In this document: positions 1 to 64,000 of the stretch, piece by piece | Position numbering within the stretch: the stretch's first letter is position 1 | Layout of the letters: each line of letters opens with the position of its first letter | Origin: Melioribacteraceae bacterium | GTDB taxonomy: Bacteria; Bacteroidota; Ignavibacteria; Ignavibacteriales; Melioribacteraceae | NCBI GenBank assembly: GCA_026417375.1 | Contig: JAOADJ010000031.1 | Location: forward strand, 1 to 64,000 | Reading direction: 5' to 3' | Length of the DNA stretch: 64,000 bases | Translations under genes and position numbers: made by a program | The notes under the pieces: model-generated | The model's input: the letters and a program-made list of their open reading frames with translations, nothing else | Databases searched by the model: none | What the model was told of the DNA's origin: nothing

Positions 1-67
1 AAATTTACTAAAGCTGGTATTCCATGGCGACTTGTTTTTATAGAAATGAAATTGATTAAATCTACTG
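1..67. other. Window-edge sequence, no assignable gene
   Basis: No feature can be assigned. Plus frame 2 stays open from the edge to a TAG at 41-43, so this could be the last few codons of a plus-strand gene starting outside the window. Frame 1 stays open further, but only by reading antisense through the tRNA, which makes it unconvincing. Confidence 0.2.
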
Positions 68-151
68 TGCCCGGAACAGGACTCGAACCTGCACCTCGAA
101 ACCGAGACTAGCTCCTGAAACTAGCGTGTCTACCAATTCCACCATCCGGGC
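68..151 (-). tRNA. tRNA-Leu (anticodon CAG)
   Basis: On the minus strand the sequence folds as a long-variable-arm tRNA. The acceptor stem is GCCCGGA/TCCGGGC. The D-arm has the class II form GTGGAATTGGTAGACAC, the anticodon loop TTCAGGA gives CAG, and the T-arm contains GGTTCGAGTCC. The discriminator base is A, as in leucine tRNAs. The 3' CCA is not encoded. The tRNA lies 57 bases past the stop of the PBP gene. Confidence 0.95.
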
Positions 152-208
152 AAAATTATTTATAAATCAATAATAAATTAATCAAAATTACAAATCAAAA
201 AATTACAA

Positions 209-2503
209 CTATTTATTTTTGTGATTATTAACATTTGTTGAATCAATAAATTGATAAGGGTTAAATCTTGGTTCATTATCAAGCATTGCATCAAATGGTG
301 GAGGAATATCTTTTTTATTTATAATATCAGTTATTCCACCTGTTCTGCAATCACCAGAAATTAATCTTGGTTGACCTAATTCATAAATTGATTCCCTGCA
401 AAAAGTAACAGAAACAACATTTCCACTTGCAGGAGGAGTAAAATCTTCTAACGGTAAATTAATTTGTTCATAAACATCATGCATAAATAAAGCCCAAATT
501 GGCAAAGCAGCAGAAGCACCTTGGCCAAAACTTCCACCAAATTTTATTCGATGATCATCAAATCCAACCCAAACACCGGCAGTAATTTGTGGAGTAAACC
601 CAATAAACCAGGCATCTGAAAATTCCTGAGTTGTACCTGTTTTTCCGGCAGCTGGTCTTCTAAAATTGTAAACACTTCTTGAAGCTGCACCTGTTCCCTG
701 ATCAACGACTGTTGTCATCATATCAGTTACAATGTATGCAGTTTCTTCCGGAATTGCTTCGCTTGAAAAATTGGTGAATTTGTCAATCAAAACACCATCT
801 TTATCTTCTATTCTTAAAATAGAAATTGGCTCGTTATAAATTCCTTTATTACCTAAAGTTGCATATGCTGAAATAATTTCAAGTGGAGAAACAACAGAAG
901 ATCCTAAAGCAATTGATGGAACTAATTCTAACTTTGTTTTAATTCCCATTTGTTCAGCAAATCTTCCAATTTTCCAAAGAGGTGCATAATCTTCAATTAT
1001 TAATCTGGCAGCAATAATATTAATTGATTCAGCTAATCCCCATCGTAAAGTTGTAAATCCACCTGTTTTGTTATCAAAGTTTTGTGGACTCCATAATTTC
1101 GCTGAACCATCGTTATAACTAAATCTTTGATTTAATATTGGATACGCCGGATAAAGACCATTATCAATTGCAACGGCATAAACAATTGGTTTGAAAGCAG
1201 AGCCGGGTTGTCTTTTAATTTGTGTTACATGATTTAATCCATACATAAATTTTTGATCTCTTCCGCCAACCATTGCTCTTATTTCACCAGTTTTAGTATC
1301 CATTGCAAGGAATCCTACTTCAATTTTCTTTTCTTCATTTTTAATTGAATCAATGAATGATTTATTATTAATAAATTTTGCGTAAACTTTTTGTTTTTCT
1401 TGTGATGTAGTTGCTGATTTATATTCTATTGTAGATTTAATAGTTCTATCAATAGTTTCATTTAAAATATCTTTATATTTTTCCCAACGCCAGGCGGCAT
1501 CAAATCTTTTTTGAAAATTTGTTAAATGAGTTTGAACTGCTTTAACTGCAATTTTTTGCATGCGGCTATCTAATGTTGTATAAATATTTAAACCATCCTG
1601 GTATAAATCGTATCCATATTTGTCCGAAAGCTTTTCTAATTGTTGGCGAACATATTCCAAAAAATGAGGAGCTAAGGTTCCACTAATTCCTTCTTCTATT
1701 TTTTTATAAGATAATTTAATTGGTTCTAGTTTATAATTCTCAAATTGTTGTTCAGTAATAAATTCATCTTCGAGCATGTTTTGCATTACTAAATTTCTTC
1801 TTCGCATTGCATTTTCATATTTATCAAATGGATCGTAACCTCTCGGATTTTTTAACAATGAAACTAAAATACCGGCATCAGGAATTGTTAATTCATTTAC
1901 TTTTTTGTTAAAATAAACTTTTGAAGCCATGTAAATTCCATAAGCACCACGACCGAAGTATGAAATGTTAAAATACATTTCTAATATTTCTTTTTTGGTA
2001 TAAGTTTTTTCAATTTGAACTGCAGTTATCCATTCACGAATTTTTCTAACAATTGTTCCGAATGTGTTTTCTTTTTTCCCTTTTAACTCATAAAGATTTT
2101 TTGCCAACTGCTGTGTTATTGTACTAGCACCTTCTCTTTTGAAAAGGAAGATATTTTTAATCATTGCTTTAACAAATCTTTGTAAATCAACACCCCAGTG
2201 ACTGTAAAAGTTTTTATCTTCAGTTGCAATTAATGCATTTATTACATGAGGCGGAATACTATCAATTGAAACTTCAACTCTATTTTGTTTGAAATACTGT
2301 CCAATTAATTCTCCATCTATACTATAAACATTACTTGCTAATTGTGTTTTAGGACTTTCTAGTTGTTGAAGTGATGGTAATCCTTCAATAACATAAAGAA
2401 TAAACAATAATTTAGCTATTAGAATAACAGCAATAACTGTCCATAAAAATACTTTAAATGATTTGTTATTATTTCCTTTTTTAAGTGGTTTCTTTCTTTC
2501 CAT
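209..2503 (-). CDS. Class A penicillin-binding protein (PBP1a family)
   Basis: Bifunctional peptidoglycan synthase that polymerises glycan strands and cross-links stem peptides in the periplasm, anchored by one N-terminal membrane helix (about residues 18-40). The GT51 glycosyltransferase domain shows EDKNFYSHWG (about 95-104), GASTITQQLAKNLY and the KKEILEMYFN segment. The transpeptidase has S435-A-F-K438, S493-I-N495 and K621-T-G. An upstream start would add 20 residues overlapping the next gene. ATG 2503, directly before the basic leader MERKKPLKK and membrane helix, is preferred, giving 764 residues. It is last in an operon with the LpxH-like and M1 peptidase genes, only 4 bases after the LpxH-like stop codon. 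Confidence 0.93.
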   Translation of the reverse strand: MERKKPLKKGNNNKSFKVFLWTVIAVILIAKLLFILYVIEGLPSLQQLESPKTQLASNVYSIDGELIGQYFKQNRVEVSIDSIPPHVINALIATEDKNFYSHWGVDLQRFVKAMIKNIFLFKREGASTITQQLAKNLYELKGKKENTFGTIVRKIREWITAVQIEKTYTKKEILEMYFNISYFGRGAYGIYMASKVYFNKKVNELTIPDAGILVSLLKNPRGYDPFDKYENAMRRRNLVMQNMLEDEFITEQQFENYKLEPIKLSYKKIEEGISGTLAPHFLEYVRQQLEKLSDKYGYDLYQDGLNIYTTLDSRMQKIAVKAVQTHLTNFQKRFDAAWRWEKYKDILNETIDRTIKSTIEYKSATTSQEKQKVYAKFINNKSFIDSIKNEEKKIEVGFLAMDTKTGEIRAMVGGRDQKFMYGLNHVTQIKRQPGSAFKPIVYAVAIDNGLYPAYPILNQRFSYNDGSAKLWSPQNFDNKTGGFTTLRWGLAESINIIAARLIIEDYAPLWKIGRFAEQMGIKTKLELVPSIALGSSVVSPLEIISAYATLGNKGIYNEPISILRIEDKDGVLIDKFTNFSSEAIPEETAYIVTDMMTTVVDQGTGAASRSVYNFRRPAAGKTGTTQEFSDAWFIGFTPQITAGVWVGFDDHRIKFGGSFGQGASAALPIWALFMHDVYEQINLPLEDFTPPASGNVVSVTFCRESIYELGQPRLISGDCRTGGITDIINKKDIPPPFDAMLDNEPRFNPYQFIDSTNVNNHKNK

Positions 2504-2507
2504 AATA

Positions 2508-3233
2508 TTACCAATCGAATATCTCAAATGTACTTGTGAATTTACCATAACATGGTTTGTCAAGCCATGTTCCTAAATTTATATAGTAACCTGAATTATA
2601 ATTTTCAAATGCTCTTTGGTGTGAATGACCAAAAACTACGTAATCAAATCCTTCAGATATTTTTTGTTTAGCTGTTTCATATAAACCATCTTTTTCGCCA
2701 TAATTTTTTTTACTTGTGTATTCTCTGCTTGCTTTGCTTGATTTACTTGCAATTGCAATTCCTAAATCAGGATGAATTAATGAATAAATATTCTGTATTG
2801 TTTTATTTCTTAAAACTTTCTTCAAAATTTTATAACCTAAATCGTTCTTTATTAATCCATCACCATGTGCAATAAAAAATTTTTTATTATTTAATTCTAA
2901 AATTGTTTTATCAAAATATAGATAACTACCAATTTCATTTGTAAAAAAATCTTTGTGTAAAAAATCATGATTACCAATTATATAATGGATAGATTTGTTT
3001 TCATCTTTATATTCAGCAAGAGCTCCTAAAGTTCTAATAAATTTTTTTTGAATTACTTTTTTATATTCGAACCAATAGTCGAATAAATCTCCTACTATTA
3101 TTAATTCATCAGAGTTTTGTTTAGCATATTTCAAAAATTGGACTAGTTTTTTTTCTTTTTCTTTTTCAATTTCATCATTATAAAGTCCAAGATGAATATC
3201 AGAAATAAAAAAATATGTTTTGATATTATTCAT
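2508..3233 (-). CDS. lpxH: UDP-2,3-diacylglucosamine hydrolase-like metallophosphoesterase
   Basis: Probable lipid A enzyme converting UDP-2,3-diacylglucosamine to lipid X plus UMP at the inner face of the cytoplasmic membrane. The calcineurin-like motifs appear in order: DIHLG, GDLFDYWFEY, GNHD, AHGD and FGHSHQ. Length 241 residues is close to E. coli LpxH (240). The longer open frame has extra upstream starts, but ATG 3233 places a basic/hydrophobic first strand before DIHLG and sits 6 bases after an AGAA purine run. It overlaps the stop of the M1 peptidase gene by 8 bases. LpxH versus a related bacterial metallophosphoesterase cannot be fully separated by eye. Confidence 0.85.
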   Translation of the reverse strand: MNNIKTYFFISDIHLGLYNDEIEKEKEKKLVQFLKYAKQNSDELIIVGDLFDYWFEYKKVIQKKFIRTLGALAEYKDENKSIHYIIGNHDFLHKDFFTNEIGSYLYFDKTILELNNKKFFIAHGDGLIKNDLGYKILKKVLRNKTIQNIYSLIHPDLGIAIASKSSKASREYTSKKNYGEKDGLYETAKQKISEGFDYVVFGHSHQRAFENYNSGYYINLGTWLDKPCYGKFTSTFEIFDW

Positions 3234-4929
3234 CATTTCTTGATTCATATTTTGCAAGCAACCATTTATTGGGGTCAAATATAATATTTATTGGTTTCTC
3301 ATCTAAATTGATTTTTATTCTGCTATTTTTTTTATCAATATAGAAATTAAATACTTCACTATTTTTTGTTTGATACTCAATAAGTAAATCTAAGTGGAAT
3401 TTATAAATTTCATAACCTTTTTGTTTCTGTTCAATATTAATTACAAGCTCTTTATTATCAACATCATAATTCCAATCATAAGCAATATCAATTATTCCGG
3501 TTCCATAATAAACCCATTGCTCAAAAAAATATTTTAAATCTTTTCCGGATATTTTTTCACAAATATTTTGGAAGTCTTTTGTTGAAGCATTTGAATATTT
3601 ATATGTTTCAAAATATTTTTTTAAAGAACTAAAAAAATTATTATCACCAATTTCTTTTCTCAACATGTGTAAAACCCAGGCACCTTTATCATAAACCAAT
3701 CTGCTAAATAAATCCTTGATTGGGTTATATAAAGTTCCGGATTTAAATTCAGAAAATTTAGATAACATAGTTGTTTTGAGTGCATCGGAACCGCTTTCCT
3801 TTTCCCAGTAAAGGGCTTCAGAATATGTTGCAAAACCTTCATTCAACCAAATATCTTTCCAAGATTTTAAAGTAACCGCATTTCCCCACCAATGATGTGC
3901 TAATTCGTGAATTAACATATCTGAAAATAATTTTCTGCCATTAATAAAACTTGATCCAATTCCAGTTATTGTTTGATGTTCCATAGCTCCATTTTGCCAA
4001 AGAAATTCAGCTACGGAATATTTTTCTTTACTAAAAGGATAAGGGCCAAATAAATTTTCAAATGTATTTATATAATTTGGATGATCAGAAAAATCTTTGA
4101 TTCCATTTTCATAATCTGATGGGAATAAATAATAAATCAATTTTATTTTGTCATTACTTTTTGAATTAACCTCTTCTTCTTTCGATATATATTTACCAGA
4201 ATAAATAGAAATTAAATATGTGGAAATCGGATAATAAGTTTTCCACACAAAAGTTTTTTTATCACCTTTTTTTTCAATTGATATTAATTTACCATTCGAA
4301 AGCGAAGTTAATGATGAGTCGTTTGTAATTTTTATTTTCATTTGTGCTTTATCATCAGGACGATCAATGCAAGGTAACCATGTTGAAGCGAAAATTGGTT
4401 CATTCATTGTATAAATAAAGGGATAATTTTCTTTTTCAGAAAAAGTAAATGAACCAAAGCCAACATTTTTAGGTGTACCACTATAAATTATTTCAACCTT
4501 TGCAGTATCTAGTGATTTATCAAGAAACAAATAAATTAATTTCTCTTCTCTTTTATAACTAACCTCTTCATTATTAATTTTAATTGATTTTATCAATAAG
4601 TTGTTATAAAAATTAAGAGGTATAAATTTTATTTTATTATCCTTAAGTTTAATTAATATTGAAACTTTAGAATCAATTATTTTTTCTTTTGGAATTATGT
4701 TAATGTCAATATCATAAAATAATACATCAAGTTTTTCTTGAAATGATGGATTATAATACTCCAACACTTCATCTTCATAATTTTTCAAATCTGATATAAA
4801 AGTAATCGGATCTTGATTAAAAGTATAAAAATATTTCTCTGAAATTTGCTGATATAAATAACTTAACCCAAAAATAAATCCAGAAATTATGAATGATATA
4901 AATAGAAATATTAAATTGTTTTTTTTCAT
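3226..4929 (-). CDS. M1 family metallo-aminopeptidase
   Basis: Zinc aminopeptidase that removes N-terminal residues from peptides. The N-terminal hydrophobic segment (about residues 6-25) acts as a signal anchor, so the enzyme is probably exported or membrane-attached. The zinc site is H341-E-x-x-H345 followed by E364 in LNEGFATY. The substrate-binding GxMEN motif appears as GAMEH. A downstream Tyr (VYDKGA region) fits the transition-state tyrosine. At 567 residues it is shorter than PepN-type enzymes and lacks their C-terminal helical domain. Start ATG 4929 precedes the KK-rich leader; the open frame extends 21 codons further upstream without a better site. It is first gene of a minus-strand operon, divergent from glgC. 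Confidence 0.88.
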   Translation of the reverse strand: MKKNNLIFLFISFIISGFIFGLSYLYQQISEKYFYTFNQDPITFISDLKNYEDEVLEYYNPSFQEKLDVLFYDIDINIIPKEKIIDSKVSILIKLKDNKIKFIPLNFYNNLLIKSIKINNEEVSYKREEKLIYLFLDKSLDTAKVEIIYSGTPKNVGFGSFTFSEKENYPFIYTMNEPIFASTWLPCIDRPDDKAQMKIKITNDSSLTSLSNGKLISIEKKGDKKTFVWKTYYPISTYLISIYSGKYISKEEEVNSKSNDKIKLIYYLFPSDYENGIKDFSDHPNYINTFENLFGPYPFSKEKYSVAEFLWQNGAMEHQTITGIGSSFINGRKLFSDMLIHELAHHWWGNAVTLKSWKDIWLNEGFATYSEALYWEKESGSDALKTTMLSKFSEFKSGTLYNPIKDLFSRLVYDKGAWVLHMLRKEIGDNNFFSSLKKYFETYKYSNASTKDFQNICEKISGKDLKYFFEQWVYYGTGIIDIAYDWNYDVDNKELVINIEQKQKGYEIYKFHLDLLIEYQTKNSEVFNFYIDKKNSRIKINLDEKPINIIFDPNKWLLAKYESRNDE

Positions 4930-5030
4930 ACACAAAGATAAAATGAAAAAATATTTAATGATAACAAATATTAATTTGCCAATAACCATCAATTTGAATA
5001 TATTTTAATTGAAACTGCAAAGGGATTTTT

Positions 5031-6269
5031 ATGGCATACACTGGTTCAACATCGTTAAGAAAAACTTTGACAATGATACTTGCTGGAGGGCAAGGTGAAA
5101 GATTATTTCCTCTTACAAAAGAGAGAACAAAACCTTCTGTTCCATTCGGTGGTAAATACAGAATAATTGATTTTACTTTGTCAAACTGTTTGAACTCTGG
5201 TTTAAGAAGAATTTTTGTTATTACTCAATATAAGTCTGATTCTTTAAGCAGACATTTATATGAAGCCTGGAATATTTTTAATCCTGATCTTGGTGAATTT
5301 ATTTATTCAATTCCTCCACAACTAAAAACAAGTAACAATTGGTATTTAGGCACAGCTAATGCAGTTCATCAGAATATGAATTTAATTGAAGATGAGAATT
5401 ATGAAAATTTATTACTACTATCTGGTGATCATATTTATAAAATGGATTATTTGAAGATGATTCAATATCATAACGAAAAAAATGCTCAGCTTACAATTGC
5501 TAGTATTGAAATCCCTTCTTCACAAGCAAACAGATTTGGTGTTATTGATATTGATGACAATTACAAAGTAAGATCTTTTATTGAAAAACCTAAAAGCCCA
5601 CCCGAAATTCCTGATAAGCCAGGTTTATCTTTTGTTAATATGGGTATTTATGTTTTTTCTACTTCAACAATAAAAGAAGTATTTAAAAAAATGGATAAAG
5701 AAAATATTCCAAGTTACGATTTTGGTAAAGATGTAATTCCATATATGATTAAAAATGATTATCATGTTCAGGCTTATAGATTTGTTGATGAAAATAAAAA
5801 AGCTGAACCATATTGGGTTGATGTTGGTACTATTGATAGTTATTATGCTGCAAGTATGGATTTAATAAATGTAATACCACACTTTAATTTATATGATAGT
5901 GATTGGCCATTAAGAACAAGACAATTACAATTTCCACCAGCTAAAACTATTTCTCATGAAGGTGAAAGAGTTGGTCGGGCAATAAATTCTCTTATTACAG
6001 ATGGAACTATAATTTCCGGTGGATTAGTTGAACGCTCTATCCTTGGTTATAATGTTCGTGTTAATAGTTATTCTTATATAACAGATTCTATAATTTATGA
6101 TAATTGTAATATTGGAAGACACGCAAGAATAAGAAGAACTATAATTGACAAAAATGTTGTTATACCAGAAGGAATGGAAATTGGCTTTGACACAGAAACC
6201 GATAAAAAAAGATTTACTGTTTCTGAAACTGGTATAGTTGTAATTCCCAAAAATTACAGATTCAAATAA
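5031..6269 (+). CDS. glgC: Glucose-1-phosphate adenylyltransferase
   Basis: Makes ADP-glucose from glucose-1-phosphate and ATP, the committed step of bacterial glycogen synthesis. The N-terminal nucleotidyltransferase domain has LAGGQGERLFPLTKERTKP and later GDHIYKMDY and FVNMGIYVF. The catalytic segment EPYWVDVGTIDSY follows. The C-terminal left-handed beta-helix begins about residue 310 (VERSILGYNVRVNSYS, NCNIGRHARIRR). Length 412 is normal for GlgC. An AAGGG ribosome site precedes the ATG. A strong hairpin terminator follows. The GH13 protein at 54433-57990 may belong to the same alpha-glucan metabolism, but there is no direct linkage. Confidence 0.96.
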   Translation: MAYTGSTSLRKTLTMILAGGQGERLFPLTKERTKPSVPFGGKYRIIDFTLSNCLNSGLRRIFVITQYKSDSLSRHLYEAWNIFNPDLGEFIYSIPPQLKTSNNWYLGTANAVHQNMNLIEDENYENLLLLSGDHIYKMDYLKMIQYHNEKNAQLTIASIEIPSSQANRFGVIDIDDNYKVRSFIEKPKSPPEIPDKPGLSFVNMGIYVFSTSTIKEVFKKMDKENIPSYDFGKDVIPYMIKNDYHVQAYRFVDENKKAEPYWVDVGTIDSYYAASMDLINVIPHFNLYDSDWPLRTRQLQFPPAKTISHEGERVGRAINSLITDGTIISGGLVERSILGYNVRVNSYSYITDSIIYDNCNIGRHARIRRTIIDKNVVIPEGMEIGFDTETDKKRFTVSETGIVVIPKNYRFK

Positions 6270-6295
6270 TAATTCATCAAATATTGTTATAAATA

Positions 6296-6327
6296 AATAA
6301 CTGCATAGATTTATGCAGTTATTTTTT
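6296..6327 (+). terminator. Rho-independent terminator of glgC
   Basis: A perfect 12-bp inverted repeat (AATAACTGCATA / TATGCAGTTATT) with the 4-base loop GATT is followed by a run of T to 6327. It lies 26 bases after the glgC stop and 19 bases before uvrC, so uvrC should have its own promoter or rely on read-through. Confidence 0.85.
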
Positions 6328-6345
6328 ATTTAAACTGTACATTTT

Positions 6346-8166
6346 ATGAATGAAAAAATAAAAGAAAAGTTAGAAAGCATTCCTACGTTACCAGGAATTT
6401 ATCAGTTCTTAAATGATAAACAAAAAGTAATTTATGTTGGCAAAGCTAAAAATCTTAAAAATAGAGTTCGTTCTTATTTTCAAAAAAACATAGAGTCTCC
6501 AAAAACACAAGCACTTGTAAATAAAATTGATGACATAGAAATTATTATTACTGATTCTGAAATAGAAGCTTTAGTACTTGAAAATAATTTAATCAAAGAA
6601 TTAAAACCAAGATATAATATTAATCTTAAAGACGATAAATCCTTCCCTTATATAAAAGTTACAAACGAATTATTTCCACAGGTTTATGCTACAAGAAATA
6701 TTGAAAAAGATGGAAGCAAATATTTTGGTCCATATACCGATGTTAAAACAATGAAATCATCATTGAGATTGATTAATAAAATTTTCAAAATCAGAAGTTG
6801 TAAATATGATTTAACTAAAGAAACGATAGAAAAGAAAAAATATAAAATCTGTCTTGACTACCATATTAAAAAATGTGAAGGCCCATGTGAAGGATTAGTA
6901 AGTATTGAAAGATATAATTCATTTGTTAATCAAGTTATAAAAGTTTTAAAGGGAAAAACTGATGAATTAATAAATGAATTAAAACAACAAATGATTGAAG
7001 CATCGGCAAATCTTGAATTTGAAAAAGCAGCAGAAATAAGAGATCGTATTGAACAATTATATGTTTATACATCAAAGCAAAAGGTTGTATCAACAGATTT
7101 AACAGAAAAAGATATTATAAGTGCTGCAGTAGAAGGTAAAGATGTTGCTGTTACAATATTAAATATTCGAAATGGAAAACTGGTTGGTAAAAAACAATTC
7201 TTTTTAACTATCGAAGAAGAAACCGAAGAAAACAAAATTTATTCTGCAATAATTAAATTTTATTATAATGAATATGTTGAGATTCCTAAAGAAATTGTAA
7301 TTGAAGTTGAACCAGATGAACAAGAAACACTTTTAGAATGGTTGAATTTAAAATCAAACAACAAATGTTATTTTGTAATACCTCAAAAACAAAGTGATAC
7401 TAAATCACTATTAAATATGTGCAAACAAAATGCAATTCTTGCATTAAAAGAAATTCAACTCCAAAAAATGAAAAAAGAAGGTAATATTCCCTACGTTCTT
7501 TCATCATTAAAAAGAGATTTGAGATTGGCAAACATTCCACGCACAATTGAATGCTTCGACAATAGCAATCTACAAGGTAGCGATGCAGTTGCGAGTATGG
7601 TTGTGTTCATTGATGCAAAACCTAAAAAAAGTTTATACAGAAAATTTATAATTAAAACTGTTGAAGGACCAGATGATTTTGCAAGTATGAAAGAAATAAT
7701 TAAAAGAAGATACACAAAGCTTTTAGAAGAAAAACAACCACTACCTGATTTGATAATGGTTGATGGTGGAAAAGGTCAACTTTCAAGTGCAATTGAAGCA
7801 CTTGAAGAAATTGGAATTAAAAAATTTGAAATTATCGGTTTAGCAAAAAGATTAGAAGAAGTTTTTCTACCAAATGAAAGTGAGCCAATTATTATTCCTA
7901 AAACATCATCAAGTTTAAAATTACTTCAACAAATAAGAGATGAAGCTCATCGTTTTGCAATTACATTTCATCGGGAAAGAAGAAGTAAAAGAATAATAAA
8001 CACTGAATTAAAATCTATCAAAGGAATTGGAGATAAGCTAGCCAATAAATTAATTTCAACATTAGGGAGTGTTGAAAAAGTTAAAACTACTTCAATTGAA
8101 GAACTTGAAAAAATTATTGGTAAATCTAAAGCGGAAATAATTTATAATCATTTTAATCCGAAATAA
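6346..8166 (+). CDS. uvrC: Excinuclease ABC subunit C
   Basis: Endonuclease of nucleotide excision repair that makes both incisions around lesions marked by UvrA/UvrB. The N-terminal GIY-YIG nuclease shows LPGIYQFLNDKQKVIYVGKA. A cysteine cluster follows (RSCKYD, KKYKICLDYHIKKCEGPC). The UVR/UvrB-binding motif lies around residue 225 (LEFEKAAEIRDRIEQL). The RNase H-like nuclease domain has ECFDNSNLQGSDAVASMVVF and LIMVDGGKGQL. A C-terminal helix-hairpin-helix pair is at KSIKGIGDKLANKL. Length 606 is typical. uvrA is at 22874-25693 on the other strand, not in the same operon. The stop codon abuts the terminator T-run of the opposing SRP RNA. Confidence 0.97.
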   Translation: MNEKIKEKLESIPTLPGIYQFLNDKQKVIYVGKAKNLKNRVRSYFQKNIESPKTQALVNKIDDIEIIITDSEIEALVLENNLIKELKPRYNINLKDDKSFPYIKVTNELFPQVYATRNIEKDGSKYFGPYTDVKTMKSSLRLINKIFKIRSCKYDLTKETIEKKKYKICLDYHIKKCEGPCEGLVSIERYNSFVNQVIKVLKGKTDELINELKQQMIEASANLEFEKAAEIRDRIEQLYVYTSKQKVVSTDLTEKDIISAAVEGKDVAVTILNIRNGKLVGKKQFFLTIEEETEENKIYSAIIKFYYNEYVEIPKEIVIEVEPDEQETLLEWLNLKSNNKCYFVIPQKQSDTKSLLNMCKQNAILALKEIQLQKMKKEGNIPYVLSSLKRDLRLANIPRTIECFDNSNLQGSDAVASMVVFIDAKPKKSLYRKFIIKTVEGPDDFASMKEIIKRRYTKLLEEKQPLPDLIMVDGGKGQLSSAIEALEEIGIKKFEIIGLAKRLEEVFLPNESEPIIIPKTSSSLKLLQQIRDEAHRFAITFHRERRSKRIINTELKSIKGIGDKLANKLISTLGSVEKVKTTSIEELEKIIGKSKAEIIYNHFNPK

Positions 8167-8169
8167 AAA

Positions 8170-8261
8170 GCCAGACTTCAAATCACCCAAGTTAAATACT
8201 GACCGTTGCTTCCTTCCGGACCTGGCGGGGTTGGGTATTAACTTGCCGATTAAAGCCTGGC
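8170..8261 (-). ncRNA. ffs: Signal recognition particle RNA (4.5S-like, small)
   Basis: The minus strand carries the conserved SRP domain IV: CAGGTCCGGAAGGAAGCA, with the GGAA tetraloop and asymmetric internal loop. The ends (GCCAGGCTTTAATC and GATTTGAAGTCTGGC) pair over about 14 positions with one G-U and one bulge, giving a single rod of about 92 nt. A run CTTTTTATTT directly after the 3' end, overlapping the uvrC stop, makes it an intrinsic terminator. The RNA binds Ffh and targets ribosomes to the membrane. Exact ends are inferred from pairing; if the -7 box at 8275-8282 is used, the 5' end would be near 8268. Confidence 0.93.
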
Positions 8262-8274
8262 AAAATTTTGCGTG

Positions 8275-8282
8275 CAAATATA
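8275..8282 (-). promoter_or_regulatory. Candidate -7 box for SRP RNA
   Basis: TATATTTG on the minus strand matches the Bacteroidota -7 consensus TAnnTTTG and lies 14 bases before the paired 5' end of the SRP RNA. No clear TTTG -33 element is present at the usual spacing, so support is partial. Confidence 0.35.
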
Positions 8283-8288
8283 AAAAAC

Positions 8289-9302
8289 TTAATTAACATA
8301 ATTAATTACTAACTCATAAATTGTTTCAGCATTAATACCACCTTCACCAACATAATTACATTTCTTTGGATCTATCGGACAATGAGTTTTACAATAATTT
8401 TCACCCGGTAAAACTATTTTACTTTCATTTCCAATTGGTCCCCACAATTTTGGAGAACATGCTGTTAACGGACAAAACAGTGAAATTGTTTTTACTTTTA
8501 ATGCTGCACATATATGCATGGGTCCTGTGCTTGATGAAATTAAAACATCTAAAACTGAAAAATTAATAATTGATTCTCTTAATGATTTATTTTTCATTAG
8601 ATAAAATACATTCTCAATATCTGAAATTTCCTTTGGTGGATTATTATCTGTTATTACAACTTTAATATTCTTATGATTAGATAATTTTATAATTAATTTT
8701 TGGTATTCATTGATAATTAAATTGGGAGCTGAATTACCACTTGTAGTATTTATTCCAATTATGATTTCATTATTAGGTGCAATATTATTTTTAATTTCTG
8801 ATGCTTTCTTTTTTTCATCATTTGTTAAAAATATTTCAGGATAAATTGAAACTGGTTTAATTCCAATTTTTCTAATCAGGTCTAATGAATAATCAGCTTC
8901 ATGTCTTAATGGAATATACTTTTTTCTATCAACAAATTTTGTAAATGTTAAAAACTGATATAATTTATGACCAACTCCGATTCTATTTTTAATACCTGAA
9001 AAAAATAAAATGTAGTTTATTCTTTCATTAGGAAGTAACATTAATGCATGAGTAAACTTGTATTTAGAAATTATTTTAATTTCTTCTGAAATATTTTTTA
9101 TTCCCTTTTTATTTTCATCATAAATAATAATTTCATCAACATATGGATTATTTAAGTATATATCTTTTGTATATTTACGAACCATCACAGCAACAAATGA
9201 ATTTGGATAAAATCTTTTTATTTCTCTTGGAAGTGGAGTCGATAAAACAACATCACCAATTCTATCTTGTCTTACAATTAATATTCTTAATTGATCTTTC
9301 AA
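8289..9302 (-). CDS. Glycosyltransferase family 9 (heptosyltransferase-like)
   Basis: Probably transfers a heptose or related sugar from an ADP- or nucleotide-sugar onto lipopolysaccharide core or a surface glycan, in the cytoplasm. The N-terminus VRQDRIGDVVLSTPLPREI is the GT9 signature. The C-terminal donor-binding region is SSSTGPMHICAALKVKTISLFCP. Length 337 is normal. The start is TTG at 9302, overlapping the upstream stop as TTGA, with AGGA four bases before it. A cysteine-rich tail (NYCKTHCPIDPKKC) is seen. Translationally coupled to the GT4 gene, so both likely act on one glycan. Acceptor and donor are unknown. Confidence 0.87.
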   Translation of the reverse strand: MKDQLRILIVRQDRIGDVVLSTPLPREIKRFYPNSFVAVMVRKYTKDIYLNNPYVDEIIIYDENKKGIKNISEEIKIISKYKFTHALMLLPNERINYILFFSGIKNRIGVGHKLYQFLTFTKFVDRKKYIPLRHEADYSLDLIRKIGIKPVSIYPEIFLTNDEKKKASEIKNNIAPNNEIIIGINTTSGNSAPNLIINEYQKLIIKLSNHKNIKVVITDNNPPKEISDIENVFYLMKNKSLRESIINFSVLDVLISSSTGPMHICAALKVKTISLFCPLTACSPKLWGPIGNESKIVLPGENYCKTHCPIDPKKCNYVGEGGINAETIYELVINYVN

Positions 9303-10423
9303 TTAATCCTCATAATTTCTTTACGTAAGATTTGATATTCATTTTGCCAATTCAATTCTTTAGCAGCTTCTTTACAATTGATTTTAAATTTTATTAATGT
9401 TTTTTCATCATTAATTAAGTTATTGATTGAACTAATCACATCTTCTACATTATCAAGGTCAACAACTATTCCAACTTTATATTTTTCTACAATATTTTTC
9501 ATTTGTGGAAGACTACAAGATACAACAGGAACATTTGCCATTATATATTCAAATAATTTATTAGGTAATGCATGATAATAACTTATGCTTATATTTTCTA
9601 TTAATGCTAATCCAATATCTGCTGAAGAAGTAAAATTAATTAATTCATCTTGCGGATAAGAACCCGCAAAAGAAACTCTTTCATAAACATTTAATTCTTT
9701 CGCTTCTTTAATAAATTTTTCTTTTTCAGATCCTTCACCTAATAATATAAAAACAGCATTATGAATTTTTTGTAATGCTTTCAATATAATTGAAATTCCT
9801 CTACCATCAATCAAAATACCTTGATACAATAATATTTTATAATTAGTTGGAATATTAAACTTACTTCTAAAATCAAAATTATATTTTGGTTCTTGATATA
9901 AAGGAATATTACGAACGGTAATTACATTTTCTAAAGAATAAAAATTTTTCAGAAATTCTGTATCCATTTCACCTGTAGTTAAAACTAAATCAACTTTTTT
10001 GATAAAGTATTTTTCAATTGAAGTAATAATTTTTTGAAGGAATGGTCTGTTTCTTAAACCACCAATGAATGAGTAAATCTCACGACTATTATAAAATATT
10101 TTTGCTTTTTTAATTTTAGCTATTAAAACAACAATGGGTAAAGTATAAATATCTTCTGCAAAAAAAATATCAGCTTTTGATTTTATTAATGAAGAAAATA
10201 ATTTAGTTAAAAATGATAAATAAAAATTTAGACTTCCTTGCTTTCTGCTAATTTCATGAATTATATAATTTTTATTGTTACTAATTTTATCTGCAAACCA
10301 GTTAAATGAAATTACAGATACTTCATATCCATCTTCAATTAACGAATTATATAAATTAGTAACTCTCGAATCATGATAAGGGTTGCCAAGAAATGCAATA
10401 CAAATTTTCTTTTTTGTTGACAT
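9299..10423 (-). CDS. Glycosyltransferase family 4 protein
   Basis: Retaining GT-B glycosyltransferase. The N-terminal Rossmann half begins KICIAFLGNPYHDSRV. The C-terminal donor half has YQGILIDGRGISIILKAL, the middle VSFAGSYPQDELINF, and the signature ALPNKLFEYIMANVPVVSC carrying the distal glutamate. Length 374. ATG 10423 is preferred to a TTG one codon upstream. Followed by the GT9 gene with a 4-base overlap and preceded by the FemAB-like gene with a 7-base gap, so it is part of a small surface-glycan or envelope operon. The sugar specificity cannot be read from sequence. Confidence 0.87.
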   Translation of the reverse strand: MSTKKKICIAFLGNPYHDSRVTNLYNSLIEDGYEVSVISFNWFADKISNNKNYIIHEISRKQGSLNFYLSFLTKLFSSLIKSKADIFFAEDIYTLPIVVLIAKIKKAKIFYNSREIYSFIGGLRNRPFLQKIITSIEKYFIKKVDLVLTTGEMDTEFLKNFYSLENVITVRNIPLYQEPKYNFDFRSKFNIPTNYKILLYQGILIDGRGISIILKALQKIHNAVFILLGEGSEKEKFIKEAKELNVYERVSFAGSYPQDELINFTSSADIGLALIENISISYYHALPNKLFEYIMANVPVVSCSLPQMKNIVEKYKVGIVVDLDNVEDVISSINNLINDEKTLIKFKINCKEAAKELNWQNEYQILRKEIMRIN

Positions 10424-10430
10424 CAATAAA

Positions 10431-11390
10431 TTACAATTTGATATTCAATGTGTTTCTCATTATTGTTTTTGCATCGAACTTTTCTTTAAAGTCTATTAAA
10501 CTAATACTCGGAGTCATTGGATTCTCTGCTTTTGTATCTTGTGAAACTCCAATATCAACATACTGATAACCATTTTCTGTACAATATTTTACAACTTCAT
10601 ACATAACTCTTTGTATAGGTTTAAACTGAGCATAATCATAATAAAGCATGTTGTAAAAACATATTGCAACAGTTTTATTTGCGAAAAACATCAATGAACC
10701 AGCAATAGGTTGATCATCTTTATAAACCATAAAGAGTTTTAAATTCTCTGGTAGTAGTTCAGTTAATTTAATTAAATCATCATAAGAATGAGTTGGTTTA
10801 ACTCCATGCCTTGCTTTATTTTCTATAAGAATTGGGTAGAATTGATCATATCTATCGTTTATTTCTACTTTCAAATTAAAATCTGTAAATGTTTTACGAA
10901 TATTTCTTCTTGTTGTTGGAGAAAATCTTTCAAGTATATCAATATTTTTATCTAATTTAATTGCACTTGAAATGTAGTGTAATGAATATTTAAATCCTTG
11001 CCATAACATTGCAAAATCTAAATTTTGGTTTGGATGTTTTTCATAAATCATCGGAGCTGAAGTAAGTGTAATTTCTTTAATATTATTTTTCTTCCCCCAT
11101 TCTAATAATGTTGATACTATTTCCATTGCTTCAGTGAATTTTACATCCTTGGTAACAATTGAACCATAGCTAGCTCCAATTGGTGATTCAAAAGTTCCAT
11201 TTAAAATTGCACCGGGCAACAGAGCTTTAATTTTTCCTTTATCAAGAAATATCAAATGATTAAAATTAAATTTTCCTGGAGTATGGTAATCAAAAAATTT
11301 TTGTAAATGGAACATTGTCCCATTGTTCGATTCAAGAACAAACTTATCCCACTTCTCTTTCCATTCTTCTGTGTAATTAATTATTTCCAT
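10431..11390 (-). CDS. FemAB/GNAT-like acyltransferase
   Basis: 319 residues. The layout fits the FemAB-like/Acetyltransf_6 group: an N-terminal half with FHLQKFFDYHTPGKFNFNHL, a basic SPTTRRNIRKT segment near the middle, then a GNAT-like core (LKLFMVYKDDQPIAGSLMFFANKTVAICFYNM). Such proteins transfer amino acids or acyl groups to cell-wall or surface-glycan acceptors. The ending YQYVDIGVSQD resembles the conserved closing strand of the family. The neighbouring glycosyltransferases suggest modification of a surface polysaccharide, but this is inference and the substrate is unknown. Confidence 0.72.
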   Translation of the reverse strand: MEIINYTEEWKEKWDKFVLESNNGTMFHLQKFFDYHTPGKFNFNHLIFLDKGKIKALLPGAILNGTFESPIGASYGSIVTKDVKFTEAMEIVSTLLEWGKKNNIKEITLTSAPMIYEKHPNQNLDFAMLWQGFKYSLHYISSAIKLDKNIDILERFSPTTRRNIRKTFTDFNLKVEINDRYDQFYPILIENKARHGVKPTHSYDDLIKLTELLPENLKLFMVYKDDQPIAGSLMFFANKTVAICFYNMLYYDYAQFKPIQRVMYEVVKYCTENGYQYVDIGVSQDTKAENPMTPSISLIDFKEKFDAKTIMRNTLNIKL

Positions 11391-11402
11391 ATTAATCCGT
11401 AA

Positions 11403-12290
11403 TTAGAAATTATATGTAATTGTTATTATATGATTATCTCCTAATCCAAATTTTATTGGAATATATGCATAATCAAGATTGAAACTTTTATATACTACAC
11501 CAAGTCCTGTTGTTATATTTTTCGTATCATAATTTGAAACATAACCTAATCTTAATGCAAAAGTTTTATCATAAACAATTTCGTTTGCAAAATGAAAATA
11601 TGTTTTATTTTCATTAATAAATTTCTGAACACCAATAATTGGAATTAAGTCAAAATTTTTAAATGTATATTCATAACTTATACCTAGTTGTAAATCAACT
11701 GGTAATTTTGATTTTGTATTACGTAATTCTGATATACTTCCAATATTTTTTACTACTGCTCCAACTGAAAAATTATCATAAATATTTTTATAGTTCATTC
11801 CAAAATCAAAAGCATAGCCGCTTGATTCATCAGTGTAAATGTTTTCATATAAATATTTTATTGTTGCACCAAAATAAATTTCATTAATTGAAAAAGCTGA
11901 TGATATACTTCCATAAAAATAATTGGCATTAAATTTTGAAATTGCATCACCTGGTTTTGTTCTTAATTCAATTCCACTGATTTTTGTTGTGTTTATTCCA
12001 ACAGCAAATGGTATTTCAAATAGATTAAAACTTAATCCCAAATTCTCACTTGATAAATCATTGAACAAAGAATTGTGTGAAAAAGAAAATTGATTTTTTT
12101 TATTTAATGCCAAGTAAGAAGGATTGTAATATAGAGCGGAAACATCATTAACATTTACTGCACCAAATTCGCTTAACGATATATTTCTTGCACTAAAACC
12201 ATTTTTGAGAAAAGCAAATCCACTTTGATTGGAAGTTTGCCCAACTAAAATACTAAGCAATAAAAAATTTATTAATAATATTTTCTTCAT
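11403..12290 (-). CDS. PorV/PorQ-like outer-membrane beta-barrel protein
   Basis: 295 residues with a signal peptide (KKILLINFLLLSILVGQ). The mature N-terminus has GFAFLKNGFSARNISLSEFG and ALYYNPSYLAL, the PorV/PorQ (UPF0164-like) signature in which a barrel is preceded by an ARxxGM-type segment and YNPA/S. Alternating polar-aromatic strands continue to a C-terminal aromatic (ITYNF), as in outer-membrane barrels. PorV and PorQ act in T9SS substrate handling at the cell surface. It starts one base after the stop of its paralogue and is in line with a sorting-domain protein. The exact T9SS role is inferred. Confidence 0.75.
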   Translation of the reverse strand: MKKILLINFLLLSILVGQTSNQSGFAFLKNGFSARNISLSEFGAVNVNDVSALYYNPSYLALNKKNQFSFSHNSLFNDLSSENLGLSFNLFEIPFAVGINTTKISGIELRTKPGDAISKFNANYFYGSISSAFSINEIYFGATIKYLYENIYTDESSGYAFDFGMNYKNIYDNFSVGAVVKNIGSISELRNTKSKLPVDLQLGISYEYTFKNFDLIPIIGVQKFINENKTYFHFANEIVYDKTFALRLGYVSNYDTKNITTGLGVVYKSFNLDYAYIPIKFGLGDNHIITITYNF

Positions 12291-12291
12291 A

Positions 12292-13293
12292 TTAAAATCT
12301 GAAATTTATTCCTATTAAATGCTGATCAAAAGATGAATATGGTTCGTATGAAAAAGCATATTCAACACCAATTATGTATTTATTAACTTCATAAAAATAG
12401 GAGAAACCTGCTGATGGACGTATTGGTATTTCAAAGTTATTTAAATTTATTTTATCAATTCCTGCTCTAAAGTAAATATTTTCTAATGGATTATATTCAG
12501 CACCGATTCTTAAAAAATTTGTTTTTGCATTGCTGTTTTCAATTTCAATTGCTGTAATCAAATTTTTATCTAATTTATATGAAACACCCAATTTCTTGAG
12601 TATCGGAAATTTATCTACAGAAATAGTTCCATTTGTTCCATATAATTTTCCTGAATCCCATGTGTATTTACTATTTAAATCAATTAAGACAAATGAAACT
12701 GACATTGATTGATTAATTATATATAATGCACCTAAATCTAAACCAAATCCATTAGATGAAAAATTTTCAAATAATTTATAGTAATAGAATTTAAAGCTAA
12801 TCCCAATAGAAAGTTTTTCAGAAAATTTATTTGCAACTGCAAAATAAAATTGATTTTCAGATGTAGAAAAATTCCCAATCGGTTTTCCCTGTCCATCTCT
12901 GCCATCAATATTTGAAACACCAGAATTAATTAAACCAACACTAATTCCAGCTGTTGATTTTGGTTTGGTATTTCCATTTTCATCTTCCTTTTTACCAAAT
13001 TCAAATCTTTTTGTAAAACTTAGAAAATTTAAATTTCTGTCTAATGATAAAAATGTATAACCTGTTTGTAATAAATTATCTTCCTGATAAATAATATTTG
13101 CAGGATTGTAATATGATATTACATTTCCCTCTTTGACAGATGCTAATGTATTTGCCATTCCAATTCCTCTTGCACCAAATCCAATTCTTGAAAATGCTCC
13201 AACTTTTGTAGAAATATCTGAAAACTGAGTTTGTCCGTTTGAAATTATTTGTATGGTAAAAAATAAAATCAAATATGAAATTATCTTTAGCAT
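12292..13293 (-). CDS. PorV/PorQ-like outer-membrane beta-barrel protein (paralogue)
   Basis: 333 residues with a signal peptide (about residues 1-20). The segment GAFSRIGFGARGIGMANT then VISYYNPA is the clearest PorV-family signature in the window. The rest alternates hydrophobic and polar residues in strand-length blocks and ends in GINFRF, as expected of an outer-membrane barrel. A GAGGAAAT ribosome site precedes the ATG. It lies between the Asp-box sorting-domain protein and a second PorV/PorQ-like gene, forming a likely operon. It may be a general T9SS shuttle or a partner of its neighbour; sequence alone cannot decide. Confidence 0.77.
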   Translation of the reverse strand: MLKIISYLILFFTIQIISNGQTQFSDISTKVGAFSRIGFGARGIGMANTLASVKEGNVISYYNPANIIYQEDNLLQTGYTFLSLDRNLNFLSFTKRFEFGKKEDENGNTKPKSTAGISVGLINSGVSNIDGRDGQGKPIGNFSTSENQFYFAVANKFSEKLSIGISFKFYYYKLFENFSSNGFGLDLGALYIINQSMSVSFVLIDLNSKYTWDSGKLYGTNGTISVDKFPILKKLGVSYKLDKNLITAIEIENSNAKTNFLRIGAEYNPLENIYFRAGIDKINLNNFEIPIRPSAGFSYFYEVNKYIIGVEYAFSYEPYSSFDQHLIGINFRF

Positions 13294-13299
13294 ATTTCC

Positions 13300-14877
13300 T
13301 CACATCAACAAAATAATTTTACCGAATAAAACTTTATTTTCATCAATATCTAATCTATAAAAGTAAACACCGTTTGGAACAATATTTTTGTTTTCATCTT
13401 TACCATCCCAAATTTCCATTAAATTATTACCTGGGAATCTATTTGCATTTTGAACAACTGTTCTAACTAAATTCATTCCAAAATCAAATATTCTTAATGT
13501 AATTTTTGCATTATTAGATAAGTTATATTTAATTCTAACAACATCGAATTTAGGATTAAAAGGATTAGGGAAAGCGTAACTTTTATCTTCATCAACAGAA
13601 TCATTTGAAGACAAAAATGTTTTCCATTTGCTATTCCAGAACTCACTATCAGTTTCAATTGTTTTTGCTAAACCATCATTAGTTCCAACCCATATTTCAT
13701 GATTCGAAGAATTTAATTTGTTTGTTTCAACACTTAAATATAAAGTTGGTTTTAACTCAGTTTTTGTATTTTCATCAATTATGTTAGATGAATTAATCCA
13801 TGTATAACCTTTATTAGAACTTCTAAGTATTCCATTTGAAGATGCAGCAAAAACATCATAACTATTATTTGATTTATACTTAAAAGCAAAATCACGAACT
13901 CTTTCATCAACAAGAAAAATGTTCCAGCTTTTGCCACCATTAAATGAACAACTCACACCATAATTTTCAGTTGCACCTTCAGCTTTCCATGTTGCAGCCC
14001 AGATTGAATTATCATAAAAATTATAATTCAACGATAAAACAAAATTTCCACTGATTGAATTAGTTTGATTTGTTTTATTAAATTTTATCCAACTTACTCC
14101 CCCATCAGTTGATTTATTAATTCCACCAGCAGTTCCGACATACAAAGTATCACCAATTGAAATAATTGAAAATGCCCGATGATTTAAATTTCCTCTCATC
14201 TTTAAATTTCCAGATGAAGGAGCCAAATCAAAATCTAGTTTGTCAGATGGTTTGATGAAATCCAAATTATCTGGTGGTAAAACAACTCGTTGCCAAGTTT
14301 TTCCCATATCAGTTGATTTTCTTAAACCACCTGAAAATGATACAATCCAAATAGTGTTTTTAGTAAAAGCAATTCCATAAATAAAATTTTGTTCTTTCGC
14401 AGTTACAGGCAATGCTCTTAATTTATTACTACCATAAAAAATTGTTGAATCTTCAGGTGCATCAACAGGTTGTGGAACTTCAATCCAGGAATTACCACCA
14501 TCTGTTGAATACCTTAATCCGTTACCAACAGGAATATCTGAACCTAATTTATTCTCGAAATGCCAACAACCAGCCCAAATTGCATTTAATCCGAAATTAA
14601 TCGCCGAAATGCTTTCTTTACCAAAAGGTTTAGTATCATAGTAATTTATCCAAGTCAACCCACCATCAGTTGTTTTACTTAATCCTTTTGAAGTTCCTAA
14701 CCAAACTGTAGATTTATCCTGAACAAAAATTCTATCAATTGTGTTACTTGCTGGAGAAGAATCATTTGTTTTATACAATTTATAATCTAAAGAATAGTTA
14801 TATGGAATTGACTGAGCTTGATTAAATTTTGCAATGAGAATAATTAAAATAAATATGAAATAATTTTTATTAATCAT
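13300..14877 (-). CDS. Secreted Asp-box beta-propeller protein with T9SS sorting domain
   Basis: 525 residues with a signal peptide ending near FNQAQ. At least six Asp-box/BNR-type turns are visible: TTDGGLTW, STDGGNSW, STDMGKTW, STDGGVSW, SFNGGKSW and SSNKGYTW. Together they imply a beta-propeller like sialidase or YCF48/sortilin folds; sialidase catalytic residues are not evident, so it may be a binding protein. The C-terminal ~85 residues hold AFPNPFNPKFDVVRI, GMNLVRT and NGVYFYRLDIDENKVLFGKIILL, a T9SS type A-like sorting domain with FlgD-like Ig fold. It lies one base after the lipoprotein gene and just before two PorV/PorQ-like genes. Confidence 0.82.
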   Translation of the reverse strand: MINKNYFIFILIILIAKFNQAQSIPYNYSLDYKLYKTNDSSPASNTIDRIFVQDKSTVWLGTSKGLSKTTDGGLTWINYYDTKPFGKESISAINFGLNAIWAGCWHFENKLGSDIPVGNGLRYSTDGGNSWIEVPQPVDAPEDSTIFYGSNKLRALPVTAKEQNFIYGIAFTKNTIWIVSFSGGLRKSTDMGKTWQRVVLPPDNLDFIKPSDKLDFDLAPSSGNLKMRGNLNHRAFSIISIGDTLYVGTAGGINKSTDGGVSWIKFNKTNQTNSISGNFVLSLNYNFYDNSIWAATWKAEGATENYGVSCSFNGGKSWNIFLVDERVRDFAFKYKSNNSYDVFAASSNGILRSSNKGYTWINSSNIIDENTKTELKPTLYLSVETNKLNSSNHEIWVGTNDGLAKTIETDSEFWNSKWKTFLSSNDSVDEDKSYAFPNPFNPKFDVVRIKYNLSNNAKITLRIFDFGMNLVRTVVQNANRFPGNNLMEIWDGKDENKNIVPNGVYFYRLDIDENKVLFGKIILLM

Positions 14878-14878
14878 T

Positions 14879-15691
14879 TTATCTTACCTCAACATTAGCA
14901 TTAATAGTATTACTTAATGCACCACTTTTATCTTTTGCCTGAAACATAAATTTCCAAATTCCTATTGCAGAACTTTCACCAAAAGAATTTTTAAAGGAAA
15001 ATATTCCATCATTAGATTTTTCATCACCAAAATTTGAATCTCCGTTATCAACCATTAAGAAATAATCAATGTTTGGTGTTGAGGCATTAGGAATTACTAC
15101 TGAACCGTCAGGTCTGAATAATTTAAATGTAACTTGTGAAATATCAATTAATCCATTTGGATCATCAACTTTAATACTAAATGTAAATGGAACACCTCTT
15201 GAAACAACTGTTGGTATTTTTAAATCCGAAATTACTGGAGGATAATTAACTTGTTTATTATCATATAAAAATAAATGCTCAGCAATTTTTCTTGTAGTTT
15301 GGTTAATCTTATCTTTTACAAAAAACTCAACAACATATTTACCGGAAGAAAACTTTTTACTCATTTTAATTTTAGTAGAATATTCACTATTAACACTTGT
15401 CGAATTTTTTGTCAATTCGATATTTTGATAAATATATGAATTGTTTTCTACTAACTTAAGATTTGAATAAACTTTTTCGACTGATTCTGAATTTTTAATG
15501 GTTATTGAAACATTTAATAAAGAATCTGATTGTGAGTAACTAAAATTATCTGCTAATGTAATTTTTTCAACTTGATAATTTGAATATTGATAATCAATAA
15601 TTTCATCGTAAGGTTTATCGCAAGAAAAAAGAAATGCAAAAATTATTAATGAAATTTTTAATGAAGGATTTATTGATTTAAGAAAAAACAT
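14879..15691 (-). CDS. Ig-like domain lipoprotein
   Basis: 270 residues. A signal peptide ends in the lipobox FLFSC (Cys24), so it is lipid-anchored. The first half is beta-rich and unassigned. The second half (about 150-270) starts PPVISDLKIPTVVSRGVPFTFSIKVDDPNG and contains DNGDSNFGDEKSNDGIFS, a calcium-loop-like segment often seen in Ig-like repeats of secreted proteins in this group. It is first of four tightly packed genes (lipoprotein, propeller, two PorV/PorQ-like). A structural or adhesion role on the surface is inferred only from context. Confidence 0.7.
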   Translation of the reverse strand: MFFLKSINPSLKISLIIFAFLFSCDKPYDEIIDYQYSNYQVEKITLADNFSYSQSDSLLNVSITIKNSESVEKVYSNLKLVENNSYIYQNIELTKNSTSVNSEYSTKIKMSKKFSSGKYVVEFFVKDKINQTTRKIAEHLFLYDNKQVNYPPVISDLKIPTVVSRGVPFTFSIKVDDPNGLIDISQVTFKLFRPDGSVVIPNASTPNIDYFLMVDNGDSNFGDEKSNDGIFSFKNSFGESSAIGIWKFMFQAKDKSGALSNTINANVEVR

Positions 15692-15797
15692 AGAGATTAT
15701 TTCCTTTAATTAGACTATCCAAAAATGTAACAAACTCTCTATATTTTTCTTCCTTTTGTTGTTTAAAATTAATAGTATTTTCATAATTAACCAAATG

Positions 15798-16748
15798 TTA
15801 AAATGAAATTAAAAAAGGAGTTGGTGAAAATGAAACTATAAAAATTATAATAGCAAAATATCCAATTGCTAATCTACCCAAAGATAATTTTTCAAAATAC
15901 ATTACTGGTGGATGTTTAACTTTGATAAAAAAGTATAAAATAAATGCCCAAAGTAACCAACCACTCCATCCAAAATGTAATTGTAAATCAAGAAAAGATT
16001 CTAAGAAACCAAAACTTCCAATAACTAATAATATTATTAATGAAACGCTTGCAATTGCTTCATGAATTTTTGGACCAAACATAGAATAAATTAAATGACC
16101 ACCATCCAACTGACCAACCGGAATTAAATTCATTGATGTTATAAATAAACCAAACCAACCAACACATAAAAAAGGATAATGATATATTTCTGACATTGGA
16201 GGTACAAATTGTTCTGGGTTAACAAAAATATTTCTTATTAAAATTATTAAAAGATTATCACCGAACTCTAAACCAACAGCACCTTTTCCATAATCCGGTG
16301 AAAAATAGTCTGGATGAATTGCAAGTATATATGAAACATCAGGTAAATGAGTATAGCCATAAATTAATAAAATAAGTGAAGCAAAAAATCCTGAGATGGG
16401 TCCGGCAACACCAATATCAAACATAGCTTTATTATTTGGAATCAGAGATTTGGTTTTAATAACTGCACCCATTGTTCCAAAATTAAAAAAACCAGTTATT
16501 GGTGGGAATGGAATAAAAAAAGGAAGAGTTGCTTTTACTCTATGATAAATTGATGCAAAGTAATGCCCGAATTCATGTACGCCAAGAACAAACAAAATTG
16601 ATAAAGAATAAGGCAACCCAAGTACTAAATCATTAAACTCGTATGGAGCTGGTTTGCCAGTTGTCCATTCAACTCCAGCAATTGTTGTTGTTATAAATGT
16701 AATTATCAATAAAATTAAATTCACAATTGGATTATCTGTAATTTTCAT
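15798..16748 (-). CDS. Site-2 protease-like M50 zinc metalloprotease
   Basis: Integral membrane protease of 316 residues that probably cleaves within membrane segments or processes membrane proteins. The zinc motif is H58-E-F-G-H62 in a transmembrane helix. The second metal ligand is in MNLIPVGQLDGGH (Asp215). Several hydrophobic helices are visible, including one just after the N-terminus (LILLIITFITTTIAG) and three near the C-terminus. It lacks a PDZ domain, unlike RseP, and resembles the plant EGY/Sll0862-like site-2 protease branch with a FGTMGAVI segment. Downstream of a DUF1207 gene in the same direction. Substrate unknown. Confidence 0.87.
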   Translation of the reverse strand: MKITDNPIVNLILLIITFITTTIAGVEWTTGKPAPYEFNDLVLGLPYSLSILFVLGVHEFGHYFASIYHRVKATLPFFIPFPPITGFFNFGTMGAVIKTKSLIPNNKAMFDIGVAGPISGFFASLILLIYGYTHLPDVSYILAIHPDYFSPDYGKGAVGLEFGDNLLIILIRNIFVNPEQFVPPMSEIYHYPFLCVGWFGLFITSMNLIPVGQLDGGHLIYSMFGPKIHEAIASVSLIILLVIGSFGFLESFLDLQLHFGWSGWLLWAFILYFFIKVKHPPVMYFEKLSLGRLAIGYFAIIIFIVSFSPTPFLISF

Positions 16749-16763
16749 AATAATTTATTTTAG

Positions 16764-17582
16764 TTAAAAATCAATATTTATTCCTAAACTTGTATAACTT
16801 TCTTCCAGATCATAAAATTCACCATGAATACTCATTCCATTCAAATATGAGAAATATAATTTTACTCCTTTACTATCTGGATTCCCGAATTTTATTCCAA
16901 CATGATAAGATTGATTTAGAATTTTACTTCCATTTTGATCTATTTTAAAATCAGCAGCAATAAATGGAAAAATAAGTGAAGATCTTAAATCATTTCTGTA
17001 ATAATCTAATCCAAATTGATAAACAAATTTATTATTCACCAGTGGATCGGTATGAAACAAATAAGTTAACCCACCATATAATCTTAAAAAATCAATTTTA
17101 ATATAAGGCATCAGTTCAACAAACTCGCGGCTGTAAACCCTTGGTAAATTATTATTAATCCATTGCATTTTATTTTTATCATAATTACCATCAACTAAGT
17201 GAGCACTTATATGAGAAATTCTTAATCTAAACCCATAATCATAATATTTTTTTACTTCTTTATATCCAAAATTGATTCCAAAAAAGTAATCAACAGCTTC
17301 AACCGGGAAATGAAAATTTTCTTCTTGACGAAGTAATGTCCAGGTAAATAAATCAGCCCCAAAAGTAAAGTTAGAATTTTTAGTATTAAGTGAAATTAAA
17401 TCAACAGAATTACCAATATCTAATCTTAATTCTTTAACATTATTCTTAAATGCAAATCCAAGACGCGGTTCTAAAACATTTGCTGTAAATGGCTGAATGT
17501 TTAATCCTTTAGGGAAAAATTCTAAATTCTGTGAAAACGAGATTGAATAAATAAAATATAAAAGAACAAAAATTTTTTTCAT
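16764..17582 (-). CDS. DUF1207 family outer-membrane protein
   Basis: 272 residues with a signal peptide (KKIFVLLYFIYSISFSQ). The mature N-terminus FFPKGLNIQPFTANVLEPRLG matches the start of DUF1207 proteins. The rest alternates in strand-like blocks (FGADLFTWTLLRQ, YGFRLRISHISAHLVDG, FLRLYGGLTYLFH) and ends in SLGININDF-like residues, which fits an outer-membrane barrel. The SHISAHLVDG patch is the most conserved-looking part. No biochemical function is established that I can name. It sits between an M50 protease and a GT2 gene with 13- to 15-base gaps, so it is likely co-transcribed. Confidence 0.75.
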   Translation of the reverse strand: MKKIFVLLYFIYSISFSQNLEFFPKGLNIQPFTANVLEPRLGFAFKNNVKELRLDIGNSVDLISLNTKNSNFTFGADLFTWTLLRQEENFHFPVEAVDYFFGINFGYKEVKKYYDYGFRLRISHISAHLVDGNYDKNKMQWINNNLPRVYSREFVELMPYIKIDFLRLYGGLTYLFHTDPLVNNKFVYQFGLDYYRNDLRSSLIFPFIAADFKIDQNGSKILNQSYHVGIKFGNPDSKGVKLYFSYLNGMSIHGEFYDLEESYTSLGINIDF

Positions 17583-17595
17583 AAAAACTCCGGAA

Positions 17596-18693
17596 TTAAA
17601 AAGTTCTACCTTTCCATTTTACCTTTTTACTTGGCAAAACAATGAAAGGAAGAATTATAACATAAATTGTATAGTATATTTCAAACACCAAAAAATGAAA
17701 TAATTTCATTTTTAGTTTTAGTTTGACAAAAACATTTTTAGCAAAAAAATAGTCAATTACAATTTTTGTTAATGACAAATAGAAAGCATTTAATGAAAAG
17801 AATATTGGAGTTAATAAAATCATCACTTTAGAAATATAACCCCAAACCATAGTTAAGTAACCAAATAAATCACTTTCTTTTCCCCCAACACCCCAACGTT
17901 TTCTTTGCCAATATAATTCTTTAAAATTCTCACATGCTTTAGAAACAACCAGTGCATTTTCATCAATTGGATAAATACATTTATATTTTTTTAATTGATG
18001 AATAGAACGTAATAATCTGAAATCTTCTGTAATTGAAAAAGGTAAATTTTCATAACCACCAATTTCATCATATACACTTTTTCTATAAGACATATTATTA
18101 CCAATAGCTGCAAGAGGTTTTCCTAAATTTAATGAACCGGCTGCAACCGTTAATAAATAAACAAAATCAATTGCTTGCATTGCCTGAAATGCAGTTTTAT
18201 CCTCTTGTGTTGTAAACCCACCAACAAAAGCAACATCATCTTGATAATAAGAACATATTGTTTCAACCCATTTTGGATTGACAATACAATCTGCATCAGT
18301 TGTTAAAATAATTTCCCCTTTTGCAATTTTAAGTGCATTTGCTAATGCATTTGCTTTTCCTTTAAGATTTCCTAAAATTTTTTCAGGTACATAAAGTTTA
18401 AATTTTGGATTATCTTTTATAAAATCTGAAATAATCTTTTCAGTGTTATCGGTTGAATTATCATTTACAATTATAATTTCTAATTTGTTTTCTGGATATT
18501 CAAGTTTATCGAGCGAGACAAGACATTCATAAATATTTTTTTCTTCATTTCTTGCTGCAACTATAACTGTTGCTGTTGGAAGTTTTTCTTTAGGTAATTT
18601 TGGATAATTTTTAGATGCGCCGATTGTAAATACAACCAAATTTATAAAATAAAGAGATAATGCAATTAAAAATATTATTTCAAAAGCTGTCAA
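17596..18693 (-). CDS. Membrane glycosyltransferase family 2
   Basis: 365-residue inverting glycosyltransferase of the processive, membrane-anchored kind. It has an N-terminal membrane helix (about 3-25), a GT-A core with VAARNEEKNIYEC and NDNSTDNTEK, the metal-binding TTDADC, the acceptor-site ITEDFRL and the QRKRW motif. Two or three membrane helices follow. This is the layout of IcaA/cellulose-synthase-like and ceramide-glucosyltransferase-like enzymes. The start is TTG at 18693, with AGGA seven bases ahead; no ATG fits better. Divergent from rsmA. Product sugar or lipid unknown. Confidence 0.85.
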   Translation of the reverse strand: MTAFEIIFLIALSLYFINLVVFTIGASKNYPKLPKEKLPTATVIVAARNEEKNIYECLVSLDKLEYPENKLEIIIVNDNSTDNTEKIISDFIKDNPKFKLYVPEKILGNLKGKANALANALKIAKGEIILTTDADCIVNPKWVETICSYYQDDVAFVGGFTTQEDKTAFQAMQAIDFVYLLTVAAGSLNLGKPLAAIGNNMSYRKSVYDEIGGYENLPFSITEDFRLLRSIHQLKKYKCIYPIDENALVVSKACENFKELYWQRKRWGVGGKESDLFGYLTMVWGYISKVMILLTPIFFSLNAFYLSLTKIVIDYFFAKNVFVKLKLKMKLFHFLVFEIYYTIYVIILPFIVLPSKKVKWKGRTF

Positions 18694-18768
18694 TACTAAT
18701 TCCTATATATTTGGGTGTCAAATTTAAACTTCTATAACTTATATTGCTAATAAAATTAAAATTAGTTA

Positions 18769-19563
18769 ATGCAAAAAGTAAAACCATTAAAAAGATTCGG
18801 TCAAAATTATCTTCAAGATAAAAATACAATTCAAAAAATTGTTGATATTTTTTCTCCTAAAGAAGATGATTTAATAATTGAAATTGGACCAGGACAAGGT
18901 GCATTAACAAAATATTTAAGTGATAAATCAAAAAAATATTTTGCAATTGAAATTGATAAAAGAGTAATTGATGATTTAATAAACAATTTTCCAAATGTAA
19001 TTTTCATTAATCAAGATTTCCTTACTATAAATTTATATGAAACGGTAAAACACTTAATTTCAGAAAATTCAAAAATTAGAATTATCGGAAATATTCCTTA
19101 CAATATTACATCACCTATTTTATTTAAATTAATCGAAAACAGAAATATTATAAATGATGCTTTATTAATGACACAACATGAAGTAGCAAAAAGAATTGTT
19201 GCTAAACCAAACACAAAAGATTATAGTATTCTATCTGTTTTGCTAAATTACTTTACCACACCGGAATATTGCTTTAAAATTTCCAGAAATGTTTTTTACC
19301 CTAAACCAAATGTAGATTCTGCAATTATTAAAATTGACTTCTCAAAAAATAAAACAACTGATATTGATGATGATAAATTCATAAAAGTTGTTAAAGCATG
19401 TTTTGGAAACAGAAGAAAAACATTAAAAAATTCACTTAGTAACAGCCAATTAAAAAATATTGACCTGAATAAAATAAATTTTGATTTTTCAAAACGAGCT
19501 GAACAATTAGAAATAGAAGATTTTATCTATCTTACTAAATGCATTCAGGAATTAAGTTATTAA
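18769..19563 (+). CDS. rsmA: 16S rRNA dimethyladenosine transferase
   Basis: Also called KsgA. It dimethylates two adjacent adenosines near the 3' end of 16S rRNA during 30S maturation. The N-terminus KRFGQNYLQDKNTIQKIVD is the family signature. The SAM-binding motif is IEIGPGQGALT, and the catalytic segment is GNIPYNITSPILF. The C-terminal helical domain includes ACFGNRRKTLKNSL. Length 264 is normal. It converges with and overlaps by 12 bases the Cys-rich protein gene on the other strand. Confidence 0.96.
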   Translation: MQKVKPLKRFGQNYLQDKNTIQKIVDIFSPKEDDLIIEIGPGQGALTKYLSDKSKKYFAIEIDKRVIDDLINNFPNVIFINQDFLTINLYETVKHLISENSKIRIIGNIPYNITSPILFKLIENRNIINDALLMTQHEVAKRIVAKPNTKDYSILSVLLNYFTTPEYCFKISRNVFYPKPNVDSAIIKIDFSKNKTTDIDDDKFIKVVKACFGNRRKTLKNSLSNSQLKNIDLNKINFDFSKRAEQLEIEDFIYLTKCIQELSY

Positions 19564-19875
19564 TCCAACATCAACTTTTTTAATAGTCTCAACAATTAAT
19601 GGGAAATATCTGTCAAGAGAACAATTTGCATCTTCTCTTAAATAACAAAATTCATTATTAGAAGTTTTACAGTTTGAACAAACTTCATCACGTAATTTTT
19701 GATGATAAACCGATATTTCTTCAGTATCAACTGAATGTACAATTTGAATTATTTTTTTTAAGTAGAACTCAACAGCACAAATTTCTTGTTTAGATAATGT
19801 GCATTTTCCATCTTCATTGGAATCTACACAATATTTACAAATATTTTCTTTTATTGCTTTATAATATTTATCCAT
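19552..19875 (-). CDS. Uncharacterised protein with two Cys4 motifs
   Basis: 107 residues, function not recognised. It is an internal duplication. Repeat 1 has C13-x2-C16-x8-C25-x7-C33 followed by EFYLKKIIQIV; repeat 2 has C66-x2-C69-x7-C77-x7-C85 followed by RYFPLIVETI. Each repeat therefore joins four cysteines to an amphipathic helix, which fits a metal (zinc or Fe-S) site, but no ligand is proven. No signal peptide or membrane segment is seen, so it is probably cytoplasmic. The gene overlaps the 3' end of rsmA by 12 bases and is divergent from menG. The regular cysteine spacing argues strongly that it is real. Confidence 0.75.
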   Translation of the reverse strand: MDKYYKAIKENICKYCVDSNEDGKCTLSKQEICAVEFYLKKIIQIVHSVDTEEISVYHQKLRDEVCSNCKTSNNEFCYLREDANCSLDRYFPLIVETIKKVDVGLIT

Positions 19876-19917
19876 AAATTTGCTTTCATAATTTTAATTA
19901 AAAATTAATCAGAACAT

Positions 19918-20607
19918 ATGGAAACTCCAAATAAAAAAATAAGAGTAAAAAGAATTTTCGATTCAATATCTCACAAATATGATTTATTAAATCATCTGTT
20001 AAGTGCAGGTGTTGATTTTTATTGGAGAAAAAAAGCAATTAAATTTTCTGATATGAATCATAATTCAATTCTTTTAGATATTGCATGTGGAACAGGTGAT
20101 TTTGCAATAACGGCAAAAAAATTCGGAGTAAAAAATATTTTCGGAGCAGATCTTTCTTACAATATGCTTTCCTTATTCGCAAAAAAAGCTTATTGGATAA
20201 AAGGTAAATCAACAGAATGTGTTGCCGAATATCTTCCCTTCAAAAGTAATTCATTTACAAACATTACAGTTGCTTTTGGAGTAAGAAATTTTTTCGATAT
20301 ACCAACAGCATTTAATGAATTTAAAAGAGTATTAAAACAAAATGGTAAGGCAACAGTTTTAGAATTCCGTTTACCTGAAAATTTTATTGTTAAAAAATTA
20401 TATTTGTTTTACTTCAAAAATATATTGCCATTTATTGGAAAAATAATTTCAAAAGATCCCGAAGCTTACACTTATTTACCCGAATCTGTTGAAGAATTTG
20501 ATTCTAAAATTGATTTAAAGAAAATTTTTTATGAATGTGGATTTAGTGAAGTTAAAAAATATTCATTAACATTTGGACTTGTTCAGGTAATAATTGCTAC
20601 AAAATAA
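19918..20607 (+). CDS. menG: Demethylmenaquinone methyltransferase
   Basis: MenG/UbiE. It C-methylates demethylmenaquinone to menaquinone, the likely respiratory quinone here. The opening RIFDSISHKYDLLNHLLSAG is diagnostic. The SAM site is LLDIACGTGDFAI, followed by GADLSYNML and VAFGVRNF. The tail with LPESVEEF and FGLVQVIIATK matches the family end. Length 229. Whether it also methylates ubiquinone precursors cannot be read, but the apparent phylum uses menaquinone. It overlaps rdgB convergently by 11 bases. Confidence 0.94.
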   Translation: METPNKKIRVKRIFDSISHKYDLLNHLLSAGVDFYWRKKAIKFSDMNHNSILLDIACGTGDFAITAKKFGVKNIFGADLSYNMLSLFAKKAYWIKGKSTECVAEYLPFKSNSFTNITVAFGVRNFFDIPTAFNEFKRVLKQNGKATVLEFRLPENFIVKKLYLFYFKNILPFIGKIISKDPEAYTYLPESVEEFDSKIDLKKIFYECGFSEVKKYSLTFGLVQVIIATK

Positions 20608-21184
20608 ATTCTTCGATATTATGTTTAAGTTTATTAAACGATTGTGCCCGATGACTAATTTTATTTTTTTCTTCAAGTGAAAGTTCAGCTAAAGTTTTAT
20701 CATAACCATCAGGTTGAAAAATAGGATCATATCCAAATCCATTAACACCTCTTGGAGTTAAAACAATTTTCCCATGTAATTCACCAACTGAATGGAAAAA
20801 ATTGTTTTTATCTATATAAACACTCAAGCATATAAAATGAGCTAAATGTGGTTCAGGAAAATTTTTTAATTCATTAATTAACTTTTTGTTATTATCATCA
20901 AATGAACAATTTTCTCCTGCGTACCTTGCTGAATATACACCAGGTTTGCCATTTAACTGTTCAACAACTAATCCACTATCATCTGCAATAACTGGTAGTT
21001 GATAAATATCAAATATTGTTTTGGCTTTTATATATGCATTTTCAATAAATGTTGTTCCGGTTTCTTCAATTTCAATTTCATTATTTAAATCAGATAAAGT
21101 AATTATTTCATATTTAGAATTTTTAAATATGTTCTTGACTTCAATTGCCTTACCTTTATTCTGTGTAGCAAAAATTATTTTCAT
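20597..21184 (-). CDS. rdgB: XTP/dITP diphosphatase (RdgB/HAM1 family)
   Basis: Removes non-canonical purine triphosphates (ITP, dITP, XTP) from the nucleotide pool as monophosphate plus pyrophosphate. The start FATQNKGKAIEVKNIF carries the substrate-binding TxNxxK motif. VIADDSGLVVEQLNGKPGVYSARYAG is the central signature with the metal-binding aspartates (given here only by its key parts ADDSGL and GVYSARYAG). FGYDPIF and SHRAQSFNKL close the active site. Length 195. Its ATG shares one base with the stop of the amidohydrolase (TAATG), implying coupled translation. Confidence 0.95.
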   Translation of the reverse strand: MKIIFATQNKGKAIEVKNIFKNSKYEIITLSDLNNEIEIEETGTTFIENAYIKAKTIFDIYQLPVIADDSGLVVEQLNGKPGVYSARYAGENCSFDDNNKKLINELKNFPEPHLAHFICLSVYIDKNNFFHSVGELHGKIVLTPRGVNGFGYDPIFQPDGYDKTLAELSLEEKNKISHRAQSFNKLKHNIEEFIL

Positions 21185-22518
21185 TAAGCTCTCTCAATTA
21201 ATTTTTTTAATTCAATTTTGGCTGATTCTGAAAGTTCATTTTCATCATAAATATTTTTAGAATTATTATCATAAATAATTTCACCATTTATGAAGACTGC
21301 CTTTACGTTCGATTTATCAGCTGAATAAACTATTGAAGAATAGATATTTTCATCAGCATTTATTGGTTGATCATTTTTATTTAAATCAAGTAAAACAAAA
21401 TCTGCTTTTTTACCTATTTCTATACTTCCAATTTCATTATCAAGATGAAGAGCTTTTGCACCCTCAATTGTTGCAAGTCGGAAAACTGTTAAAGCATCCA
21501 TCGAAGTAGGACCATGAATTGGTTTTTGAATTAATGCTGCTAAATGCATCTCTTTGAAAATACTAAGTGAATTATTACATGGCGCTCCATCTGCTCCTAA
21601 CGAAATTGAAATATTATTTTTCATAAGTTTTGGAATATTTGCAATTCCAGACCCAAGTTTTAAATTAGATGATGGACAATGTGAAACACGAGAATTGTTA
21701 TTTTTTAATAAACTAATTTCTTCATCTGAAAGATGAATACAATGAGCAAGCACAGTTTTATCATCAAGAATTTTAATTGAATCAAAATATTCTACATTAT
21801 CCTTTCCGGTTAAATTTCTTACTGTTTCAACTTCTTTTTTATTTTCTGAAGAGTGTGTATGATATAAAGAACCTTCAAATTCTTTCATCATTTCTTTTGT
21901 TTCTATCAATAATTCTTCAGAACAAGAAAGAACAAATCTTGGAGCAAATCCGAATTTAATTTTACCATTTGAACTATTATGAAAATTTTTTGCCCATTGA
22001 TAAGTATTTTCCAAATTCCATTTTGTAGATTCAGAAAAACTTGGATATAAATCATTTCTATCAATCATGCAATTTCCAGCAAAAGCTCTGATTCCGGACT
22101 TAATTAATTCTTCAAAAATAATTTCCTGATGATGAAGTGTTCCCATATCAAGAATAGTAGTTGTTCCCCCTTTTAATAATTCATTAATTCCTAATTGAGC
22201 AGAAATTCTTAACGAATTTTTATCATGAGAATTTTCAAATGGAAAAATTCTTTTTTGTAACCAATCTAATAATTCAAGGTCATCTGCCAATCCACGAAAT
22301 AATGTTTGACAAAGATGAATATGTGTTTGTACAAATCCCGGCACAAGGGTATAATTTTCATAATTATGTATTTCTAATTCATTTGAAATATTACTTAAGT
22401 TATTAATTGGAATAAATTCTTTTATCAATCCATCTTCTACAAGAATTGCATTATTCTTTAATATTTCATTTTCATTATTTACAGTAACAATATTTTTAGG
22501 AATTATTATTTTTTTCAT
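21184..22518 (-). CDS. Amidohydrolase, 5'-deoxyadenosine/MTA/SAH deaminase family
   Basis: 444 residues of the COG0402 metal-dependent hydrolases, which deaminate adenosine-type nucleosides or related heterocycles. Metal ligands are H66-x-H68 in GFVQTHIHLC, a His in YHTHSSEN, a His in LAHCIHLSD and the Asp of SLGADGAPCNN. The small N- and C-terminal strands form the usual composite barrel (GSIEIGKKADFVLLDL). The GLADDLELLDWLQ segment and ADGAPCNN favour deoxyadenosine, methylthioadenosine or S-adenosylhomocysteine as substrate, meaning recycling of SAM by-products, but specificity is inferred. It is coupled to rdgB downstream and overlaps the AhpD-like gene upstream by 23 bases. Confidence 0.82.
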   Translation of the reverse strand: MKKIIIPKNIVTVNNENEILKNNAILVEDGLIKEFIPINNLSNISNELEIHNYENYTLVPGFVQTHIHLCQTLFRGLADDLELLDWLQKRIFPFENSHDKNSLRISAQLGINELLKGGTTTILDMGTLHHQEIIFEELIKSGIRAFAGNCMIDRNDLYPSFSESTKWNLENTYQWAKNFHNSSNGKIKFGFAPRFVLSCSEELLIETKEMMKEFEGSLYHTHSSENKKEVETVRNLTGKDNVEYFDSIKILDDKTVLAHCIHLSDEEISLLKNNNSRVSHCPSSNLKLGSGIANIPKLMKNNISISLGADGAPCNNSLSIFKEMHLAALIQKPIHGPTSMDALTVFRLATIEGAKALHLDNEIGSIEIGKKADFVLLDLNKNDQPINADENIYSSIVYSADKSNVKAVFINGEIIYDNNSKNIYDENELSESAKIELKKLIERA

Positions 22519-22864
22519 TTTTTATCTCATTAAATATTTCATCCATTTTTTCAACTGCATAACGTAAGTGTGGTATAACTATAGAGCCACCAACTATTAA
22601 AGCAATATTAAATGTTTCATAAAGCTCTTGTTCTGTTGCACCTTCCTGAATAGAACGATCAATATGATAAAGAATACAATCGTTGCATCTTAAAACCATT
22701 GAAGCCACTAATCCCATCAGTTCTTTTGTTTTAGCATTTAAAGCTCCATCGATATAAGCTTTATTATCTAAAGCAAAAAGTTTGTTGAAATCTCTAAACC
22801 CAGAATTTAAAATTCTATCATTCATTTCTGTTCTATAAGCTCTGAATTCATTAACTGTTTTCAT
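22496..22864 (-). CDS. Carboxymuconolactone decarboxylase/AhpD-like protein
   Basis: 122 all-helical residues. The core VLRCNDCILYHIDRSIQEGA holds C60-x2-C63 and H67, the AhpD-type peroxidase or disulfide centre. Members either act as peroxidases linked to lipoyl/thioredoxin systems or as decarboxylases; the CxxC favours a redox role. It lies between uvrA (9-base gap) and the amidohydrolase (23-base overlap), in one transcript by position. The long overlap with the amidohydrolase start is slightly unusual, but both frames have clear family motifs. Confidence 0.85.
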   Translation of the reverse strand: MKTVNEFRAYRTEMNDRILNSGFRDFNKLFALDNKAYIDGALNAKTKELMGLVASMVLRCNDCILYHIDRSIQEGATEQELYETFNIALIVGGSIVIPHLRYAVEKMDEIFNEIKNEKNNNS

Positions 22865-22873
22865 TTTAGCCTC

Positions 22874-25693
22874 TTATTTTAATTCATTGATTAAAAATTT
22901 TCCTGTTATACTTTTCTTATTTTTTATTATTTCTTCAGGAGTTCCCTGAGCAATAATTTCACCACCATGTTCTCCACCACCGGGTCCTAAATCAAAAATG
23001 TAATCAGCAACTTTAATTACATCTAAATTATGTTCAACAACAATAACCGTGTTTCCTTTATCAACCAATTGATTTAAGACTTTTAATAAAATATTTACAT
23101 CTTCAAAATGAAGTCCTGTAGTTGGTTCATCCAAAATATATATTGTATTTCCTGTTTGTACTTTACTTAATTCAGTTGCTAATTTAACTCTTTGTGCTTC
23201 GCCACCAGAAAGAGTAGTTGCTTGTTGACCAAGTTTGATATATCCTAATCCTACATCAAACAATGCTTTAATTTTTCTATGTAAGGTTGGAAAATCTTCA
23301 AAGAAATTCAGAGCTTCTTCAACAGTCATATCAAGAACATCTGCAATTGATTTTGTTTTATATAACACTTCTAAAGTTTCTCTGTTATATCTTTTACCAT
23401 TGCATACTTCGCAAATAACATAAACATTTGGGAGAAAATTCATTTCAATTTTTTTTAGACCATCACCTTCACATTCTTCACATCTACCACCTGAAACATT
23501 GAAACTAAATCTACCAGAACTATATCCTCTTACTTTTGATTCCGGCAATTGTGAAAATAAATCTCTTATATGTGTAAATAAACCGGTATAAGTAGCCGGA
23601 TTTGACCTTGGTGTTCTTCCAATTGGTGATTGATCTATTTCAATTATTTTATCAATATTGTCTAGTCCTTTTATTTCTTTGTATGGGAGAGGAACAACTT
23701 TAGATTGATAAATATGTTTCATTAAAATTTTCACAAGCGTTTCATTAATTAATGAAGATTTACCAGAACCACTGACCCCTGTTATTGAAATAAATGTACC
23801 TAAAGGAATTTTTAAATCAACATTTTTAAGATTATTTCCACTTGCACCTATTAATTCCAAAAATTTTCCATTACCGATTCTTCTTTCTTTTTCAAAATGA
23901 ATTTTCTTTTTATGAGTTAAATAATCCAATGTTAAAGAGCTTTTACCATTTTTGTTTTTTAATATTTTTTTTGTCATTTCAGAAAATATAACTTCGCCAC
24001 CATGTTCACCGGCAAATGGACCTAAATCAACTATGTAATCAGAGTTTTCGATTGTTTCTCTATCATGTTCAACTACAATTACAGTATTTCCCAAATCTCT
24101 CAAATTTTTTAATGAATTAATTAATTTAATATTATCACTTTGGTGCAAACCAATACTAGGTTCATCAAGAACATATAAAACTCCAGAAAGTTGAGACCCA
24201 ATTTGTGTGGCTAATCTTATTCTTTGTGACTCACCCCCTGAAAGAGTTCTTGCACTTCTTGATAATGTTAAATAATCTAAACCAACATTTAACAAAAATT
24301 CTAACCGGGAAGAAATTTCTTTTAGAATTTGTTTTGAAATAATTGCTTCTCTTTCTTTTAGCTTTATATTATCAAAAAAACCTTTTGCCTTTTCAATTGA
24401 TAAAGAACTTACTTCTGCAATATTCAATCCATTAAAAGTTACTGCAAGTGATTCTTTTCTTAACCTTCCTCCGTTACATGAATTACATACCTGAGTGTTC
24501 ATGTACCCTTCAGCCCAATCACGAATTTTTGATGATGAAGTATTCTCATAATTTTGTTTAATATATTTCAAAAGCCCTGAAAATTTATGCATGTAAGTAA
24601 CTTCTTTTCCCCCAGAATAAGTATAAGAAAATGGAATTTTTTCTTTGGTGCCATTTAATAAAATATCTAATTGTTCTTTCGTTAGATCTTTTAGTTTTGT
24701 ATCGAATGTAAATCCAAATTTCGACGCAATTGATTCTAACTGATTAAAGAACCACATATTTCTTGGCTTACCCAAAGGAACAAGCCCCTCTTCATTTATT
24801 GATTTATTCCAATCGGGTATAATTAAATTTATATCTAATTCCTTTTTTTCTCCAAGTCCTTCACATTCCGAACAATATCCATAAGGTGAGTTAAATGAAA
24901 ATGAATTAGGTGCCAGCTCAGTAAATCCAATTCCACAATACATACAAGCAAAGTTTCTGCTGTAAACGTGGTCATCGTTTCCATCATTAATTATTAAATT
25001 ACCTTCACCATAATTCAAAGCAACTTCAATAGATTCTCTTATTCTTGATAGTGCGTTATTTGAAACTTTCAGACGATCAATTACAATTTCAATATCGTGT
25101 GTTTTATAACGATCGAGTTTTATGTTTTCTGAAATTTCTAAAATTTCTCCATCTACTCTTGCACGAATAAATCCATCATTTAAAATATCTTGAAAAAGTT
25201 CTTTGTAATGTCCTTTTCTTCCTTTTACAACCGGAGCCAGAATGATAATTTTCTTCTCATTAAAATCATTTTGAATACTATCCACAATTTGATCAGAAGA
25301 TTGTTTAGAAACTGGTCTTCCACAATTATAACAATTCACCTGTCCTACTCTTGCATATAGCAATCTAAGATAATCATATATTTCAGTTATAGTTCCAACA
25401 GTTGAACGTGGATTTCCGTGAGTAGATTTTTGCTCTATTGAAATAGCAGGACTTAATCCTTCAATTAAATCAACATCCGGTTTTTCAAGTTGACCGAGAA
25501 ATTGTCTTGCATAAGTTGAAAGAGACTCAATGTATCTTCTTTGTCCTTCGGCATATATTGTATCAAAAGCCAAAGATGATTTTCCCGAACCAGATAAACC
25601 TGTAATTACAACAAATGAATTTCGTGGAATTTCTAAGTTTATATTTTTCAGATTATGTTCTCTCGCACCGCGAATAATTATTTTTGAATCCAT
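22874..25693 (-). CDS. uvrA: Excinuclease ABC subunit A
   Basis: Damage-sensing ATPase of nucleotide excision repair. It has two ABC ATPase modules. The first has Walker [15 protein letters not shown] near residue 31 and signature [16 protein letters not shown]; the second has [10 protein letters not shown] and [16 protein letters not shown]. Zinc-binding CxxC pairs are visible ([39 protein letters not shown]). The UvrB-binding and insertion domains lie between. Length 939 is typical. It is divergent from the YigZ-like gene. uvrC lies at 6346-8166 and uvrB is not in the window. Confidence 0.97.
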
Positions 25694-25764
25694 AAAAATA
25701 GAATGCCAAACTTTAAATAGTTATTTTAGATAAAGTAATTATTAAAATCAATTTTTTTTAATCG

Positions 25765-26400
25765 ATGAAATTACCTATAGAAATTAGAACAATATCCAAT
25801 GAAACCGAATTCAAATTAAAAGAAAAAGGTTCATTGTTTATTGCTAAAAGTTTTCCGATCAATTCAGAAGATGAAATAAATAACAAGCTTTTTTTAATAA
25901 AAAAAGAATTTTACGATGCTAATCACCATTGTTACTCTTATAAGTTACAAAATGGTATTTTTAAATATTCCGATGATGGTGAACCAAATGGCACTGCCGG
26001 AATAAGAATATTCAATGCACAAAATCATTTTCAATTGACAAATATTTTGACAGTTGTCATTAGATATTTTGGTGGGGTTAAATTAGGAGTTGGACCTCTT
26101 GGAAAAGCATATTATGAAACTGCTTTTGAATCATTATTAAAATCTAAAGTTTATACTCTTGAACTCTATCAAAAAGTAATTTTTACATATGATTTTTCTC
26201 AAAGTAAAACTATTCATCATTTCATTTCTAAGTTCAATTTAAAGATTATTGAAAATAAATATTCAAATCTACCACAAATAACGGCTTTGATTAAAGTCAG
26301 TTTACTTCAAGACTTCATTGATGCAATTAGTAATTATTCCCCTCTTATTAAATTTAATTTAGAAGATGAATTCGAATATTTAGAGAAAAAAGACAATTAA
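25765..26400 (+). CDS. YigZ/IMPACT family protein (UPF0029)
   Basis: 211 residues. The IMPACT N-terminal domain has the conserved core FKYSDDGEPNGTAGIRI and VVIRYFGGVKLGVGPLGKAY; a C-terminal ferredoxin-like UPF0029 domain follows (FTYDFSQSKTIHHFI). Bacterial YigZ is a cytoplasmic protein whose exact role is unsettled; the eukaryotic relative modulates translational control through GCN1. Length matches YigZ (about 205). The gene is divergent from uvrA and upstream of the Rrf2 regulator by 77 bases. Confidence 0.88.
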   Translation: MKLPIEIRTISNETEFKLKEKGSLFIAKSFPINSEDEINNKLFLIKKEFYDANHHCYSYKLQNGIFKYSDDGEPNGTAGIRIFNAQNHFQLTNILTVVIRYFGGVKLGVGPLGKAYYETAFESLLKSKVYTLELYQKVIFTYDFSQSKTIHHFISKFNLKIIENKYSNLPQITALIKVSLLQDFIDAISNYSPLIKFNLEDEFEYLEKKDN

Positions 26401-26477
26401 TATTTGAATTAAATTATATTTTAATTATTTTTATAAAGGATATAAATCTCTTTTAATATACTTTTAGGGAGAAAAAA

Positions 26478-26906
26478 ATGATATATACAAAAACCGGAGA
26501 ATACGCAATACGAGCTATTTTGTTTCTGGCACGTCAACCAAAAGAAGCATTAATTATGTCATCAGAAATTGCTGAAAAAGAAGATATACCAACTCATTAC
26601 CTGGCAAAAATATTACAAAGAATGGCTAAATATGGTTATGTTGATTCTTTTAAAGGTCGAGGTGGTGGTTTTAAAATAACTGAATTAGCTAAAAAAAGTT
26701 CGATTCTTGAAATAGTTGAAAGAGTTGAAGGACCTGTTATAAATTTAAAGTGTGTTACAGGATTAAAAGAATGTGATGAAGAAAACCCTTGTCCTTTACA
26801 TGAAGAATGGGCTGAACTAAGAAATAGAATTTATAATTTAATTTCTAGCAGAACAGTTCAAGAAGTAGCTGAACAATATACACCAACTTTACAAAAGGCT
26901 AAATAA
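26478..26906 (+). CDS. Rrf2 family transcriptional regulator with Fe-S type cysteines
   Basis: 142 residues. The winged-helix N-terminus starts MIYTKTGEYAIRAILFLA, with the recognition helix near IPTHYLAKILQRMAKYG and the wing KGRGGGFKI. C92, C99 and C105 (KCVTGLKEC...ENPC) have the IscR/NsrR/RsrR-like spacing, so the protein probably binds a 2Fe-2S or 4Fe-4S cluster and senses redox state, iron-sulfur supply or nitric oxide. The isc/suf genes are not adjacent, so the target is unknown. An AGGGAG ribosome site lies six bases before ATG. A palindromic terminator follows the gene. Confidence 0.88.
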   Translation: MIYTKTGEYAIRAILFLARQPKEALIMSSEIAEKEDIPTHYLAKILQRMAKYGYVDSFKGRGGGFKITELAKKSSILEIVERVEGPVINLKCVTGLKECDEENPCPLHEEWAELRNRIYNLISSRTVQEVAEQYTPTLQKAK

Positions 26907-26923
26907 AAATTTTCTGTTTCTGT

Positions 26924-26957
26924 AAAAAAGGATTCTAATTAATTAGAATCCTTTTTT
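26924..26957. terminator. Bidirectional palindromic terminator
   Basis: A perfect 34-bp palindrome: arm AAAAAAGGATTCTAATT at 26924-26940 and its exact complement at 26941-26957. It can form a G-C-anchored hairpin with a T-run on either strand. The stop codon and last codons of the convergent 145-residue protein gene lie inside it (26939-26957), so it most likely ends rrf2 transcription and also that of the opposing operon. Confidence 0.85.
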
Positions 26958-27376
26958 TGTTTTAAATCATTTAGGTAAAATTTAAGATATGAAAAATCTT
27001 GGCAAAGTAAATTCAAATTGGTTAATGATGTTTGAGTTAGCTGAAAATATTTTTCATTAAATATATTTTGTATAAATGGAGAGAAATTTGAAGTCAATAT
27101 TTTCAATAAATCTTTCAACTTTTCATAACTTTCTATTAGTTCTTGTTTCATTTTTATTGAATAATTTTCATCATTAATGTTTTCTCTTCTTTTAATTACC
27201 TGAAGTAATCCTGTGATATACTTTGCCTGAAAACTGAATGACTCTAATTCATTAATTAAATTTTTTTCAATTGCTAATGAAACAATTCTTTCAAAATCTT
27301 CTTGAAAATTCAATTTGTTATTAGAAAGTTTAATTACTTCTTCAATTACTTTTTCTAAAATTAATTTTTGGTTCAT
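26939..27376 (-). CDS. Small helical protein of unknown function
   Basis: 145 residues, not recognised. It is almost entirely helix-forming, rich in Leu, Ile, Lys and Glu, with no signal peptide, membrane segment or cysteine pair beyond one Cys. Heptad-like stretches are seen at about 60-95 (LLQVIKRRENIND...ELIESYEKLKDLLKIL). Start ATG overlaps the stop of the O-methyltransferase gene as ATGA, so it is translationally coupled and co-expressed. A function linked to the methyltransferase is inference only. Its 3' end is inside the shared palindromic terminator. Confidence 0.65.
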   Translation of the reverse strand: MNQKLILEKVIEEVIKLSNNKLNFQEDFERIVSLAIEKNLINELESFSFQAKYITGLLQVIKRRENINDENYSIKMKQELIESYEKLKDLLKILTSNFSPFIQNIFNEKYFQLTQTSLTNLNLLCQDFSYLKFYLNDLKQKKDSN

Positions 27377-28014
27377 TTTTTTATTCCAATACCTATTCCA
27401 TCACCTATTGGATAAATTTTAGAATCAAAAGAATCTGATTCCATAAATAACTTATTGAATTCTCTAATTGTGTTTGTAGATTTTTTCATTTCTTTGGGAA
27501 CAACTTTGGATGCAGTATATCCATGCCATAATAAATTGTCAATAAAAATAATTCCTCTTTTTTTAAGCAACATTGTTGAATAGTGAAAAAGTTTTTCATA
27601 GTCTTCTTTATCGGCATCTAAAAAAATAAAATCAAATTTCATATCAAGTTTTGGCATTAATTCTAAAGCGTCACCTTCCAGAATTTTTATTTTTTCATTA
27701 AAACCACTTTTTTCAAAATTTATTATTGCCCGTTCAATATTTTTTGGACTTTTTTCAATAGTGTAAAGTATTCCCTTTTTTCTTAATGCTCTTGCTATTC
27801 TAATTGATGAATAACCGATTGCCATTCCAATTTCTAAAACTTTTTTGGGTTTGTTTATTTTAATCAATTGCTCTAAAAAATCGGCAGCTAACCAATTTAA
27901 AATTGGTATTTTATTTTCTAAAGCATATTCTTCTATTTCTAAAATTAGTTTGTTCTTTTCTTTTCGAAAATTTTTTAAATAAGTTTCTTGTACCGGTTCA
28001 ATTATATTTTTCAT
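27373..28014 (-). CDS. Class I SAM-dependent O-methyltransferase
   Basis: 213 residues of the caffeoyl-CoA/YrrM-like O-methyltransferase family. The SAM site is KVLEIGMAIGYSSIRIARAL; the family Asp/metal site is FDFIFLDADKEDYEKLF; and IIFIDNLLWHG completes the metal centre. YrrM-type enzymes in bacteria can modify tRNA wobble uridine (TrmR), others small catechols; both are possible here. It begins one base before the S8 peptidase stop region and is coupled by an ATGA overlap to the downstream helical protein. Confidence 0.87.
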   Translation of the reverse strand: MKNIIEPVQETYLKNFRKEKNKLILEIEEYALENKIPILNWLAADFLEQLIKINKPKKVLEIGMAIGYSSIRIARALRKKGILYTIEKSPKNIERAIINFEKSGFNEKIKILEGDALELMPKLDMKFDFIFLDADKEDYEKLFHYSTMLLKKRGIIFIDNLLWHGYTASKVVPKEMKKSTNTIREFNKLFMESDSFDSKIYPIGDGIGIGIKK

Positions 28015-28015
28015 T

Positions 28016-30007
28016 TTATTTAATTAATATCATTTTTTTTGTTTGACTAAAATCTCCAACTGTCAGTTTATAAAAATAAATTCCTGTTGATATTTTGTTA
28101 CCATTATTTTTTTCTGATGAAAATTTATAATTATAAATTCCTGGTTTCTGATTTTCATTAACTAAAGTTACGATTTCATTTCCAAGTACGTCATATACTT
28201 TGAGAGTAACAAAATATTCAAAGTTAGATTTATTATTAACAGCTGGTATTGAATATTTTATATTTGTTTCAGGGTTAAATGGATTTGGGTAATTTTGAAA
28301 CAACTCAAAATGAAGTGGAATTTCATTAGTTAAATTTTCATTTAGGTTTGTTAATACATTTAAATCATTTGAAACAAATCTATACCCACCTGTTTGTGGT
28401 TCTTTTAGATTAACACCATTTGTAGTTGAATATGTAAAATAAAATTCAATAATTGAATTTGCTGCAAGTGAATTAAAATCATAATAGTATTTACCACTAC
28501 CTAATGAATTCATTGCAAAACTTTGATAGTTGTTATTATTTATTTTAACAAAAATTGTTGGTGATACAACTCCATTCGAGTTTATAAATAATTTGTTTAA
28601 TCTGGTAATGTTATTAATTGTTTGAAGGTTTGGAAAAGTAACAGCTTTTTTTGCTGAAATTAATCCGTAACCTCTATCATTATTTGGTGTAGAAACATTA
28701 TCGCCACTTGCAAGAAAAATATTTCTAATTTGTTTGTTTGTTAAATGAGGCCAAGTAGATTTTAAAAGAGCAGCAATACCAGCAGCTATTGGTGTTGCAT
28801 AAGAAGTACCACTTCCGGTTCCAAAAGAGCCACCAGTTAACGCATGATAATTTGAAACACCCATTGCAACAATTTCCGGTTTAATTCTTCCATCGCTTGT
28901 TGGTCCTGGACTACTAAACGATGCAATTTGATTAGATGAATTAACAGCCCCAACTGCAATAATCTCATAAGCATCTGCAGGTGATATAATTTTTCCCCAT
29001 GAATTACCTCTTTCATTACCGGCAGCTGTGAATGTTGAAATTCCACGCTGATAAGCCAAATTTGCTGCTTTTGCTACTATAGTGGTGTTTCCATTCATTT
29101 GCGAGAATGTATAATTTTCAGCAGGATTATCAAATGTATTATAACCAAGTGAACTTGTTGTAATTTGAACACCTAAAGATTCCATCCAGATTAGTGCAGC
29201 TGCATAGTTGTCCTCTTCAACTCTTGTTTCAGAACTTAGATTTTCTGTTTTTGCTAAAATAATTGTTGAACCGAATGCTGGTCCAATTAAATTACCAGGT
29301 GCATTTCCACATGCTAATGATAATACAGCTGTTCCATGAGCATCTTGTAATGATGCATCACCAGTTTGATTTTCTGTAATATCATCTTTTTGTACAAAAT
29401 CTTTTTCGGCAATTATTTTTAAATTTTTTAAAGCAATATGATTTTTCCATCTGAAACCTGTATCTAAAATTCCAAGTATTACGTTTTGTCCATTAAATCC
29501 CAAATCATGAACTGCCGGAATTTCTGATAAATTATTTTGGTTGAAAGAATTACCGTAATCTAACCCGGTAAATGATTTAACCGAATTTATTTTTTGAATT
29601 TCATTTTCTACTTTTGTATTGGGAATATCAAATGAACGCACTTTTTCAATTTTTTCAATAAATGGTAAATTCAATACATTTTTGATTTGTTCATCTGTTA
29701 AATATGCAGAAACAGAATTGAACCATTTAAGTTTATTTTCAATTTTAATACCCAGTGATGTTATTTTATCCAGATAATCTTCCCTGATTGGTAAATCTTC
29801 AAAAGTAATATAATTTTCCCCCATTACAGATTTTCTTCTTTCAATTGCGGCAGCTGTCAATTCTTTTTCTGCATTTTTAAATACAGCTGAATTTTTATTC
29901 AAACTGTTTGATGGGAAAATTCCTTTATCTTTGAAATAGATATAATATTTTTCTTGAGAAAATGATAAAGTTGAAATTATCACTAAAAGCAAAAGTAATT
30001 TTTTCAT
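28016..30007 (-). CDS. Secreted S8 subtilisin-like protease with T9SS sorting domain
   Basis: 663 residues. A signal peptide (KKLLLLLVIISTLSFSQ) is followed by an inhibitor-like prodomain (about 20-130, with AAIERRKSVMG and VSAYLTDEQI). The catalytic triad is D182 (ILDTGFRW), H224 (DAHGTAV) and S402 (GTSYATP). A 100-residue linker leads to the C-terminal sorting domain with FQNYPNPFNPETNIKYSIP and STGIYFYKL...MILIK. The protease is thus predicted to be exported by Sec and then moved to the surface or medium by T9SS. Its leader contains a terminator-like hairpin. It is upstream of the O-methyltransferase by one base. Confidence 0.92.
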   Translation of the reverse strand: MKKLLLLLVIISTLSFSQEKYYIYFKDKGIFPSNSLNKNSAVFKNAEKELTAAAIERRKSVMGENYITFEDLPIREDYLDKITSLGIKIENKLKWFNSVSAYLTDEQIKNVLNLPFIEKIEKVRSFDIPNTKVENEIQKINSVKSFTGLDYGNSFNQNNLSEIPAVHDLGFNGQNVILGILDTGFRWKNHIALKNLKIIAEKDFVQKDDITENQTGDASLQDAHGTAVLSLACGNAPGNLIGPAFGSTIILAKTENLSSETRVEEDNYAAALIWMESLGVQITTSSLGYNTFDNPAENYTFSQMNGNTTIVAKAANLAYQRGISTFTAAGNERGNSWGKIISPADAYEIIAVGAVNSSNQIASFSSPGPTSDGRIKPEIVAMGVSNYHALTGGSFGTGSGTSYATPIAAGIAALLKSTWPHLTNKQIRNIFLASGDNVSTPNNDRGYGLISAKKAVTFPNLQTINNITRLNKLFINSNGVVSPTIFVKINNNNYQSFAMNSLGSGKYYYDFNSLAANSIIEFYFTYSTTNGVNLKEPQTGGYRFVSNDLNVLTNLNENLTNEIPLHFELFQNYPNPFNPETNIKYSIPAVNNKSNFEYFVTLKVYDVLGNEIVTLVNENQKPGIYNYKFSSEKNNGNKISTGIYFYKLTVGDFSQTKKMILIK

Positions 30008-30027
30008 AAGATTCTCTTTCTTATTAA

Positions 30028-30059
30028 ATAAAAAAAGTGCAGATATAGATCCGCACTTT
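30028..30059 (-). terminator. Hairpin with T-run between lepB and the subtilisin gene
   Basis: On the minus strand AAAGTGCGGAT and ATCTGCACTTT pair over 11 positions (one G-U) around the loop CTAT, followed by a T-run. The G-U pairing works only on this strand. It lies 27 bases past the lepB stop and 26 bases before the subtilisin ATG, so it either terminates lepA-lepB or attenuates the protease gene. Confidence 0.75.
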
Positions 30060-30085
30060 CAAATAATGAAAATAATTTAATAAAA

Positions 30086-31000
30086 TCAATGAACAATTTT
30101 TGCAATTCGATTTATTCTTACACTTCCGAGTAAATTAAAAAAATCTGAAAATGGAATACTTGGATCCCAGGACCAATAAACCATAAACGCCTGACCTACA
30201 ACTTTATCACGAGGAACAAAACCCCAAAATCTACTATCAGCACTGTCATCTCTGTTATCACCCATCATAAAGAAATAATCTTTTTGTATAGTGTATTTAT
30301 CGGTTGGTTTTCCATTTATTAATACCTGATCACCTTCAACTGTTACAACCCTTTCTCCAAATTCTCTGTCAATCAAAGTTCTCCATTCTTCAATATTTTC
30401 TGGAGTTAGATTAACAACATCTCCTTTTTTAGGGACAACAATTGGTCCATAATTATCTTCATTAAAATTACTACCAGCCGGAAAAATTCTTGGATTTGCA
30501 GCTCCTTTTGGACTTACATAATTATTGATATACTGAATATGGGCTGGTCTGGGAGCTTCTTTACCATTTATAAAAACTACTTTGTTATCAATGTAAATAG
30601 TATCACCAGGAATTCCGATACATCTTTTTACGTAATTTACAATTTCAGTAGGTTTTAAATCATCACGATCACCCGGATATTCAAAAACTACTATATCACC
30701 ACGTTCAGGTTCTCTTATTGCAGGTAGTTGAAAATATGGAAGCACAACATTGGTAAATGGAATTGTTCTTGGAGAAGAAGAACCATAAATAAATTTATTT
30801 ACAAATAAAAAATCTCCTACTTTAATTGTTGATTCCATTGAACCTGTTGGAACTCGAGAAGTTTCTATTAAAAATGTTTTAATAAATAGTGCAGCCAAAG
30901 CTGCCCAGAATAAATTTCTCCAAAATTCAAAAAATTTTTGTTTACTGGATTTAACAACTACCTGTTTAACTTTAGGTTTCTCTATTTCCTTTTTAATCAT
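30086..31000 (-). CDS. lepB: Signal peptidase I
   Basis: Cleaves signal peptides of Sec- and Tat-exported proteins on the outer face of the cytoplasmic membrane. One membrane helix (about 28-45) precedes the catalytic Ser54 in SRVPTGSMESTI; the general base Lys125 is in YVKRCIGIPGDT. The closing motif is MGDNRDDSADSRFWGFVP. At 304 residues it is normal for this phylum. A start nine codons upstream overlaps lepA; ATG 31000 is preferred because GGAAT lies upstream at good spacing. It follows lepA by 16 bases, a common gene pair. Confidence 0.95.
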   Translation of the reverse strand: MIKKEIEKPKVKQVVVKSSKQKFFEFWRNLFWAALAALFIKTFLIETSRVPTGSMESTIKVGDFLFVNKFIYGSSSPRTIPFTNVVLPYFQLPAIREPERGDIVVFEYPGDRDDLKPTEIVNYVKRCIGIPGDTIYIDNKVVFINGKEAPRPAHIQYINNYVSPKGAANPRIFPAGSNFNEDNYGPIVVPKKGDVVNLTPENIEEWRTLIDREFGERVVTVEGDQVLINGKPTDKYTIQKDYFFMMGDNRDDSADSRFWGFVPRDKVVGQAFMVYWSWDPSIPFSDFFNLLGSVRINRIAKIVH

Positions 31001-31016
31001 TTTTATATTCCAAATT

Positions 31017-32810
31017 TTAATCTTCAATTTGTAAAACAGCCAGAAACGCTTCCTGTGGAATTTCTACATTTCCAACTTGCTTCATACGTTTCTTTCCTTC
31101 TTTTTGTTTCTCAAGAAGTTTTCTTTTTCTTGTTATATCGCCGCCATAACACTTAGCCAATACATTTTTACGTAAAGCTTTTATATTAGTTCTTGAAATA
31201 ACTTTTGAACCAATAGCAGCTTGTACAGCTATTTCGAACATTTGTTGCGGAATTAATTCTTTTAATTTTGTACAGATTTTTCTTCCCCACTCATAAGATT
31301 TTTTTTCATGAACAATTACAGAAAGAGCATCAACTTTTTCATTATTCAATAAAATATCAATTTTAACTAAATCTGATTCTCTGTATCCAATAAATTCATA
31401 ATCAAAAGATGCATAACCTCTTGAAATTGATTTTAGTTTATCATAAAAATCAAATATTATTTCTGACAATGGAAATTCATATGATAAATCTGCACGGGTT
31501 GGATCGATATAAGTTGTATTTTTATAAATTCCTCTTTTATCCATTGCAAGTTTCATTAAACTTCCAACATAATCGCTTGGAGTAACAATTTGTGCTTTGA
31601 CATATGGCTCTTCAATGTAATCAATTTCACCAACAGGTGGCATTTCCGCCGGATTATCAACTACAATTTTTTCACCGTTTCTTTTATATACCCAATATTC
31701 AACGTTTGGTAAAGTTGTTACAAGAGATTGTCCAAATTCTCTTTCTAATCTTTCCTGAACTATTTCCATATGAAGCATACCTAAGAACCCGCAACGAAAT
31801 CCAAATCCTAATGCAGCTGAAGTTTCAGGTTGAAATGTTAATGATGAATCATTTAATCTATATTTTTCAAGTGCATCTCTTAGATTTTCATAATCATCAG
31901 TGTTGGTAGGATATAAACCACTATATACCATGGGTTTAATTTCTTTATAACCTGGTAAAGGATTTTCAGCACCATTTCTTACATGAGTTACAGTATCACC
32001 AACTTTTGTATCATGAACTTCTTTAATTCCTGCAATTAAATAACCAACATTACCAGCTTCTAATTCACCCGTTCTGATTCTACCTAAACGTAAAATTCCA
32101 ATTTCTTCAGCCAAAAATTTTTTATTATTTACAAAAAATGTTATTTCATCTTTCTCTTTAATTTTACCATTAAAAATTCTGATATAAGCCACAGCTCCAC
32201 GATATGAATCAAAAATTGAATCAAAAATCAGAGCTTGAAGAGGAGCATTTTCATCTCCTTTTGGTGGTGGAATTCTTTGAACAATTGCTTCTAAAATTAA
32301 ATCTATACCCAACCGGGTTTTTGCACTTGCTAAAATAATTTCCTCATCTTTGCAACCAATTAAATCTATTATCTGCTTTTTTACAACATCAATCATTGCA
32401 CTAGGCAGATCAACTTTATTTATAACGGGAATAATTTCCAATCCAGCATCAATTGCCATATAAAGATTACTAATAGTTTGAGCTTCAACACCCTGAGCAG
32501 CATCAACAATAAGAATCGCACCTTCGCAAGCAGCAAGTGAACGAGAAACTTCGTAAGAAAAATCAACATGTCCGGGTGTATCTATTAAATTAAGAGTATA
32601 AACATTTTCATCTTTTGCCTGATATTTCATTTGGATTGCATGGGACTTTATAGTAATGCCACGTTCTCTTTCCAAATCAAGGCTATCAAGCAATTGTTCT
32701 TTTGCTTCTCTTTGAGAAATTGTATGAGTAAATTCTAATAAACCATCAGCGATAGTTGATTTACCATGATCAATATGAGCTATAATGCAAAAATTTCGGA
32801 TATTATTCAT
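31017..32810 (-). CDS. lepA: Elongation factor 4
   Basis: Ribosome-binding GTPase that back-translocates or helps initiation under stress. The G1 motif is [10 protein letters not shown], with DTPGHVDF (G3) and NKVDLP (G4). Domains II, III and V follow, and the LepA-specific C-terminal domain includes [40 protein letters not shown] (key parts ALRKNV, CYGGD and RKRKLL). Length 597 is typical. It is first in the operon with lepB and has a plausible Bacteroidota-type promoter at 32832-32863. Confidence 0.97.
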
Positions 32811-32831
32811 AATTACTTAAAAATTTGAGGG

Positions 32832-32863
32832 CAAAATATAAAAAAATGAAAAGCCTTAACAAA
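32832..32863 (-). promoter_or_regulatory. Candidate promoter of lepA-lepB
   Basis: On the minus strand TTTG (32863-32860) is followed after 19 bases by TATATTTTG, a one-base-expanded match to TAnnTTTG (32840-32832). Transcription would begin near 32826, giving a leader of about 16 nt. The pattern matches the Bacteroidota -33/-7 promoter; assignment is by eye. Confidence 0.4.
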
Positions 32864-32875
32864 GAAATGATGTTG

Positions 32876-34228
32876 TTAGACTTTTTTTAGGTTTTTCCAA
32901 TTGCCATAATAAAATTTTAAAAAAATTACTAATGCATAAATTACAACATAAAAAGGAAGTGCCGCCCATGCTCCTAAAATTCCAAACTTTAAATAAACTC
33001 CTAAAAAATAAGCTATAGGAACAAACACAAACCAATTTACCACTACTTCTGCAATCATTACAAAAAGTGTAGCACCTGAAGCTTGTAAACCATTTGCCAA
33101 TACAACTCCAATTCCATAAAATATTTGTCCAAATGCAGCTATTCTTAAAGCCGGAACTGCAGTTTCAATAACATTTGAATCATTAGTTGTTAATGACAAT
33201 ATTGCTCTTGGCGCAATTGCAAAAAACAACCCAACAATTATTGTGTAAATTGTTGCAAGTTTACTTGTTTCGTAACCATAATGTTTTGCTAATTTTATAT
33301 TTCCACTTCCAATGGAATTTCCTACTAATGTTTGAACAGCAATACCAAAACCAAATGTTGGAAGTAAAGAAATTAATAATGCAGAAAAAACAACATTACT
33401 TGCAGCTTGTTGTATTGTTCCAATTAATCCTGTAATTGAAATAAAACTTAAAAATCCAACAAGGATAAAAATATTTTGTAATGAAACTGGTAAAGAAATA
33501 TTTATAATTGATTGAGCTATTTTCTTTACAAATTTTAGATTTTTGAAATAATGAAATCTTCTTCTGTAATCTGGAAATAAAGATACAGAGAAATAAAAAA
33601 GCGCATCACAAATAGTTGCCAATGTTGAACCAAGTCCCGAACCAGCTAACCCCATACCTTTAATACCAAAGGCACCATAAATTAAAATTATATTAAAAAT
33701 TATATTTAAAAAATTGACAAGAATTCCAGAGAACATAAAAATTTTAGTTTTGCCAATTCCAAAAAAGAAACCCCGATAAGAAACTGTAATTAAGAAAAAA
33801 GGAATTCCCATAAATCTATAGTGAAGGAATTCACCGGCATAAAAAGCTACTCTGTCATCAGCGGCAAAAAAATTTGCAATATCATGAGAGAAAAAAACTA
33901 CAAGTAAACTAATTACAATCCCAATTAATGTAGAAAGAATAATTGAAGTATTAAGAACTTTACCGCACTCTTCATAATTTTTTTCCCCAAACCTTCTTGC
34001 AATTAAAACATGAGTTCCTGTAGCAAGAGAAGAAAATAAACTAACTACAGCCCAAGTTGCAAGAACGCCAATTCCCATTGCAGCAAGAACATATTCGGTT
34101 TCTGGTAATCTCCCTACTAATGCAGTATCAACAAGTGATACAACCATTTGAGTTGACAACCCTGCAATAGCTGGCAAAGCAATTTTTAGAATATATTTAT
34201 ATTCTTTTGATAATTTAAATAAACTCAT
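32876..34228 (-). CDS. MATE family multidrug/toxin exporter
   Basis: 450-residue integral membrane protein with about 12 hydrophobic helices. The opening IALPAIAGLSTQMVVSLVDTALVG is the MATE signature (helix 1-2, with VDTALVGRL), and a repeat of the same kind begins near residue 240 (SLPVSLQNIFILVGF). Such proteins export cationic drugs or metabolites using Na+ or H+ gradients. It is divergent from a double-HTH regulator, which may control it. A TATTTTTG -7 box lies at 34234-34241. Substrate unknown. Confidence 0.9.
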   Translation of the reverse strand: MSLFKLSKEYKYILKIALPAIAGLSTQMVVSLVDTALVGRLPETEYVLAAMGIGVLATWAVVSLFSSLATGTHVLIARRFGEKNYEECGKVLNTSIILSTLIGIVISLLVVFFSHDIANFFAADDRVAFYAGEFLHYRFMGIPFFLITVSYRGFFFGIGKTKIFMFSGILVNFLNIIFNIILIYGAFGIKGMGLAGSGLGSTLATICDALFYFSVSLFPDYRRRFHYFKNLKFVKKIAQSIINISLPVSLQNIFILVGFLSFISITGLIGTIQQAASNVVFSALLISLLPTFGFGIAVQTLVGNSIGSGNIKLAKHYGYETSKLATIYTIIVGLFFAIAPRAILSLTTNDSNVIETAVPALRIAAFGQIFYGIGVVLANGLQASGATLFVMIAEVVVNWFVFVPIAYFLGVYLKFGILGAWAALPFYVVIYALVIFLKFYYGNWKNLKKV

Positions 34229-34317
34229 GCGGACAAAAATATTGAATAAATATTTGGAATAAAACTTTTAATAAATTTTATTATTTTGAAATTGAGACTT
34301 CCACGTTTGAGGTAAAA

Positions 34318-34863
34318 ATGAATAAACAAGAAGAAATAAAGTATTTAATTCACACACATGGAATTAAATTAAGTATGATTGCCGAAAAACTTGGAATGAA
34401 ATTTCAAACCTTGAGTTATATTTTAAATGAAGAATCTTATATTGATGATGAACTTTATATTCAAATAAAAAATATTATTGACGATTATCAATATGAATTA
34501 AATTTATTTGAAGGGGAAATACCTTATACAAATGATTTATTCACAGATGAAAATTCTAAACTTGGTATAGGTGAAAGAATAAGAATTTTTGCAAAGAAAA
34601 AATTTGGAACATTAAAAAAATTAGCTGACGAAATGCAAATTTCTCCTCAACAATTACAACAATATATTAGTGGCAACCGAGAGCCTGGAACAAGAATTTT
34701 ATTAAAATTATTAAGACTTGGCTGCGACATTAATTGGTTATTAGCCGGAAAAGAATCTTTTGAGTCATATAAAGTATACAAACTTGAAAGTGAATTAAGA
34801 AGATTACAAAACCACTTTAATCAGATTGCCCAGATTGTTCATAAAACTGAAGCTGGACATTAA
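34318..34863 (+). CDS. Xre-like regulator with two helix-turn-helix domains
   Basis: 181 residues. A first HTH lies at about 15-38 (IKLSMIAEKLGMKFQTLSYIL). A second, phage-CI-like, lies at about 80-140: IGERIRIFAKKKFGTLKKLADEM, ISPQQLQQYISGNREPG and LGCDINWLLAGK. A short coiled coil ends the protein (KLESELRRLQNHFNQI). Tandem HTH domains of one protein suggest binding to a bipartite site. It is divergent from the MATE exporter with a 89-base gap, so local regulation is plausible but unproven. No effector domain is visible. Confidence 0.75.
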   Translation: MNKQEEIKYLIHTHGIKLSMIAEKLGMKFQTLSYILNEESYIDDELYIQIKNIIDDYQYELNLFEGEIPYTNDLFTDENSKLGIGERIRIFAKKKFGTLKKLADEMQISPQQLQQYISGNREPGTRILLKLLRLGCDINWLLAGKESFESYKVYKLESELRRLQNHFNQIAQIVHKTEAGH

Positions 34864-34865
34864 AA

Positions 34866-36026
34866 TTATTTTGTAGCACTTTTTAATATCATTAAACCCG
34901 ACACAGCTGAAATTAAAGATGCAATAATAATTGTAAGTTTTGATGATGATATAATTTCTAAATCAGTAAATGCAAGGTTTGTAATAAAAATTGACATTGT
35001 AAATCCAATTCCGGCAAGAGATGCAGCACCTGCAATTAATTTCCAGTTTAATTCTTTTGGTAATATTGCAATTCCAATTTTAACAGCTATGAACGAGAAC
35101 AAAAAAATTCCTATTAACTTTCCTAAACTTAAACCAAATAATATTCCTAATGAATTATTTGAAAAAATACTATCAATTACATTTGTTGGAATCATGATTG
35201 CAGTATTTGCTAATGCAAAAATTGGTAATATTACAAATGCAACAGGTTTATGTAAAAAATGTTGAAGTTTATAAGAAATATTTTCATCATCATTTTTATG
35301 AAATGGAATTGCAAAAGCTAATAAAACTCCTGAAATTGTTGCATGAACTCCGGACTTAAGCATAAAATACCACATTAGAACACCCAACAGTAAATAAACC
35401 GAAAGTTTATTAAATCTAAGTCTATTTAAAATTAGAAGACCAGCAAAAACTGAAAGTGATGCAATCAGATAATTAAATGATAAATCACTTGTGTAGAAAA
35501 AAGCAATAATGAGTATAGCGCCTAAATCATCTATAATTGCAAGTGCTGTCAAAAAGATTTTTAATGAAACGGGAATTTTATTACCTAATAAAGATAAAAC
35601 ACCTAAAGTAAAAGCAATATCCGTTGCCATTGGAATTCCAAATCCACTTTGGGTAGGAGTATTATTGTTAAATCCAAAATGAATTAAAGCAGGAACTAAC
35701 ATTCCACCAATTGCAGCAATAGCAGGCAACGAAGATTTTTTTAAACTTGATAATTCACCTACATATATTTCTCTTTCAATTTCCAATCCGACTAAAAGAA
35801 AAAATATTACCATCAACCCATCATTTATCCAATGCTCTATACTATATTTTAATTGAACATTCCAAAAAGAAAGATCGATGTAATTATGCCAAAAATTAAT
35901 ATAATTATAACCAATTAATATATTAGTTAACAAAAGTGAAATTACTGTTAAAACTACAAGAATATATCCGGAAGATTTTTCACTTTCGAAAAAATCTTTG
36001 AATAAATCTATTTTAAATTTTGACAT
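34866..36026 (-). CDS. nhaA: Na+/H+ antiporter
   Basis: Inner-membrane antiporter that expels Na+ in exchange for protons and controls internal pH and salt. The 386-residue protein has about 12 helices. The ion-binding pair is in ALAIIDDLGAILIIAFFY, matching Asp163-Asp164 of E. coli NhaA; GLEIEREIYVGELS and ATDIAFTLGVLSLLG are further family signatures. Length is normal. The gene converges with the double-HTH regulator and is separated from it by two bases. Confidence 0.96.
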   Translation of the reverse strand: MSKFKIDLFKDFFESEKSSGYILVVLTVISLLLTNILIGYNYINFWHNYIDLSFWNVQLKYSIEHWINDGLMVIFFLLVGLEIEREIYVGELSSLKKSSLPAIAAIGGMLVPALIHFGFNNNTPTQSGFGIPMATDIAFTLGVLSLLGNKIPVSLKIFLTALAIIDDLGAILIIAFFYTSDLSFNYLIASLSVFAGLLILNRLRFNKLSVYLLLGVLMWYFMLKSGVHATISGVLLAFAIPFHKNDDENISYKLQHFLHKPVAFVILPIFALANTAIMIPTNVIDSIFSNNSLGILFGLSLGKLIGIFLFSFIAVKIGIAILPKELNWKLIAGAASLAGIGFTMSIFITNLAFTDLEIISSSKLTIIIASLISAVSGLMILKSATK

Positions 36027-36113
36027 AATTTTTATGATTTTATTTTATTTAAAAATCAAGAAATGAATTAAAAAGTTCATAATTGAAAATTGTTAAACAA
36101 AGATTTAATAAAC

Positions 36114-36149
36114 AAGCGGATAATAGCTTATAAAAAACTATATCCGCTT
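36114..36149 (-). terminator. Terminator-like hairpin after rocD
   Basis: Arms AAGCGGATAATAG (36114-36126) and CTATATCCGCTT (36138-36149) pair with one bulged base around an 11-base loop. It lies 10 bases past the rocD stop on the minus strand. The T-run after it is weak (GTTTATT), so efficiency is uncertain. Confidence 0.55.
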
Positions 36150-36158
36150 ATAAATAAA

Positions 36159-37376
36159 TTACATTTGTTCAACCTGTAAAATTGATTTTTCAATAATTTT
36201 AACAGCTTCTCTTATTTGTTCTTCATTAATTACAAGAGGAGGTGCAAATCTTATAATATGTTGATGAGTAGGTTTTGCCAGCAATCCATTTTCTTTCATT
36301 TGTAAACAAACATCCCAGGCTTCTTTTCCATTTTTAGGTTTAATTACAATTGCATTTAATAATCCTTTTCCTCTCACAATTTCAATCATTTCAGAATTTA
36401 TTTTTTTGACTTCTTCTCTAAAAATATTTCCTATTTTTTCAGCGTTATCGGCTAAATTTTCTTCTTTTAAAACTTCCAAAGCAGCAACAGCAACTTTAGA
36501 AGCCAAAGGATTTCCACCGAAAGTTGAACCATGTTCACCTGGTTTAATAACTAACATTACTTCATCATCAGCAAGTACTGCAGATATTGGCATTGTTCCA
36601 CCGGAAAGTGCTTTTCCTAAAATTAAAATATCCGGTTTAATACCTTCATGATCGCATGCTAATAATTTACCTGTTCTGCATAACCCTGTTTGAACTTCAT
36701 CAGCGATAAACAACACATTTTTTTCTTTGCACATTTCATAAGCTTTTCTCAAATAACCTTCATCCGGAACAACTACCCCAGCTTCTCCTTGAATTGGTTC
36801 AACTAAAAATCCAGCTACAGTTGGATCTTGTAATGCTTTTTCTAATTCATTCAAATCGTTATATGGAATTTTAATAAATCCTGGTGTATATGGACCAAAT
36901 CCTTTATAAGAATCAGGATCATTTGACATTGAGATTACAGTAATTGTTCTTCCATGAAAATTACCAAGACAAACAATTATTTTAGCTTCATTTTCCGGAA
37001 CACCTTTTTTATCATAAGCCCATCTTCTGCATAATTTCAAAGCGGTTTCATCTGCTTCAGCTCCTGAATTCATTGGTAACATTTTATCATAACCAAAATA
37101 TTCGGTGATATATTTTTCGTAGGGACCAAGGCAATTATTATAAAATGCTCTTGAAGTTAATGTTAATGTTTTTGCTTGTTCAATTAAGGTATTAATAATT
37201 TTTGGATGACAATGCCCTTGATTCACAGCTGAATAGGCAGATAAGAAATCATAATACTTTTTACCTTCAACATCCCAAAGATAAACACCTTCACCTTTTG
37301 CTAAAACAACAGGAAGCGGATGATAATTATGCGCTCCATATTTTTCTTCTAATGCAATATAATCTTGAGAGTTCAT
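36159..37376 (-). CDS. rocD: Ornithine--oxo-acid aminotransferase
   Basis: PLP enzyme converting ornithine and 2-oxoglutarate to glutamate-5-semialdehyde and glutamate, linking arginine and proline metabolism. The core order is [72 protein letters not shown] (PLP lysine) and [12 protein letters not shown], all typical of RocD. Length 405. An AGGAG ribosome site is five bases before the ATG. It is 21 bases after the typA stop in the same direction. Argininosuccinate-cycle or arginase genes are not in the window. Confidence 0.94.
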
Positions 37377-37397
37377 AGTTCTCCTTTTATTTAATGA

Positions 37398-39215
37398 TTA
37401 GTCTTCTTCATTCAATTTCATCAAATTATATCTTTTCCTTTCATTTGGATCAAGATATAATTTTCTTAATCTAATTGATTTTGGTGTTACTTCAACCATC
37501 TCATCATCCTGAATATATTCAAGTGCTTCTTCCAAAGTAAATTTAATTGCAGGAACAATTTTAATAGCTTTATCACTTCCGCTTGCACGCATATTTGTTA
37601 ATTTTTTTCCACGTTGAATATTAACCTCAATGTCATTTTCTTTATTATGTTCACCTATAATCTGTCCACGATAAACAACTTCTCCTGGATCAATGAAAAA
37701 TTTTCCTCTATCTTGTAATGAATCAATTGCATAAGCTGTTGCCGGTCCTTCATCCATTGAAATCAACACACCATTACTTTTTGTTCCAATCGGTCCTTTA
37801 AAATATTCATATTGAAAAAATCTGTGGTGCATCACAGCTTCGCCGGAAGTAGCGGTTAATAGTTTTGTTCTCAATCCCATAATACCTCTTGAAGGAATAT
37901 GAAATTCAAGGGTATTAAGAGTTCCTTTGTTTTCCATTTTAACTAATACACCACGACGTTGACCAACCAATTCTATAACTTTGCCGGCATATTCAGCCGG
38001 AACATCAACAATTAAAATTTCTATTGGTTCAGCTTTTTTACCATTTATTTCCTTATAAATTACTTTCGGTTCTCTAATTTGTAATTCAAACCCTTCTCTT
38101 CTCATATTTTCAATTAAAATAGAAAGATGTAAGATACCTCTGCCAGATACTTTAAATGAGTCTGGTGTATTCATTTCCTGAACTTTTAATGCAACATTAT
38201 GTTCAAGTTCTTTAAACAATCTATCTCTCAACTGACGTGATGTAACATATTTCCCTTCTTTACCATAAAATGGAGAATTATTGACTGTAAAGGTCATACT
38301 AATAGTTGGTTCATCAATTGAAATAATTGGTAATGGTTCAGGATTTGTTGCATCTGCAATTGTATCTCCAATATCTATATCTTCAATACCAACAACTGCA
38401 CAAATATCACCTGCCTGTACTTCATCAACTTCTTCTCTGTTTAATCCATTAAAAATAAATAGTTGTTTTATAATTACAGAATGCACAGAACCATCTCTTT
38501 TAATTATTGAAAGTGGAGTTGTTTTATTTAAAGTGCCACGGAAAACTCTTCCAATTCCAATTCTACCGACATAATCATTATAATCAAGCGAAGTAATTTG
38601 AAACTGAACAGTTCCCTCTTCTGTTTTTGGTGGTGGAATTCTTTTTATTATTTTTTCAAGTAATGGTGTTAAATCAGTTCTTGGATCATCAAGTTTTTTA
38701 ATTGCCCAACCATCTCTACCACTTGCGTAAACAAAAGGAAAATCAAGTTGATTTTCATCAGCGCCAAGTTCGATAAATAAATCATATACTTCATCAAGCA
38801 CTTCAAGTGGGCGATTATCGGGTCTGTCAATTTTGTTGATAACAACAATTGGTTTAAGATGAAGAGATAATGCTTTTTCAAGAACGAATCTTGTTTGAGG
38901 CATTGGTCCTTCAAAAGAATCAACCAGAAGAAGAACACCATCAGCCATTTTTAAAACACGTTCAACTTCGCCACCAAAATCTGAGTGACCCGGAGTATCA
39001 ATTAAATTTATTTTATAATTTTTATATGGAATACTTATATTTTTTGCAAGTATAGTAATTCCTCTTTCTCTTTCAAGATCATTTGAATCGAGAAATCTTT
39101 CACGAACAACCTGATTGCTTCTAAAAACTTGGCATTGTTTTAAAATCTGATCAACTAATGTTGTTTTTCCATGATCTACGTGAGCAATAATTGCAATATT
39201 TCTTATTTCTTTCAT
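37398..39215 (-). CDS. typA: Ribosome-associated GTPase TypA/BipA
   Basis: Translational GTPase that binds 70S ribosomes or assembling 50S subunits, mainly under cold or stress. G1 is AHVDHGKTTLVDQIL, G3 DTPGHSDFGGEVERVL, and G4 NKIDRPDNRP. The C-terminal TypA-specific part includes RSRGIMGLRTKLLTATSGEA-like residues (PSRGIMGLRTKLL), EYFKGPIG and VTPKSIRLRKLYLD. Length 605 is typical. A TAAATTTG box at 39240-39247 (minus) is a plausible -7 element 25 bases ahead of ATG. rocD follows. Confidence 0.97.
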   Translation of the reverse strand: MKEIRNIAIIAHVDHGKTTLVDQILKQCQVFRSNQVVRERFLDSNDLERERGITILAKNISIPYKNYKINLIDTPGHSDFGGEVERVLKMADGVLLLVDSFEGPMPQTRFVLEKALSLHLKPIVVINKIDRPDNRPLEVLDEVYDLFIELGADENQLDFPFVYASGRDGWAIKKLDDPRTDLTPLLEKIIKRIPPPKTEEGTVQFQITSLDYNDYVGRIGIGRVFRGTLNKTTPLSIIKRDGSVHSVIIKQLFIFNGLNREEVDEVQAGDICAVVGIEDIDIGDTIADATNPEPLPIISIDEPTISMTFTVNNSPFYGKEGKYVTSRQLRDRLFKELEHNVALKVQEMNTPDSFKVSGRGILHLSILIENMRREGFELQIREPKVIYKEINGKKAEPIEILIVDVPAEYAGKVIELVGQRRGVLVKMENKGTLNTLEFHIPSRGIMGLRTKLLTATSGEAVMHHRFFQYEYFKGPIGTKSNGVLISMDEGPATAYAIDSLQDRGKFFIDPGEVVYRGQIIGEHNKENDIEVNIQRGKKLTNMRASGSDKAIKIVPAIKFTLEEALEYIQDDEMVEVTPKSIRLRKLYLDPNERKRYNLMKLNEED

Positions 39216-39261
39216 TTATTTCCTTAATTATTTCATTTGCAAATTTACAAAAGGTTTATGA

Positions 39262-39306
39262 GAAGAAAGAAAAAAGTCACACATCCCTTTCTATGCGTGA
39301 CTTTTT
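39262..39306 (-). terminator. Terminator of the lptD operon
   Basis: On the minus strand AAAAAGTCACGCAT pairs with ATGTGTGACTTTTT (14 positions, one G-U) around an 8-base loop, then a T-rich run to about 39262. The G-U pair works only on this strand. It lies about 90 bases past the lptD stop and directly ahead of typA. Confidence 0.8.
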
Positions 39307-39394
39307 AGGAGTTCACTATGCAGCGAATTTTTTTTATAATTCAATAGCTTGGACGCAATGAAATGAGAAAATGTTTCTTGCATTGAAATTTATT
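39307..39394. other. Spacer between lptD and its terminator
   Basis: An 88-base noncoding 3' region of the LptD transcript. I see no further gene, repeat or conserved RNA fold in it. Confidence 0.4.
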
Positions 39395-41938
39395 TTATCT
39401 TAAACCTGAGTATAAACCTTTTGACTTTGTAACTTTAATATCTTTAAGCTCAGATGCTTTCATTCTTAATTCAAAATGAAAACCGCGATATGTGCCAAGT
39501 GGGTTCCAAGTAAAATTCATTTCCCAGCAGTGCAGATCTCTATAAATTGTAATTTGTGGAGCAGATAATTGATGTGTGTTAAAATCATAATTCCCACGAA
39601 ATGTTATTCTCCAATTTTTAGTAAGGTTAGCACTAAAATCCAATCCAATATTTGAATAAACATTTTTTTCAAGTGGAGAATATTTGGAAAGATTGTAATT
39701 ATAGTTAATATTTAAATTCCATGGTATTGACATATCAGGTGTATCGGAATTATCATAAAGTGCGATAAAATCTTTTTTGTTAAAAACTGGTTCGGTTTGA
39801 TTTTCTTTATTTTCATTTTCTTTTGAATTATCTGATTTAAATTTTTCTCCGCTTAAACTTGTAGAAATAGAAAAACTAAAATTATTTAATCTCATTAAAC
39901 CTGAACCTTTATTAACAAGATATTTATTTATTTCTTTTTTAAGATTAGAATCATAATCATAAAAAGTATATGAAGAGTTTCCATAAAAGTTCAACCATTC
40001 ACCAATCTGAGTTCTGTAACTAAGGTTTAAATTTTGCATTTTCAAACTATCTGCTGCAAAATTATAGCCGCCTGAAATATCAAAATTCAGTAGTTGTATT
40101 TTCTTTTGTTCTTTTGTTGTATCACCTGGAATTTTATTTAGTTTAATTTCGAAAACATTACCGATTGAAAAATTAACACTTTGTGTTCTGCCACTTCCTG
40201 CTCCACCAAAAATTTGTCCTTCATATTTATCATATTTTACCGGTTTTCCATTTTCATAATAAATATCATAATAACCCCAGTTATTTGTTGAAAAATCCGG
40301 AGTATAATTAAACGAAATTGTTGGCATTAAGGTATGTCGGAAAGATTCAACCCCAGCAAAATTCGGATTAAAAATTCCATAAAGTTTTGTGTTTGCAGAA
40401 ATTCCAGTTGTGAATGTTCTGACAAAATTTAATTCATTGAGTGTTTCTGTTACTAAACTATCTTTAACTGTTTTATTTCCTTTTGAATCTGTGTATTCAA
40501 TTTTTTTGAATTCTTTTTTTATTCTTTTGTTGTACCATTTTTCCTGGTAACTAAAGTTTGGTGTAATATTGAAATAACCAAATTTAGGAGTGAAATTAAA
40601 ATTCAGGTTATGTAATGCTCCCATTTTTGATTCTGCAATTTCATTCCTTTTAGATCTGTTATTCGAAAACTGACCTGAATAAGAAATTCCAAGTAACTCA
40701 TACCATCTTTGTTTATCAAACTCGAATGAATTTTTATTTCTGAATGGATAAAAAATATTATGTGAATAACCAATGTTTGGTAAAGTTTCTTCGATGTTTC
40801 CGTTATCTAAATATTGAGTTCTATTATAGCTCAAAGATAAACTTGAATTATCCCAACTTTTAGAATATGAAGCACCGGAAATAATTTGTTGCGTTAATAA
40901 AGTATTGTAATCAATACTATTATTTCTTAAAAAATTGCTGGAAACAAATTGAAGATTTGCACTGAACTGAGATGTTGGATCAATTTGTTGAGAATGATAC
41001 CAGGAAATTCTCCAATCATTTTGGCGCTGTTTTAAATTATTTGGATCTGATTCTTCACCGATTGAAATATTTGAATAACCGGCTTCAAGTGAGCCACTGA
41101 AGTCATATCTTTTAGCATAACGGAATCTGCTTCTTAAACCAAATCCACCTTTTGTATAATAGTCACCTGTAAAAGCTAAATCCATATAATCATTCATAGC
41201 CCAAAAATATCCGAAGTTATGAAAATATTGTCCTCTATTGGCAGTAGATCCAAAACCGGGTACAATAATTCCACTTCTTCTTCCTGTTTCATTTGGTATT
41301 ACCGCAAATGGCAAAGGAAGAGGAAGAGGAACACCGGCTACATACATAAAAATCCAACGTGCAATAATTTTATCTTTTTGAATAACTTTCATTTCACTTG
41401 CAGTAAAATGTGTGTGAGGAGTATCTGAATTACATGTAGTAAATTTTCCATTTTCAATGAAGTAAGTATTCTTATCAACCTTTTTTACTTTTTCACCTTC
41501 GTATCGTTGATCTTTTTCTTTATTCTTAGCAAGAGAAATAAAACCTTTCTGAGTTTTAAAATTATATTTTATTCTATTTCCCTCATAAACCTCAGTACCT
41601 TCGGTAAGTTTTGGTTTACCTTTTATTTTAACTTTTGCTGTATCTGATGTATCCACTACAGCAAATGCTTCAAGGTTATTAGTTTTATAATCAATAAAAA
41701 TGTTTGCAGCTTCAAGTTCGGTTGTTTTATATTTTATATTACTCGAACCATATAAAAACATTTTTCTTTCTTTTACTTTGAAAATAATAGAATCGGATGA
41801 TGAAGAATTGACAATTGCATCTATATCCAATTTTTTTTGAGTTGTATCGCTTTTATTTATTAATGTATCAGATGAATTTATTTGAGCAAATAAAATAGAG
41901 GCAATAAAAAAAAATATGTAAATAATTTTTAGTTTCAT
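39395..41938 (-). CDS. lptD: LPS-assembly outer-membrane protein LptD-like
   Basis: 847 residues. Inserts lipopolysaccharide into the outer leaflet of the outer membrane, with an LptE-like partner and the periplasmic LptA bridge. A signal peptide is followed by an OstA/LptA-like beta-jellyroll (about 45-190; GSSNIKYKTTELEA, EGNRIKYNFKTQKGFI). The LptD core begins FTASEMKVI and PLPLPLPFAVIP, then a long barrel of alternating strands to the end. Few cysteines are present, so the disulfide pattern of E. coli LptD is absent. It shares one base (TAATG) with the preceding LEA-like lipoprotein stop and ends the operon before a strong terminator. Confidence 0.9.
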   Translation of the reverse strand: MKLKIIYIFFFIASILFAQINSSDTLINKSDTTQKKLDIDAIVNSSSSDSIIFKVKERKMFLYGSSNIKYKTTELEAANIFIDYKTNNLEAFAVVDTSDTAKVKIKGKPKLTEGTEVYEGNRIKYNFKTQKGFISLAKNKEKDQRYEGEKVKKVDKNTYFIENGKFTTCNSDTPHTHFTASEMKVIQKDKIIARWIFMYVAGVPLPLPLPFAVIPNETGRRSGIIVPGFGSTANRGQYFHNFGYFWAMNDYMDLAFTGDYYTKGGFGLRSRFRYAKRYDFSGSLEAGYSNISIGEESDPNNLKQRQNDWRISWYHSQQIDPTSQFSANLQFVSSNFLRNNSIDYNTLLTQQIISGASYSKSWDNSSLSLSYNRTQYLDNGNIEETLPNIGYSHNIFYPFRNKNSFEFDKQRWYELLGISYSGQFSNNRSKRNEIAESKMGALHNLNFNFTPKFGYFNITPNFSYQEKWYNKRIKKEFKKIEYTDSKGNKTVKDSLVTETLNELNFVRTFTTGISANTKLYGIFNPNFAGVESFRHTLMPTISFNYTPDFSTNNWGYYDIYYENGKPVKYDKYEGQIFGGAGSGRTQSVNFSIGNVFEIKLNKIPGDTTKEQKKIQLLNFDISGGYNFAADSLKMQNLNLSYRTQIGEWLNFYGNSSYTFYDYDSNLKKEINKYLVNKGSGLMRLNNFSFSISTSLSGEKFKSDNSKENENKENQTEPVFNKKDFIALYDNSDTPDMSIPWNLNINYNYNLSKYSPLEKNVYSNIGLDFSANLTKNWRITFRGNYDFNTHQLSAPQITIYRDLHCWEMNFTWNPLGTYRGFHFELRMKASELKDIKVTKSKGLYSGLR

Positions 41939-42537
41939 TAATTAAAAGTTTTTTCCACAATTGTTAATTCTTTTGGATATTCGAATTCACCTAAATTAGT
42001 TTTAATCTTGGGTTTAGTTATTAATTTAATTTTTTCAGAATTACTATTTTCATTTTTAAGGTTTAGTATCAACGAAATTATTTCTTCAATGTTTTTATTC
42101 CTGAAATTTTGAATTAAATCAAATTCAATGTGAAGAGGAATGATTACAGAATTTCCTTTAGTAGGAATGTAAACTGGTTTTTCAATATTTCCATTTAGAA
42201 TTTCTTTTTCATTTAAGAATAATTTATATGGAAAAGATGAAATAGCAACTTCAGAATTTGGTAATTCTATTTCACCATTTTCCGGATTTTTTGCTTCTAC
42301 ATTTAATGTAAATGAAAATGGAAGACTACCTTTTGTTATTAAAGTTGACAATTTTGTTATTTCAATTAAAGAAAAATCTTTAAGTGAATTTTTATTGTTT
42401 AATGAAACTCCAGATAAATTGAAATTCTCAAGATTATTAATTCTAAATTTAAGTCGTGAAATATCATTGAATGATTTTAAAATTGCACAACCAGTTATAA
42501 TAAAACTTAACAAAAGAAATAATGATATATTTTTCAT
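41938..42537 (-). CDS. LEA type 2-like lipoprotein
   Basis: 199 residues. A signal peptide ends in lipobox SFIITGC (Cys17). The mature part resembles LEA14/WHy domains: NNLENFNLSGVSLNN, PFSFTLNVEAKNPENGEIELPN and TKGNSVIIPLHIEF. These beta-sandwich domains occur in envelope proteins of unknown role. The TAATG junction with lptD means the two are made together. It could be a local partner in LPS assembly, for example in place of LptE, but no LptE-like sequence is evident and this is inference. Confidence 0.75.
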   Translation of the reverse strand: MKNISLFLLLSFIITGCAILKSFNDISRLKFRINNLENFNLSGVSLNNKNSLKDFSLIEITKLSTLITKGSLPFSFTLNVEAKNPENGEIELPNSEVAISSFPYKLFLNEKEILNGNIEKPVYIPTKGNSVIIPLHIEFDLIQNFRNKNIEEIISLILNLKNENSNSEKIKLITKPKIKTNLGEFEYPKELTIVEKTFN

Positions 42538-42567
42538 AGAAATTGAATTCTTAAAAAGTATAATTGT

Positions 42568-43560
42568 TTAGTTTAAAATTTTATTCTCTTCAATTTTATT
42601 AATAATTAGTTCAGCTACTTTTAAAGCTTTCAATCCATCTTTTCCGGAAACAATCGGTTTTTTATCATTGATAATTGAATCAATAAAATATTCCAGTTCA
42701 AGTTTTAGAGCATTTACTTCTTTAACTTCCGGTTGTTCATATACTACAAATTTTTTCTTATCACCAATTCCCATTTCACCAAAATTAATAAATGGATTTT
42801 GTGGCATTCCTGTTGGATTAACTAATCTGTAAACTTCGGAAGTGCCGGTAATAAAGTCTAATGATATATAAGCATCTCTCTGAAACATTCTCATTTTTCT
42901 CATTTTCTTTTGTGATATTCTGCTTGCAGTAACATTTGCAACGGCACCATTTTCAAATTCTATTCTTGCATTTGCAATATCAATTGAATCTGAAACAACA
43001 GCAACACCATTTGCTTTTATATCTTTCACATCACTTTTTATTAAACTTAATATTATATCAATATCATGAATCATTAAATCTAAAACTACTGCTACATCAG
43101 TTCCTCTTGGATTAAACTGAGCAAGTCTATCAGTTTGCACAAATACAGGATTCAATTCATATTTTTCTAATGTTAAAAGAGCCGGATTAAACCGTTCAAT
43201 ATGTCCAACCTGAAAAATTAATTTTTTCATTTCTGCTTCTTTAACTAAATCTTCTGCTTCCCAAATTTGTGACGTTATTGGTTTTTCAACAAAAACATGT
43301 TTGTTTTTTGCAAATGCTTTTTTTACCAATTTGTAATGAGCGCTAGTTGTTGCTACAATATCAACAGCATCAACTTCATCTATTAATTCATCAAGTTCTT
43401 TAAAAGCTTTAGTATTTAATTCTTCGGCAACATTTTTTGCTCGTTCAAAATCTAAATCATAAACACCTATAAAATCACAATTGTGAACTTCTTTGAAAAG
43501 TTTAGTGTGAATTTTTCCAAGATGACCTGTGCCAACAACTCCAGCTTTAATTTTTTTCAT
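42568..43560 (-). CDS. Gfo/Idh/MocA family oxidoreductase
   Basis: 330 residues. The NAD(P)-binding start is KAGVVGTGHLGKIHTKLF; the family catalytic segment is KHVFVEKPIT, and QVGHIERFNPALL and LDLMIHDIDIIL match sugar-nucleotide oxidoreductases of this family. The GHIERFNPA stretch is shared with UDP-GlcNAc 3-dehydrogenase GnnA, which feeds 2,3-diamino lipid A. With LptD, LpxH and envelope genes in the window a lipid A role is attractive, but the aminotransferase GnnB is not here, so the function is a hypothesis. It is coupled to the T9SS plug gene by an ATGA overlap. Confidence 0.82.
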   Translation of the reverse strand: MKKIKAGVVGTGHLGKIHTKLFKEVHNCDFIGVYDLDFERAKNVAEELNTKAFKELDELIDEVDAVDIVATTSAHYKLVKKAFAKNKHVFVEKPITSQIWEAEDLVKEAEMKKLIFQVGHIERFNPALLTLEKYELNPVFVQTDRLAQFNPRGTDVAVVLDLMIHDIDIILSLIKSDVKDIKANGVAVVSDSIDIANARIEFENGAVANVTASRISQKKMRKMRMFQRDAYISLDFITGTSEVYRLVNPTGMPQNPFINFGEMGIGDKKKFVVYEQPEVKEVNALKLELEYFIDSIINDKKPIVSGKDGLKALKVAELIINKIEENKILN

Positions 43561-44792
43561 AACACTCCATCAATTTTTTTATAACCAATAATTTTTTCAT
43601 AACCACCTTTTTCTTCAGATTCATAATAAAGAAAAATGTGGTATTCATTTTTTGTTTCGTAAAAATTACCTTCTAAAATAAACCAATCTTGATTTATAAT
43701 TTTATTGCTTTCAATTTCTGCAACTACATATTGATAGTCATACAATCCTCTTTTAAGTTGAATTGTTAAATACATAATGTTATTATCGTCATACATTTCA
43801 TATTCAGGTGATAATTTCCAATCATTAAATGAACCAACTAAAAATATTGGTTTAGTAATATTCTCAGGGGGCTTTAATCTGAATGTTACATTTAAGTATT
43901 CTGCATTTGAGTTTTTCCAATTCATTAAAATTGATGAACCATTTATATCATTTTTTCTTTTTGTAAAAAGATCTGAAAAATCAAATTCACCAAATTTAGA
44001 ATTAACATTAACTGAATTATAAACTGAAATATTTCTGGTATCTGTTTGGCGATATTCATTGCCCGGTTTAATGTTTCTTGCAACAAATGAAAATCTTTTA
44101 CTCGCATCCCATTCATAATAAGTATTCTGATTAAAATTTTTTCTATCAATAATTATTGGATAATCAAATAATCTATTTTTAATTATTTCAACTTTTAACA
44201 CATTATTTTGGAATAAAGAATCAGGTAAAGTAAAACTTGTATTTATAGAAATAGTTCTTCCTAAAATTGCCAAATCTCCAAATTCACCTTGTAAAGATTC
44301 TCTTATAGTTGATACATTTAATTTTACTTCTGGATTTACAACATAAAATTTTCCAGATGCATAAATTTTCTTTTTATCAAAATTATCAACAATAAAATAT
44401 TTCCATTTTGAAGAAGTTGTAAACTGAACATTATCATTTGGAAATTTTCCCAAGTAATGAAAATTAGCACCACGAACATTTAATGGTAGTTTATCCAACC
44501 AAAGATTTATTTCTTTATCATATAATGGATTAAATAGAAATGGGTTTTCATAAACATTCCATTCAGAATCGCAAGGGCGAAAAATAATTGCAAGATTTGG
44601 CTCTTCCTTCGATAAAACATCAAATTCAATTGAAATAAAACTTTCCTTATTCGATAAATCAATTAAAGGAAAAATTGTTTCATCATCATTTGAATAAACA
44701 CGTAAGCTTTTTATCTCTATCTGAGCAATTATTTCTAATTGGATAAAAAAAGTAAAGACTAAAAAAAATATTTTCAATAAATGTCTATGCAT
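43557..44792 (-). CDS. Type IX secretion system plug protein (DUF5103)
   Basis: 411 residues with a signal peptide (LLKIFFLVFTFFIQLEIIAQ). The N-terminal domain has IKSLRVYSNDDETIFPLIDLS and the FRPCDSEWN, FHYLGKFPND segments of DUF5103/T9SS plug, the periplasmic plug that closes the SprA translocon. The C-terminal domain with FLVGSFNDWKLSPE, YEMYDDNN and LKRGLYDYQYVV is E-set/CBM48-like, as usual in this family. Length normal. It follows the 80-residue gene with a 19-base overlap and begins the run to lptD. SprA itself is not in the window. Confidence 0.88.
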   Translation of the reverse strand: MHRHLLKIFFLVFTFFIQLEIIAQIEIKSLRVYSNDDETIFPLIDLSNKESFISIEFDVLSKEEPNLAIIFRPCDSEWNVYENPFLFNPLYDKEINLWLDKLPLNVRGANFHYLGKFPNDNVQFTTSSKWKYFIVDNFDKKKIYASGKFYVVNPEVKLNVSTIRESLQGEFGDLAILGRTISINTSFTLPDSLFQNNVLKVEIIKNRLFDYPIIIDRKNFNQNTYYEWDASKRFSFVARNIKPGNEYRQTDTRNISVYNSVNVNSKFGEFDFSDLFTKRKNDINGSSILMNWKNSNAEYLNVTFRLKPPENITKPIFLVGSFNDWKLSPEYEMYDDNNIMYLTIQLKRGLYDYQYVVAEIESNKIINQDWFILEGNFYETKNEYHIFLYYESEEKGGYEKIIGYKKIDGVL

Positions 44793-45016
44793 TTTACAGA
44801 ACTAAAAGGAACAAAAGTTTGAAATGTTAATTCATCTCTTTGAGATTCCAGCAACAATCCTTCCTCAAAAGCATTTACAAGTTTGCCAGTTTTAAATACA
44901 ATTTCATAAAATGCATTATGTTCATTATTCATTTGGTTTCCATAAACAACACCATAGTTTTCCTGCATTGTTATGTTTAATGTTTTACCGATATAATTAT
45001 TCCAATCTATTCTCAT
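44774..45016 (-). CDS. 80-residue protein of unknown function
   Basis: Not recognised. Beta-rich: short strands and a closing FVPFSSVKCIDIY suggest a small barrel (Sm-, PRC- or SH3-like), but this is a guess from pattern only. No signal peptide. A good ribosome site (AGAGGAT) lies ahead of the ATG, and a promoter-like pair lies upstream, so it is likely real and the first gene of the plug-lptD operon. It overlaps the plug gene start by 19 bases. Confidence 0.6.
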   Translation of the reverse strand: MRIDWNNYIGKTLNITMQENYGVVYGNQMNNEHNAFYEIVFKTGKLVNAFEEGLLLESQRDELTFQTFVPFSSVKCIDIY

Positions 45017-45047
45017 TTTTATCCTCTAAATTTTCTATTAACAATAC

Positions 45048-45079
45048 GAAAAGTATCTAAAAACAAAGTGTTTTACAAA
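45048..45079 (-). promoter_or_regulatory. Candidate promoter of the plug-lptD operon
   Basis: On the minus strand TTTG (45079-45076), 20 bases, then TACTTTTC (45055-45048), one mismatch from TAnnTTTG. It lies 31 bases ahead of the 80-residue protein. It matches the Bacteroidota promoter form; by eye only. Confidence 0.4.
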
Positions 45080-45166
45080 ACAACAATAAATTTGGTTCTA
45101 ATGATTTTTTCGAAGAAGCATTTCAATATATACTTATTATATTTGCAAAAAATTTTTTGATTAAAT

Positions 45167-45928
45167 ATGAAATTATACATTAAAATATTTTTACTACTTT
45201 GTTCAGTAAATTTATTTGCACAAAATTCTTATTCACTTTTACAATTCAAAAATGAAACAGTAGATTTTTTCAAACAACCTTCCCAATGGAATAATAACGA
45301 TTTAATTAAACTAGGAATTATAGGAACAACAACATTTTTATTAATTCAGACTGACCAATCACTTAGAAATGAAATAATGAAAGATAGATCTTACTACAAA
45401 AGTTTTCCGATCGAATTAGGAAGAAAATATGGTGAACTTTATTCACCATTAATTTTTACAGGTTTATTTGGTTTAAATGGATTAATAAATAAAGATCAAC
45501 AATCAAAAAAAATTGCATTCGAAATTATTCAAACAACTTTTTATTCTGGTTTAATTACAAGCGGACTTAAAATTGCTTTTGGAAGAGCTCGACCTTTTAC
45601 AGAAAAAGGTTCAAAAGATTTTGGAAATTTATTTTTATTAGATGATGAATTTCATTCACTGCCAAGCGGACATACTACAATTGCATTTTCAATTTCATCA
45701 GTGCTTGCTAACAATACAGAATCTAATTGGCTAAAAGTCTTATGTTATGTTCCAGCTTTTTTAACAGCAACATCAAGAGTTTATCAGGATAAGCATTGGC
45801 TCTCCGATGTTTTTTTGGGTGGAATAATAGGTTTTACAGTTGGCAATTGGGTTACATCAAAGCATAATAATTTAGAAGTAAAAGGATTTTCTTCGAGCAA
45901 CAGAATTTATTTTTCAATTTTATTTTAG
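45167..45928 (+). CDS. PAP2 family phosphatase
   Basis: 253 residues with a signal peptide (KLYIKIFLLLCSVNLFA). The acid-phosphatase/PAP2 motifs are KIAFGRARPF, LPSGHTT and SRVYQDKHWLSDV, complete and in order. Several hydrophobic segments surround them. PAP2 enzymes remove phosphate from lipids such as undecaprenyl pyrophosphate, phosphatidic acid or lipid A. The context (outer-membrane operon in divergent orientation) fits envelope lipid metabolism, but the substrate is not known. TATATTTG at 45138-45145 is a possible -7 box. Confidence 0.88.
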   Translation: MKLYIKIFLLLCSVNLFAQNSYSLLQFKNETVDFFKQPSQWNNNDLIKLGIIGTTTFLLIQTDQSLRNEIMKDRSYYKSFPIELGRKYGELYSPLIFTGLFGLNGLINKDQQSKKIAFEIIQTTFYSGLITSGLKIAFGRARPFTEKGSKDFGNLFLLDDEFHSLPSGHTTIAFSISSVLANNTESNWLKVLCYVPAFLTATSRVYQDKHWLSDVFLGGIIGFTVGNWVTSKHNNLEVKGFSSSNRIYFSILF

Positions 45929-45996
45929 CAAAAAAATTTAATCAGGAATTTCATTTTATTTATTTTTCGTTAATAAAAAATTTACTTTGAGGTAAA

Positions 45997-46848
45997 ATGA
46001 GTAAGATATTATACAAAGAACAACTTTCAGCTGATGTATATTTAATGAAGTTACATGCACCTTTAATTGCAGAAGAAAGGCAAGCCGGACAATTTATAAT
46101 ATTACAAGTTGATGAAGATTATGGTGAAAGAATTCCATTAACTATTGCTGATGCGAATATTGATGAGGGTTCTATAACAATTATTTTTCAGGTAGTCGGA
46201 AAAACAACAAAACAACTCTCTTTGTTAAATGTTGGTGACGAAATTAAAGCACTTGTTGGTCCTTTAGGCAAACCAACACACATTGAAAATTTTGGCACTG
46301 TAGTTTGCGTCGGTGGTGGAATTGGAGTTGCACCTCTTCATCCTATTGCACAGTCATTAAAAAAAGCTGGTAATAAAGTTATAACTATAATTGGAGCAAG
46401 GAATAAAGATTTACTTATTCTCGAAAATGAAATGAAAAATATTGCTGATGAATTAATTATTTGTACAGATGATGGAAGCTATGGAAGAAAAGCTTTAGTA
46501 ACAGAACCATTAAAAGAAGTTTGTGAAAGAGAACCAAAACCAAATATGGTAATAGCAATTGGTCCTCCGATTATGATGAAATTTTGTTCAGAAACAACAA
46601 GACCATATGGAATATTTACACAAGTTTCATTGAATACAATAATGGTTGATGGAACAGGTATGTGCGGTGGTTGCAGAGTGAATGTTGGAAAAGATGTTAA
46701 ATTCGTTTGTGTTGATGGACCTGAATTCGATGGACATTTAGTTGATTTTGATAATATGATAAGTCGATTAAATTCATATAAACAATTTGAAAAAGAGAAA
46801 CATTTATGTTTTTTAGAAAAAGAAATTGAAGCTAAGGAGAAAAAATAA
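45997..46848 (+). CDS. nfnA: NfnA-like FAD/NAD-binding subunit
   Basis: 283 residues resembling the small subunit of NADH-dependent ferredoxin:NADP+ oxidoreductase. N-terminal FAD domain (QAGQFIILQVDEDYGERIPLTIAD in parts: AGQFIIL, RIPLTIAD). NAD domain has CVGGGIGVAPLHPIAQ. A 2Fe-2S site is in GTGMCGGCRVNV...FVCVDGPEFDG. In the same arrangement as the known Nfn electron-bifurcating complex it is followed by the NfnB/GltA-type subunit, sharing one base (TAATG). It is not a dihydroorotate dehydrogenase subunit, since pyrD is absent. Confidence 0.88.
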   Translation: MSKILYKEQLSADVYLMKLHAPLIAEERQAGQFIILQVDEDYGERIPLTIADANIDEGSITIIFQVVGKTTKQLSLLNVGDEIKALVGPLGKPTHIENFGTVVCVGGGIGVAPLHPIAQSLKKAGNKVITIIGARNKDLLILENEMKNIADELIICTDDGSYGRKALVTEPLKEVCEREPKPNMVIAIGPPIMMKFCSETTRPYGIFTQVSLNTIMVDGTGMCGGCRVNVGKDVKFVCVDGPEFDGHLVDFDNMISRLNSYKQFEKEKHLCFLEKEIEAKEKK

Positions 46849-48344
46849 TGCAATATCATACTCCAGAAGAATTACAAGAACAAGCAAGACAATTAATAGC
46901 TGAATATGTTACCAAAATAGATGATTTAAAAACAAAAGATAGAATTAAAATTCCTGCTCAGGAAATGCCTTCACAAAATCCATTAGAAAGGATTAATAAT
47001 CTTGACGAAGTTGCTCTTGGCTATACGTTAGAACAAGCAAGAATAGAAGCACTTAGATGTATTCAATGCGTTAAAAAAAATTGTGTTGATGATTGTCCTG
47101 TAAGAATTGATATACCAAGATTCATAAATCATATTGCTCATGGTGAATTAGAACAAGCAGCTGCCGTAATTAAAGAAGCATCTTTGCTACCGGCAATTTG
47201 CGGTAGAGTTTGTCCTCAAGAAACACAATGTCAACAAAATTGCTCAGTTGGTAAAGCGTTAAAAGATATTGATAAATCAGTTGCCATTGGAAGATTAGAA
47301 AGATTTGTTGCAGATTGGGAAAGAATGACCGGGAAAATATCTATTCCAGAAGTAAAACCGCCAACAGGCAAAAAAGTAGCTGTGGTTGGAAGTGGACCTG
47401 CTGGATTAGTTGTTGCTGCCGATTGCCGGAGAGAAGGACATCATGTAACAGTATTTGAAGCGTTTCATAAACTTGGTGGTGTATTGAGATATGGTATACC
47501 TGAATTTCGTTTGCCAAATGATATTATTGATAAAGAAATTCAAACTCTTGAACAAATGGGAGTTGAATTCAAAACTAATTTCGTAGTTGGTAAAACACGC
47601 AAACTAAAAGATTTGATTGAAAAAGATGGTTATCATGCTGTTTTTATTGGTGTTGGTGCAGGTTTACCAATTTTTATGGGCATCGAAGGTGAAAATTTAG
47701 TTGGTGTATTTTCTGCAAACGAATATTTAACAAGAGCAAATTTAATGAGAGCATTTGACAAAGAACATGCAGATACACCTATTTTTCCTTCGCGTAAAGT
47801 TGCAGTTTTAGGTGGTGGAAATGTTGCAATGGATGCCGCACGTATGGCAAAAAGATTAGGAGCAGAAAATGTTTATGTTGTTTACAGAAGAACAGAAAAA
47901 GAAATGCCTGCCAGAAAAGAAGAAGTCGAACATGCAAAAGAAGAAGGTATTGAATTTTTATTTTTACAAAATGCTAAAAGAATTATTGGAACTGAAGATG
48001 GTAGAGTTAAACAAATTGAATGTTTACGTTATGAATTAGGTGAACCGGATTCATCAGGAAGAAGAAGACCAATTGAAATTAAAGGTAGTGAATTTTTAAT
48101 TGATGTTGATACAGTTATTGTTGCAATAGGTAATGGAAGTAATCCTCTCTTAACACAATCAACACCAGGATTACAATTAAATAAATGGGGAAATATTATA
48201 GTTGATGAAAATCAAAAAACATCGATGGATAGAGTTTATGCCGGTGGCGATATTGTTTTGGGCGCAGCAACAGTAATATTAGCTATGGGAGAAGGAAGAA
48301 GAGCCGCTGCTGCTATTAACAAAATGTTAGCCGAAGAAAAATAA
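46848..48344 (+). CDS. nfnB: NfnB/GltA-like NADPH oxidoreductase subunit
   Basis: 498 residues, the large subunit type related to glutamate synthase small chain. N-terminal 4Fe-4S cysteines are in RCIQCVKKNCVDDCPVRIDIP and CGRVCPQETQCQQNC. FAD-binding GSGPAGLVVAADC and NADP-binding GGGNVAMDAARMAKRLG follow. The ending GNGSNPLLTQ, YAGGDIVLGAATVI is normal. With nfnA upstream it likely forms Nfn, which couples NADH and reduced ferredoxin to NADP+ reduction in anaerobes. An alternative is GltA-type glutamate synthase small subunit, but gltB is not adjacent. Confidence 0.9.
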   Translation: MQYHTPEELQEQARQLIAEYVTKIDDLKTKDRIKIPAQEMPSQNPLERINNLDEVALGYTLEQARIEALRCIQCVKKNCVDDCPVRIDIPRFINHIAHGELEQAAAVIKEASLLPAICGRVCPQETQCQQNCSVGKALKDIDKSVAIGRLERFVADWERMTGKISIPEVKPPTGKKVAVVGSGPAGLVVAADCRREGHHVTVFEAFHKLGGVLRYGIPEFRLPNDIIDKEIQTLEQMGVEFKTNFVVGKTRKLKDLIEKDGYHAVFIGVGAGLPIFMGIEGENLVGVFSANEYLTRANLMRAFDKEHADTPIFPSRKVAVLGGGNVAMDAARMAKRLGAENVYVVYRRTEKEMPARKEEVEHAKEEGIEFLFLQNAKRIIGTEDGRVKQIECLRYELGEPDSSGRRRPIEIKGSEFLIDVDTVIVAIGNGSNPLLTQSTPGLQLNKWGNIIVDENQKTSMDRVYAGGDIVLGAATVILAMGEGRRAAAAINKMLAEEK

Positions 48345-48367
48345 ATTTTAAAATTTTGGTTTATCAA

Positions 48368-48399
48368 TTTGAATTTTTAAAGTAAAGTTTTTATTTTTG
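48368..48399 (+). promoter_or_regulatory. Candidate promoter of tetR
   Basis: TTTG (48368-48371), 20 bases, TATTTTTG (48392-48399), an exact TAnnTTTG match. The last two bases overlap the tetR operator, so a bound repressor would block transcription start. Confidence 0.5.
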
Positions 48400-48415
48400 A
48401 ATAGTGGTTCATTAT
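48398..48415. promoter_or_regulatory. Putative TetR operator O1
   Basis: TGAATAGTGGTTCATTAT. It is 17/18 identical to the element before tolC and carries the dyad TGAA-N6-TTCA. It overlaps the end of the tetR -7 box and lies 9 bases before the tetR ATG. Confidence 0.65.
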
Positions 48416-48424
48416 TAAGTTTAA

Positions 48425-49012
48425 ATGAGAGTTAAAGAAGGAAATAAAGAAAAAGATATTCTTGAAGCTGCAATTAAACTTTTTGCTGAAGTTGGTTATC
48501 ATAAAGCAAAAATCTCAAAAATTGCTGAAATGGCAGGAGTAGCAGCTGGCAGCATTTATTTGTATTTCGAAGACAAAGAAGATATCCTTTTGAAAATTTT
48601 TGATGAAATATGGCACCGTATATATTTAGAACTATTAAAAATTAAAAATAACTCAAATCTTTCCCCTTTTGATAAATTTGATGCTATGATAGATTTGATT
48701 TTTGATATTTATATTGAAAATCCCAATTTAGCTATGGTTTTTGTGAACGAACAGAACCATATTCAAAGAAGTACACCGGAAAAATTTACTGTATTTTATG
48801 AAAAATTCCTTCTTTCGGGTGAAGATATTATTAAAGAAGGTATTGAAAAACATGCTTTTACAAATAATTTAGATATTAATATACTAAGACAATTCATTTT
48901 TGGTGCAATAAGAAGTTTATTGCAGCATTGGGCTATTGATCCTAAAACTTATCCATTAAACAAGATCAGACAGAATATAAAGTTTATAATAAAGTATGGT
49001 ATAGAAAAATAA
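48425..49012 (+). CDS. TetR/AcrR family transcriptional regulator
   Basis: 195 residues. The N-terminal HTH is ILEAAIKLFAEVGYHKAKI, then SKIAEMAGVAAGSIYLYFEDKEDILL, a FadR/YsiA-like member by its YLYFEDKEDIL. The C-terminal ligand domain is unassigned (ends MKYGIEK-like residues). It sits directly before the efflux genes and has an operator-like dyad in its own promoter and another before tolC, so it is the likely repressor of the efflux operon and itself. The ligand may be a fatty acid or a hydrophobic drug; not determined. Confidence 0.9.
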   Translation: MRVKEGNKEKDILEAAIKLFAEVGYHKAKISKIAEMAGVAAGSIYLYFEDKEDILLKIFDEIWHRIYLELLKIKNNSNLSPFDKFDAMIDLIFDIYIENPNLAMVFVNEQNHIQRSTPEKFTVFYEKFLLSGEDIIKEGIEKHAFTNNLDINILRQFIFGAIRSLLQHWAIDPKTYPLNKIRQNIKFIIKYGIEK

Positions 49013-49029
49013 TTTTTTTAAATATTTAA

Positions 49030-49047
49030 TGAATATTGGTTCATTAT
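49030..49047. promoter_or_regulatory. Putative TetR operator O2
   Basis: TGAATATTGGTTCATTAT. It has the dyad AATGAA-N6-TTCATT when one base is added on the left, and matches O1 at 17 of 18 bases. It lies 13 bases ahead of the tolC ATG. Confidence 0.7.
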
Positions 49048-49060
49048 ACAGAGATAAAAT

Positions 49061-50521
49061 ATGAAATCATTTAAAATATTTTTCTTGATGCTTCTTCAAA
49101 TTAGCATAATTAATGCTCAACAAATTAGTTTAAGTCTTCAGGATGCAGTGAATCTTGCCCTGAATAATAATTCTTTAATAAAACAATATGAAGAAAAATT
49201 AAAACAAAAAGAATTTGATTATTTGGCTTCACTGGGAAATTTTTTACCGAGTTTGAATTTCGGTTTAAGTTATACTCACTTAAATCAAAATATGAAAATT
49301 GATTTAAATCCTATTCGGGAGGTTATATTAAATCTTCAATCAACAAATCAAACCGAGTTAATTAATTTGGGAAATATTTTGTCGGGGAAATCCCCTCTTA
49401 ATGAATCACAAAAGAGTATTGTAAAAACACAGGCATATAATTCTTTAAATGAAATAATTCCACAGTTTAAGGAAACTTTCAAAAAACAAGATTATCGTAC
49501 AGGTTCTTTTAGTATCTACCAACCAATTTTTATGGGTGGTAAATTATTAGCAATTAAAAATGCGTCCAAAAATGAAAAATCAGCAGCATATTTTGAATTA
49601 ATTAAACTTAAAAATGAAATTTCTTACCAAACGATAGATTCTTATTTAAAAGTTATTTTATTAAAAAAAGCTGTTAAAACAAGAAAAGATGTTTTAGACG
49701 GAATAACAAAACATAAATTCAAAGCTCAAAAACTTTTTGAAGAAGGGTTGATTGCTAAAAATAATTTATTAAAAGCAGAGGTAGCTCAATCAGAAGCAGA
49801 AAGAAATTATGAAAAAGAAAAAAATAATTTATCGCTTGCTATTGAATCATTTAAAACAATAATTAATTCAGATAAAAATATTGATATTAATTTTGTTGAC
49901 TCTTTAACTTATCATAAAAGCAATTATAATTTTGATTCATTAAAAGTAATTGCAAAAAACACACAGCCTATTCTCAAAATTTTAGATGTAAAAAAGAATT
50001 TAAGTCATAATAATTATTCTATATTATATTCATCATTCCTACCAACAATTGCAGCTTTTGGTAAATATGAAATTTATCCGGAATATTTATCAAGTTTAGA
50101 ACCACGCTGGGCTATTGGTTTACAACTAAGCTATAATCTTTTTAATGGATTTAAAGATTATCTGAAATTGCAAAGTGCAAAACACTTAGAAGATGAACTT
50201 ACATTTGCTGAAAAAGATATTAATGACAAAATAGAACTATGGCTTTTAAATTCATATTTAGAAATAAAAAATAAAACTAATGAATTTGAAAAATTATCAT
50301 CTTCAATTGAATTAGCTGTAGAAAATTTAAGACAAAATGAAAAGAGATTTGAAACTGGATTAGGCACATCATTAGAAGTTATAGACGCACATCTTACATT
50401 TGAAAAAATTGAATTGGAAAAATTTTACACTCTTTACCAATATTATTTATCAGTTGCAAATTTAAATTTAGCTCTCGGAAAACCATCTGATCTATTTTAT
50501 GTATGGAATAAACAGGAGTAA
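49061..50521 (+). CDS. TolC family outer-membrane efflux channel
   Basis: 486 residues with signal peptide (KSFKIFFLMLLQISIINAQ). The N-terminal LSLQDAVNLALNNNSLIKQYEEK and later internal repeats (SFYQPIFMGGKLLAIKNA; LLKAEVAQSEAERNYEKEKNNL) are the TolC/OEP features; the second half has GLQLSYNLFNGFKDYLKLQ. It forms the outer-membrane and periplasmic channel of a tripartite export system with the adaptor and two permeases next to it. Starts 13 bases after operator O2. Confidence 0.9.
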   Translation: MKSFKIFFLMLLQISIINAQQISLSLQDAVNLALNNNSLIKQYEEKLKQKEFDYLASLGNFLPSLNFGLSYTHLNQNMKIDLNPIREVILNLQSTNQTELINLGNILSGKSPLNESQKSIVKTQAYNSLNEIIPQFKETFKKQDYRTGSFSIYQPIFMGGKLLAIKNASKNEKSAAYFELIKLKNEISYQTIDSYLKVILLKKAVKTRKDVLDGITKHKFKAQKLFEEGLIAKNNLLKAEVAQSEAERNYEKEKNNLSLAIESFKTIINSDKNIDINFVDSLTYHKSNYNFDSLKVIAKNTQPILKILDVKKNLSHNNYSILYSSFLPTIAAFGKYEIYPEYLSSLEPRWAIGLQLSYNLFNGFKDYLKLQSAKHLEDELTFAEKDINDKIELWLLNSYLEIKNKTNEFEKLSSSIELAVENLRQNEKRFETGLGTSLEVIDAHLTFEKIELEKFYTLYQYYLSVANLNLALGKPSDLFYVWNKQE

Positions 50522-50525
50522 TGAA

Positions 50526-51509
50526 ATGAAAATAAACAAAAATAAATTAATTATAAGTTTTCCTTTTGTATTAATGATTATCTCTTTAACGTTTTTAGTT
50601 ATTAAATCATATCAAAAAGAAGAAATAGTAATAACCGGAATTGTTGAAGCAAATGAAATTGATGTAGCTTCTAAAATTCCGGGAAGAATTGATTCTATTT
50701 TGGTTCAAGAAGGTAATGAAGTAAAAAAAGGTCAGGTATTAGCTATACTAGAAAGTAAAGAAATGGATGCAAAAATAGAACAAGCAAAAGGAATGATGGA
50801 AGCTGCAAGGGCAAAAATGGAAATGACAAAAAAAGGATCAAGAATTGAAGAAATTGAAGCAACACAAAAATTATTTAATCAAGCTAAAGCTCAATATGAT
50901 TTTGCCTTTAAGACTTACGAAAGATTTAAAAAACTTTATTCAGAAAAAATCATTTCAACTCAAGAAATGGATGAAATGGAATTCAAATACTTGTCTGCAA
51001 GAGATCAAATGGAAGCCGCTAAAGTGAAATTAAATTTGGTTAATAATGGTGCACGGGATGAAGAAATATTAGCAACAAAATCATTATTTCATCAAGCTGA
51101 AAATGCTTACAAAGAAGCATTAGCTTATTATGAAGAATTAAAATTAAAAGCTCCGGTTGATGGTGAAGTTTATCAGAAAATTAGTGATGAAGGTGAAATT
51201 ATAAATAGTGGCTACCCAATTTTTACTTTGTTAAAAAAAGATGATTCTTATGTTATCATTCAAGTAAAGGAAAATTTAATGAAATACATTGAGAAGGATA
51301 AAATAATTAAAGGTACTATACCAGCATTAAATAATAATTCTTACAACTTTAAAGTAGATTACATTGCTCCTATGGCAGATTTTGCCACATGGAAACCTAC
51401 TAATCAAAAAGGAGACTATGATTTAAAGACTTTTGAAGTTCATTTAAAATCTACAAGTAATATTAAAAATTTAAGACCGGGAATGACCGTTAACTTTCAA
51501 TTAAATTAA
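50526..51509 (+). CDS. HlyD-type periplasmic adaptor protein
   Basis: 327 residues with one N-terminal membrane helix (about 8-28, KLIISFPFVLMIISLTF). A biotinyl-lipoyl half motif is VASKIPGRIDSILVQEGNEVKKGQVLA. A long coiled-coil hairpin with repeats follows (EQAKGMMEAARAKMEMTKKG; FNQAKAQYDFAFKTYERFKKL), then LKAPVDGEVYQKISDEGE and a beta-barrel. It links the inner-membrane permeases to TolC. ATG 50526 is preferred: AGGAG lies 7 bases ahead, and an earlier ATG at 50521 is followed at once by a stop. In HlyD/YhiI fashion it belongs with ABC-2 type permeases. Confidence 0.9.
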   Translation: MKINKNKLIISFPFVLMIISLTFLVIKSYQKEEIVITGIVEANEIDVASKIPGRIDSILVQEGNEVKKGQVLAILESKEMDAKIEQAKGMMEAARAKMEMTKKGSRIEEIEATQKLFNQAKAQYDFAFKTYERFKKLYSEKIISTQEMDEMEFKYLSARDQMEAAKVKLNLVNNGARDEEILATKSLFHQAENAYKEALAYYEELKLKAPVDGEVYQKISDEGEIINSGYPIFTLLKKDDSYVIIQVKENLMKYIEKDKIIKGTIPALNNNSYNFKVDYIAPMADFATWKPTNQKGDYDLKTFEVHLKSTSNIKNLRPGMTVNFQLN

Positions 51510-51513
51510 ATAA

Positions 51514-52683
51514 ATGACAAGCTTATTTAATATAATAAAACGTGAATTTAAGAGAATTTCTGAAAGAAAAACTCTTTACTTAATGTTAATAATAATTCCT
51601 GTAATAATATTTTTTATTTATGGATTGATATATAAAGATGAAATAATAAGAGAAATTCCAACAGCAATTCTTGATGAAGATAATTCTTCCCTTTCACATA
51701 AAATTATTCAACAAATTGAATCATCAAGTTCATTAAGAATCGTTAAGTATTCATTCGATATGAATGAATTAAAAGAAGATTTTTTAGATGGAAAAATTAA
51801 AGCTGCATTCTACTTCCCTAAAAATTTTGAAAAAGATATTAAAGCCGGGAAGAATTCTACAATTGTTGTTTATAAAAACTCATCAAATTTAATTTTAAGC
51901 AACTTAATTCTTAAAGATGCTTCAACAATTATAAAAACTATTTCAGCTTCTATTCTTCTTAAAAAAATCAGATCGAAGGGTAATTCGTTTTCTAAGTCAT
52001 TTGATTTAATTAATCCTATAAAAATTGAAATGGCGGTAATTTATAATCCTAATTATAGTTATTCAAATTATTTAGTTCCTGCATTAATCGGTTTTACTTT
52101 TCAACTTCTTATTATGGTTGCAACTGTTTTAGTATTTTCATCTGAATTTTCTCATGATACATTTGATGAACTAATTGAAATTTCAAAAGGGAATAAAATT
52201 GTTATAATATTAGGAAAGCTGATACCACATTTCCTGATAAATTATTCTACAATCTTTTTAATAATGGTTATTATTTTTCCAACATTTAACATTAATATTT
52301 ATTCATCAAATTGGGAATTTGTATTAATATATTCAATCTTTGTTTTAGCAAGTATTACAATAGCTTTTGCAATTTCAAGTTTAATTCATGATCAACAGTT
52401 TGCAACAGAAGTTGCTGTTTTCTTTAATACACCATCATTTATTTTTAGTGGTTTTACTTTCCCACTTTGGGCAATGCCAAAGGTACATACTTATTTTGCT
52501 CAACTAATGCCTTTTACACATTTTATTTCTGCATCTATTAAAGTAATGTATTTAAAAAATTCTTTTGGTTCGGCTAAAACTGAAATACTAACCTTATTGT
52601 CTTTTGTGTTTATTTCTCTACTTATAAATTTTATTTCCATAAGCTATCATTTAAATAAAATTGATAATACTGTGAAGAATTAA
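51514..52683 (+). CDS. ABC-2 type transporter permease (first)
   Basis: 389 residues of the YhhJ/LinL-like ABC-2 permease type. One N-terminal membrane helix (about 20-42; LYLMLIIIPVIIFFIYGL) is followed by a large periplasmic domain (to about 175) and five C-terminal helices (YLVPALIGFTFQLLIMVATVLVFS; IFSGFTFPLWAMP). The FTFPLWAMP stretch is the typical ending motif. Pairs with the next gene as two half permeases. No ATP-binding subunit is encoded nearby. Confidence 0.87.
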   Translation: MTSLFNIIKREFKRISERKTLYLMLIIIPVIIFFIYGLIYKDEIIREIPTAILDEDNSSLSHKIIQQIESSSSLRIVKYSFDMNELKEDFLDGKIKAAFYFPKNFEKDIKAGKNSTIVVYKNSSNLILSNLILKDASTIIKTISASILLKKIRSKGNSFSKSFDLINPIKIEMAVIYNPNYSYSNYLVPALIGFTFQLLIMVATVLVFSSEFSHDTFDELIEISKGNKIVIILGKLIPHFLINYSTIFLIMVIIFPTFNINIYSSNWEFVLIYSIFVLASITIAFAISSLIHDQQFATEVAVFFNTPSFIFSGFTFPLWAMPKVHTYFAQLMPFTHFISASIKVMYLKNSFGSAKTEILTLLSFVFISLLINFISISYHLNKIDNTVKN

Positions 52684-52684
52684 A

Positions 52685-53854
52685 ATGAACCGTTTATCTA
52701 ACATATTAAATATTTTTTATAGAGAAATAAATCTTCTGAAAAAAGATAGAAACTTAATTTCTGTATTAATTATTGCTCCTGTTTTCTACGCTTTCTTTTA
52801 CGGTTCAATTTATTTTAATAAATCTGAAATTGATGTACCAATTACAGTTGTTGATAATGATAATTCATTTTTATCTAATCGTTTAATCAGAAATTTAGAT
52901 TCACATCAATTAATATCTATTTATAAAGTAACAAAAGATTTTTATGAAGCAAAAAATGATTTTCAAAATTTATCTTCACAGGCTATTATTGTTATTCCAT
53001 CAGATTTTGAAAATAAAATAAAAAAAGGGAATGGAGTACAACTAAAACTTTATCTGAATTCAACAAGATTCTTGATTTCAAATGATGTAAATAAATCTGT
53101 TAATGAAGTTATTTTAACAACAAATTCTTTAATTCGATTAAAATACTTTCAATCGCAGGGCTACAGCTATGACCAAGCAAAAGAAATGATTGAACCTGTA
53201 AGATCTGAAATTAAATCACTTTATAATTTCACTGATAGTTATGGTGATTTTTTAATACCTGCAATTTTAATTCTGATTTTACATCAAACATTACTTATTG
53301 GTTTAGCAGAAAGTTTTGCTAAAGAAAATGAAAATTCAACATTGAATGAATTATATGAATTATCAAACAAATCCATTCATATTATAATTTTAGGGAAAGG
53401 TTTGATTTATTTGATACTTTATTTCTCTTATACTTTGTTTTTCTTCAATGTTCTATTCAATGTTTTCAAAATTCCATTTGTTGGTTCATTTATTTTATTT
53501 TCATTTTTAACATTGCTGATGATTTTTTCTACTGTTACTCTAGCAATTTTTATTAGTACATTTTTCAATAGAAAAATTTTAGCTATTCAATATTTAGCTC
53601 TTTCATCATATCCAATTTTTTTAATTTCGGGTTACAGCTGGCCTGAGGAATCACTTCCATTTTTTCTGAAGATATTTTCTTGGTTAATTCCTTTTACACC
53701 TTTTAGTAATGTAACAATAAAAATTACTCAAATGGGTGCAAGTATTAATAATGTATCTGCAACTTTAGTGCATCTATTTTTTTTAGCAATAATCTATTAC
53801 ACAATTTCATATATAAGGTTAAATAAACTAATTAAAAAAACAAATCGAGGTTAA
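52685..53854 (+). CDS. ABC-2 type transporter permease (second)
   Basis: 389 residues, the same layout and length as the preceding permease: an N-terminal helix (about 25-45), a periplasmic domain, and a five-helix C-terminal bundle with ISGYSWPEESLP. The two are paralogues by pattern, divergent at most positions but with matched layout (FLIPAILILILHQTLLIGLAESFA). They should form a heterodimeric membrane part. It starts one base after the stop of its partner. Confidence 0.87.
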   Translation: MNRLSNILNIFYREINLLKKDRNLISVLIIAPVFYAFFYGSIYFNKSEIDVPITVVDNDNSFLSNRLIRNLDSHQLISIYKVTKDFYEAKNDFQNLSSQAIIVIPSDFENKIKKGNGVQLKLYLNSTRFLISNDVNKSVNEVILTTNSLIRLKYFQSQGYSYDQAKEMIEPVRSEIKSLYNFTDSYGDFLIPAILILILHQTLLIGLAESFAKENENSTLNELYELSNKSIHIIILGKGLIYLILYFSYTLFFFNVLFNVFKIPFVGSFILFSFLTLLMIFSTVTLAIFISTFFNRKILAIQYLALSSYPIFLISGYSWPEESLPFFLKIFSWLIPFTPFSNVTIKITQMGASINNVSATLVHLFFLAIIYYTISYIRLNKLIKKTNRG

Positions 53855-53855
53855 T

Positions 53856-54395
53856 ATGAAAACAAAATTTTATTTATTCGTTTTATTTTTTGCAATATGG
53901 TCAAGCTTAAGTTTTGCTCAAAACCGATTTTCAATTGGAGTAGTTGGGACAAGATTTGAAAATATTGGTGATGGACAAAATTTAACAGAAATAGAAGTTC
54001 CTTATGGATATGGATTAATATTAGGTTATAATATTAACAAAGACCTCACGATTGCATTAACCGGAGAATATTTCAAAGATGATCTTAAAAATAATTTAGG
54101 TGAAGAAACTGATATACGCACACATTTATCAGCTTATTTTACACCATTCAATGAAAACTTAATAAGACCATATTTTTCTGCTGGTATTGTTTATACTAAT
54201 AGAAATTACAATTACAATTTCTCTAATAAAGAGGAATCAAAAAATATTTTCAATGGAAGATTTGGTGCCGGAATAGATTATAATATTATGCAAAATGTGT
54301 TTATAAATTTTGATGCTGGTTTGTATTCTGATGGATTAAACATTGTTGGCTGGAGTTCAAGTATTGGATTAAGAGTTAATCCAAGATTTTTTTAA
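53856..54395 (+). CDS. Small outer-membrane beta-barrel protein
   Basis: 179 residues with signal peptide (TKFYLFVLFFAIWSSLSFAQ). The rest is regular amphipathic strands (YGYGLILGYNIN, LTIALTGEYFKDD, RPYFSAGIVYTNRNYNYNF, GAGIDYNIMQNVFINFDAGLYSDG) ending in GLRVNPRFF, as expected of an OmpW/OmpA-like 8-strand barrel. It ends the efflux operon with a CGAGG ribosome site and precedes a terminator. Its role in the efflux system is unknown. Confidence 0.75.
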   Translation: MKTKFYLFVLFFAIWSSLSFAQNRFSIGVVGTRFENIGDGQNLTEIEVPYGYGLILGYNINKDLTIALTGEYFKDDLKNNLGEETDIRTHLSAYFTPFNENLIRPYFSAGIVYTNRNYNYNFSNKEESKNIFNGRFGAGIDYNIMQNVFINFDAGLYSDGLNIVGWSSSIGLRVNPRFF

Positions 54396-54422
54396 TTCCA
54401 GCATTCTTCATAAAACCCCTCT

Positions 54423-54448
54423 AAGCAGCGGATTATTCCGCTGCTTTT
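54423..54448 (+). terminator. Terminator of the efflux operon
   Basis: A perfect 10-bp inverted repeat (AAGCAGCGGA / TCCGCTGCTT) with loop TTAT, then TTTT. A T-run follows only on the plus strand. The stop codon of the GH13 gene (54433-54435, minus strand) forms part of the loop. Confidence 0.85.
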
Positions 54449-57400
54449 AAATTTAGATATTCTTTTAATAATTCAAATTTGTAAGCTGATTGTGAGGCAA
54501 TTTTCTTTATTTCAATTATTGTTTTGTAATAGTTATTCATAAATTCTAAAACTGCTAACTCCTCTTTATCTTTTTCAATAAATTCAGAAACTCTTATTGT
54601 AAAAAACCAATTCAACAATTCTTCAAAATTTTCTTTACTGAAATATGTTACATTTTGATAAACATTAACACCAATAAATTTTTGAGTTGTATCATCTTCA
54701 AGAACATTTAATAATCTTTTTGCAATTATTTTTTCATTGAACTTTTCTTCAAAATCTAATGCCTTTGTTCCATAATTTAATAAAACATTCAAAAGATTAA
54801 TTTCAAGATAAATATCTTGTTCTCCCCTTCCAAAATGACTTAATATATTTCTAACAGGTTTTGTTAAGTTTAACTTATTAAGATAATTTTCTTTGTTGAT
54901 TAATCCTTCAGTTGGCAAATTGTTTCTCAGATTTAATAGAGTTAGCCATATTAAATACAAAATTGAATTTTCATGATAGTTTGCTTCTTTAGAAACAACT
55001 AAACTTTTTGGAAGTTGTTTTAATTTGATGTTGGATTTTATTTCTATTTCTTCTTCCAGTAATAAATTAATTCTGCGTATTGATAATATTGATTTTTCAA
55101 AACTTTTGATAATATCATAAGGATTGTAACTAGCATTAAAATAATTTTTGACTATTGTTAAAAATTCCAAAAATTCATTATCAATAAAATTTAATGATCG
55201 TTTTTCAAGATCTACATCATGTTTATTAATTACAATAGCTTCAATAAAACTATTAATTGATTCATAACTGAATAATTTTAGATATGAATTATGGATTGGT
55301 TCAAGTTTCATTTCTTCAAGTTCTTCATAGATATTTTTTACACCTTTTCCATTTAATCTTTTGTAGAGATTATAAAAATCACCATTCGAATCAAAAACCT
55401 CTTGAAAATCAATAAATACTTTATACTTGAAAGCTCCAAGATATATTGAGAACCCATTTGAAATTAAATCAGTTGCTTTTAGTATAAATTGTTGATTCGA
55501 CACATGTTCCCGATATATATAATAACAATTATCTGCTGAATTAATTTTTAGACAATCATTAATTTTTCTTGACTCTGTTATTTTGTTTTCCCCTTCCTTA
55601 GAAATTAACTTTTTTGTTGACCACAAAATTTTTCCTTTTGCTTCTTGAAATTTATTATTATAAAAAATTATTGCTCTTTCGTTGTTTTCATAATTTGTAA
55701 ATGCAAAAACATTTTCATTTATATTTCCATATTCATCTACAAAATCATAAAACCAGAAATTTGATACATGGCTAAATAAATATCTTTTTTTCATTAAAGG
55801 GAAAATTTCTTTTTGGTGTCTTTCAATTAACCATTGATTTGGAAATTCATTATAATATGCACGTTGATATTCCATACCATATTTTTCGGTGTATCCTTCA
55901 ATTTGTCCATGAGCAAACATTGGTAAACCAGGTAGTGTAACCATTAAAGTGCAAACACCAAAATATTTATCATCACTACCAAATTGTTTTATAGCTGTTT
56001 CTTCGTCTGGATTACTCATGAAATTGACATAACGTTTAAGTATTTCAGGTTCAAATTCAAGAGTTTCAGAAATTAAATATCTATACTTATTATTTTCTTC
56101 TTTCATCATCATATGCATAAATGCTGAATTGTAAACACGATGCATTCCAAGTGAGCGTACAAAATATCCTTCAAGTAACCAGAAAGCTTCAGCAAGTAAA
56201 AGTGTTTCAGGCATTTCCTGATTTATTCTGTCAACAACTTCACGCCAGAATTCAATTGGAAATTTATTATCAAACTCTTCTTTTGTCATACTGAAATCAG
56301 CACGAGATGGAATATCGCCACCTTTACCTGGTTCAGGATACCATAATCTTGAAAAATGTTTTTTTGTTAATGTCATTGCAGCATCAAAGCGAATAATGGA
56401 AAATTTCTTAGCCACATCAAATATTTTTTGAATTACTGCCTCGCGAACTTCTTTTTCTAACATATTTAATTGAGCAGTATCATTCCATGGCATATTTGTT
56501 CCATCGTTACCATGATAAATATATCTAACTTCACCAGTTCTGTTATCTATTCTTTGAAACACAACAGCCGCATCACTTTTTCTGTAATAACCATCTTCAA
56601 TTCTTATTTGTACTGAAGGATCATCTGATAAATCTGGACCACTAAAAGTATAATTTGGGAAAGGTGATTGATTAGTTTGAATAAAATAGTTTGGATATTT
56701 AATTACCCAATCAGAAAATATTCCTGTATGATTTGGAACCATATCACTTGCTAATCTTATTCCTCTAATTTTACAACGATGATTTAAATTATTATATGCT
56801 TCTTCTCCACCAAGATCTTTTGCAATTTGATAATCATATAATGAATATGCAGAAGATACTGCATCAATATTTCCCATAATATGTTTAATTTTTTTTGATG
56901 CACTACTTCTTTCCCAAATTCCAATTAACCATAATCCATTAAAATTCCATTTTGCTAATTGATCTAATTCTTCATCAGGAATTTGATTAAGAGTTTTTAT
57001 TTCTCTTCCATATTTTTTAGAAAGTTGATCCAACCACACATAACTATTTTTTGCAATCAAAACTACATTTGGCATCCAATCAATGTCTTTTGTGAAATTT
57101 TCTGGTTCAATAAAATCTTTCCAAGCATCCTGAGCATATTTATAGCCCGATTTACCAAGTGTTAAAAATTCCAGTTCTGATTCACCTTTATAATCTGGTG
57201 CAACTGATGGTGCGCCGCCAAATCCGGTATGTTCTAAAACAAATTCCTCTTTGAATAAATCTTTACTTGTTAATATTCTCTTTAAAAATTTATCACTTAT
57301 AAGTATTCCAAATTTTTCTTTTATAAATTCTAATTGTGCTTCAATATCTTCTGGATTTGTTATTATAGGTAATTTTAATAAAGTAAAAATATCTTGATTT

Positions 57401-57990
57401 AATGGACTAACTTTTTTTTCGTTTTTAAAGAACTCTTCCAAAATTTTAATTGATTCATTATATATTTCTTTATGCCCGAGATAATTTTCATTAAATAGTT
57501 CAACAATTTTTTTATTTGATGGGTTAATGTTTGCAAAGTATAAAAGAATTATTTCTTCAAGAGTAATTAATGTATTTGCTCTTTCATCTGTATAAGAATT
57601 TAAATAATCATAAAGTTCTTCTTTACCTTTATAAACATTTAAAGGTGGGAACACAGAACAAAAATCAAAAAAAAGTTTTCTTACTTTTTCAATACCAAGA
57701 TCATTATTTAATTTATTTAATGCCTTTTCAAAAACACCCGGATTAATTTGCGTTTCATAAATTCTAAAGATGTAATGATAAATTTCATCAATTAAACCGA
57801 ATGCATTAACCAAACCAGGTGATACATGTTCTTCAATATTTCTTTTATCATTTATTTTTTTAACAAAGTTTCTTACAGCAATAAAATTGGCAAAAACTAC
57901 ATTTCCATTTAAAGAAAATAATTCATCAGAAATGTCATATTTTTTTCTGATTTCTTTAGCAATGTGAAATTCATATTTAATTTTAATCAT
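54433..57990 (-). CDS. Large GH13 alpha-amylase family protein
   Basis: 1185 residues, about twice a usual GH13 enzyme. The catalytic TIM-barrel spans roughly 300-760: region I D416-M-V-P-N-H421, nucleophile D536 in IIRFDAAMT, acid/base E601 in LLLAEAFWLLEG, and region IV N-P-D662. Region IV lacks the usual histidine (NHD). About 280 residues ahead and about 420 after the barrel match no fold I can name; both are helix-rich. No signal peptide, so it is probably cytoplasmic and acts on glycogen or maltosaccharides; glgC lies elsewhere in the window. Hydrolase or transferase cannot be decided. ATG 57990 has a weak ribosome site. Divergent from mutS. Confidence 0.82.
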   Translation of the reverse strand: MIKIKYEFHIAKEIRKKYDISDELFSLNGNVVFANFIAVRNFVKKINDKRNIEEHVSPGLVNAFGLIDEIYHYIFRIYETQINPGVFEKALNKLNNDLGIEKVRKLFFDFCSVFPPLNVYKGKEELYDYLNSYTDERANTLITLEEIILLYFANINPSNKKIVELFNENYLGHKEIYNESIKILEEFFKNEKKVSPLNQDIFTLLKLPIITNPEDIEAQLEFIKEKFGILISDKFLKRILTSKDLFKEEFVLEHTGFGGAPSVAPDYKGESELEFLTLGKSGYKYAQDAWKDFIEPENFTKDIDWMPNVVLIAKNSYVWLDQLSKKYGREIKTLNQIPDEELDQLAKWNFNGLWLIGIWERSSASKKIKHIMGNIDAVSSAYSLYDYQIAKDLGGEEAYNNLNHRCKIRGIRLASDMVPNHTGIFSDWVIKYPNYFIQTNQSPFPNYTFSGPDLSDDPSVQIRIEDGYYRKSDAAVVFQRIDNRTGEVRYIYHGNDGTNMPWNDTAQLNMLEKEVREAVIQKIFDVAKKFSIIRFDAAMTLTKKHFSRLWYPEPGKGGDIPSRADFSMTKEEFDNKFPIEFWREVVDRINQEMPETLLLAEAFWLLEGYFVRSLGMHRVYNSAFMHMMMKEENNKYRYLISETLEFEPEILKRYVNFMSNPDEETAIKQFGSDDKYFGVCTLMVTLPGLPMFAHGQIEGYTEKYGMEYQRAYYNEFPNQWLIERHQKEIFPLMKKRYLFSHVSNFWFYDFVDEYGNINENVFAFTNYENNERAIIFYNNKFQEAKGKILWSTKKLISKEGENKITESRKINDCLKINSADNCYYIYREHVSNQQFILKATDLISNGFSIYLGAFKYKVFIDFQEVFDSNGDFYNLYKRLNGKGVKNIYEELEEMKLEPIHNSYLKLFSYESINSFIEAIVINKHDVDLEKRSLNFIDNEFLEFLTIVKNYFNASYNPYDIIKSFEKSILSIRRINLLLEEEIEIKSNIKLKQLPKSLVVSKEANYHENSILYLIWLTLLNLRNNLPTEGLINKENYLNKLNLTKPVRNILSHFGRGEQDIYLEINLLNVLLNYGTKALDFEEKFNEKIIAKRLLNVLEDDTTQKFIGVNVYQNVTYFSKENFEELLNWFFTIRVSEFIEKDKEELAVLEFMNNYYKTIIEIKKIASQSAYKFELLKEYLNLKAAE

Positions 57991-58055
57991 AATGAACCAA
58001 ATATTTTTAATTTCGATCTAAATATAATCATTAGAAGTATGATGTTAAACTTATC

Positions 58056-58087
58056 TTTGATTATAAAAATTCATTAACCTATTTTTG
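58056..58087 (+). promoter_or_regulatory. Candidate promoter of mutS
   Basis: TTTG (58056-58059), 20 bases, TATTTTTG (58080-58087), an exact match to the Bacteroidota -33/-7 form. Transcription would begin near 58094, about 16 bases before the chosen mutS ATG. This start site would leave only a few bases before the alternative TTG at 58098. Confidence 0.5.
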
Positions 58088-58109
58088 AGCCGCAATTTTG
58101 AAGGAAAGT

Positions 58110-60722
58110 ATGTCTGTAACACCATTAATGGCACAATATGCTAAAATCAAAGCAAACTATCCGGATACAATTTTGCTTTTTAGAGTTGGCGATTTTTTTG
58201 AGACATTTGAAGAAGATGCAAAAACAGCTTCAAAAGTTTTAGGGATTACATTAACTAAGCGAGCAAATGGTGCTGCCGGAGAAGTTCCTCTTGCTGGATT
58301 TCCTCACCATGCAATTGATTCTTACTTACCCAAATTAGTTCGTAATGGTTATAGAGTTGCAATTTGTGAACAATTAGAAGATCCAAAATTTGCTAAAGGA
58401 ATTGTAAAACGTGATGTAATTGAAATTATTACTCCCGGTGTTACTACTTCCGAAAAAATATTAGACCATAAAAAAAATAATTATCTTCTTTCGGTTTATA
58501 TTGAAAATGAAATTGCAGGATTAGCTTTTGCAGATATTTCAACCGGAGAATTTCAAGCATTCGAAGTGTTTCAATATAATTTTATTCAACAAATTGAAAA
58601 CATAAATCCTTCAGAAATTTTAATCCCAAAAAAGCATAAAAATTTTTTAGAACAACAAATTCAAAAAGTTCTGCCTTTAACAAGAATTACAAAAATTGAT
58701 GACTGGATTTTTGATTATAACTATGGTTACGAACTTTTATTAAATCATTTTAATACAAAAAATTTAAAAGGCTTTGGTTTAGAAAATTTTGTAAATGGAA
58801 TTTGTGCAGCTGGAGTTACACTTAATTATTTAAAAGAAACTCAAAAAGCAAATCTTAATCATATAAATAAAATTTCTCGATACAATCCTTCAGATTTTAT
58901 GGTTTTAGATTTTTCCACTAAGAGAAATTTAGAAATTACTTTTACAATACAGGGTGGAGAAAGAGAAGGTTCTTTAATTTCCATTCTAGACAAAACAGAA
59001 ACTTCAATGGGTGGAAGATTATTAAAAAAATGGATTACTTCCCCGCTAAGAAAATTAGAACCAATACTACAAAGACAAACATGCATTGATGAGTTTGTAA
59101 AGAATAAAATTATTCGGGTAAATATTAAAAATGAATTTAAAGAAATTGGTGACCTCGAAAGACTTTCTTCAAAATTATGCACAGGTAGAATTAATCCTCG
59201 AGAAATGATTTTACTTAAAAATTCTCTAAAAAAAATTCCATTGATAAAACAAATTTTAGATCAATCAACAAATGAATTTATAAACTCAATAAATGAAAAT
59301 TTAAACCCTTTAGAACCAATAGTTGAATTAATTGAAAATTCGATTAACGAAGATCCACCAATTTCTTTGTCTGATGGTGAAGTTATAAAATATGGATACA
59401 ATAAAGAATTAGATGAATTAAGAAGTATATCTGCAAATGCTAAAAACTGGATTGCAGAATTACAAAAAAGTGAAAGAGAAAGAACAAAAATTCCTTCTTT
59501 AAAAGTTAGCTATAATAAAGTATTTGGCTATTACATTGAAATAAGTAATGCTCATAAAGATAAAATACCAGAAAACTATATTCGTAAACAAACTCTTGTT
59601 AATAGTGAAAGATATATCACACCTGAGCTAAAAGAATATGAAGATAAAATTTTAAATGCTCATGAAAACATTATAAATCTTGAATTCAGAATTTTTGAAG
59701 AAATCAGAAATGAAATAGTTAAACATGTTGAAGAAATTCAAGAAAATGCAAATCAAATTGCAACATTAGATTGCTTTCAATCATTTGCTGAATGCGCAGT
59801 TGAATATAATTATTGCAAACCCGAAATAAATGAATCGGACTCAATAGAAATAATTGATGGAAGACACCCTGTTGTAGAAAGAATTTTACCACCATCAGAA
59901 AAATTTACACCAAATAATTGCAAGCTATCTTCTTCTGAAAATCAAATTATTATTCTAACTGGACCGAATATGGCTGGTAAATCTGTTTATTTACGTCAAA
60001 TTGGATTAATTGTTTTACTAGCGCAAATTGGTTCATTTGTTCCGGCTTTAAAAGCATCGATTGGATTAGTGGATAGAATTTTTACAAGAGTTGGAGCGAG
60101 CGATAATATTTCTGCAGGTGAATCAACCTTTTTAGTTGAAATGCAGGAAGCAGCAAATATTCTAAACAATGCTACAAGCAAAAGTTTAATTCTACTTGAT
60201 GAAATTGGAAGAGGAACAAGTACATTCGATGGAATTTCAATTGCTTGGGCAATCACTGAATATCTACATGACAATCCGAATGTTCGTGCTAAAACTCTTT
60301 TTGCAACACATTATCATGAATTAAATGAAATGGCAGATATTTTTCCTAGAATTAAAAATTATAAAGTTGAAGTTCGTGAATATGGTGATAAAGTTATTTT
60401 TCTTCATAAAGTAAATGAAGGTTCAGCCGATCATAGTTACGGAATTCAGGTTGCTCAAATGGCTGGGTTGCCACCTTTTGTTACAAAAAGAGCTAAAGAA
60501 ATTTTAGCAAATCTTGAAAGTAAAGAATTAACTCCTTATGAAATGAAAAAAGTAAAACTTGCAAAACAAAAACAACAAGATGAATTACAAATTAATCTTT
60601 TCGAAATTAAAGATGATTCTTTAAGAAAAGAAATTTCGGATATTTCAATTGATGAACTAACACCTATACAAGCTTTGAACAAATTAAATGAACTTAAAAA
60701 GAAAATTGATGATGAAAAATAA
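58110..60722 (+). CDS. mutS: DNA mismatch repair protein MutS
   Basis: 870 residues. Recognises base mismatches and loops with MutL. The N-terminal mismatch-binding domain has FRVGDFFETFEEDAK (with the Phe-x-Glu stacking motif region). Walker A is LTGPNMAGKSVYLRQIG, then LLDEIGRGTSTFDGISIAWA and ATHYHELNEMAD. The C-terminal tail has the clamp region. ATG 58110 is preferred over a TTG at 58098: AAGGA lies four bases ahead and it fits the predicted promoter. MutL is not in the window. The last 11 bases overlap the DUF1684 lipoprotein gene. Confidence 0.97.
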   Translation: MSVTPLMAQYAKIKANYPDTILLFRVGDFFETFEEDAKTASKVLGITLTKRANGAAGEVPLAGFPHHAIDSYLPKLVRNGYRVAICEQLEDPKFAKGIVKRDVIEIITPGVTTSEKILDHKKNNYLLSVYIENEIAGLAFADISTGEFQAFEVFQYNFIQQIENINPSEILIPKKHKNFLEQQIQKVLPLTRITKIDDWIFDYNYGYELLLNHFNTKNLKGFGLENFVNGICAAGVTLNYLKETQKANLNHINKISRYNPSDFMVLDFSTKRNLEITFTIQGGEREGSLISILDKTETSMGGRLLKKWITSPLRKLEPILQRQTCIDEFVKNKIIRVNIKNEFKEIGDLERLSSKLCTGRINPREMILLKNSLKKIPLIKQILDQSTNEFINSINENLNPLEPIVELIENSINEDPPISLSDGEVIKYGYNKELDELRSISANAKNWIAELQKSERERTKIPSLKVSYNKVFGYYIEISNAHKDKIPENYIRKQTLVNSERYITPELKEYEDKILNAHENIINLEFRIFEEIRNEIVKHVEEIQENANQIATLDCFQSFAECAVEYNYCKPEINESDSIEIIDGRHPVVERILPPSEKFTPNNCKLSSSENQIIILTGPNMAGKSVYLRQIGLIVLLAQIGSFVPALKASIGLVDRIFTRVGASDNISAGESTFLVEMQEAANILNNATSKSLILLDEIGRGTSTFDGISIAWAITEYLHDNPNVRAKTLFATHYHELNEMADIFPRIKNYKVEVREYGDKVIFLHKVNEGSADHSYGIQVAQMAGLPPFVTKRAKEILANLESKELTPYEMKKVKLAKQKQQDELQINLFEIKDDSLRKEISDISIDELTPIQALNKLNELKKKIDDEK

Positions 60723-61323
60723 TTTATTGTTTATTGTAACATTGGTACTTTTAATCTCATGTAGTAAAAATTATTCTCCTGAAGAACAAAAATATATTTT
60801 ATCTATTGAACAAAAACGAAAAGAAAAAAATGAATGGATGAAAAATGATCCAAACTCACCATTTAATTACAAAGGTAAAGTTGAATTCCATGAGTTAAAA
60901 TATTTTGATGTTGACCCTAAGTTTGTTTTTAGCAGCAAATTATTTAATTATAAAAACAAAGATACAATAACAATTTTTGGAACTAAGGGTGAAGCCAGAA
61001 AAGTTGTAAGATTTGGATATTTAATAATTAAACATGATGGTAATGAATATAAAATAAATGTTTATGAAGGTACAACTAAAGATGGAAGCAAATATCATTC
61101 AATTTGGTTTACAGATTTAACAACAAACGAAGAAACATATGGTGTTGGCAGATATCTTGATTTTGAATTAAATGACAATCCAGATTATTTTTACAAAGTA
61201 GATTTTAATTTAGCTTATAATCCATATTGTGCTTATTCAAAAGATTATTCATGTGCTATTCCAACTAAAGAAGATCATATTCCGATTAAGATTTTAGCGG
61301 GTGAAAAAAAATTTCATGATTAA
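60712..61323 (+). CDS. DUF1684 family lipoprotein
   Basis: 203 residues. Signal peptide with lipobox LLISC (Cys17), so outer-membrane or periplasmic lipid anchor. The DUF1684 core has RKEKNEWMKNDPNSPF, LKYFDVDPKFVFSSK, VRFGYLIIKHDGNEYKINVYEG, IWFTDLTTNEETYGVGRYLDF and YNPYCAYSKDYSCAIP, which are the conserved blocks of the family. No function is established. It overlaps the end of mutS by 11 bases. ATG 60712 is preferred to a same-frame ATG one codon ahead. Confidence 0.87.
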   Translation: MKNNLLFIVTLVLLISCSKNYSPEEQKYILSIEQKRKEKNEWMKNDPNSPFNYKGKVEFHELKYFDVDPKFVFSSKLFNYKNKDTITIFGTKGEARKVVRFGYLIIKHDGNEYKINVYEGTTKDGSKYHSIWFTDLTTNEETYGVGRYLDFELNDNPDYFYKVDFNLAYNPYCAYSKDYSCAIPTKEDHIPIKILAGEKKFHD

Positions 61324-61338
61324 AAAGGAGAAATTAAA

Positions 61339-62352
61339 TTGGTAGTAATTTTACAAAAAAACGCAACTGAACAACAAATAGAAAATATTATAAATCATTT
61401 AAAGGGTTATGGATTTCAAATTCATTTATCAACCGGAGCTGAAAGAACAATAATCGGAGCAATCGGTGTAAAACCAAATTTTGATACAAGAAATATTAGC
61501 ATTCTTGATGGCGTTGAAGAAGTTTATAGAGTAACAACACCATTTAAACTAGCAAGTAGAAGTTTTCAGGAAAATAATACAATTGTTAAAATTAAAGATG
61601 TCGAAATTGGTGGCAACAAAGTAATAATGATGTCCGGTCCTTGTTCAGTAGAAAGTGAAGAACAGATTTTTAAATTAGCCAAAATAGTTTATGAATCGGG
61701 TGCAAAAATTTTAAGAGGTGGTGCATTCAAACCAAGAACTTCACCATATACTTTTCAAGGATTAGGTGAAGAAGGCTTAAAACTAATGAGAGCTGCTGCA
61801 GATGAATATAATTTATTAGTAATAACTGAAGTAATGCAAAATGAACAAATAGATTTGATTTATAAATATGCAGATATTTTTCAGGTAGGCGCACGTAATA
61901 TGCAAAATTTTTCGCTACTCAAAGAACTTGGAAAAATTGATAAACCAATAATGCTAAAAAGAGGAATTGCTGCAACAATTGAAGAATGGTTGATGTCTGC
62001 TGAATATATTTTATCAGGTGGGAACAAAGATGTAATATTATGTGAAAGAGGTATCAGAACTTTTGAAAATTATACAAGAAATACATTTGATCTATCTGCT
62101 ATTCCTGTAGTTCATAAAAAAAGTCATTTACCTGTAATTGCAGATCCTTCACACGCAACAGGATTAAGAGATCAAGTTCCTCCTATGGCACGTGCTGCAG
62201 TTGCTGCTGGTGCTGATGGTTTGATGATTGAAATTCATCATGATCCGGAACAAGCATTAAGTGATGGACCACAAGCTCTTTTACCTGAAACTTATATTAA
62301 ACTTATGAAAGAACTTAAAACTATTGCAGAAGCTATTGGCAGGACAATGTAA
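61339..62352 (+). CDS. aroF: 3-deoxy-7-phosphoheptulonate (DAHP) synthase
   Basis: First step of the shikimate pathway: phosphoenolpyruvate plus erythrose-4-phosphate to DAHP. 337 residues. An N-terminal ferredoxin-like regulatory domain (about 1-70) precedes the class I beta barrel core, with [46 protein letters not shown] and [11 protein letters not shown]. The extra domain suggests feedback control by an aromatic amino acid or prephenate. Start TTG 61339, with AGGAG 8 bases ahead. tyrA follows directly, so regulation of tyrosine supply is likely. Confidence 0.94.
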
Positions 62353-63435
62353 TTGAAAATTAATAGCATTTCCATACTGGGATTAGGATTAATTGGTGGC
62401 TCAATTGCTAAATCATTAAAAGCAAGTGATGTTAATGTAAAAATTTTGGGTTACGATAAAAGTGATATATTGGATCTCGCCAAATCTCAAAATGTTATTG
62501 ATGAAAAATTAAACTCTATTGATGAAGCAATTCAATCAGAAATTATCTTTTTATGTTTCCCTTTAGATTTATCTCTTAAAGTATTTAAAGAAATTTCTCC
62601 GAAATTAAATTCAAATAATTTATTGACTGATGTTTGTGGAGTAAAAAATATTTTTCATGAAGAATGGAATAAAATAAATTCTAACGGATTTTTTGTCGGT
62701 GGTCATCCGATGACAGGAAAAGAAGTAAGTGGTTTTGAAAATTCCGATTCTCTTCTTTTTGAAAATTCAATTTATATACTAACAAATGAAGCAAAAAATT
62801 TTTTTGCATGGAATGATTTTGTAGAAATTATACATAAGCTTGGAGCAAGAATTAATTTCCTATCTCCAAAAGTACATGATATTGTTGTCGCTTCAGTTAG
62901 TCATTTACCTCAATTGCTTGCTGTTACATTAATAAATTCTGCAAGTTTACAAAATAGTGATATTCATTTTTATGATTATGCCGCAGGTGGATTTCGTGAT
63001 ATGACAAGAATTGCTTCAAGTAATTTTGATATTTGGGAATCTGTAATTAAACTAAACAAAGAAAAAATTTTAGCTGCTTTTGATTCATTTGAAATTGAAT
63101 TAAAACATGTAAAGTCATTTATTGAGAATGGTCAACTAGAAAAACTAGCCGATAAATTTGAATCAGCACGTAAGAAAAGAGATGAAATTCCTAAAAATAG
63201 AAAAGGAATGATTTCGCAACTATTTGATTTATTTGTCTTTGTAAAAGATCAACCGGGTGAAATAGCAAAAATTTCTACAGCTTTGTATAAAAACAATATC
63301 AACATTAAAGACATGGAACTACTTAAAATTAGAGAAGGTACTGGTGGAACATTCAGGTTATCATTTTCAAAATTAGAAGAAGCAAAACTTGCAAGAGAAA
63401 TATTACTAAAAGAAGGATTTTCAACTAACCTCTAA
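62353..63435 (+). CDS. tyrA: Prephenate dehydrogenase with ACT domain
   Basis: 360 residues. Oxidatively decarboxylates prephenate to 4-hydroxyphenylpyruvate for tyrosine. N-terminal NAD-binding ILGLGLIGGSIAKSL, then VGGHPMTGKEVSGFE and VASVSHLPQLLAVTL and AAGGFRDMTRIASSN, all family motifs. The C-terminal ACT domain (about 285-360, FVFVKDQPGEIAKISTALYK) is a likely tyrosine feedback site. Start TTG directly follows the aroF stop with AGGA 8 bases ahead. It converges with and overlaps the flavoprotein gene by 15 bases. Confidence 0.94.
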   Translation: MKINSISILGLGLIGGSIAKSLKASDVNVKILGYDKSDILDLAKSQNVIDEKLNSIDEAIQSEIIFLCFPLDLSLKVFKEISPKLNSNNLLTDVCGVKNIFHEEWNKINSNGFFVGGHPMTGKEVSGFENSDSLLFENSIYILTNEAKNFFAWNDFVEIIHKLGARINFLSPKVHDIVVASVSHLPQLLAVTLINSASLQNSDIHFYDYAAGGFRDMTRIASSNFDIWESVIKLNKEKILAAFDSFEIELKHVKSFIENGQLEKLADKFESARKKRDEIPKNRKGMISQLFDLFVFVKDQPGEIAKISTALYKNNINIKDMELLKIREGTGGTFRLSFSKLEEAKLAREILLKEGFSTNL

Positions 63436-64000
63436 AAATTTTTTAACAGCAGAAGCAATACGTTCACCATCAATAGCGGCTGAAACAATTCCACCTGCGT
63501 AACCAGCACCTTCACCACATGGGAATAACCCTTTAATTTGTAGATGCATTAATGAATCTTTATCGCGTGTAATTCTTATTGGCGAGCTTGTTCTGGTTTC
63601 GGGTGCTAAAATTTGTGCTTCTTCTGTAAAATAACCTTTCATTTTTTTATCAAATACAAACAAACTTTTTTTCAAACTTTTAACTATTTGAATTGGCAAT
63701 AACTCATGCAATGGAGCAGATATATTTCCCGGTATGTATGAAGTTTGTGGAAGTGATTGTGATAATTTATTTTTAACAAAATCAGTTACTCTCTGAGCAG
63801 GTGCTTTTTGATTTTTACCTCCATACTCAAACATAATTTTTTCAATTTCTTTTTGAAATTCCACACCAGCAAACACTCCAAATTCTTTTTTTGATTCCCA
63901 ATCTTTTTCATCAACAGTAACTACAAATCCAGCATTAGCATATGGTGAATTTCTTTTTGAAACACTCATTCCATTTAACACTAATTCTTCATTTGATGTT
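63421..64000 (-). CDS. FAD-dependent oxidoreductase, C-terminal part (COG2509-like)
   Basis: The frame stays open to the window edge with no start, so this is the 3' part of a longer gene entering from the right. Visible family motifs are LNGMSVSKRNSPYANAGFVV, APAQRVTDF and GLFPCGEGAGYAGGIVSAAIDGERIA, the last being the second FAD-binding segment. COG2509 flavoproteins resemble geranylgeranyl reductase/BaiN-like enzymes, with unclear substrate. Overlaps tyrA by 15 bases convergently. Confidence 0.85.
   Translation of the reverse strand, partial: TSNEELVLNGMSVSKRNSPYANAGFVVTVDEKDWESKKEFGVFAGVEFQKEIEKIMFEYGGKNQKAPAQRVTDFVKNKLSQSLPQTSYIPGNISAPLHELLPIQIVKSLKKSLFVFDKKMKGYFTEEAQILAPETRTSSPIRITRDKDSLMHLQIKGLFPCGEGAGYAGGIVSAAIDGERIASAVKKFLEVS

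Follow-up and report, generated by a model that had tools for sequence, protein, structure and literature searches.

The locus considered here raises the question of what kind of protein is encoded by a short open reading frame in which two sets of four cysteines, spaced as in a metal site, follow one another. The window, that is, the whole stretch of 64,000 nucleotides analysed (Melioribacteraceae bacterium, assembly GCA_026417375.1, contig JAOADJ010000031.1), comes from a genome of 2.8 Mb in 58 contigs. The original prediction, made from the letters of the window, described a tandemly duplicated four-cysteine protein of no named family, with a possible metal site in each repeat.

A conserved gene with two related halves

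The open reading frame lies on the reverse strand at 19552–19875 (ATG start, stop codon included) and encodes a protein of 107 amino acids. As originally described, it is found beside menG and rsmA and is divergent from menG, which was confirmed by the positions of the reading frames and by NCBIfam matches to both neighbours. The menG gene (demethylmenaquinone methyltransferase; 19918–20607, forward strand; TIGR01934, E 1.1e-68) shares with it a divergent intergenic region of 42 bp (19876–19917), and rsmA (18769–19563, forward strand; TIGR00755, E 2.5e-77) is convergent, overlapping the 3′ end of the frame by 12 bp. This frame is a real, conserved gene: its dN/dS is 0.08 against the closest relative and 0.23–0.30 against four of six other relatives, the remaining two values not being computable. 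The protein of a same-genus genome (G005) is 86% identical.

Read from the sequence, the cysteines of the window protein fall at residues 13, 16, 25 and 33 and at 66, 69, 77 and 85. Thus the double C-x2-C-x7/8-C-x7-C pattern previously reported was resolved into an x8 spacing in the first half and x7 in the second, and the two proposed metal sites, both on the reverse strand, are C13-x2-C16-x8-C25-x7-C33 (19777–19839) and C66-x2-C69-x7-C77-x7-C85 (19621–19680). From the structural model and the alignment of the halves, repeat 1 (residues 3–50; 19726–19869, reverse strand) comprises a helix, the four-cysteine loop and a second helix, and repeat 2 (residues 56–103; 19567–19710, reverse strand) a helix, the loop and a C-S-L-D-R-Y-F helix. 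When the halves were compared with hhalign, 48 columns were aligned with a probability of 99.2 and a score of 77.6, and none of 200 controls in which the non-cysteine columns were shuffled and the cysteines kept fixed reached that score (mean 12.9, standard deviation 3.8, maximum 23.8). The claimed tandem duplication is therefore not an artefact of cysteine spacing, since the likeness of the halves exceeds it.

Conservation and loss of the cysteines

Lack of cysteine conservation in orthologues had been named beforehand as an observation that would tell against a metal site, and the opposite was found. All eight cysteines, and with them both proposed sites, are invariant across 30 aligned sequences, the window protein included, as are Y4, A7, D18, S19, E31, A34, L79, N84, D88, R89, Y90, I94 and D102. 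An iterative profile search of the retrieved loci yielded, after three rounds, 185 matches, corresponding to 122 distinct domain sequences and to 80 members at 70% non-redundancy, among which 75 keep all eight cysteines. The exceptions lose them by unit: half 2 is without all four in L144:929, L157 and L161:9059 and without three in L148, half 1 being intact in each case, and two of the half-1 cysteines are gone in L167, where half 2 is intact. Loss of exactly one cysteine was seen in none of the 80. Near-complete loss in one half with the other intact is the pattern expected of independent four-ligand sites and supports the view that each half would behave as its own metal site. Most members are acidic (pI below 6 in 73 of the 80), and no export signal was seen when the protein was inspected by eye.

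Searches against known families and the probable metal

The protein belongs to an uncharacterised, unnamed bacterial family and not to a known one. No significant match was found in Pfam for the window protein or 50 members, in NCBIfam for the family, in PHROGs (six members) or PADLOC (four members), or among PDB sequences, which bears out the earlier statement that no named family carries this repeat. A literature search in which the protein was not sought by name found no paper on it, which does not prove absence, and a search by cysteine spacing returned mostly plant B-box papers among the matches listed. The AlphaFold2 model (43 sequences; pLDDT 72.6, pTM 0.62) contains four helices, at residues 2–14, 29–48, 54–71 and 88–102, and its cysteines are placed where helices end and in the two loops that join helix 1 to helix 2 and helix 3 to helix 4. 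The helix expected after each four-cysteine unit is present in this model (29–48 and 88–102), and another precedes each unit (2–14 and 54–71). Foldseek gave no match to the model at E ≤ 0.001, and the best VIA-align Z of 5.5 falls, by the guidance of that tool, where common arrangements of helical models also score, so that no convincing relative was obtained; with its moderate pLDDT, the predicted structure is too weak for a claim of a new fold.

Two metal sites of some kind are very probably present, as the cysteine conservation and unit-wise loss suggest, and the bound metal is probably iron–sulphur. The best-surviving alternative is that of a structural zinc protein, whose halves would be small zinc units for protein–protein or nucleic-acid contacts and would have no redox role. 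Four invariant cysteines per unit also suit zinc, and in an excerpt of PMC6165416 the B-box zinc motif is given as C-x2-C-x8-C-x7-C-x2-C-x4-H-x8-H, the first four ligands of which have the same spacings as in this family. However, the remaining part, C-x2-C-x4-H-x8-H, is absent from the window sequence, which has no significant profile match, and the zinc-finger models of Pfam and NCBIfam gave chance-level matches only, to one or two members each. Additionally, the redox-operon neighbourhoods described below give no reason to expect a zinc finger. The zinc explanation is thus considered unlikely, with a chance that is still appreciable, and iron–sulphur is retained as the preferred reading of the two sites.

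Distribution within the class

Matches at E ≤ 0.01 were obtained in 43 of 97 related genomes, its own included, 41 of them strong and two doubtful (E 0.0077 and 0.0096). When 391 genomes sampled from the class were searched with the close-clade profile, 113 of them contained members (E ≤ 0.001), and one genome, G553, gave four matches. In the single phylum-wide sample of 296 genomes, class included, 27 matched at E ≤ 0.01, every one inside the class and one of them a poor match containing stops, and no relatives were found outside the class. The sole scan of the whole collection used motifs taken from the close clade, and relatives may therefore exist in other phyla. A tblastn search of plasmids with two members as queries gave no match.

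The menG neighbourhood in the close clade

Of 42 loci in the close clade, 39 were scored as having menG as the divergent neighbour. The gap between the two genes is 20–133 bp in 38 of the 42, and in one more the called frames overlap by 22 bp; in L041 and L050 the called menG frame overlaps the family gene by more than 60 bp, and L032 is cut off by the end of its contig. On the side away from menG, a PAP2-superfamily gene, identified by Pfam on one representative, was the nearest of the four scored gene clusters in 31 of the 42 loci, and rsmA in ten. In the window, rsmA abuts the family gene directly, in the place that the PAP2 gene occupies in those 31 relatives.

Among 57 genomes of the family to which the window belongs, menG was found in 56, CcmF in 54 and the four-cysteine gene in 34; when only good-quality genomes are considered, menG and CcmF are each present in 44 of 44 and the four-cysteine gene is missing in 16. 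Since genomes without the gene retain menG and CcmF, those pathways do not require it. In the 11 non-carriers inspected, out of 23, the gene before menG is co-directional with it and ends at most 12 bp before it or overlaps it; by eye this gene is PAP2-like in ten, and another long frame is called in L195. These arrangements, where menG follows straight after the upstream gene, indicate that its adjacency to the four-cysteine gene is one inherited position and thus weak evidence of function, and the linkage was downgraded as a functional clue. In carriers, the antisense family gene separates menG (19918–20607 in the window; compare L195–L221) from the upstream operon. Considering the direct junction in the 11 non-carriers, menG presumably has its own promoter in carriers. 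A promoter scan around the intergenic region found three sites against 4.7 expected, which is uninformative.

Redox operons of the divergent relatives

The operons of divergent relatives are more telling than the menG linkage. Outside the order of the window, 65 loci, a chosen subset of the matches, hold 72 family genes, four of these loci (L129, L138, L139 and L179) being of the close, menG-linked type. Neighbours were defined as genes on the same strand within 400 bp, and their names come from the Pfam matches of a single representative in each cluster. By this definition, the neighbours include NifJ-type pyruvate oxidoreductase (POR; eight family genes in six loci), Kor/Vor gamma (six genes in five loci), cytochrome b (seven), CcmF (seven), Rieske (six), hemerythrin (six), acetyl-CoA hydrolase/transferase (six) and radical SAM proteins (five). 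The family gene sits between Rieske and cytochrome b in L136, L140, L142, L155, L160 and L166, with overlapping called frames in L155. When kinship is ignored, POR/Kor, CcmF or bc neighbours accompany 29 of the 72 family genes and 14 of 154 control frames (80–250 amino acids, at least 2 kb off in the same loci), and a wider redox set, counted likewise without regard to kinship, accompanies 42 of 72 and 14 of 154; the other 30 family genes lack any redox-set neighbour.

Where a genome carries several copies, these tend to belong to separate redox operons, a pattern expected of partner-specific subunits. The copies of G614 are found in Rieske/cytochrome b, POR and acetyl-CoA transferase operons (L160–L162), those of G572 in Kor and cytochrome b operons (L127, L140), and two consecutive family genes lie downstream of Kor/Vor gamma in L125–L127. 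In a phylogeny of these 80 members, for which few columns were available and the bootstrap was unsettled, the POR label occupies ten rows with seven changes, at least five of them forced by starred branches, and these may be gains or losses; the label is also clustered, since only one of 500 shuffles gave as low a value. The bc label requires two changes only, which means that the bc loci go back to a small number of independent events; the CcmF label, with two rows, is uninformative.

Other small proteins occur in these loci. Between Kor/Vor gamma and the family gene, a second one of about 86–130 amino acids is encoded in L126:6106-6378, L127:7077-7337, L132:5989-6381 and L164:3635-3937, with three cysteines in its initial part and another within an RD-x-C-x-YP motif; the copy tested, that of L126, has only a sub-cut-off match to DUF4320. 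An 87-amino-acid type of protein without a Pfam family adjoins the family gene in L105, L143, L162 and L176 (L176:5452-5712), and these loci also carry acetyl-CoA hydrolase/transferase. Degenerate copies retaining the first four-cysteine unit only (L104:3982-4335, L144:926-1405 and L161:9098-9451) lie on the opposite side of the NifJ-type POR gene from the intact copy, and in all three loci are followed by a gene that is epimerase-like by eye.

These neighbourhoods also bear on whether the protein could be an iron–sulphur redox or oxygen sensor regulating adjacent operons, which in the window would act on the divergent menG promoter. The short divergent gap to menG in nearly all close relatives, and the fact that copies adjoin different redox operons, would suit a regulator. 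However, no DNA-binding domain was recognised by Pfam in the window protein or 50 members, and the presence of a same-strand neighbour within 400 bp in 65 of the 72 genes, and at 30 bp or less or overlapping in 35, agrees with a gene that belongs to an operon and not with a divergent regulator, so that this explanation is improbable. A thiol/disulphide or metal-delivery protein, donating for example iron, haem or iron–sulphur to Rieske proteins, cytochromes or hemerythrin without being a stable subunit, is marginally less probable still, because, although Rieske, CcmF and hemerythrin genes are among the neighbours, POR/Kor is the most recurrent enzyme-neighbour label on the tree and the cysteines of a unit are retained jointly or for the most part lost jointly, in contrast to those of a single CxxC redox pair.

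Proposed function

The preferred reading is that of a protein with two [4Fe-4S] clusters that would act on particular redox enzymes as an accessory or electron-transfer partner, a proposal whose chances we consider evenly balanced. The gene, its duplication, the invariant cysteines with their loss by unit, and the operon associations are observed, and the metal, the type of cluster, the partner and the mechanism are inferred. Most likely, each four-cysteine unit would hold one [4Fe-4S] cluster between two helices, and the protein would serve the assembly or stability of particular redox enzymes or exchange electrons with them. In several lineages the partners would be 2-oxoacid:ferredoxin oxidoreductases, and in others Rieske/cytochrome b or the cytochrome c maturation system. 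Against this reading, the cysteine spacing equals that of the first four zinc ligands of the B-box, menG and not a ferredoxin-dependent enzyme adjoins the gene in the lineage of the window, and the similarity to LRV_FeS, considered below, stays under the cut-off and is absent for half 1.

A bolder version, which is tentative and on balance somewhat doubtful, would see here a new two-cluster iron–sulphur fold, made of a helix, a C-x2-C-x8-C-x7-C loop and a helix in duplicate. By paralogy, it would have spread within one class as a modular redox subunit or assembly factor that is specific to its partner and has entered POR/Kor, bc-type and cytochrome c maturation operons, and derivatives with one cluster would lie next to NifJ-type POR and hemerythrin genes. 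Provided that the clusters are real, the family would be an unannotated iron–sulphur family tied to respiratory complexes and to enzymes of low-potential electrons, and present in separate operons as multiple copies per genome. It would also provide a new cysteine signature for annotation libraries and a candidate component for the 2-oxoacid oxidoreductase and bc-type operons of the class, and its natural one-site and two-site forms could be compared directly.

Comparison with known systems

LRV_FeS (PF05484; 1LRV) is the N-terminal [4Fe-4S] domain of leucine-rich-repeat-variant (LRV) proteins, described in Pfam as an FeS4 cluster domain. Weak matches to it were obtained for five of 50 members at E ≤ 0.1 (best E 0.011), and the scores of 13.9 bits in L092, where the match covers all four half-2 cysteines, and of 10.5 bits in L176 do not reach the gathering cut-off of 27; the window protein gave no row at E ≤ 10. 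Three of four LRV-type plasmid sequences were used for further comparison, L193 being left out because its cysteine stretch looks incomplete. Both groups have four cysteines starting with C-x2-C, and two of the three LRV proteins also share the first-to-fourth span of 20 residues. Gly-x-Cys at the third cysteine is common to the family and two of the three, and C-A-x-D-R-Y at the fourth occurs in one (L191, C-A-H-D-R-Y), most half-2 sequences of the family being C-x2-C-x8-C-x7-C with the fourth cysteine starting C-[AS]-L-D-R-Y. On the other hand, the LRV spacing is C-x2-C-x10-C-x5-C (x12 in one) instead of x8 and x7, the LRV repeats (PF01816) of these proteins were matched neither in the 107-residue window protein nor in the family, and the unit is duplicated in the family, unlike LRV_FeS. 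In profile–profile comparison with the three sequences, half 2 scored 16.3, with four of 200 shuffles as high, and for half 1 as many as 75 of 200 shuffles were as high. This resemblance may thus be a weak lead towards an iron–sulphur cluster and does not amount to membership. The three plasmid LRV genes adjoin nifZ, and two are annotated as 4Fe4S-binding. Further LRV_FeS matches, within the class (L180–L183) and on plasmid pBPHY02 (L188), seemed on reading to be due to chance and were set aside.

The 2[4Fe-4S] ferredoxins (Fer4) likewise have eight cysteines in two units, and the family resembles them in being mostly acidic and in adjoining POR/Kor in some genomes. The ferredoxin motif is C-x2-C-x2-C-x3-C, which is absent from the window sequence, and no Fer4 match was found for the window protein or 50 members.

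A parallel in size and organisation is offered by the HiPIP-like accessory subunits of glycyl radical enzymes, HPAD gamma, BSS beta/gamma and MASS beta/gamma, which are small and, like the family, carry units of the form C-x2-C-xn-C-xn-C, in their case binding [4Fe-4S]. The cysteines of MASS beta (32, 35, 51 and 86) are spaced unlike those of the family, which had no significant match to a PDB chain, and no glycyl radical enzyme was found among the recurrent neighbour clusters that were annotated. According to an excerpt of PMC12358834, the small subunit of 4-hydroxyphenylacetate decarboxylase, to which no known function is assigned, holds two [4Fe-4S] clusters and aids the soluble expression of its partner. 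By analogy, this subunit could serve as a working model for the mode of action of the four-cysteine protein.

What the first reader, a model, noticed from the sequence alone, without database searches (positions are those of the whole stretch)
48398..49047. Two near-identical dyads mark a TetR autoregulated efflux switch
TGAATAGTGGTTCATTAT (48398-48415) and TGAATATTGGTTCATTAT (49030-49047) differ at one base. Both carry TGAA-N6-TTCA and lie just before tetR and just before tolC. The first overlaps an exact -7 box. The regulator's HTH resembles the FadR/YsiA branch of TetR proteins, whose operators also contain TGAAT half sites. It is therefore a concrete operator-regulator prediction.
Basis: partly seen in the sequence, partly recalled or inferred. 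Interest (0 to 1): 0.6.

Follow-up and report, generated by a model that had tools for sequence, protein, structure and literature searches.

The report
Self-controlled switch for an export pump
Two matching DNA marks flank a TetR-type repressor gene next to an export pump, and the same marks recur at the same places in dozens of related bacteria, so they are almost certainly the landing sites by which the repressor controls itself and the pump: a solid but fairly ordinary kind of bacterial switch.

Summary
TGAATAGTGGTTCATTAT and TGAATATTGGTTCATTAT lie where stated, and in the 2.8-Mb genome no other place comes within one mismatch. In this window alone, TGAA-N6-TTCA is no commoner than chance.

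The relatives settle it. TGAA-N6-TTCA lies within 80 bp upstream of tetR in 49 of 53 orthologous loci (shuffles: 0.6), with exactly that spacing. It also lies just after tetR in 30 of 53, chiefly where a tolC pump operon or its OMP gene follows (28/32 against 3/22). It persists in GC-rich and phylum-level relatives. In one genome where the pump operon lies away from tetR, the site still precedes tolC, on a full promoter. In a genome where another TetR heads the operon, the N6 site is missing.

Site 1 sits on the -7 box in 42 of 49 loci. Site 2 never does, so how tolC is transcribed in the linked arrangement remains open. The regulator has a Bacillus-FadR fold and recognition helix but misses the FadR cut-off; an acyl-CoA ligand is not supported.

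Kind: an autoregulated TetR efflux switch, a known kind; the operator family looks undescribed. Side finding: the ABC-2 exporter lacks an ATPase gene throughout its relatives.

The parts
48369..48372 (+). TTGA, -33 element of the tetR promoter, 19 nt before the -7 box
   Evidence: sequence; TTG[AC] with 19-20 nt spacing in 43 of 49 relatives
48392..48399 (+). TATTTTTG, -7 box (TAnnTTTG) of the tetR promoter
   Evidence: exact TAnnTTTG ending at the operator G in 42/49 relatives; consensus from PMC6847099
48425..49012 (+). tetR: 195-aa TetR regulator, YsiA/FadR-like
   Evidence: PF00440 and PF08359; best PDB matches Bacillus FadR; predicted fold closest to FadR
49061..50521 (+). tolC: outer-membrane efflux protein
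   Evidence: PF02321; synteny in 27 loci
50526..51509 (+). hlyD: periplasmic adaptor, best NCBIfam match PRK03598 (secretion protein HlyD)
51514..52683 (+). ABC-2 permease A
   Evidence: PF12698
52685..53854 (+). ABC-2 permease B
   Evidence: PF12698
53856..54395 (+). outer-membrane beta-barrel protein; directly follows operator 2 in loci without tolC
   Evidence: PF13505; L050, L055, L058, L101
54423..54446 (+). terminator-like hairpin after the operon
   Evidence: 10 pairs, 6 GC, then T-rich

Best explanation
The 195-aa TetR protein is a dimeric repressor that binds TGAAT-N4-ATTCA (here TGAAT-N4-GTTCA) at two places. At operator 1 it sits on the -7 box and probable start point of its own promoter and blocks RNA polymerase, giving autorepression. 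At operator 2, just before tolC, it holds down the export operon tolC-hlyD-ABC2-ABC2-OMP. An inducer, probably something the pump exports, binds the C-terminal domain, loosens the dimer from both operators, and lets pump and repressor be made together. Shown by comparison: the sites, their coupling to this regulator and to the pump, and the promoter overlap at site 1. Inferred: binding, repression, induction, and the identity of the inducer (unknown). For tolC two modes remain: read-through from the tetR promoter with operator 2 as an extra block, or a promoter of its own that is not recognisable by consensus.
For: Upstream site in 49/53 orthologous loci against 0.61 in shuffles, spacer exactly 6. 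Site 2 present in 28/32 loci where tolC, the OMP or an efflux adaptor follows (31/32 with one mismatch) against 3/22 elsewhere, Fisher p = 8e-8, not corrected for shared ancestry. Site kept in GC-rich relatives (61% and 54% GC) and in other classes of the phylum, 34-48% protein identity, six of six; G442 carries the identical 14-mer before tetR and before a TolC-like gene. G008: pump operon on another contig than tetR keeps the dyad on a TTGACA...TTATTTTTG promoter 16 nt before tolC. G009: operon headed by a non-orthologous TetR (29% identity) has no N6 site; its tetR start has TATTTTTGAAC-N6-GTTCA (a TGAA-N8-TTCA dyad) instead. Recognition helix G-[ST]-[IV]-Y-[LV]-Y-[FY] and Lys51 shared with B. 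subtilis FadR. FadR structures head the fold list, Z 21.6-21.1, rmsd 2.1-2.4 over 183-185 residues. -7 overlap in 42/49.
Against: No binding or transcription data. Site 2 has no TAnnTTTG at the site-1 register in any of 30 loci, so the tolC promoter in the linked arrangement is not located. Four upstream regions lack an exact site (L084, L089, L094, L096; the last has one mismatch). Three loci keep a downstream site without a recognised pump gene next (L056, L059, L060). Relatives share ancestry, so counts are not independent events.
Confidence: 0.9

Rival explanations
1. The dyads are ARG boxes bound by the arginine repressor ArgR (E. coli consensus, recalled, roughly TGAATWWWWATTCA), not operators of the neighbouring TetR.
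For: The half-sites are alike; this genome has an ArgR with a perfect TGAATAATTATTCA 42 bp before its own start.
Against: ArgR is not found in G015, G028, G033 and G051 (all 99-100% complete) nor in several others that keep tetR and the dyad. The commonest core (TGAATAATGATTCA) has a G in the right centre, unlike AT-only ARG boxes, and the dyad follows this TetR and its pump.
Confidence: 0.02
2. Same regulator, but operator 2 is mainly a roadblock inside a single tetR-tolC transcript, with no promoter of its own.
For: No -7 box at site 2 (0/30). Site 2 shows dyad extension (TAA...TTA) free of promoter constraint. In G009 tolC starts directly after the tetR stop, so co-transcription from the tetR promoter is likely there. 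No stable hairpin between tetR and site 2 in this window.
Against: Hairpins, in L052 and L063 followed by T-runs, lie between tetR and site 2 in some relatives such as L052, L063, L077 and L090. In G008 the unlinked tolC has a full promoter.
Confidence: 0.4
3. The regulator is a fatty-acid regulator (FadR) that controls the pump in response to acyl-CoA, as RaaS does in mycobacteria.
For: FadR is the nearest solved relative; RaaS, a TetR protein released from DNA by oleoyl-CoA, controls ABC efflux pumps (PMC4155686).
Against: NF053878 score 132.9 against cut-off 200. The FadR DXR arginine is Asn here and most often Lys among orthologs; the Gln154 and Tyr174 positions, kept in this protein, vary widely among orthologs. 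No second regulon member found in this genome at this stringency.
Confidence: 0.15
4. The two dyads are a chance or copied repeat in AT-rich DNA.
For: The bare pattern is not enriched in the window.
Against: Conservation with fixed spacing across the phylum, also at 54-61% GC.
Confidence: 0.01

Closest known systems
Bacillus FadR (YsiA), TetR family
   Same: Fold, length, TetR_C_4 domain, recognition helix; dyad operator with TGAAT-type half-sites (B. subtilis box recalled from memory, not checked here)
   Different: Below the FadR equivalog cut-off; CoA-contact residues not kept in the family; targets an export operon and not, as far as found, fatty-acid degradation genes; arm spacing apparently shorter
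E. coli CecR (YbiH)-YbhGFSR efflux operon
   Same: TetR gene heading an operon of HlyD-type adaptor and two ABC-2 permeases (PMC7190983)
   Different: Here tolC is in the operon and the ATPase (YbhF) is missing
Mycobacterial RaaS (Rv1219c) with the Rv1218c/Rv1217c pump
   Same: Autorepressing TetR protein with an ABC efflux pump (PMC4155686)
   Different: RaaS itself is only distantly FadR-like in the ligand domain; an oleoyl-CoA response is not indicated here
AcrR, MtrR, TtgR class of local efflux repressors
   Same: Logic: local TetR repressor, inducible multipart pump (recalled)
   Different: RND pumps, other operators, more distant sequence

Membership tests
TetR family repressor | TetR_N helix-turn-helix domain | tested here: met
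   PF00440 59 bits, cut-off 24
TetR family repressor | all-helical TetR fold | tested here: met
   model pLDDT 89.6; top PDB matches TetR proteins, Z 21.6
TetR family repressor | dyad operator at its own promoter | tested here: met
   comparative footprint only, 49/53
TetR family repressor | DNA binding relieved by ligand | not testable with these tools
   needs purified protein
FadR (NF053878, Bacillus type) | score above the equivalog cut-off | tested here: not met
   132.9 bits against 200
FadR (NF053878, Bacillus type) | recognition helix GTIYLYF..K | tested here: met
   GSIYLYF..K; Gly42, Tyr45, Tyr47, Lys51 invariant in 53
FadR (NF053878, Bacillus type) | acyl-CoA contact residues (DXR Arg150, Gln154, Tyr174) | tested here: not met
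   Arg is Asn in the window protein; Gln and Tyr kept here but variable among orthologs
FadR (NF053878, Bacillus type) | operators at fatty-acid degradation genes | tested here: inconclusive
   no other near-identical site in the genome; looser sites were not assigned to such genes
YbhGFSR-type ABC exporter | HlyD adaptor plus two ABC-2 permeases | tested here: met
YbhGFSR-type ABC exporter | ATPase subunit in the operon | tested here: not met
   no ATPase gene in the window operon; no ATPase hit in the operons of relatives
Bacteroidota -33/-7 promoter | TTG ... TAnnTTTG at 19-20 nt | tested here: met
   site 1 in the window; 42/49 and 43/49 in relatives
ArgR ARG box | ArgR present wherever the site is kept | tested here: not met
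   near-complete genomes with the site but no ArgR match

The most novel reading that the evidence does not exclude
A repressor lineage with one nearly invariant operator across a bacterial phylum drives a conserved class of tripartite ABC-2 exporter that has no ATPase gene of its own and must borrow an ATPase in trans or be powered otherwise, with a second, promoter-free operator acting as a transcriptional roadblock.
Probability: 0.25. Interest if true: 0.6.

Novelty: new member of a known kind. Interest (0 to 1): 0.4.

Why it matters
It gives a concrete, phylum-wide regulator-operator pair for bacteria (Ignavibacteria and relatives) for which the library searches made here turned up no described TetR operator. 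The motif is specific enough to test binding directly and to look for the regulon in other genomes. It also shows how a Bacteroidota-type -7 box and a repressor site share bases, and it points to a conserved export operon without an ATPase gene.

Tried and rejected
Counting TGAA-N6-TTCA in the window alone gave no signal. ArgR as the binder was rejected. Chance or repeat origin was rejected. A wider regulon in this genome: of nine composite hits only the tetR site (L123) and L117 lie between genes near a start; L117 was not followed. A composite-motif scan of 196 relatives returned many tetR promoters plus scattered other hits, which were not annotated further. The Bacillus halodurans FadR-DNA paper is not held, so the Bacillus operator could not be checked in print. 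T. thermophilus FadR binds TTRNACYNRGTNYAA (PMC5597230), so FadR operators are not uniform. Paper searches for this pump layout and for Ignavibacteria TetR operators found nothing relevant. The sigma-70 consensus scan was uninformative here (37 found, 44.7 expected).

Full report
WHAT IS THERE. Both 18-mers are at the stated coordinates and differ at one base. Site 1 (48398) shares its first two bases with an exact TATTTTTG box (48392-48399), which has a TTGA 19 nt before it; the tetR ATG is at 48425. Site 2 (49030) lies between tetR (stop at 49012) and tolC (ATG 49061) and is the more symmetric: TAATGAA-N6-TTCATTA. The operon reads tetR, tolC, hlyD, two ABC-2 permeases and an OMP gene. The closest named relative is Stygiobacter electus, 77% identical in TetR, so the window comes from the Ignavibacteria.

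IS IT MORE THAN CHANCE. In the window the loose pattern is no commoner than in shuffles. The 18-mers are the only genome matches with at most one mismatch. The composite of -7 box plus dyad occurs nine times in the genome; only the tetR site and one other, L117, lie between genes close before a start.

CONSERVATION. Orthologs were found in 53 of 196 relatives, and their loci with downstream DNA were fetched. TGAA-N6-TTCA lies within 80 bp upstream of tetR in 49 of 53 loci (shuffle mean 0.61, max 3) and within 80 bp after the tetR stop in 30 of 53 (shuffle mean 0.29); other spacers from 0 to 12 give 0 or 1. The consensus is TATTTTTGAAT-N4-ATTCATTA at site 1 and TGAATAATGATTCA with TAA/TTA flanks at site 2. 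The downstream site follows the pump: 28 of 32 loci with tolC, OMP or an efflux adaptor next (31 of 32 at one mismatch), against 3 of 22 without. Where only the OMP gene remains, the site precedes that gene. Six further orthologs from the wider phylum (34-48% identity, GC 33-61%) all carry an upstream site, and G442 has the same 14-mer at both places.

NATURAL EXPERIMENTS. In G008 tetR (contig 26) and the pump operon (contig 30) are apart; the pump operon keeps TGAACCGTGATTCA 16 nt before tolC, on a full TTGACA / TTATTTTTG promoter. In G009 the operon follows a different TetR (29% identity); no N6 site is present, and the promoter of that TetR carries a dyad of N8 spacing on its -7 box. Site identity therefore follows regulator identity, and site position follows the regulated promoter.

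THE REGULATOR. Pfam gives TetR_N and the YsiA-type C-terminal domain. FadR of Bacillus is the nearest solved protein by sequence, profile and fold. The recognition helix matches FadR; in a Sulfolobus FadR, Tyr, Leu, Gly and Phe residues of this helix contact bases (PMC6449355). The residues reported to contact CoA in B. subtilis YsiA (DXR Arg, Gln154, Tyr174; PMC4155686) are not kept in the family, and the FadR equivalog cut-off is missed. The protein is FadR-like in how it probably reads DNA; what it senses is open.

MECHANISM. Site 1 covers the end of the -7 box and the probable start point, so a bound dimer should block initiation. The -7 element TAnnTTTG is the published Bacteroidota consensus (PMC6847099). 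Site 2 never carries that box in register (0 of 30), while some relatives have a hairpin between tetR and site 2. So tolC may be read from the tetR promoter with site 2 as a roadblock, or from a promoter not recognised here; G008 shows that the operon can have its own promoter with the dyad on it. Steps shown: sites, conservation, coupling, overlap. Steps inferred: binding, repression, induction.

RIVALS. ArgR boxes look alike, and ArgR is present here with such a box before its own gene, but near-complete genomes without an ArgR match keep the tetR dyad. Chance is excluded by conservation. A fatty-acid role is possible but not supported.

NOVELTY AND INTEREST. A local TetR repressor controlling itself and an efflux operon is a known kind. 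The operator family and its breadth seem undescribed in the papers that could be searched. The pump without an ATPase gene is the least ordinary feature: no ATPase gene lies in the window operon, and a search with this genome's own ABC ATPase reading frames found none in the relatives' operons, whereas the same genome has a complete adaptor-ATPase-ATPase-permease-permease operon elsewhere.

Noticed in passing
window 50526-53854: HlyD plus two ABC-2 permeases with no ABC ATPase gene in the operon; the absence holds across relatives with the operon, although a complete five-gene version exists elsewhere in the genome (L194:4829-9614).
   Followed up: partly
L160:6860-6910 (minus strand), G009: A different TetR heads the same pump operon; its promoter carries TATTTTTGAACCTATTAGTTCA, the same half-site type with two more bases of spacing, and tolC follows the tetR stop directly.
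   Followed up: partly
L111 (G000:C19:86205-86218): Perfect ARG-box-like dyad TGAATAATTATTCA 42 bp before an ArgR gene, likely its own autoregulatory site and easily confused with the TetR operator.
   Followed up: yes
L095:1243: In G088 the downstream site precedes an adaptor and RND-type pump genes in place of the tolC/ABC-2 operon, so the regulator lineage may have changed pumps.
   Followed up: no
L059 and L101 (G014): Two tandem paralogous tetR genes, each with its own upstream dyad and a dyad after each.
   Followed up: no
window 54433-57990 (minus strand): A 1185-aa amylase-like reading frame next to the operon; a similar frame lies directly next to tetR in relatives without the pump (L065, L084, L086), marking where the operon was gained or lost.
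   Followed up: partly
L117 (G000:C2:30996-31015): Another intergenic -7-box-plus-dyad hit, near the starts of a 426-aa and a 209-aa gene; a possible further target or chance.
   Followed up: no
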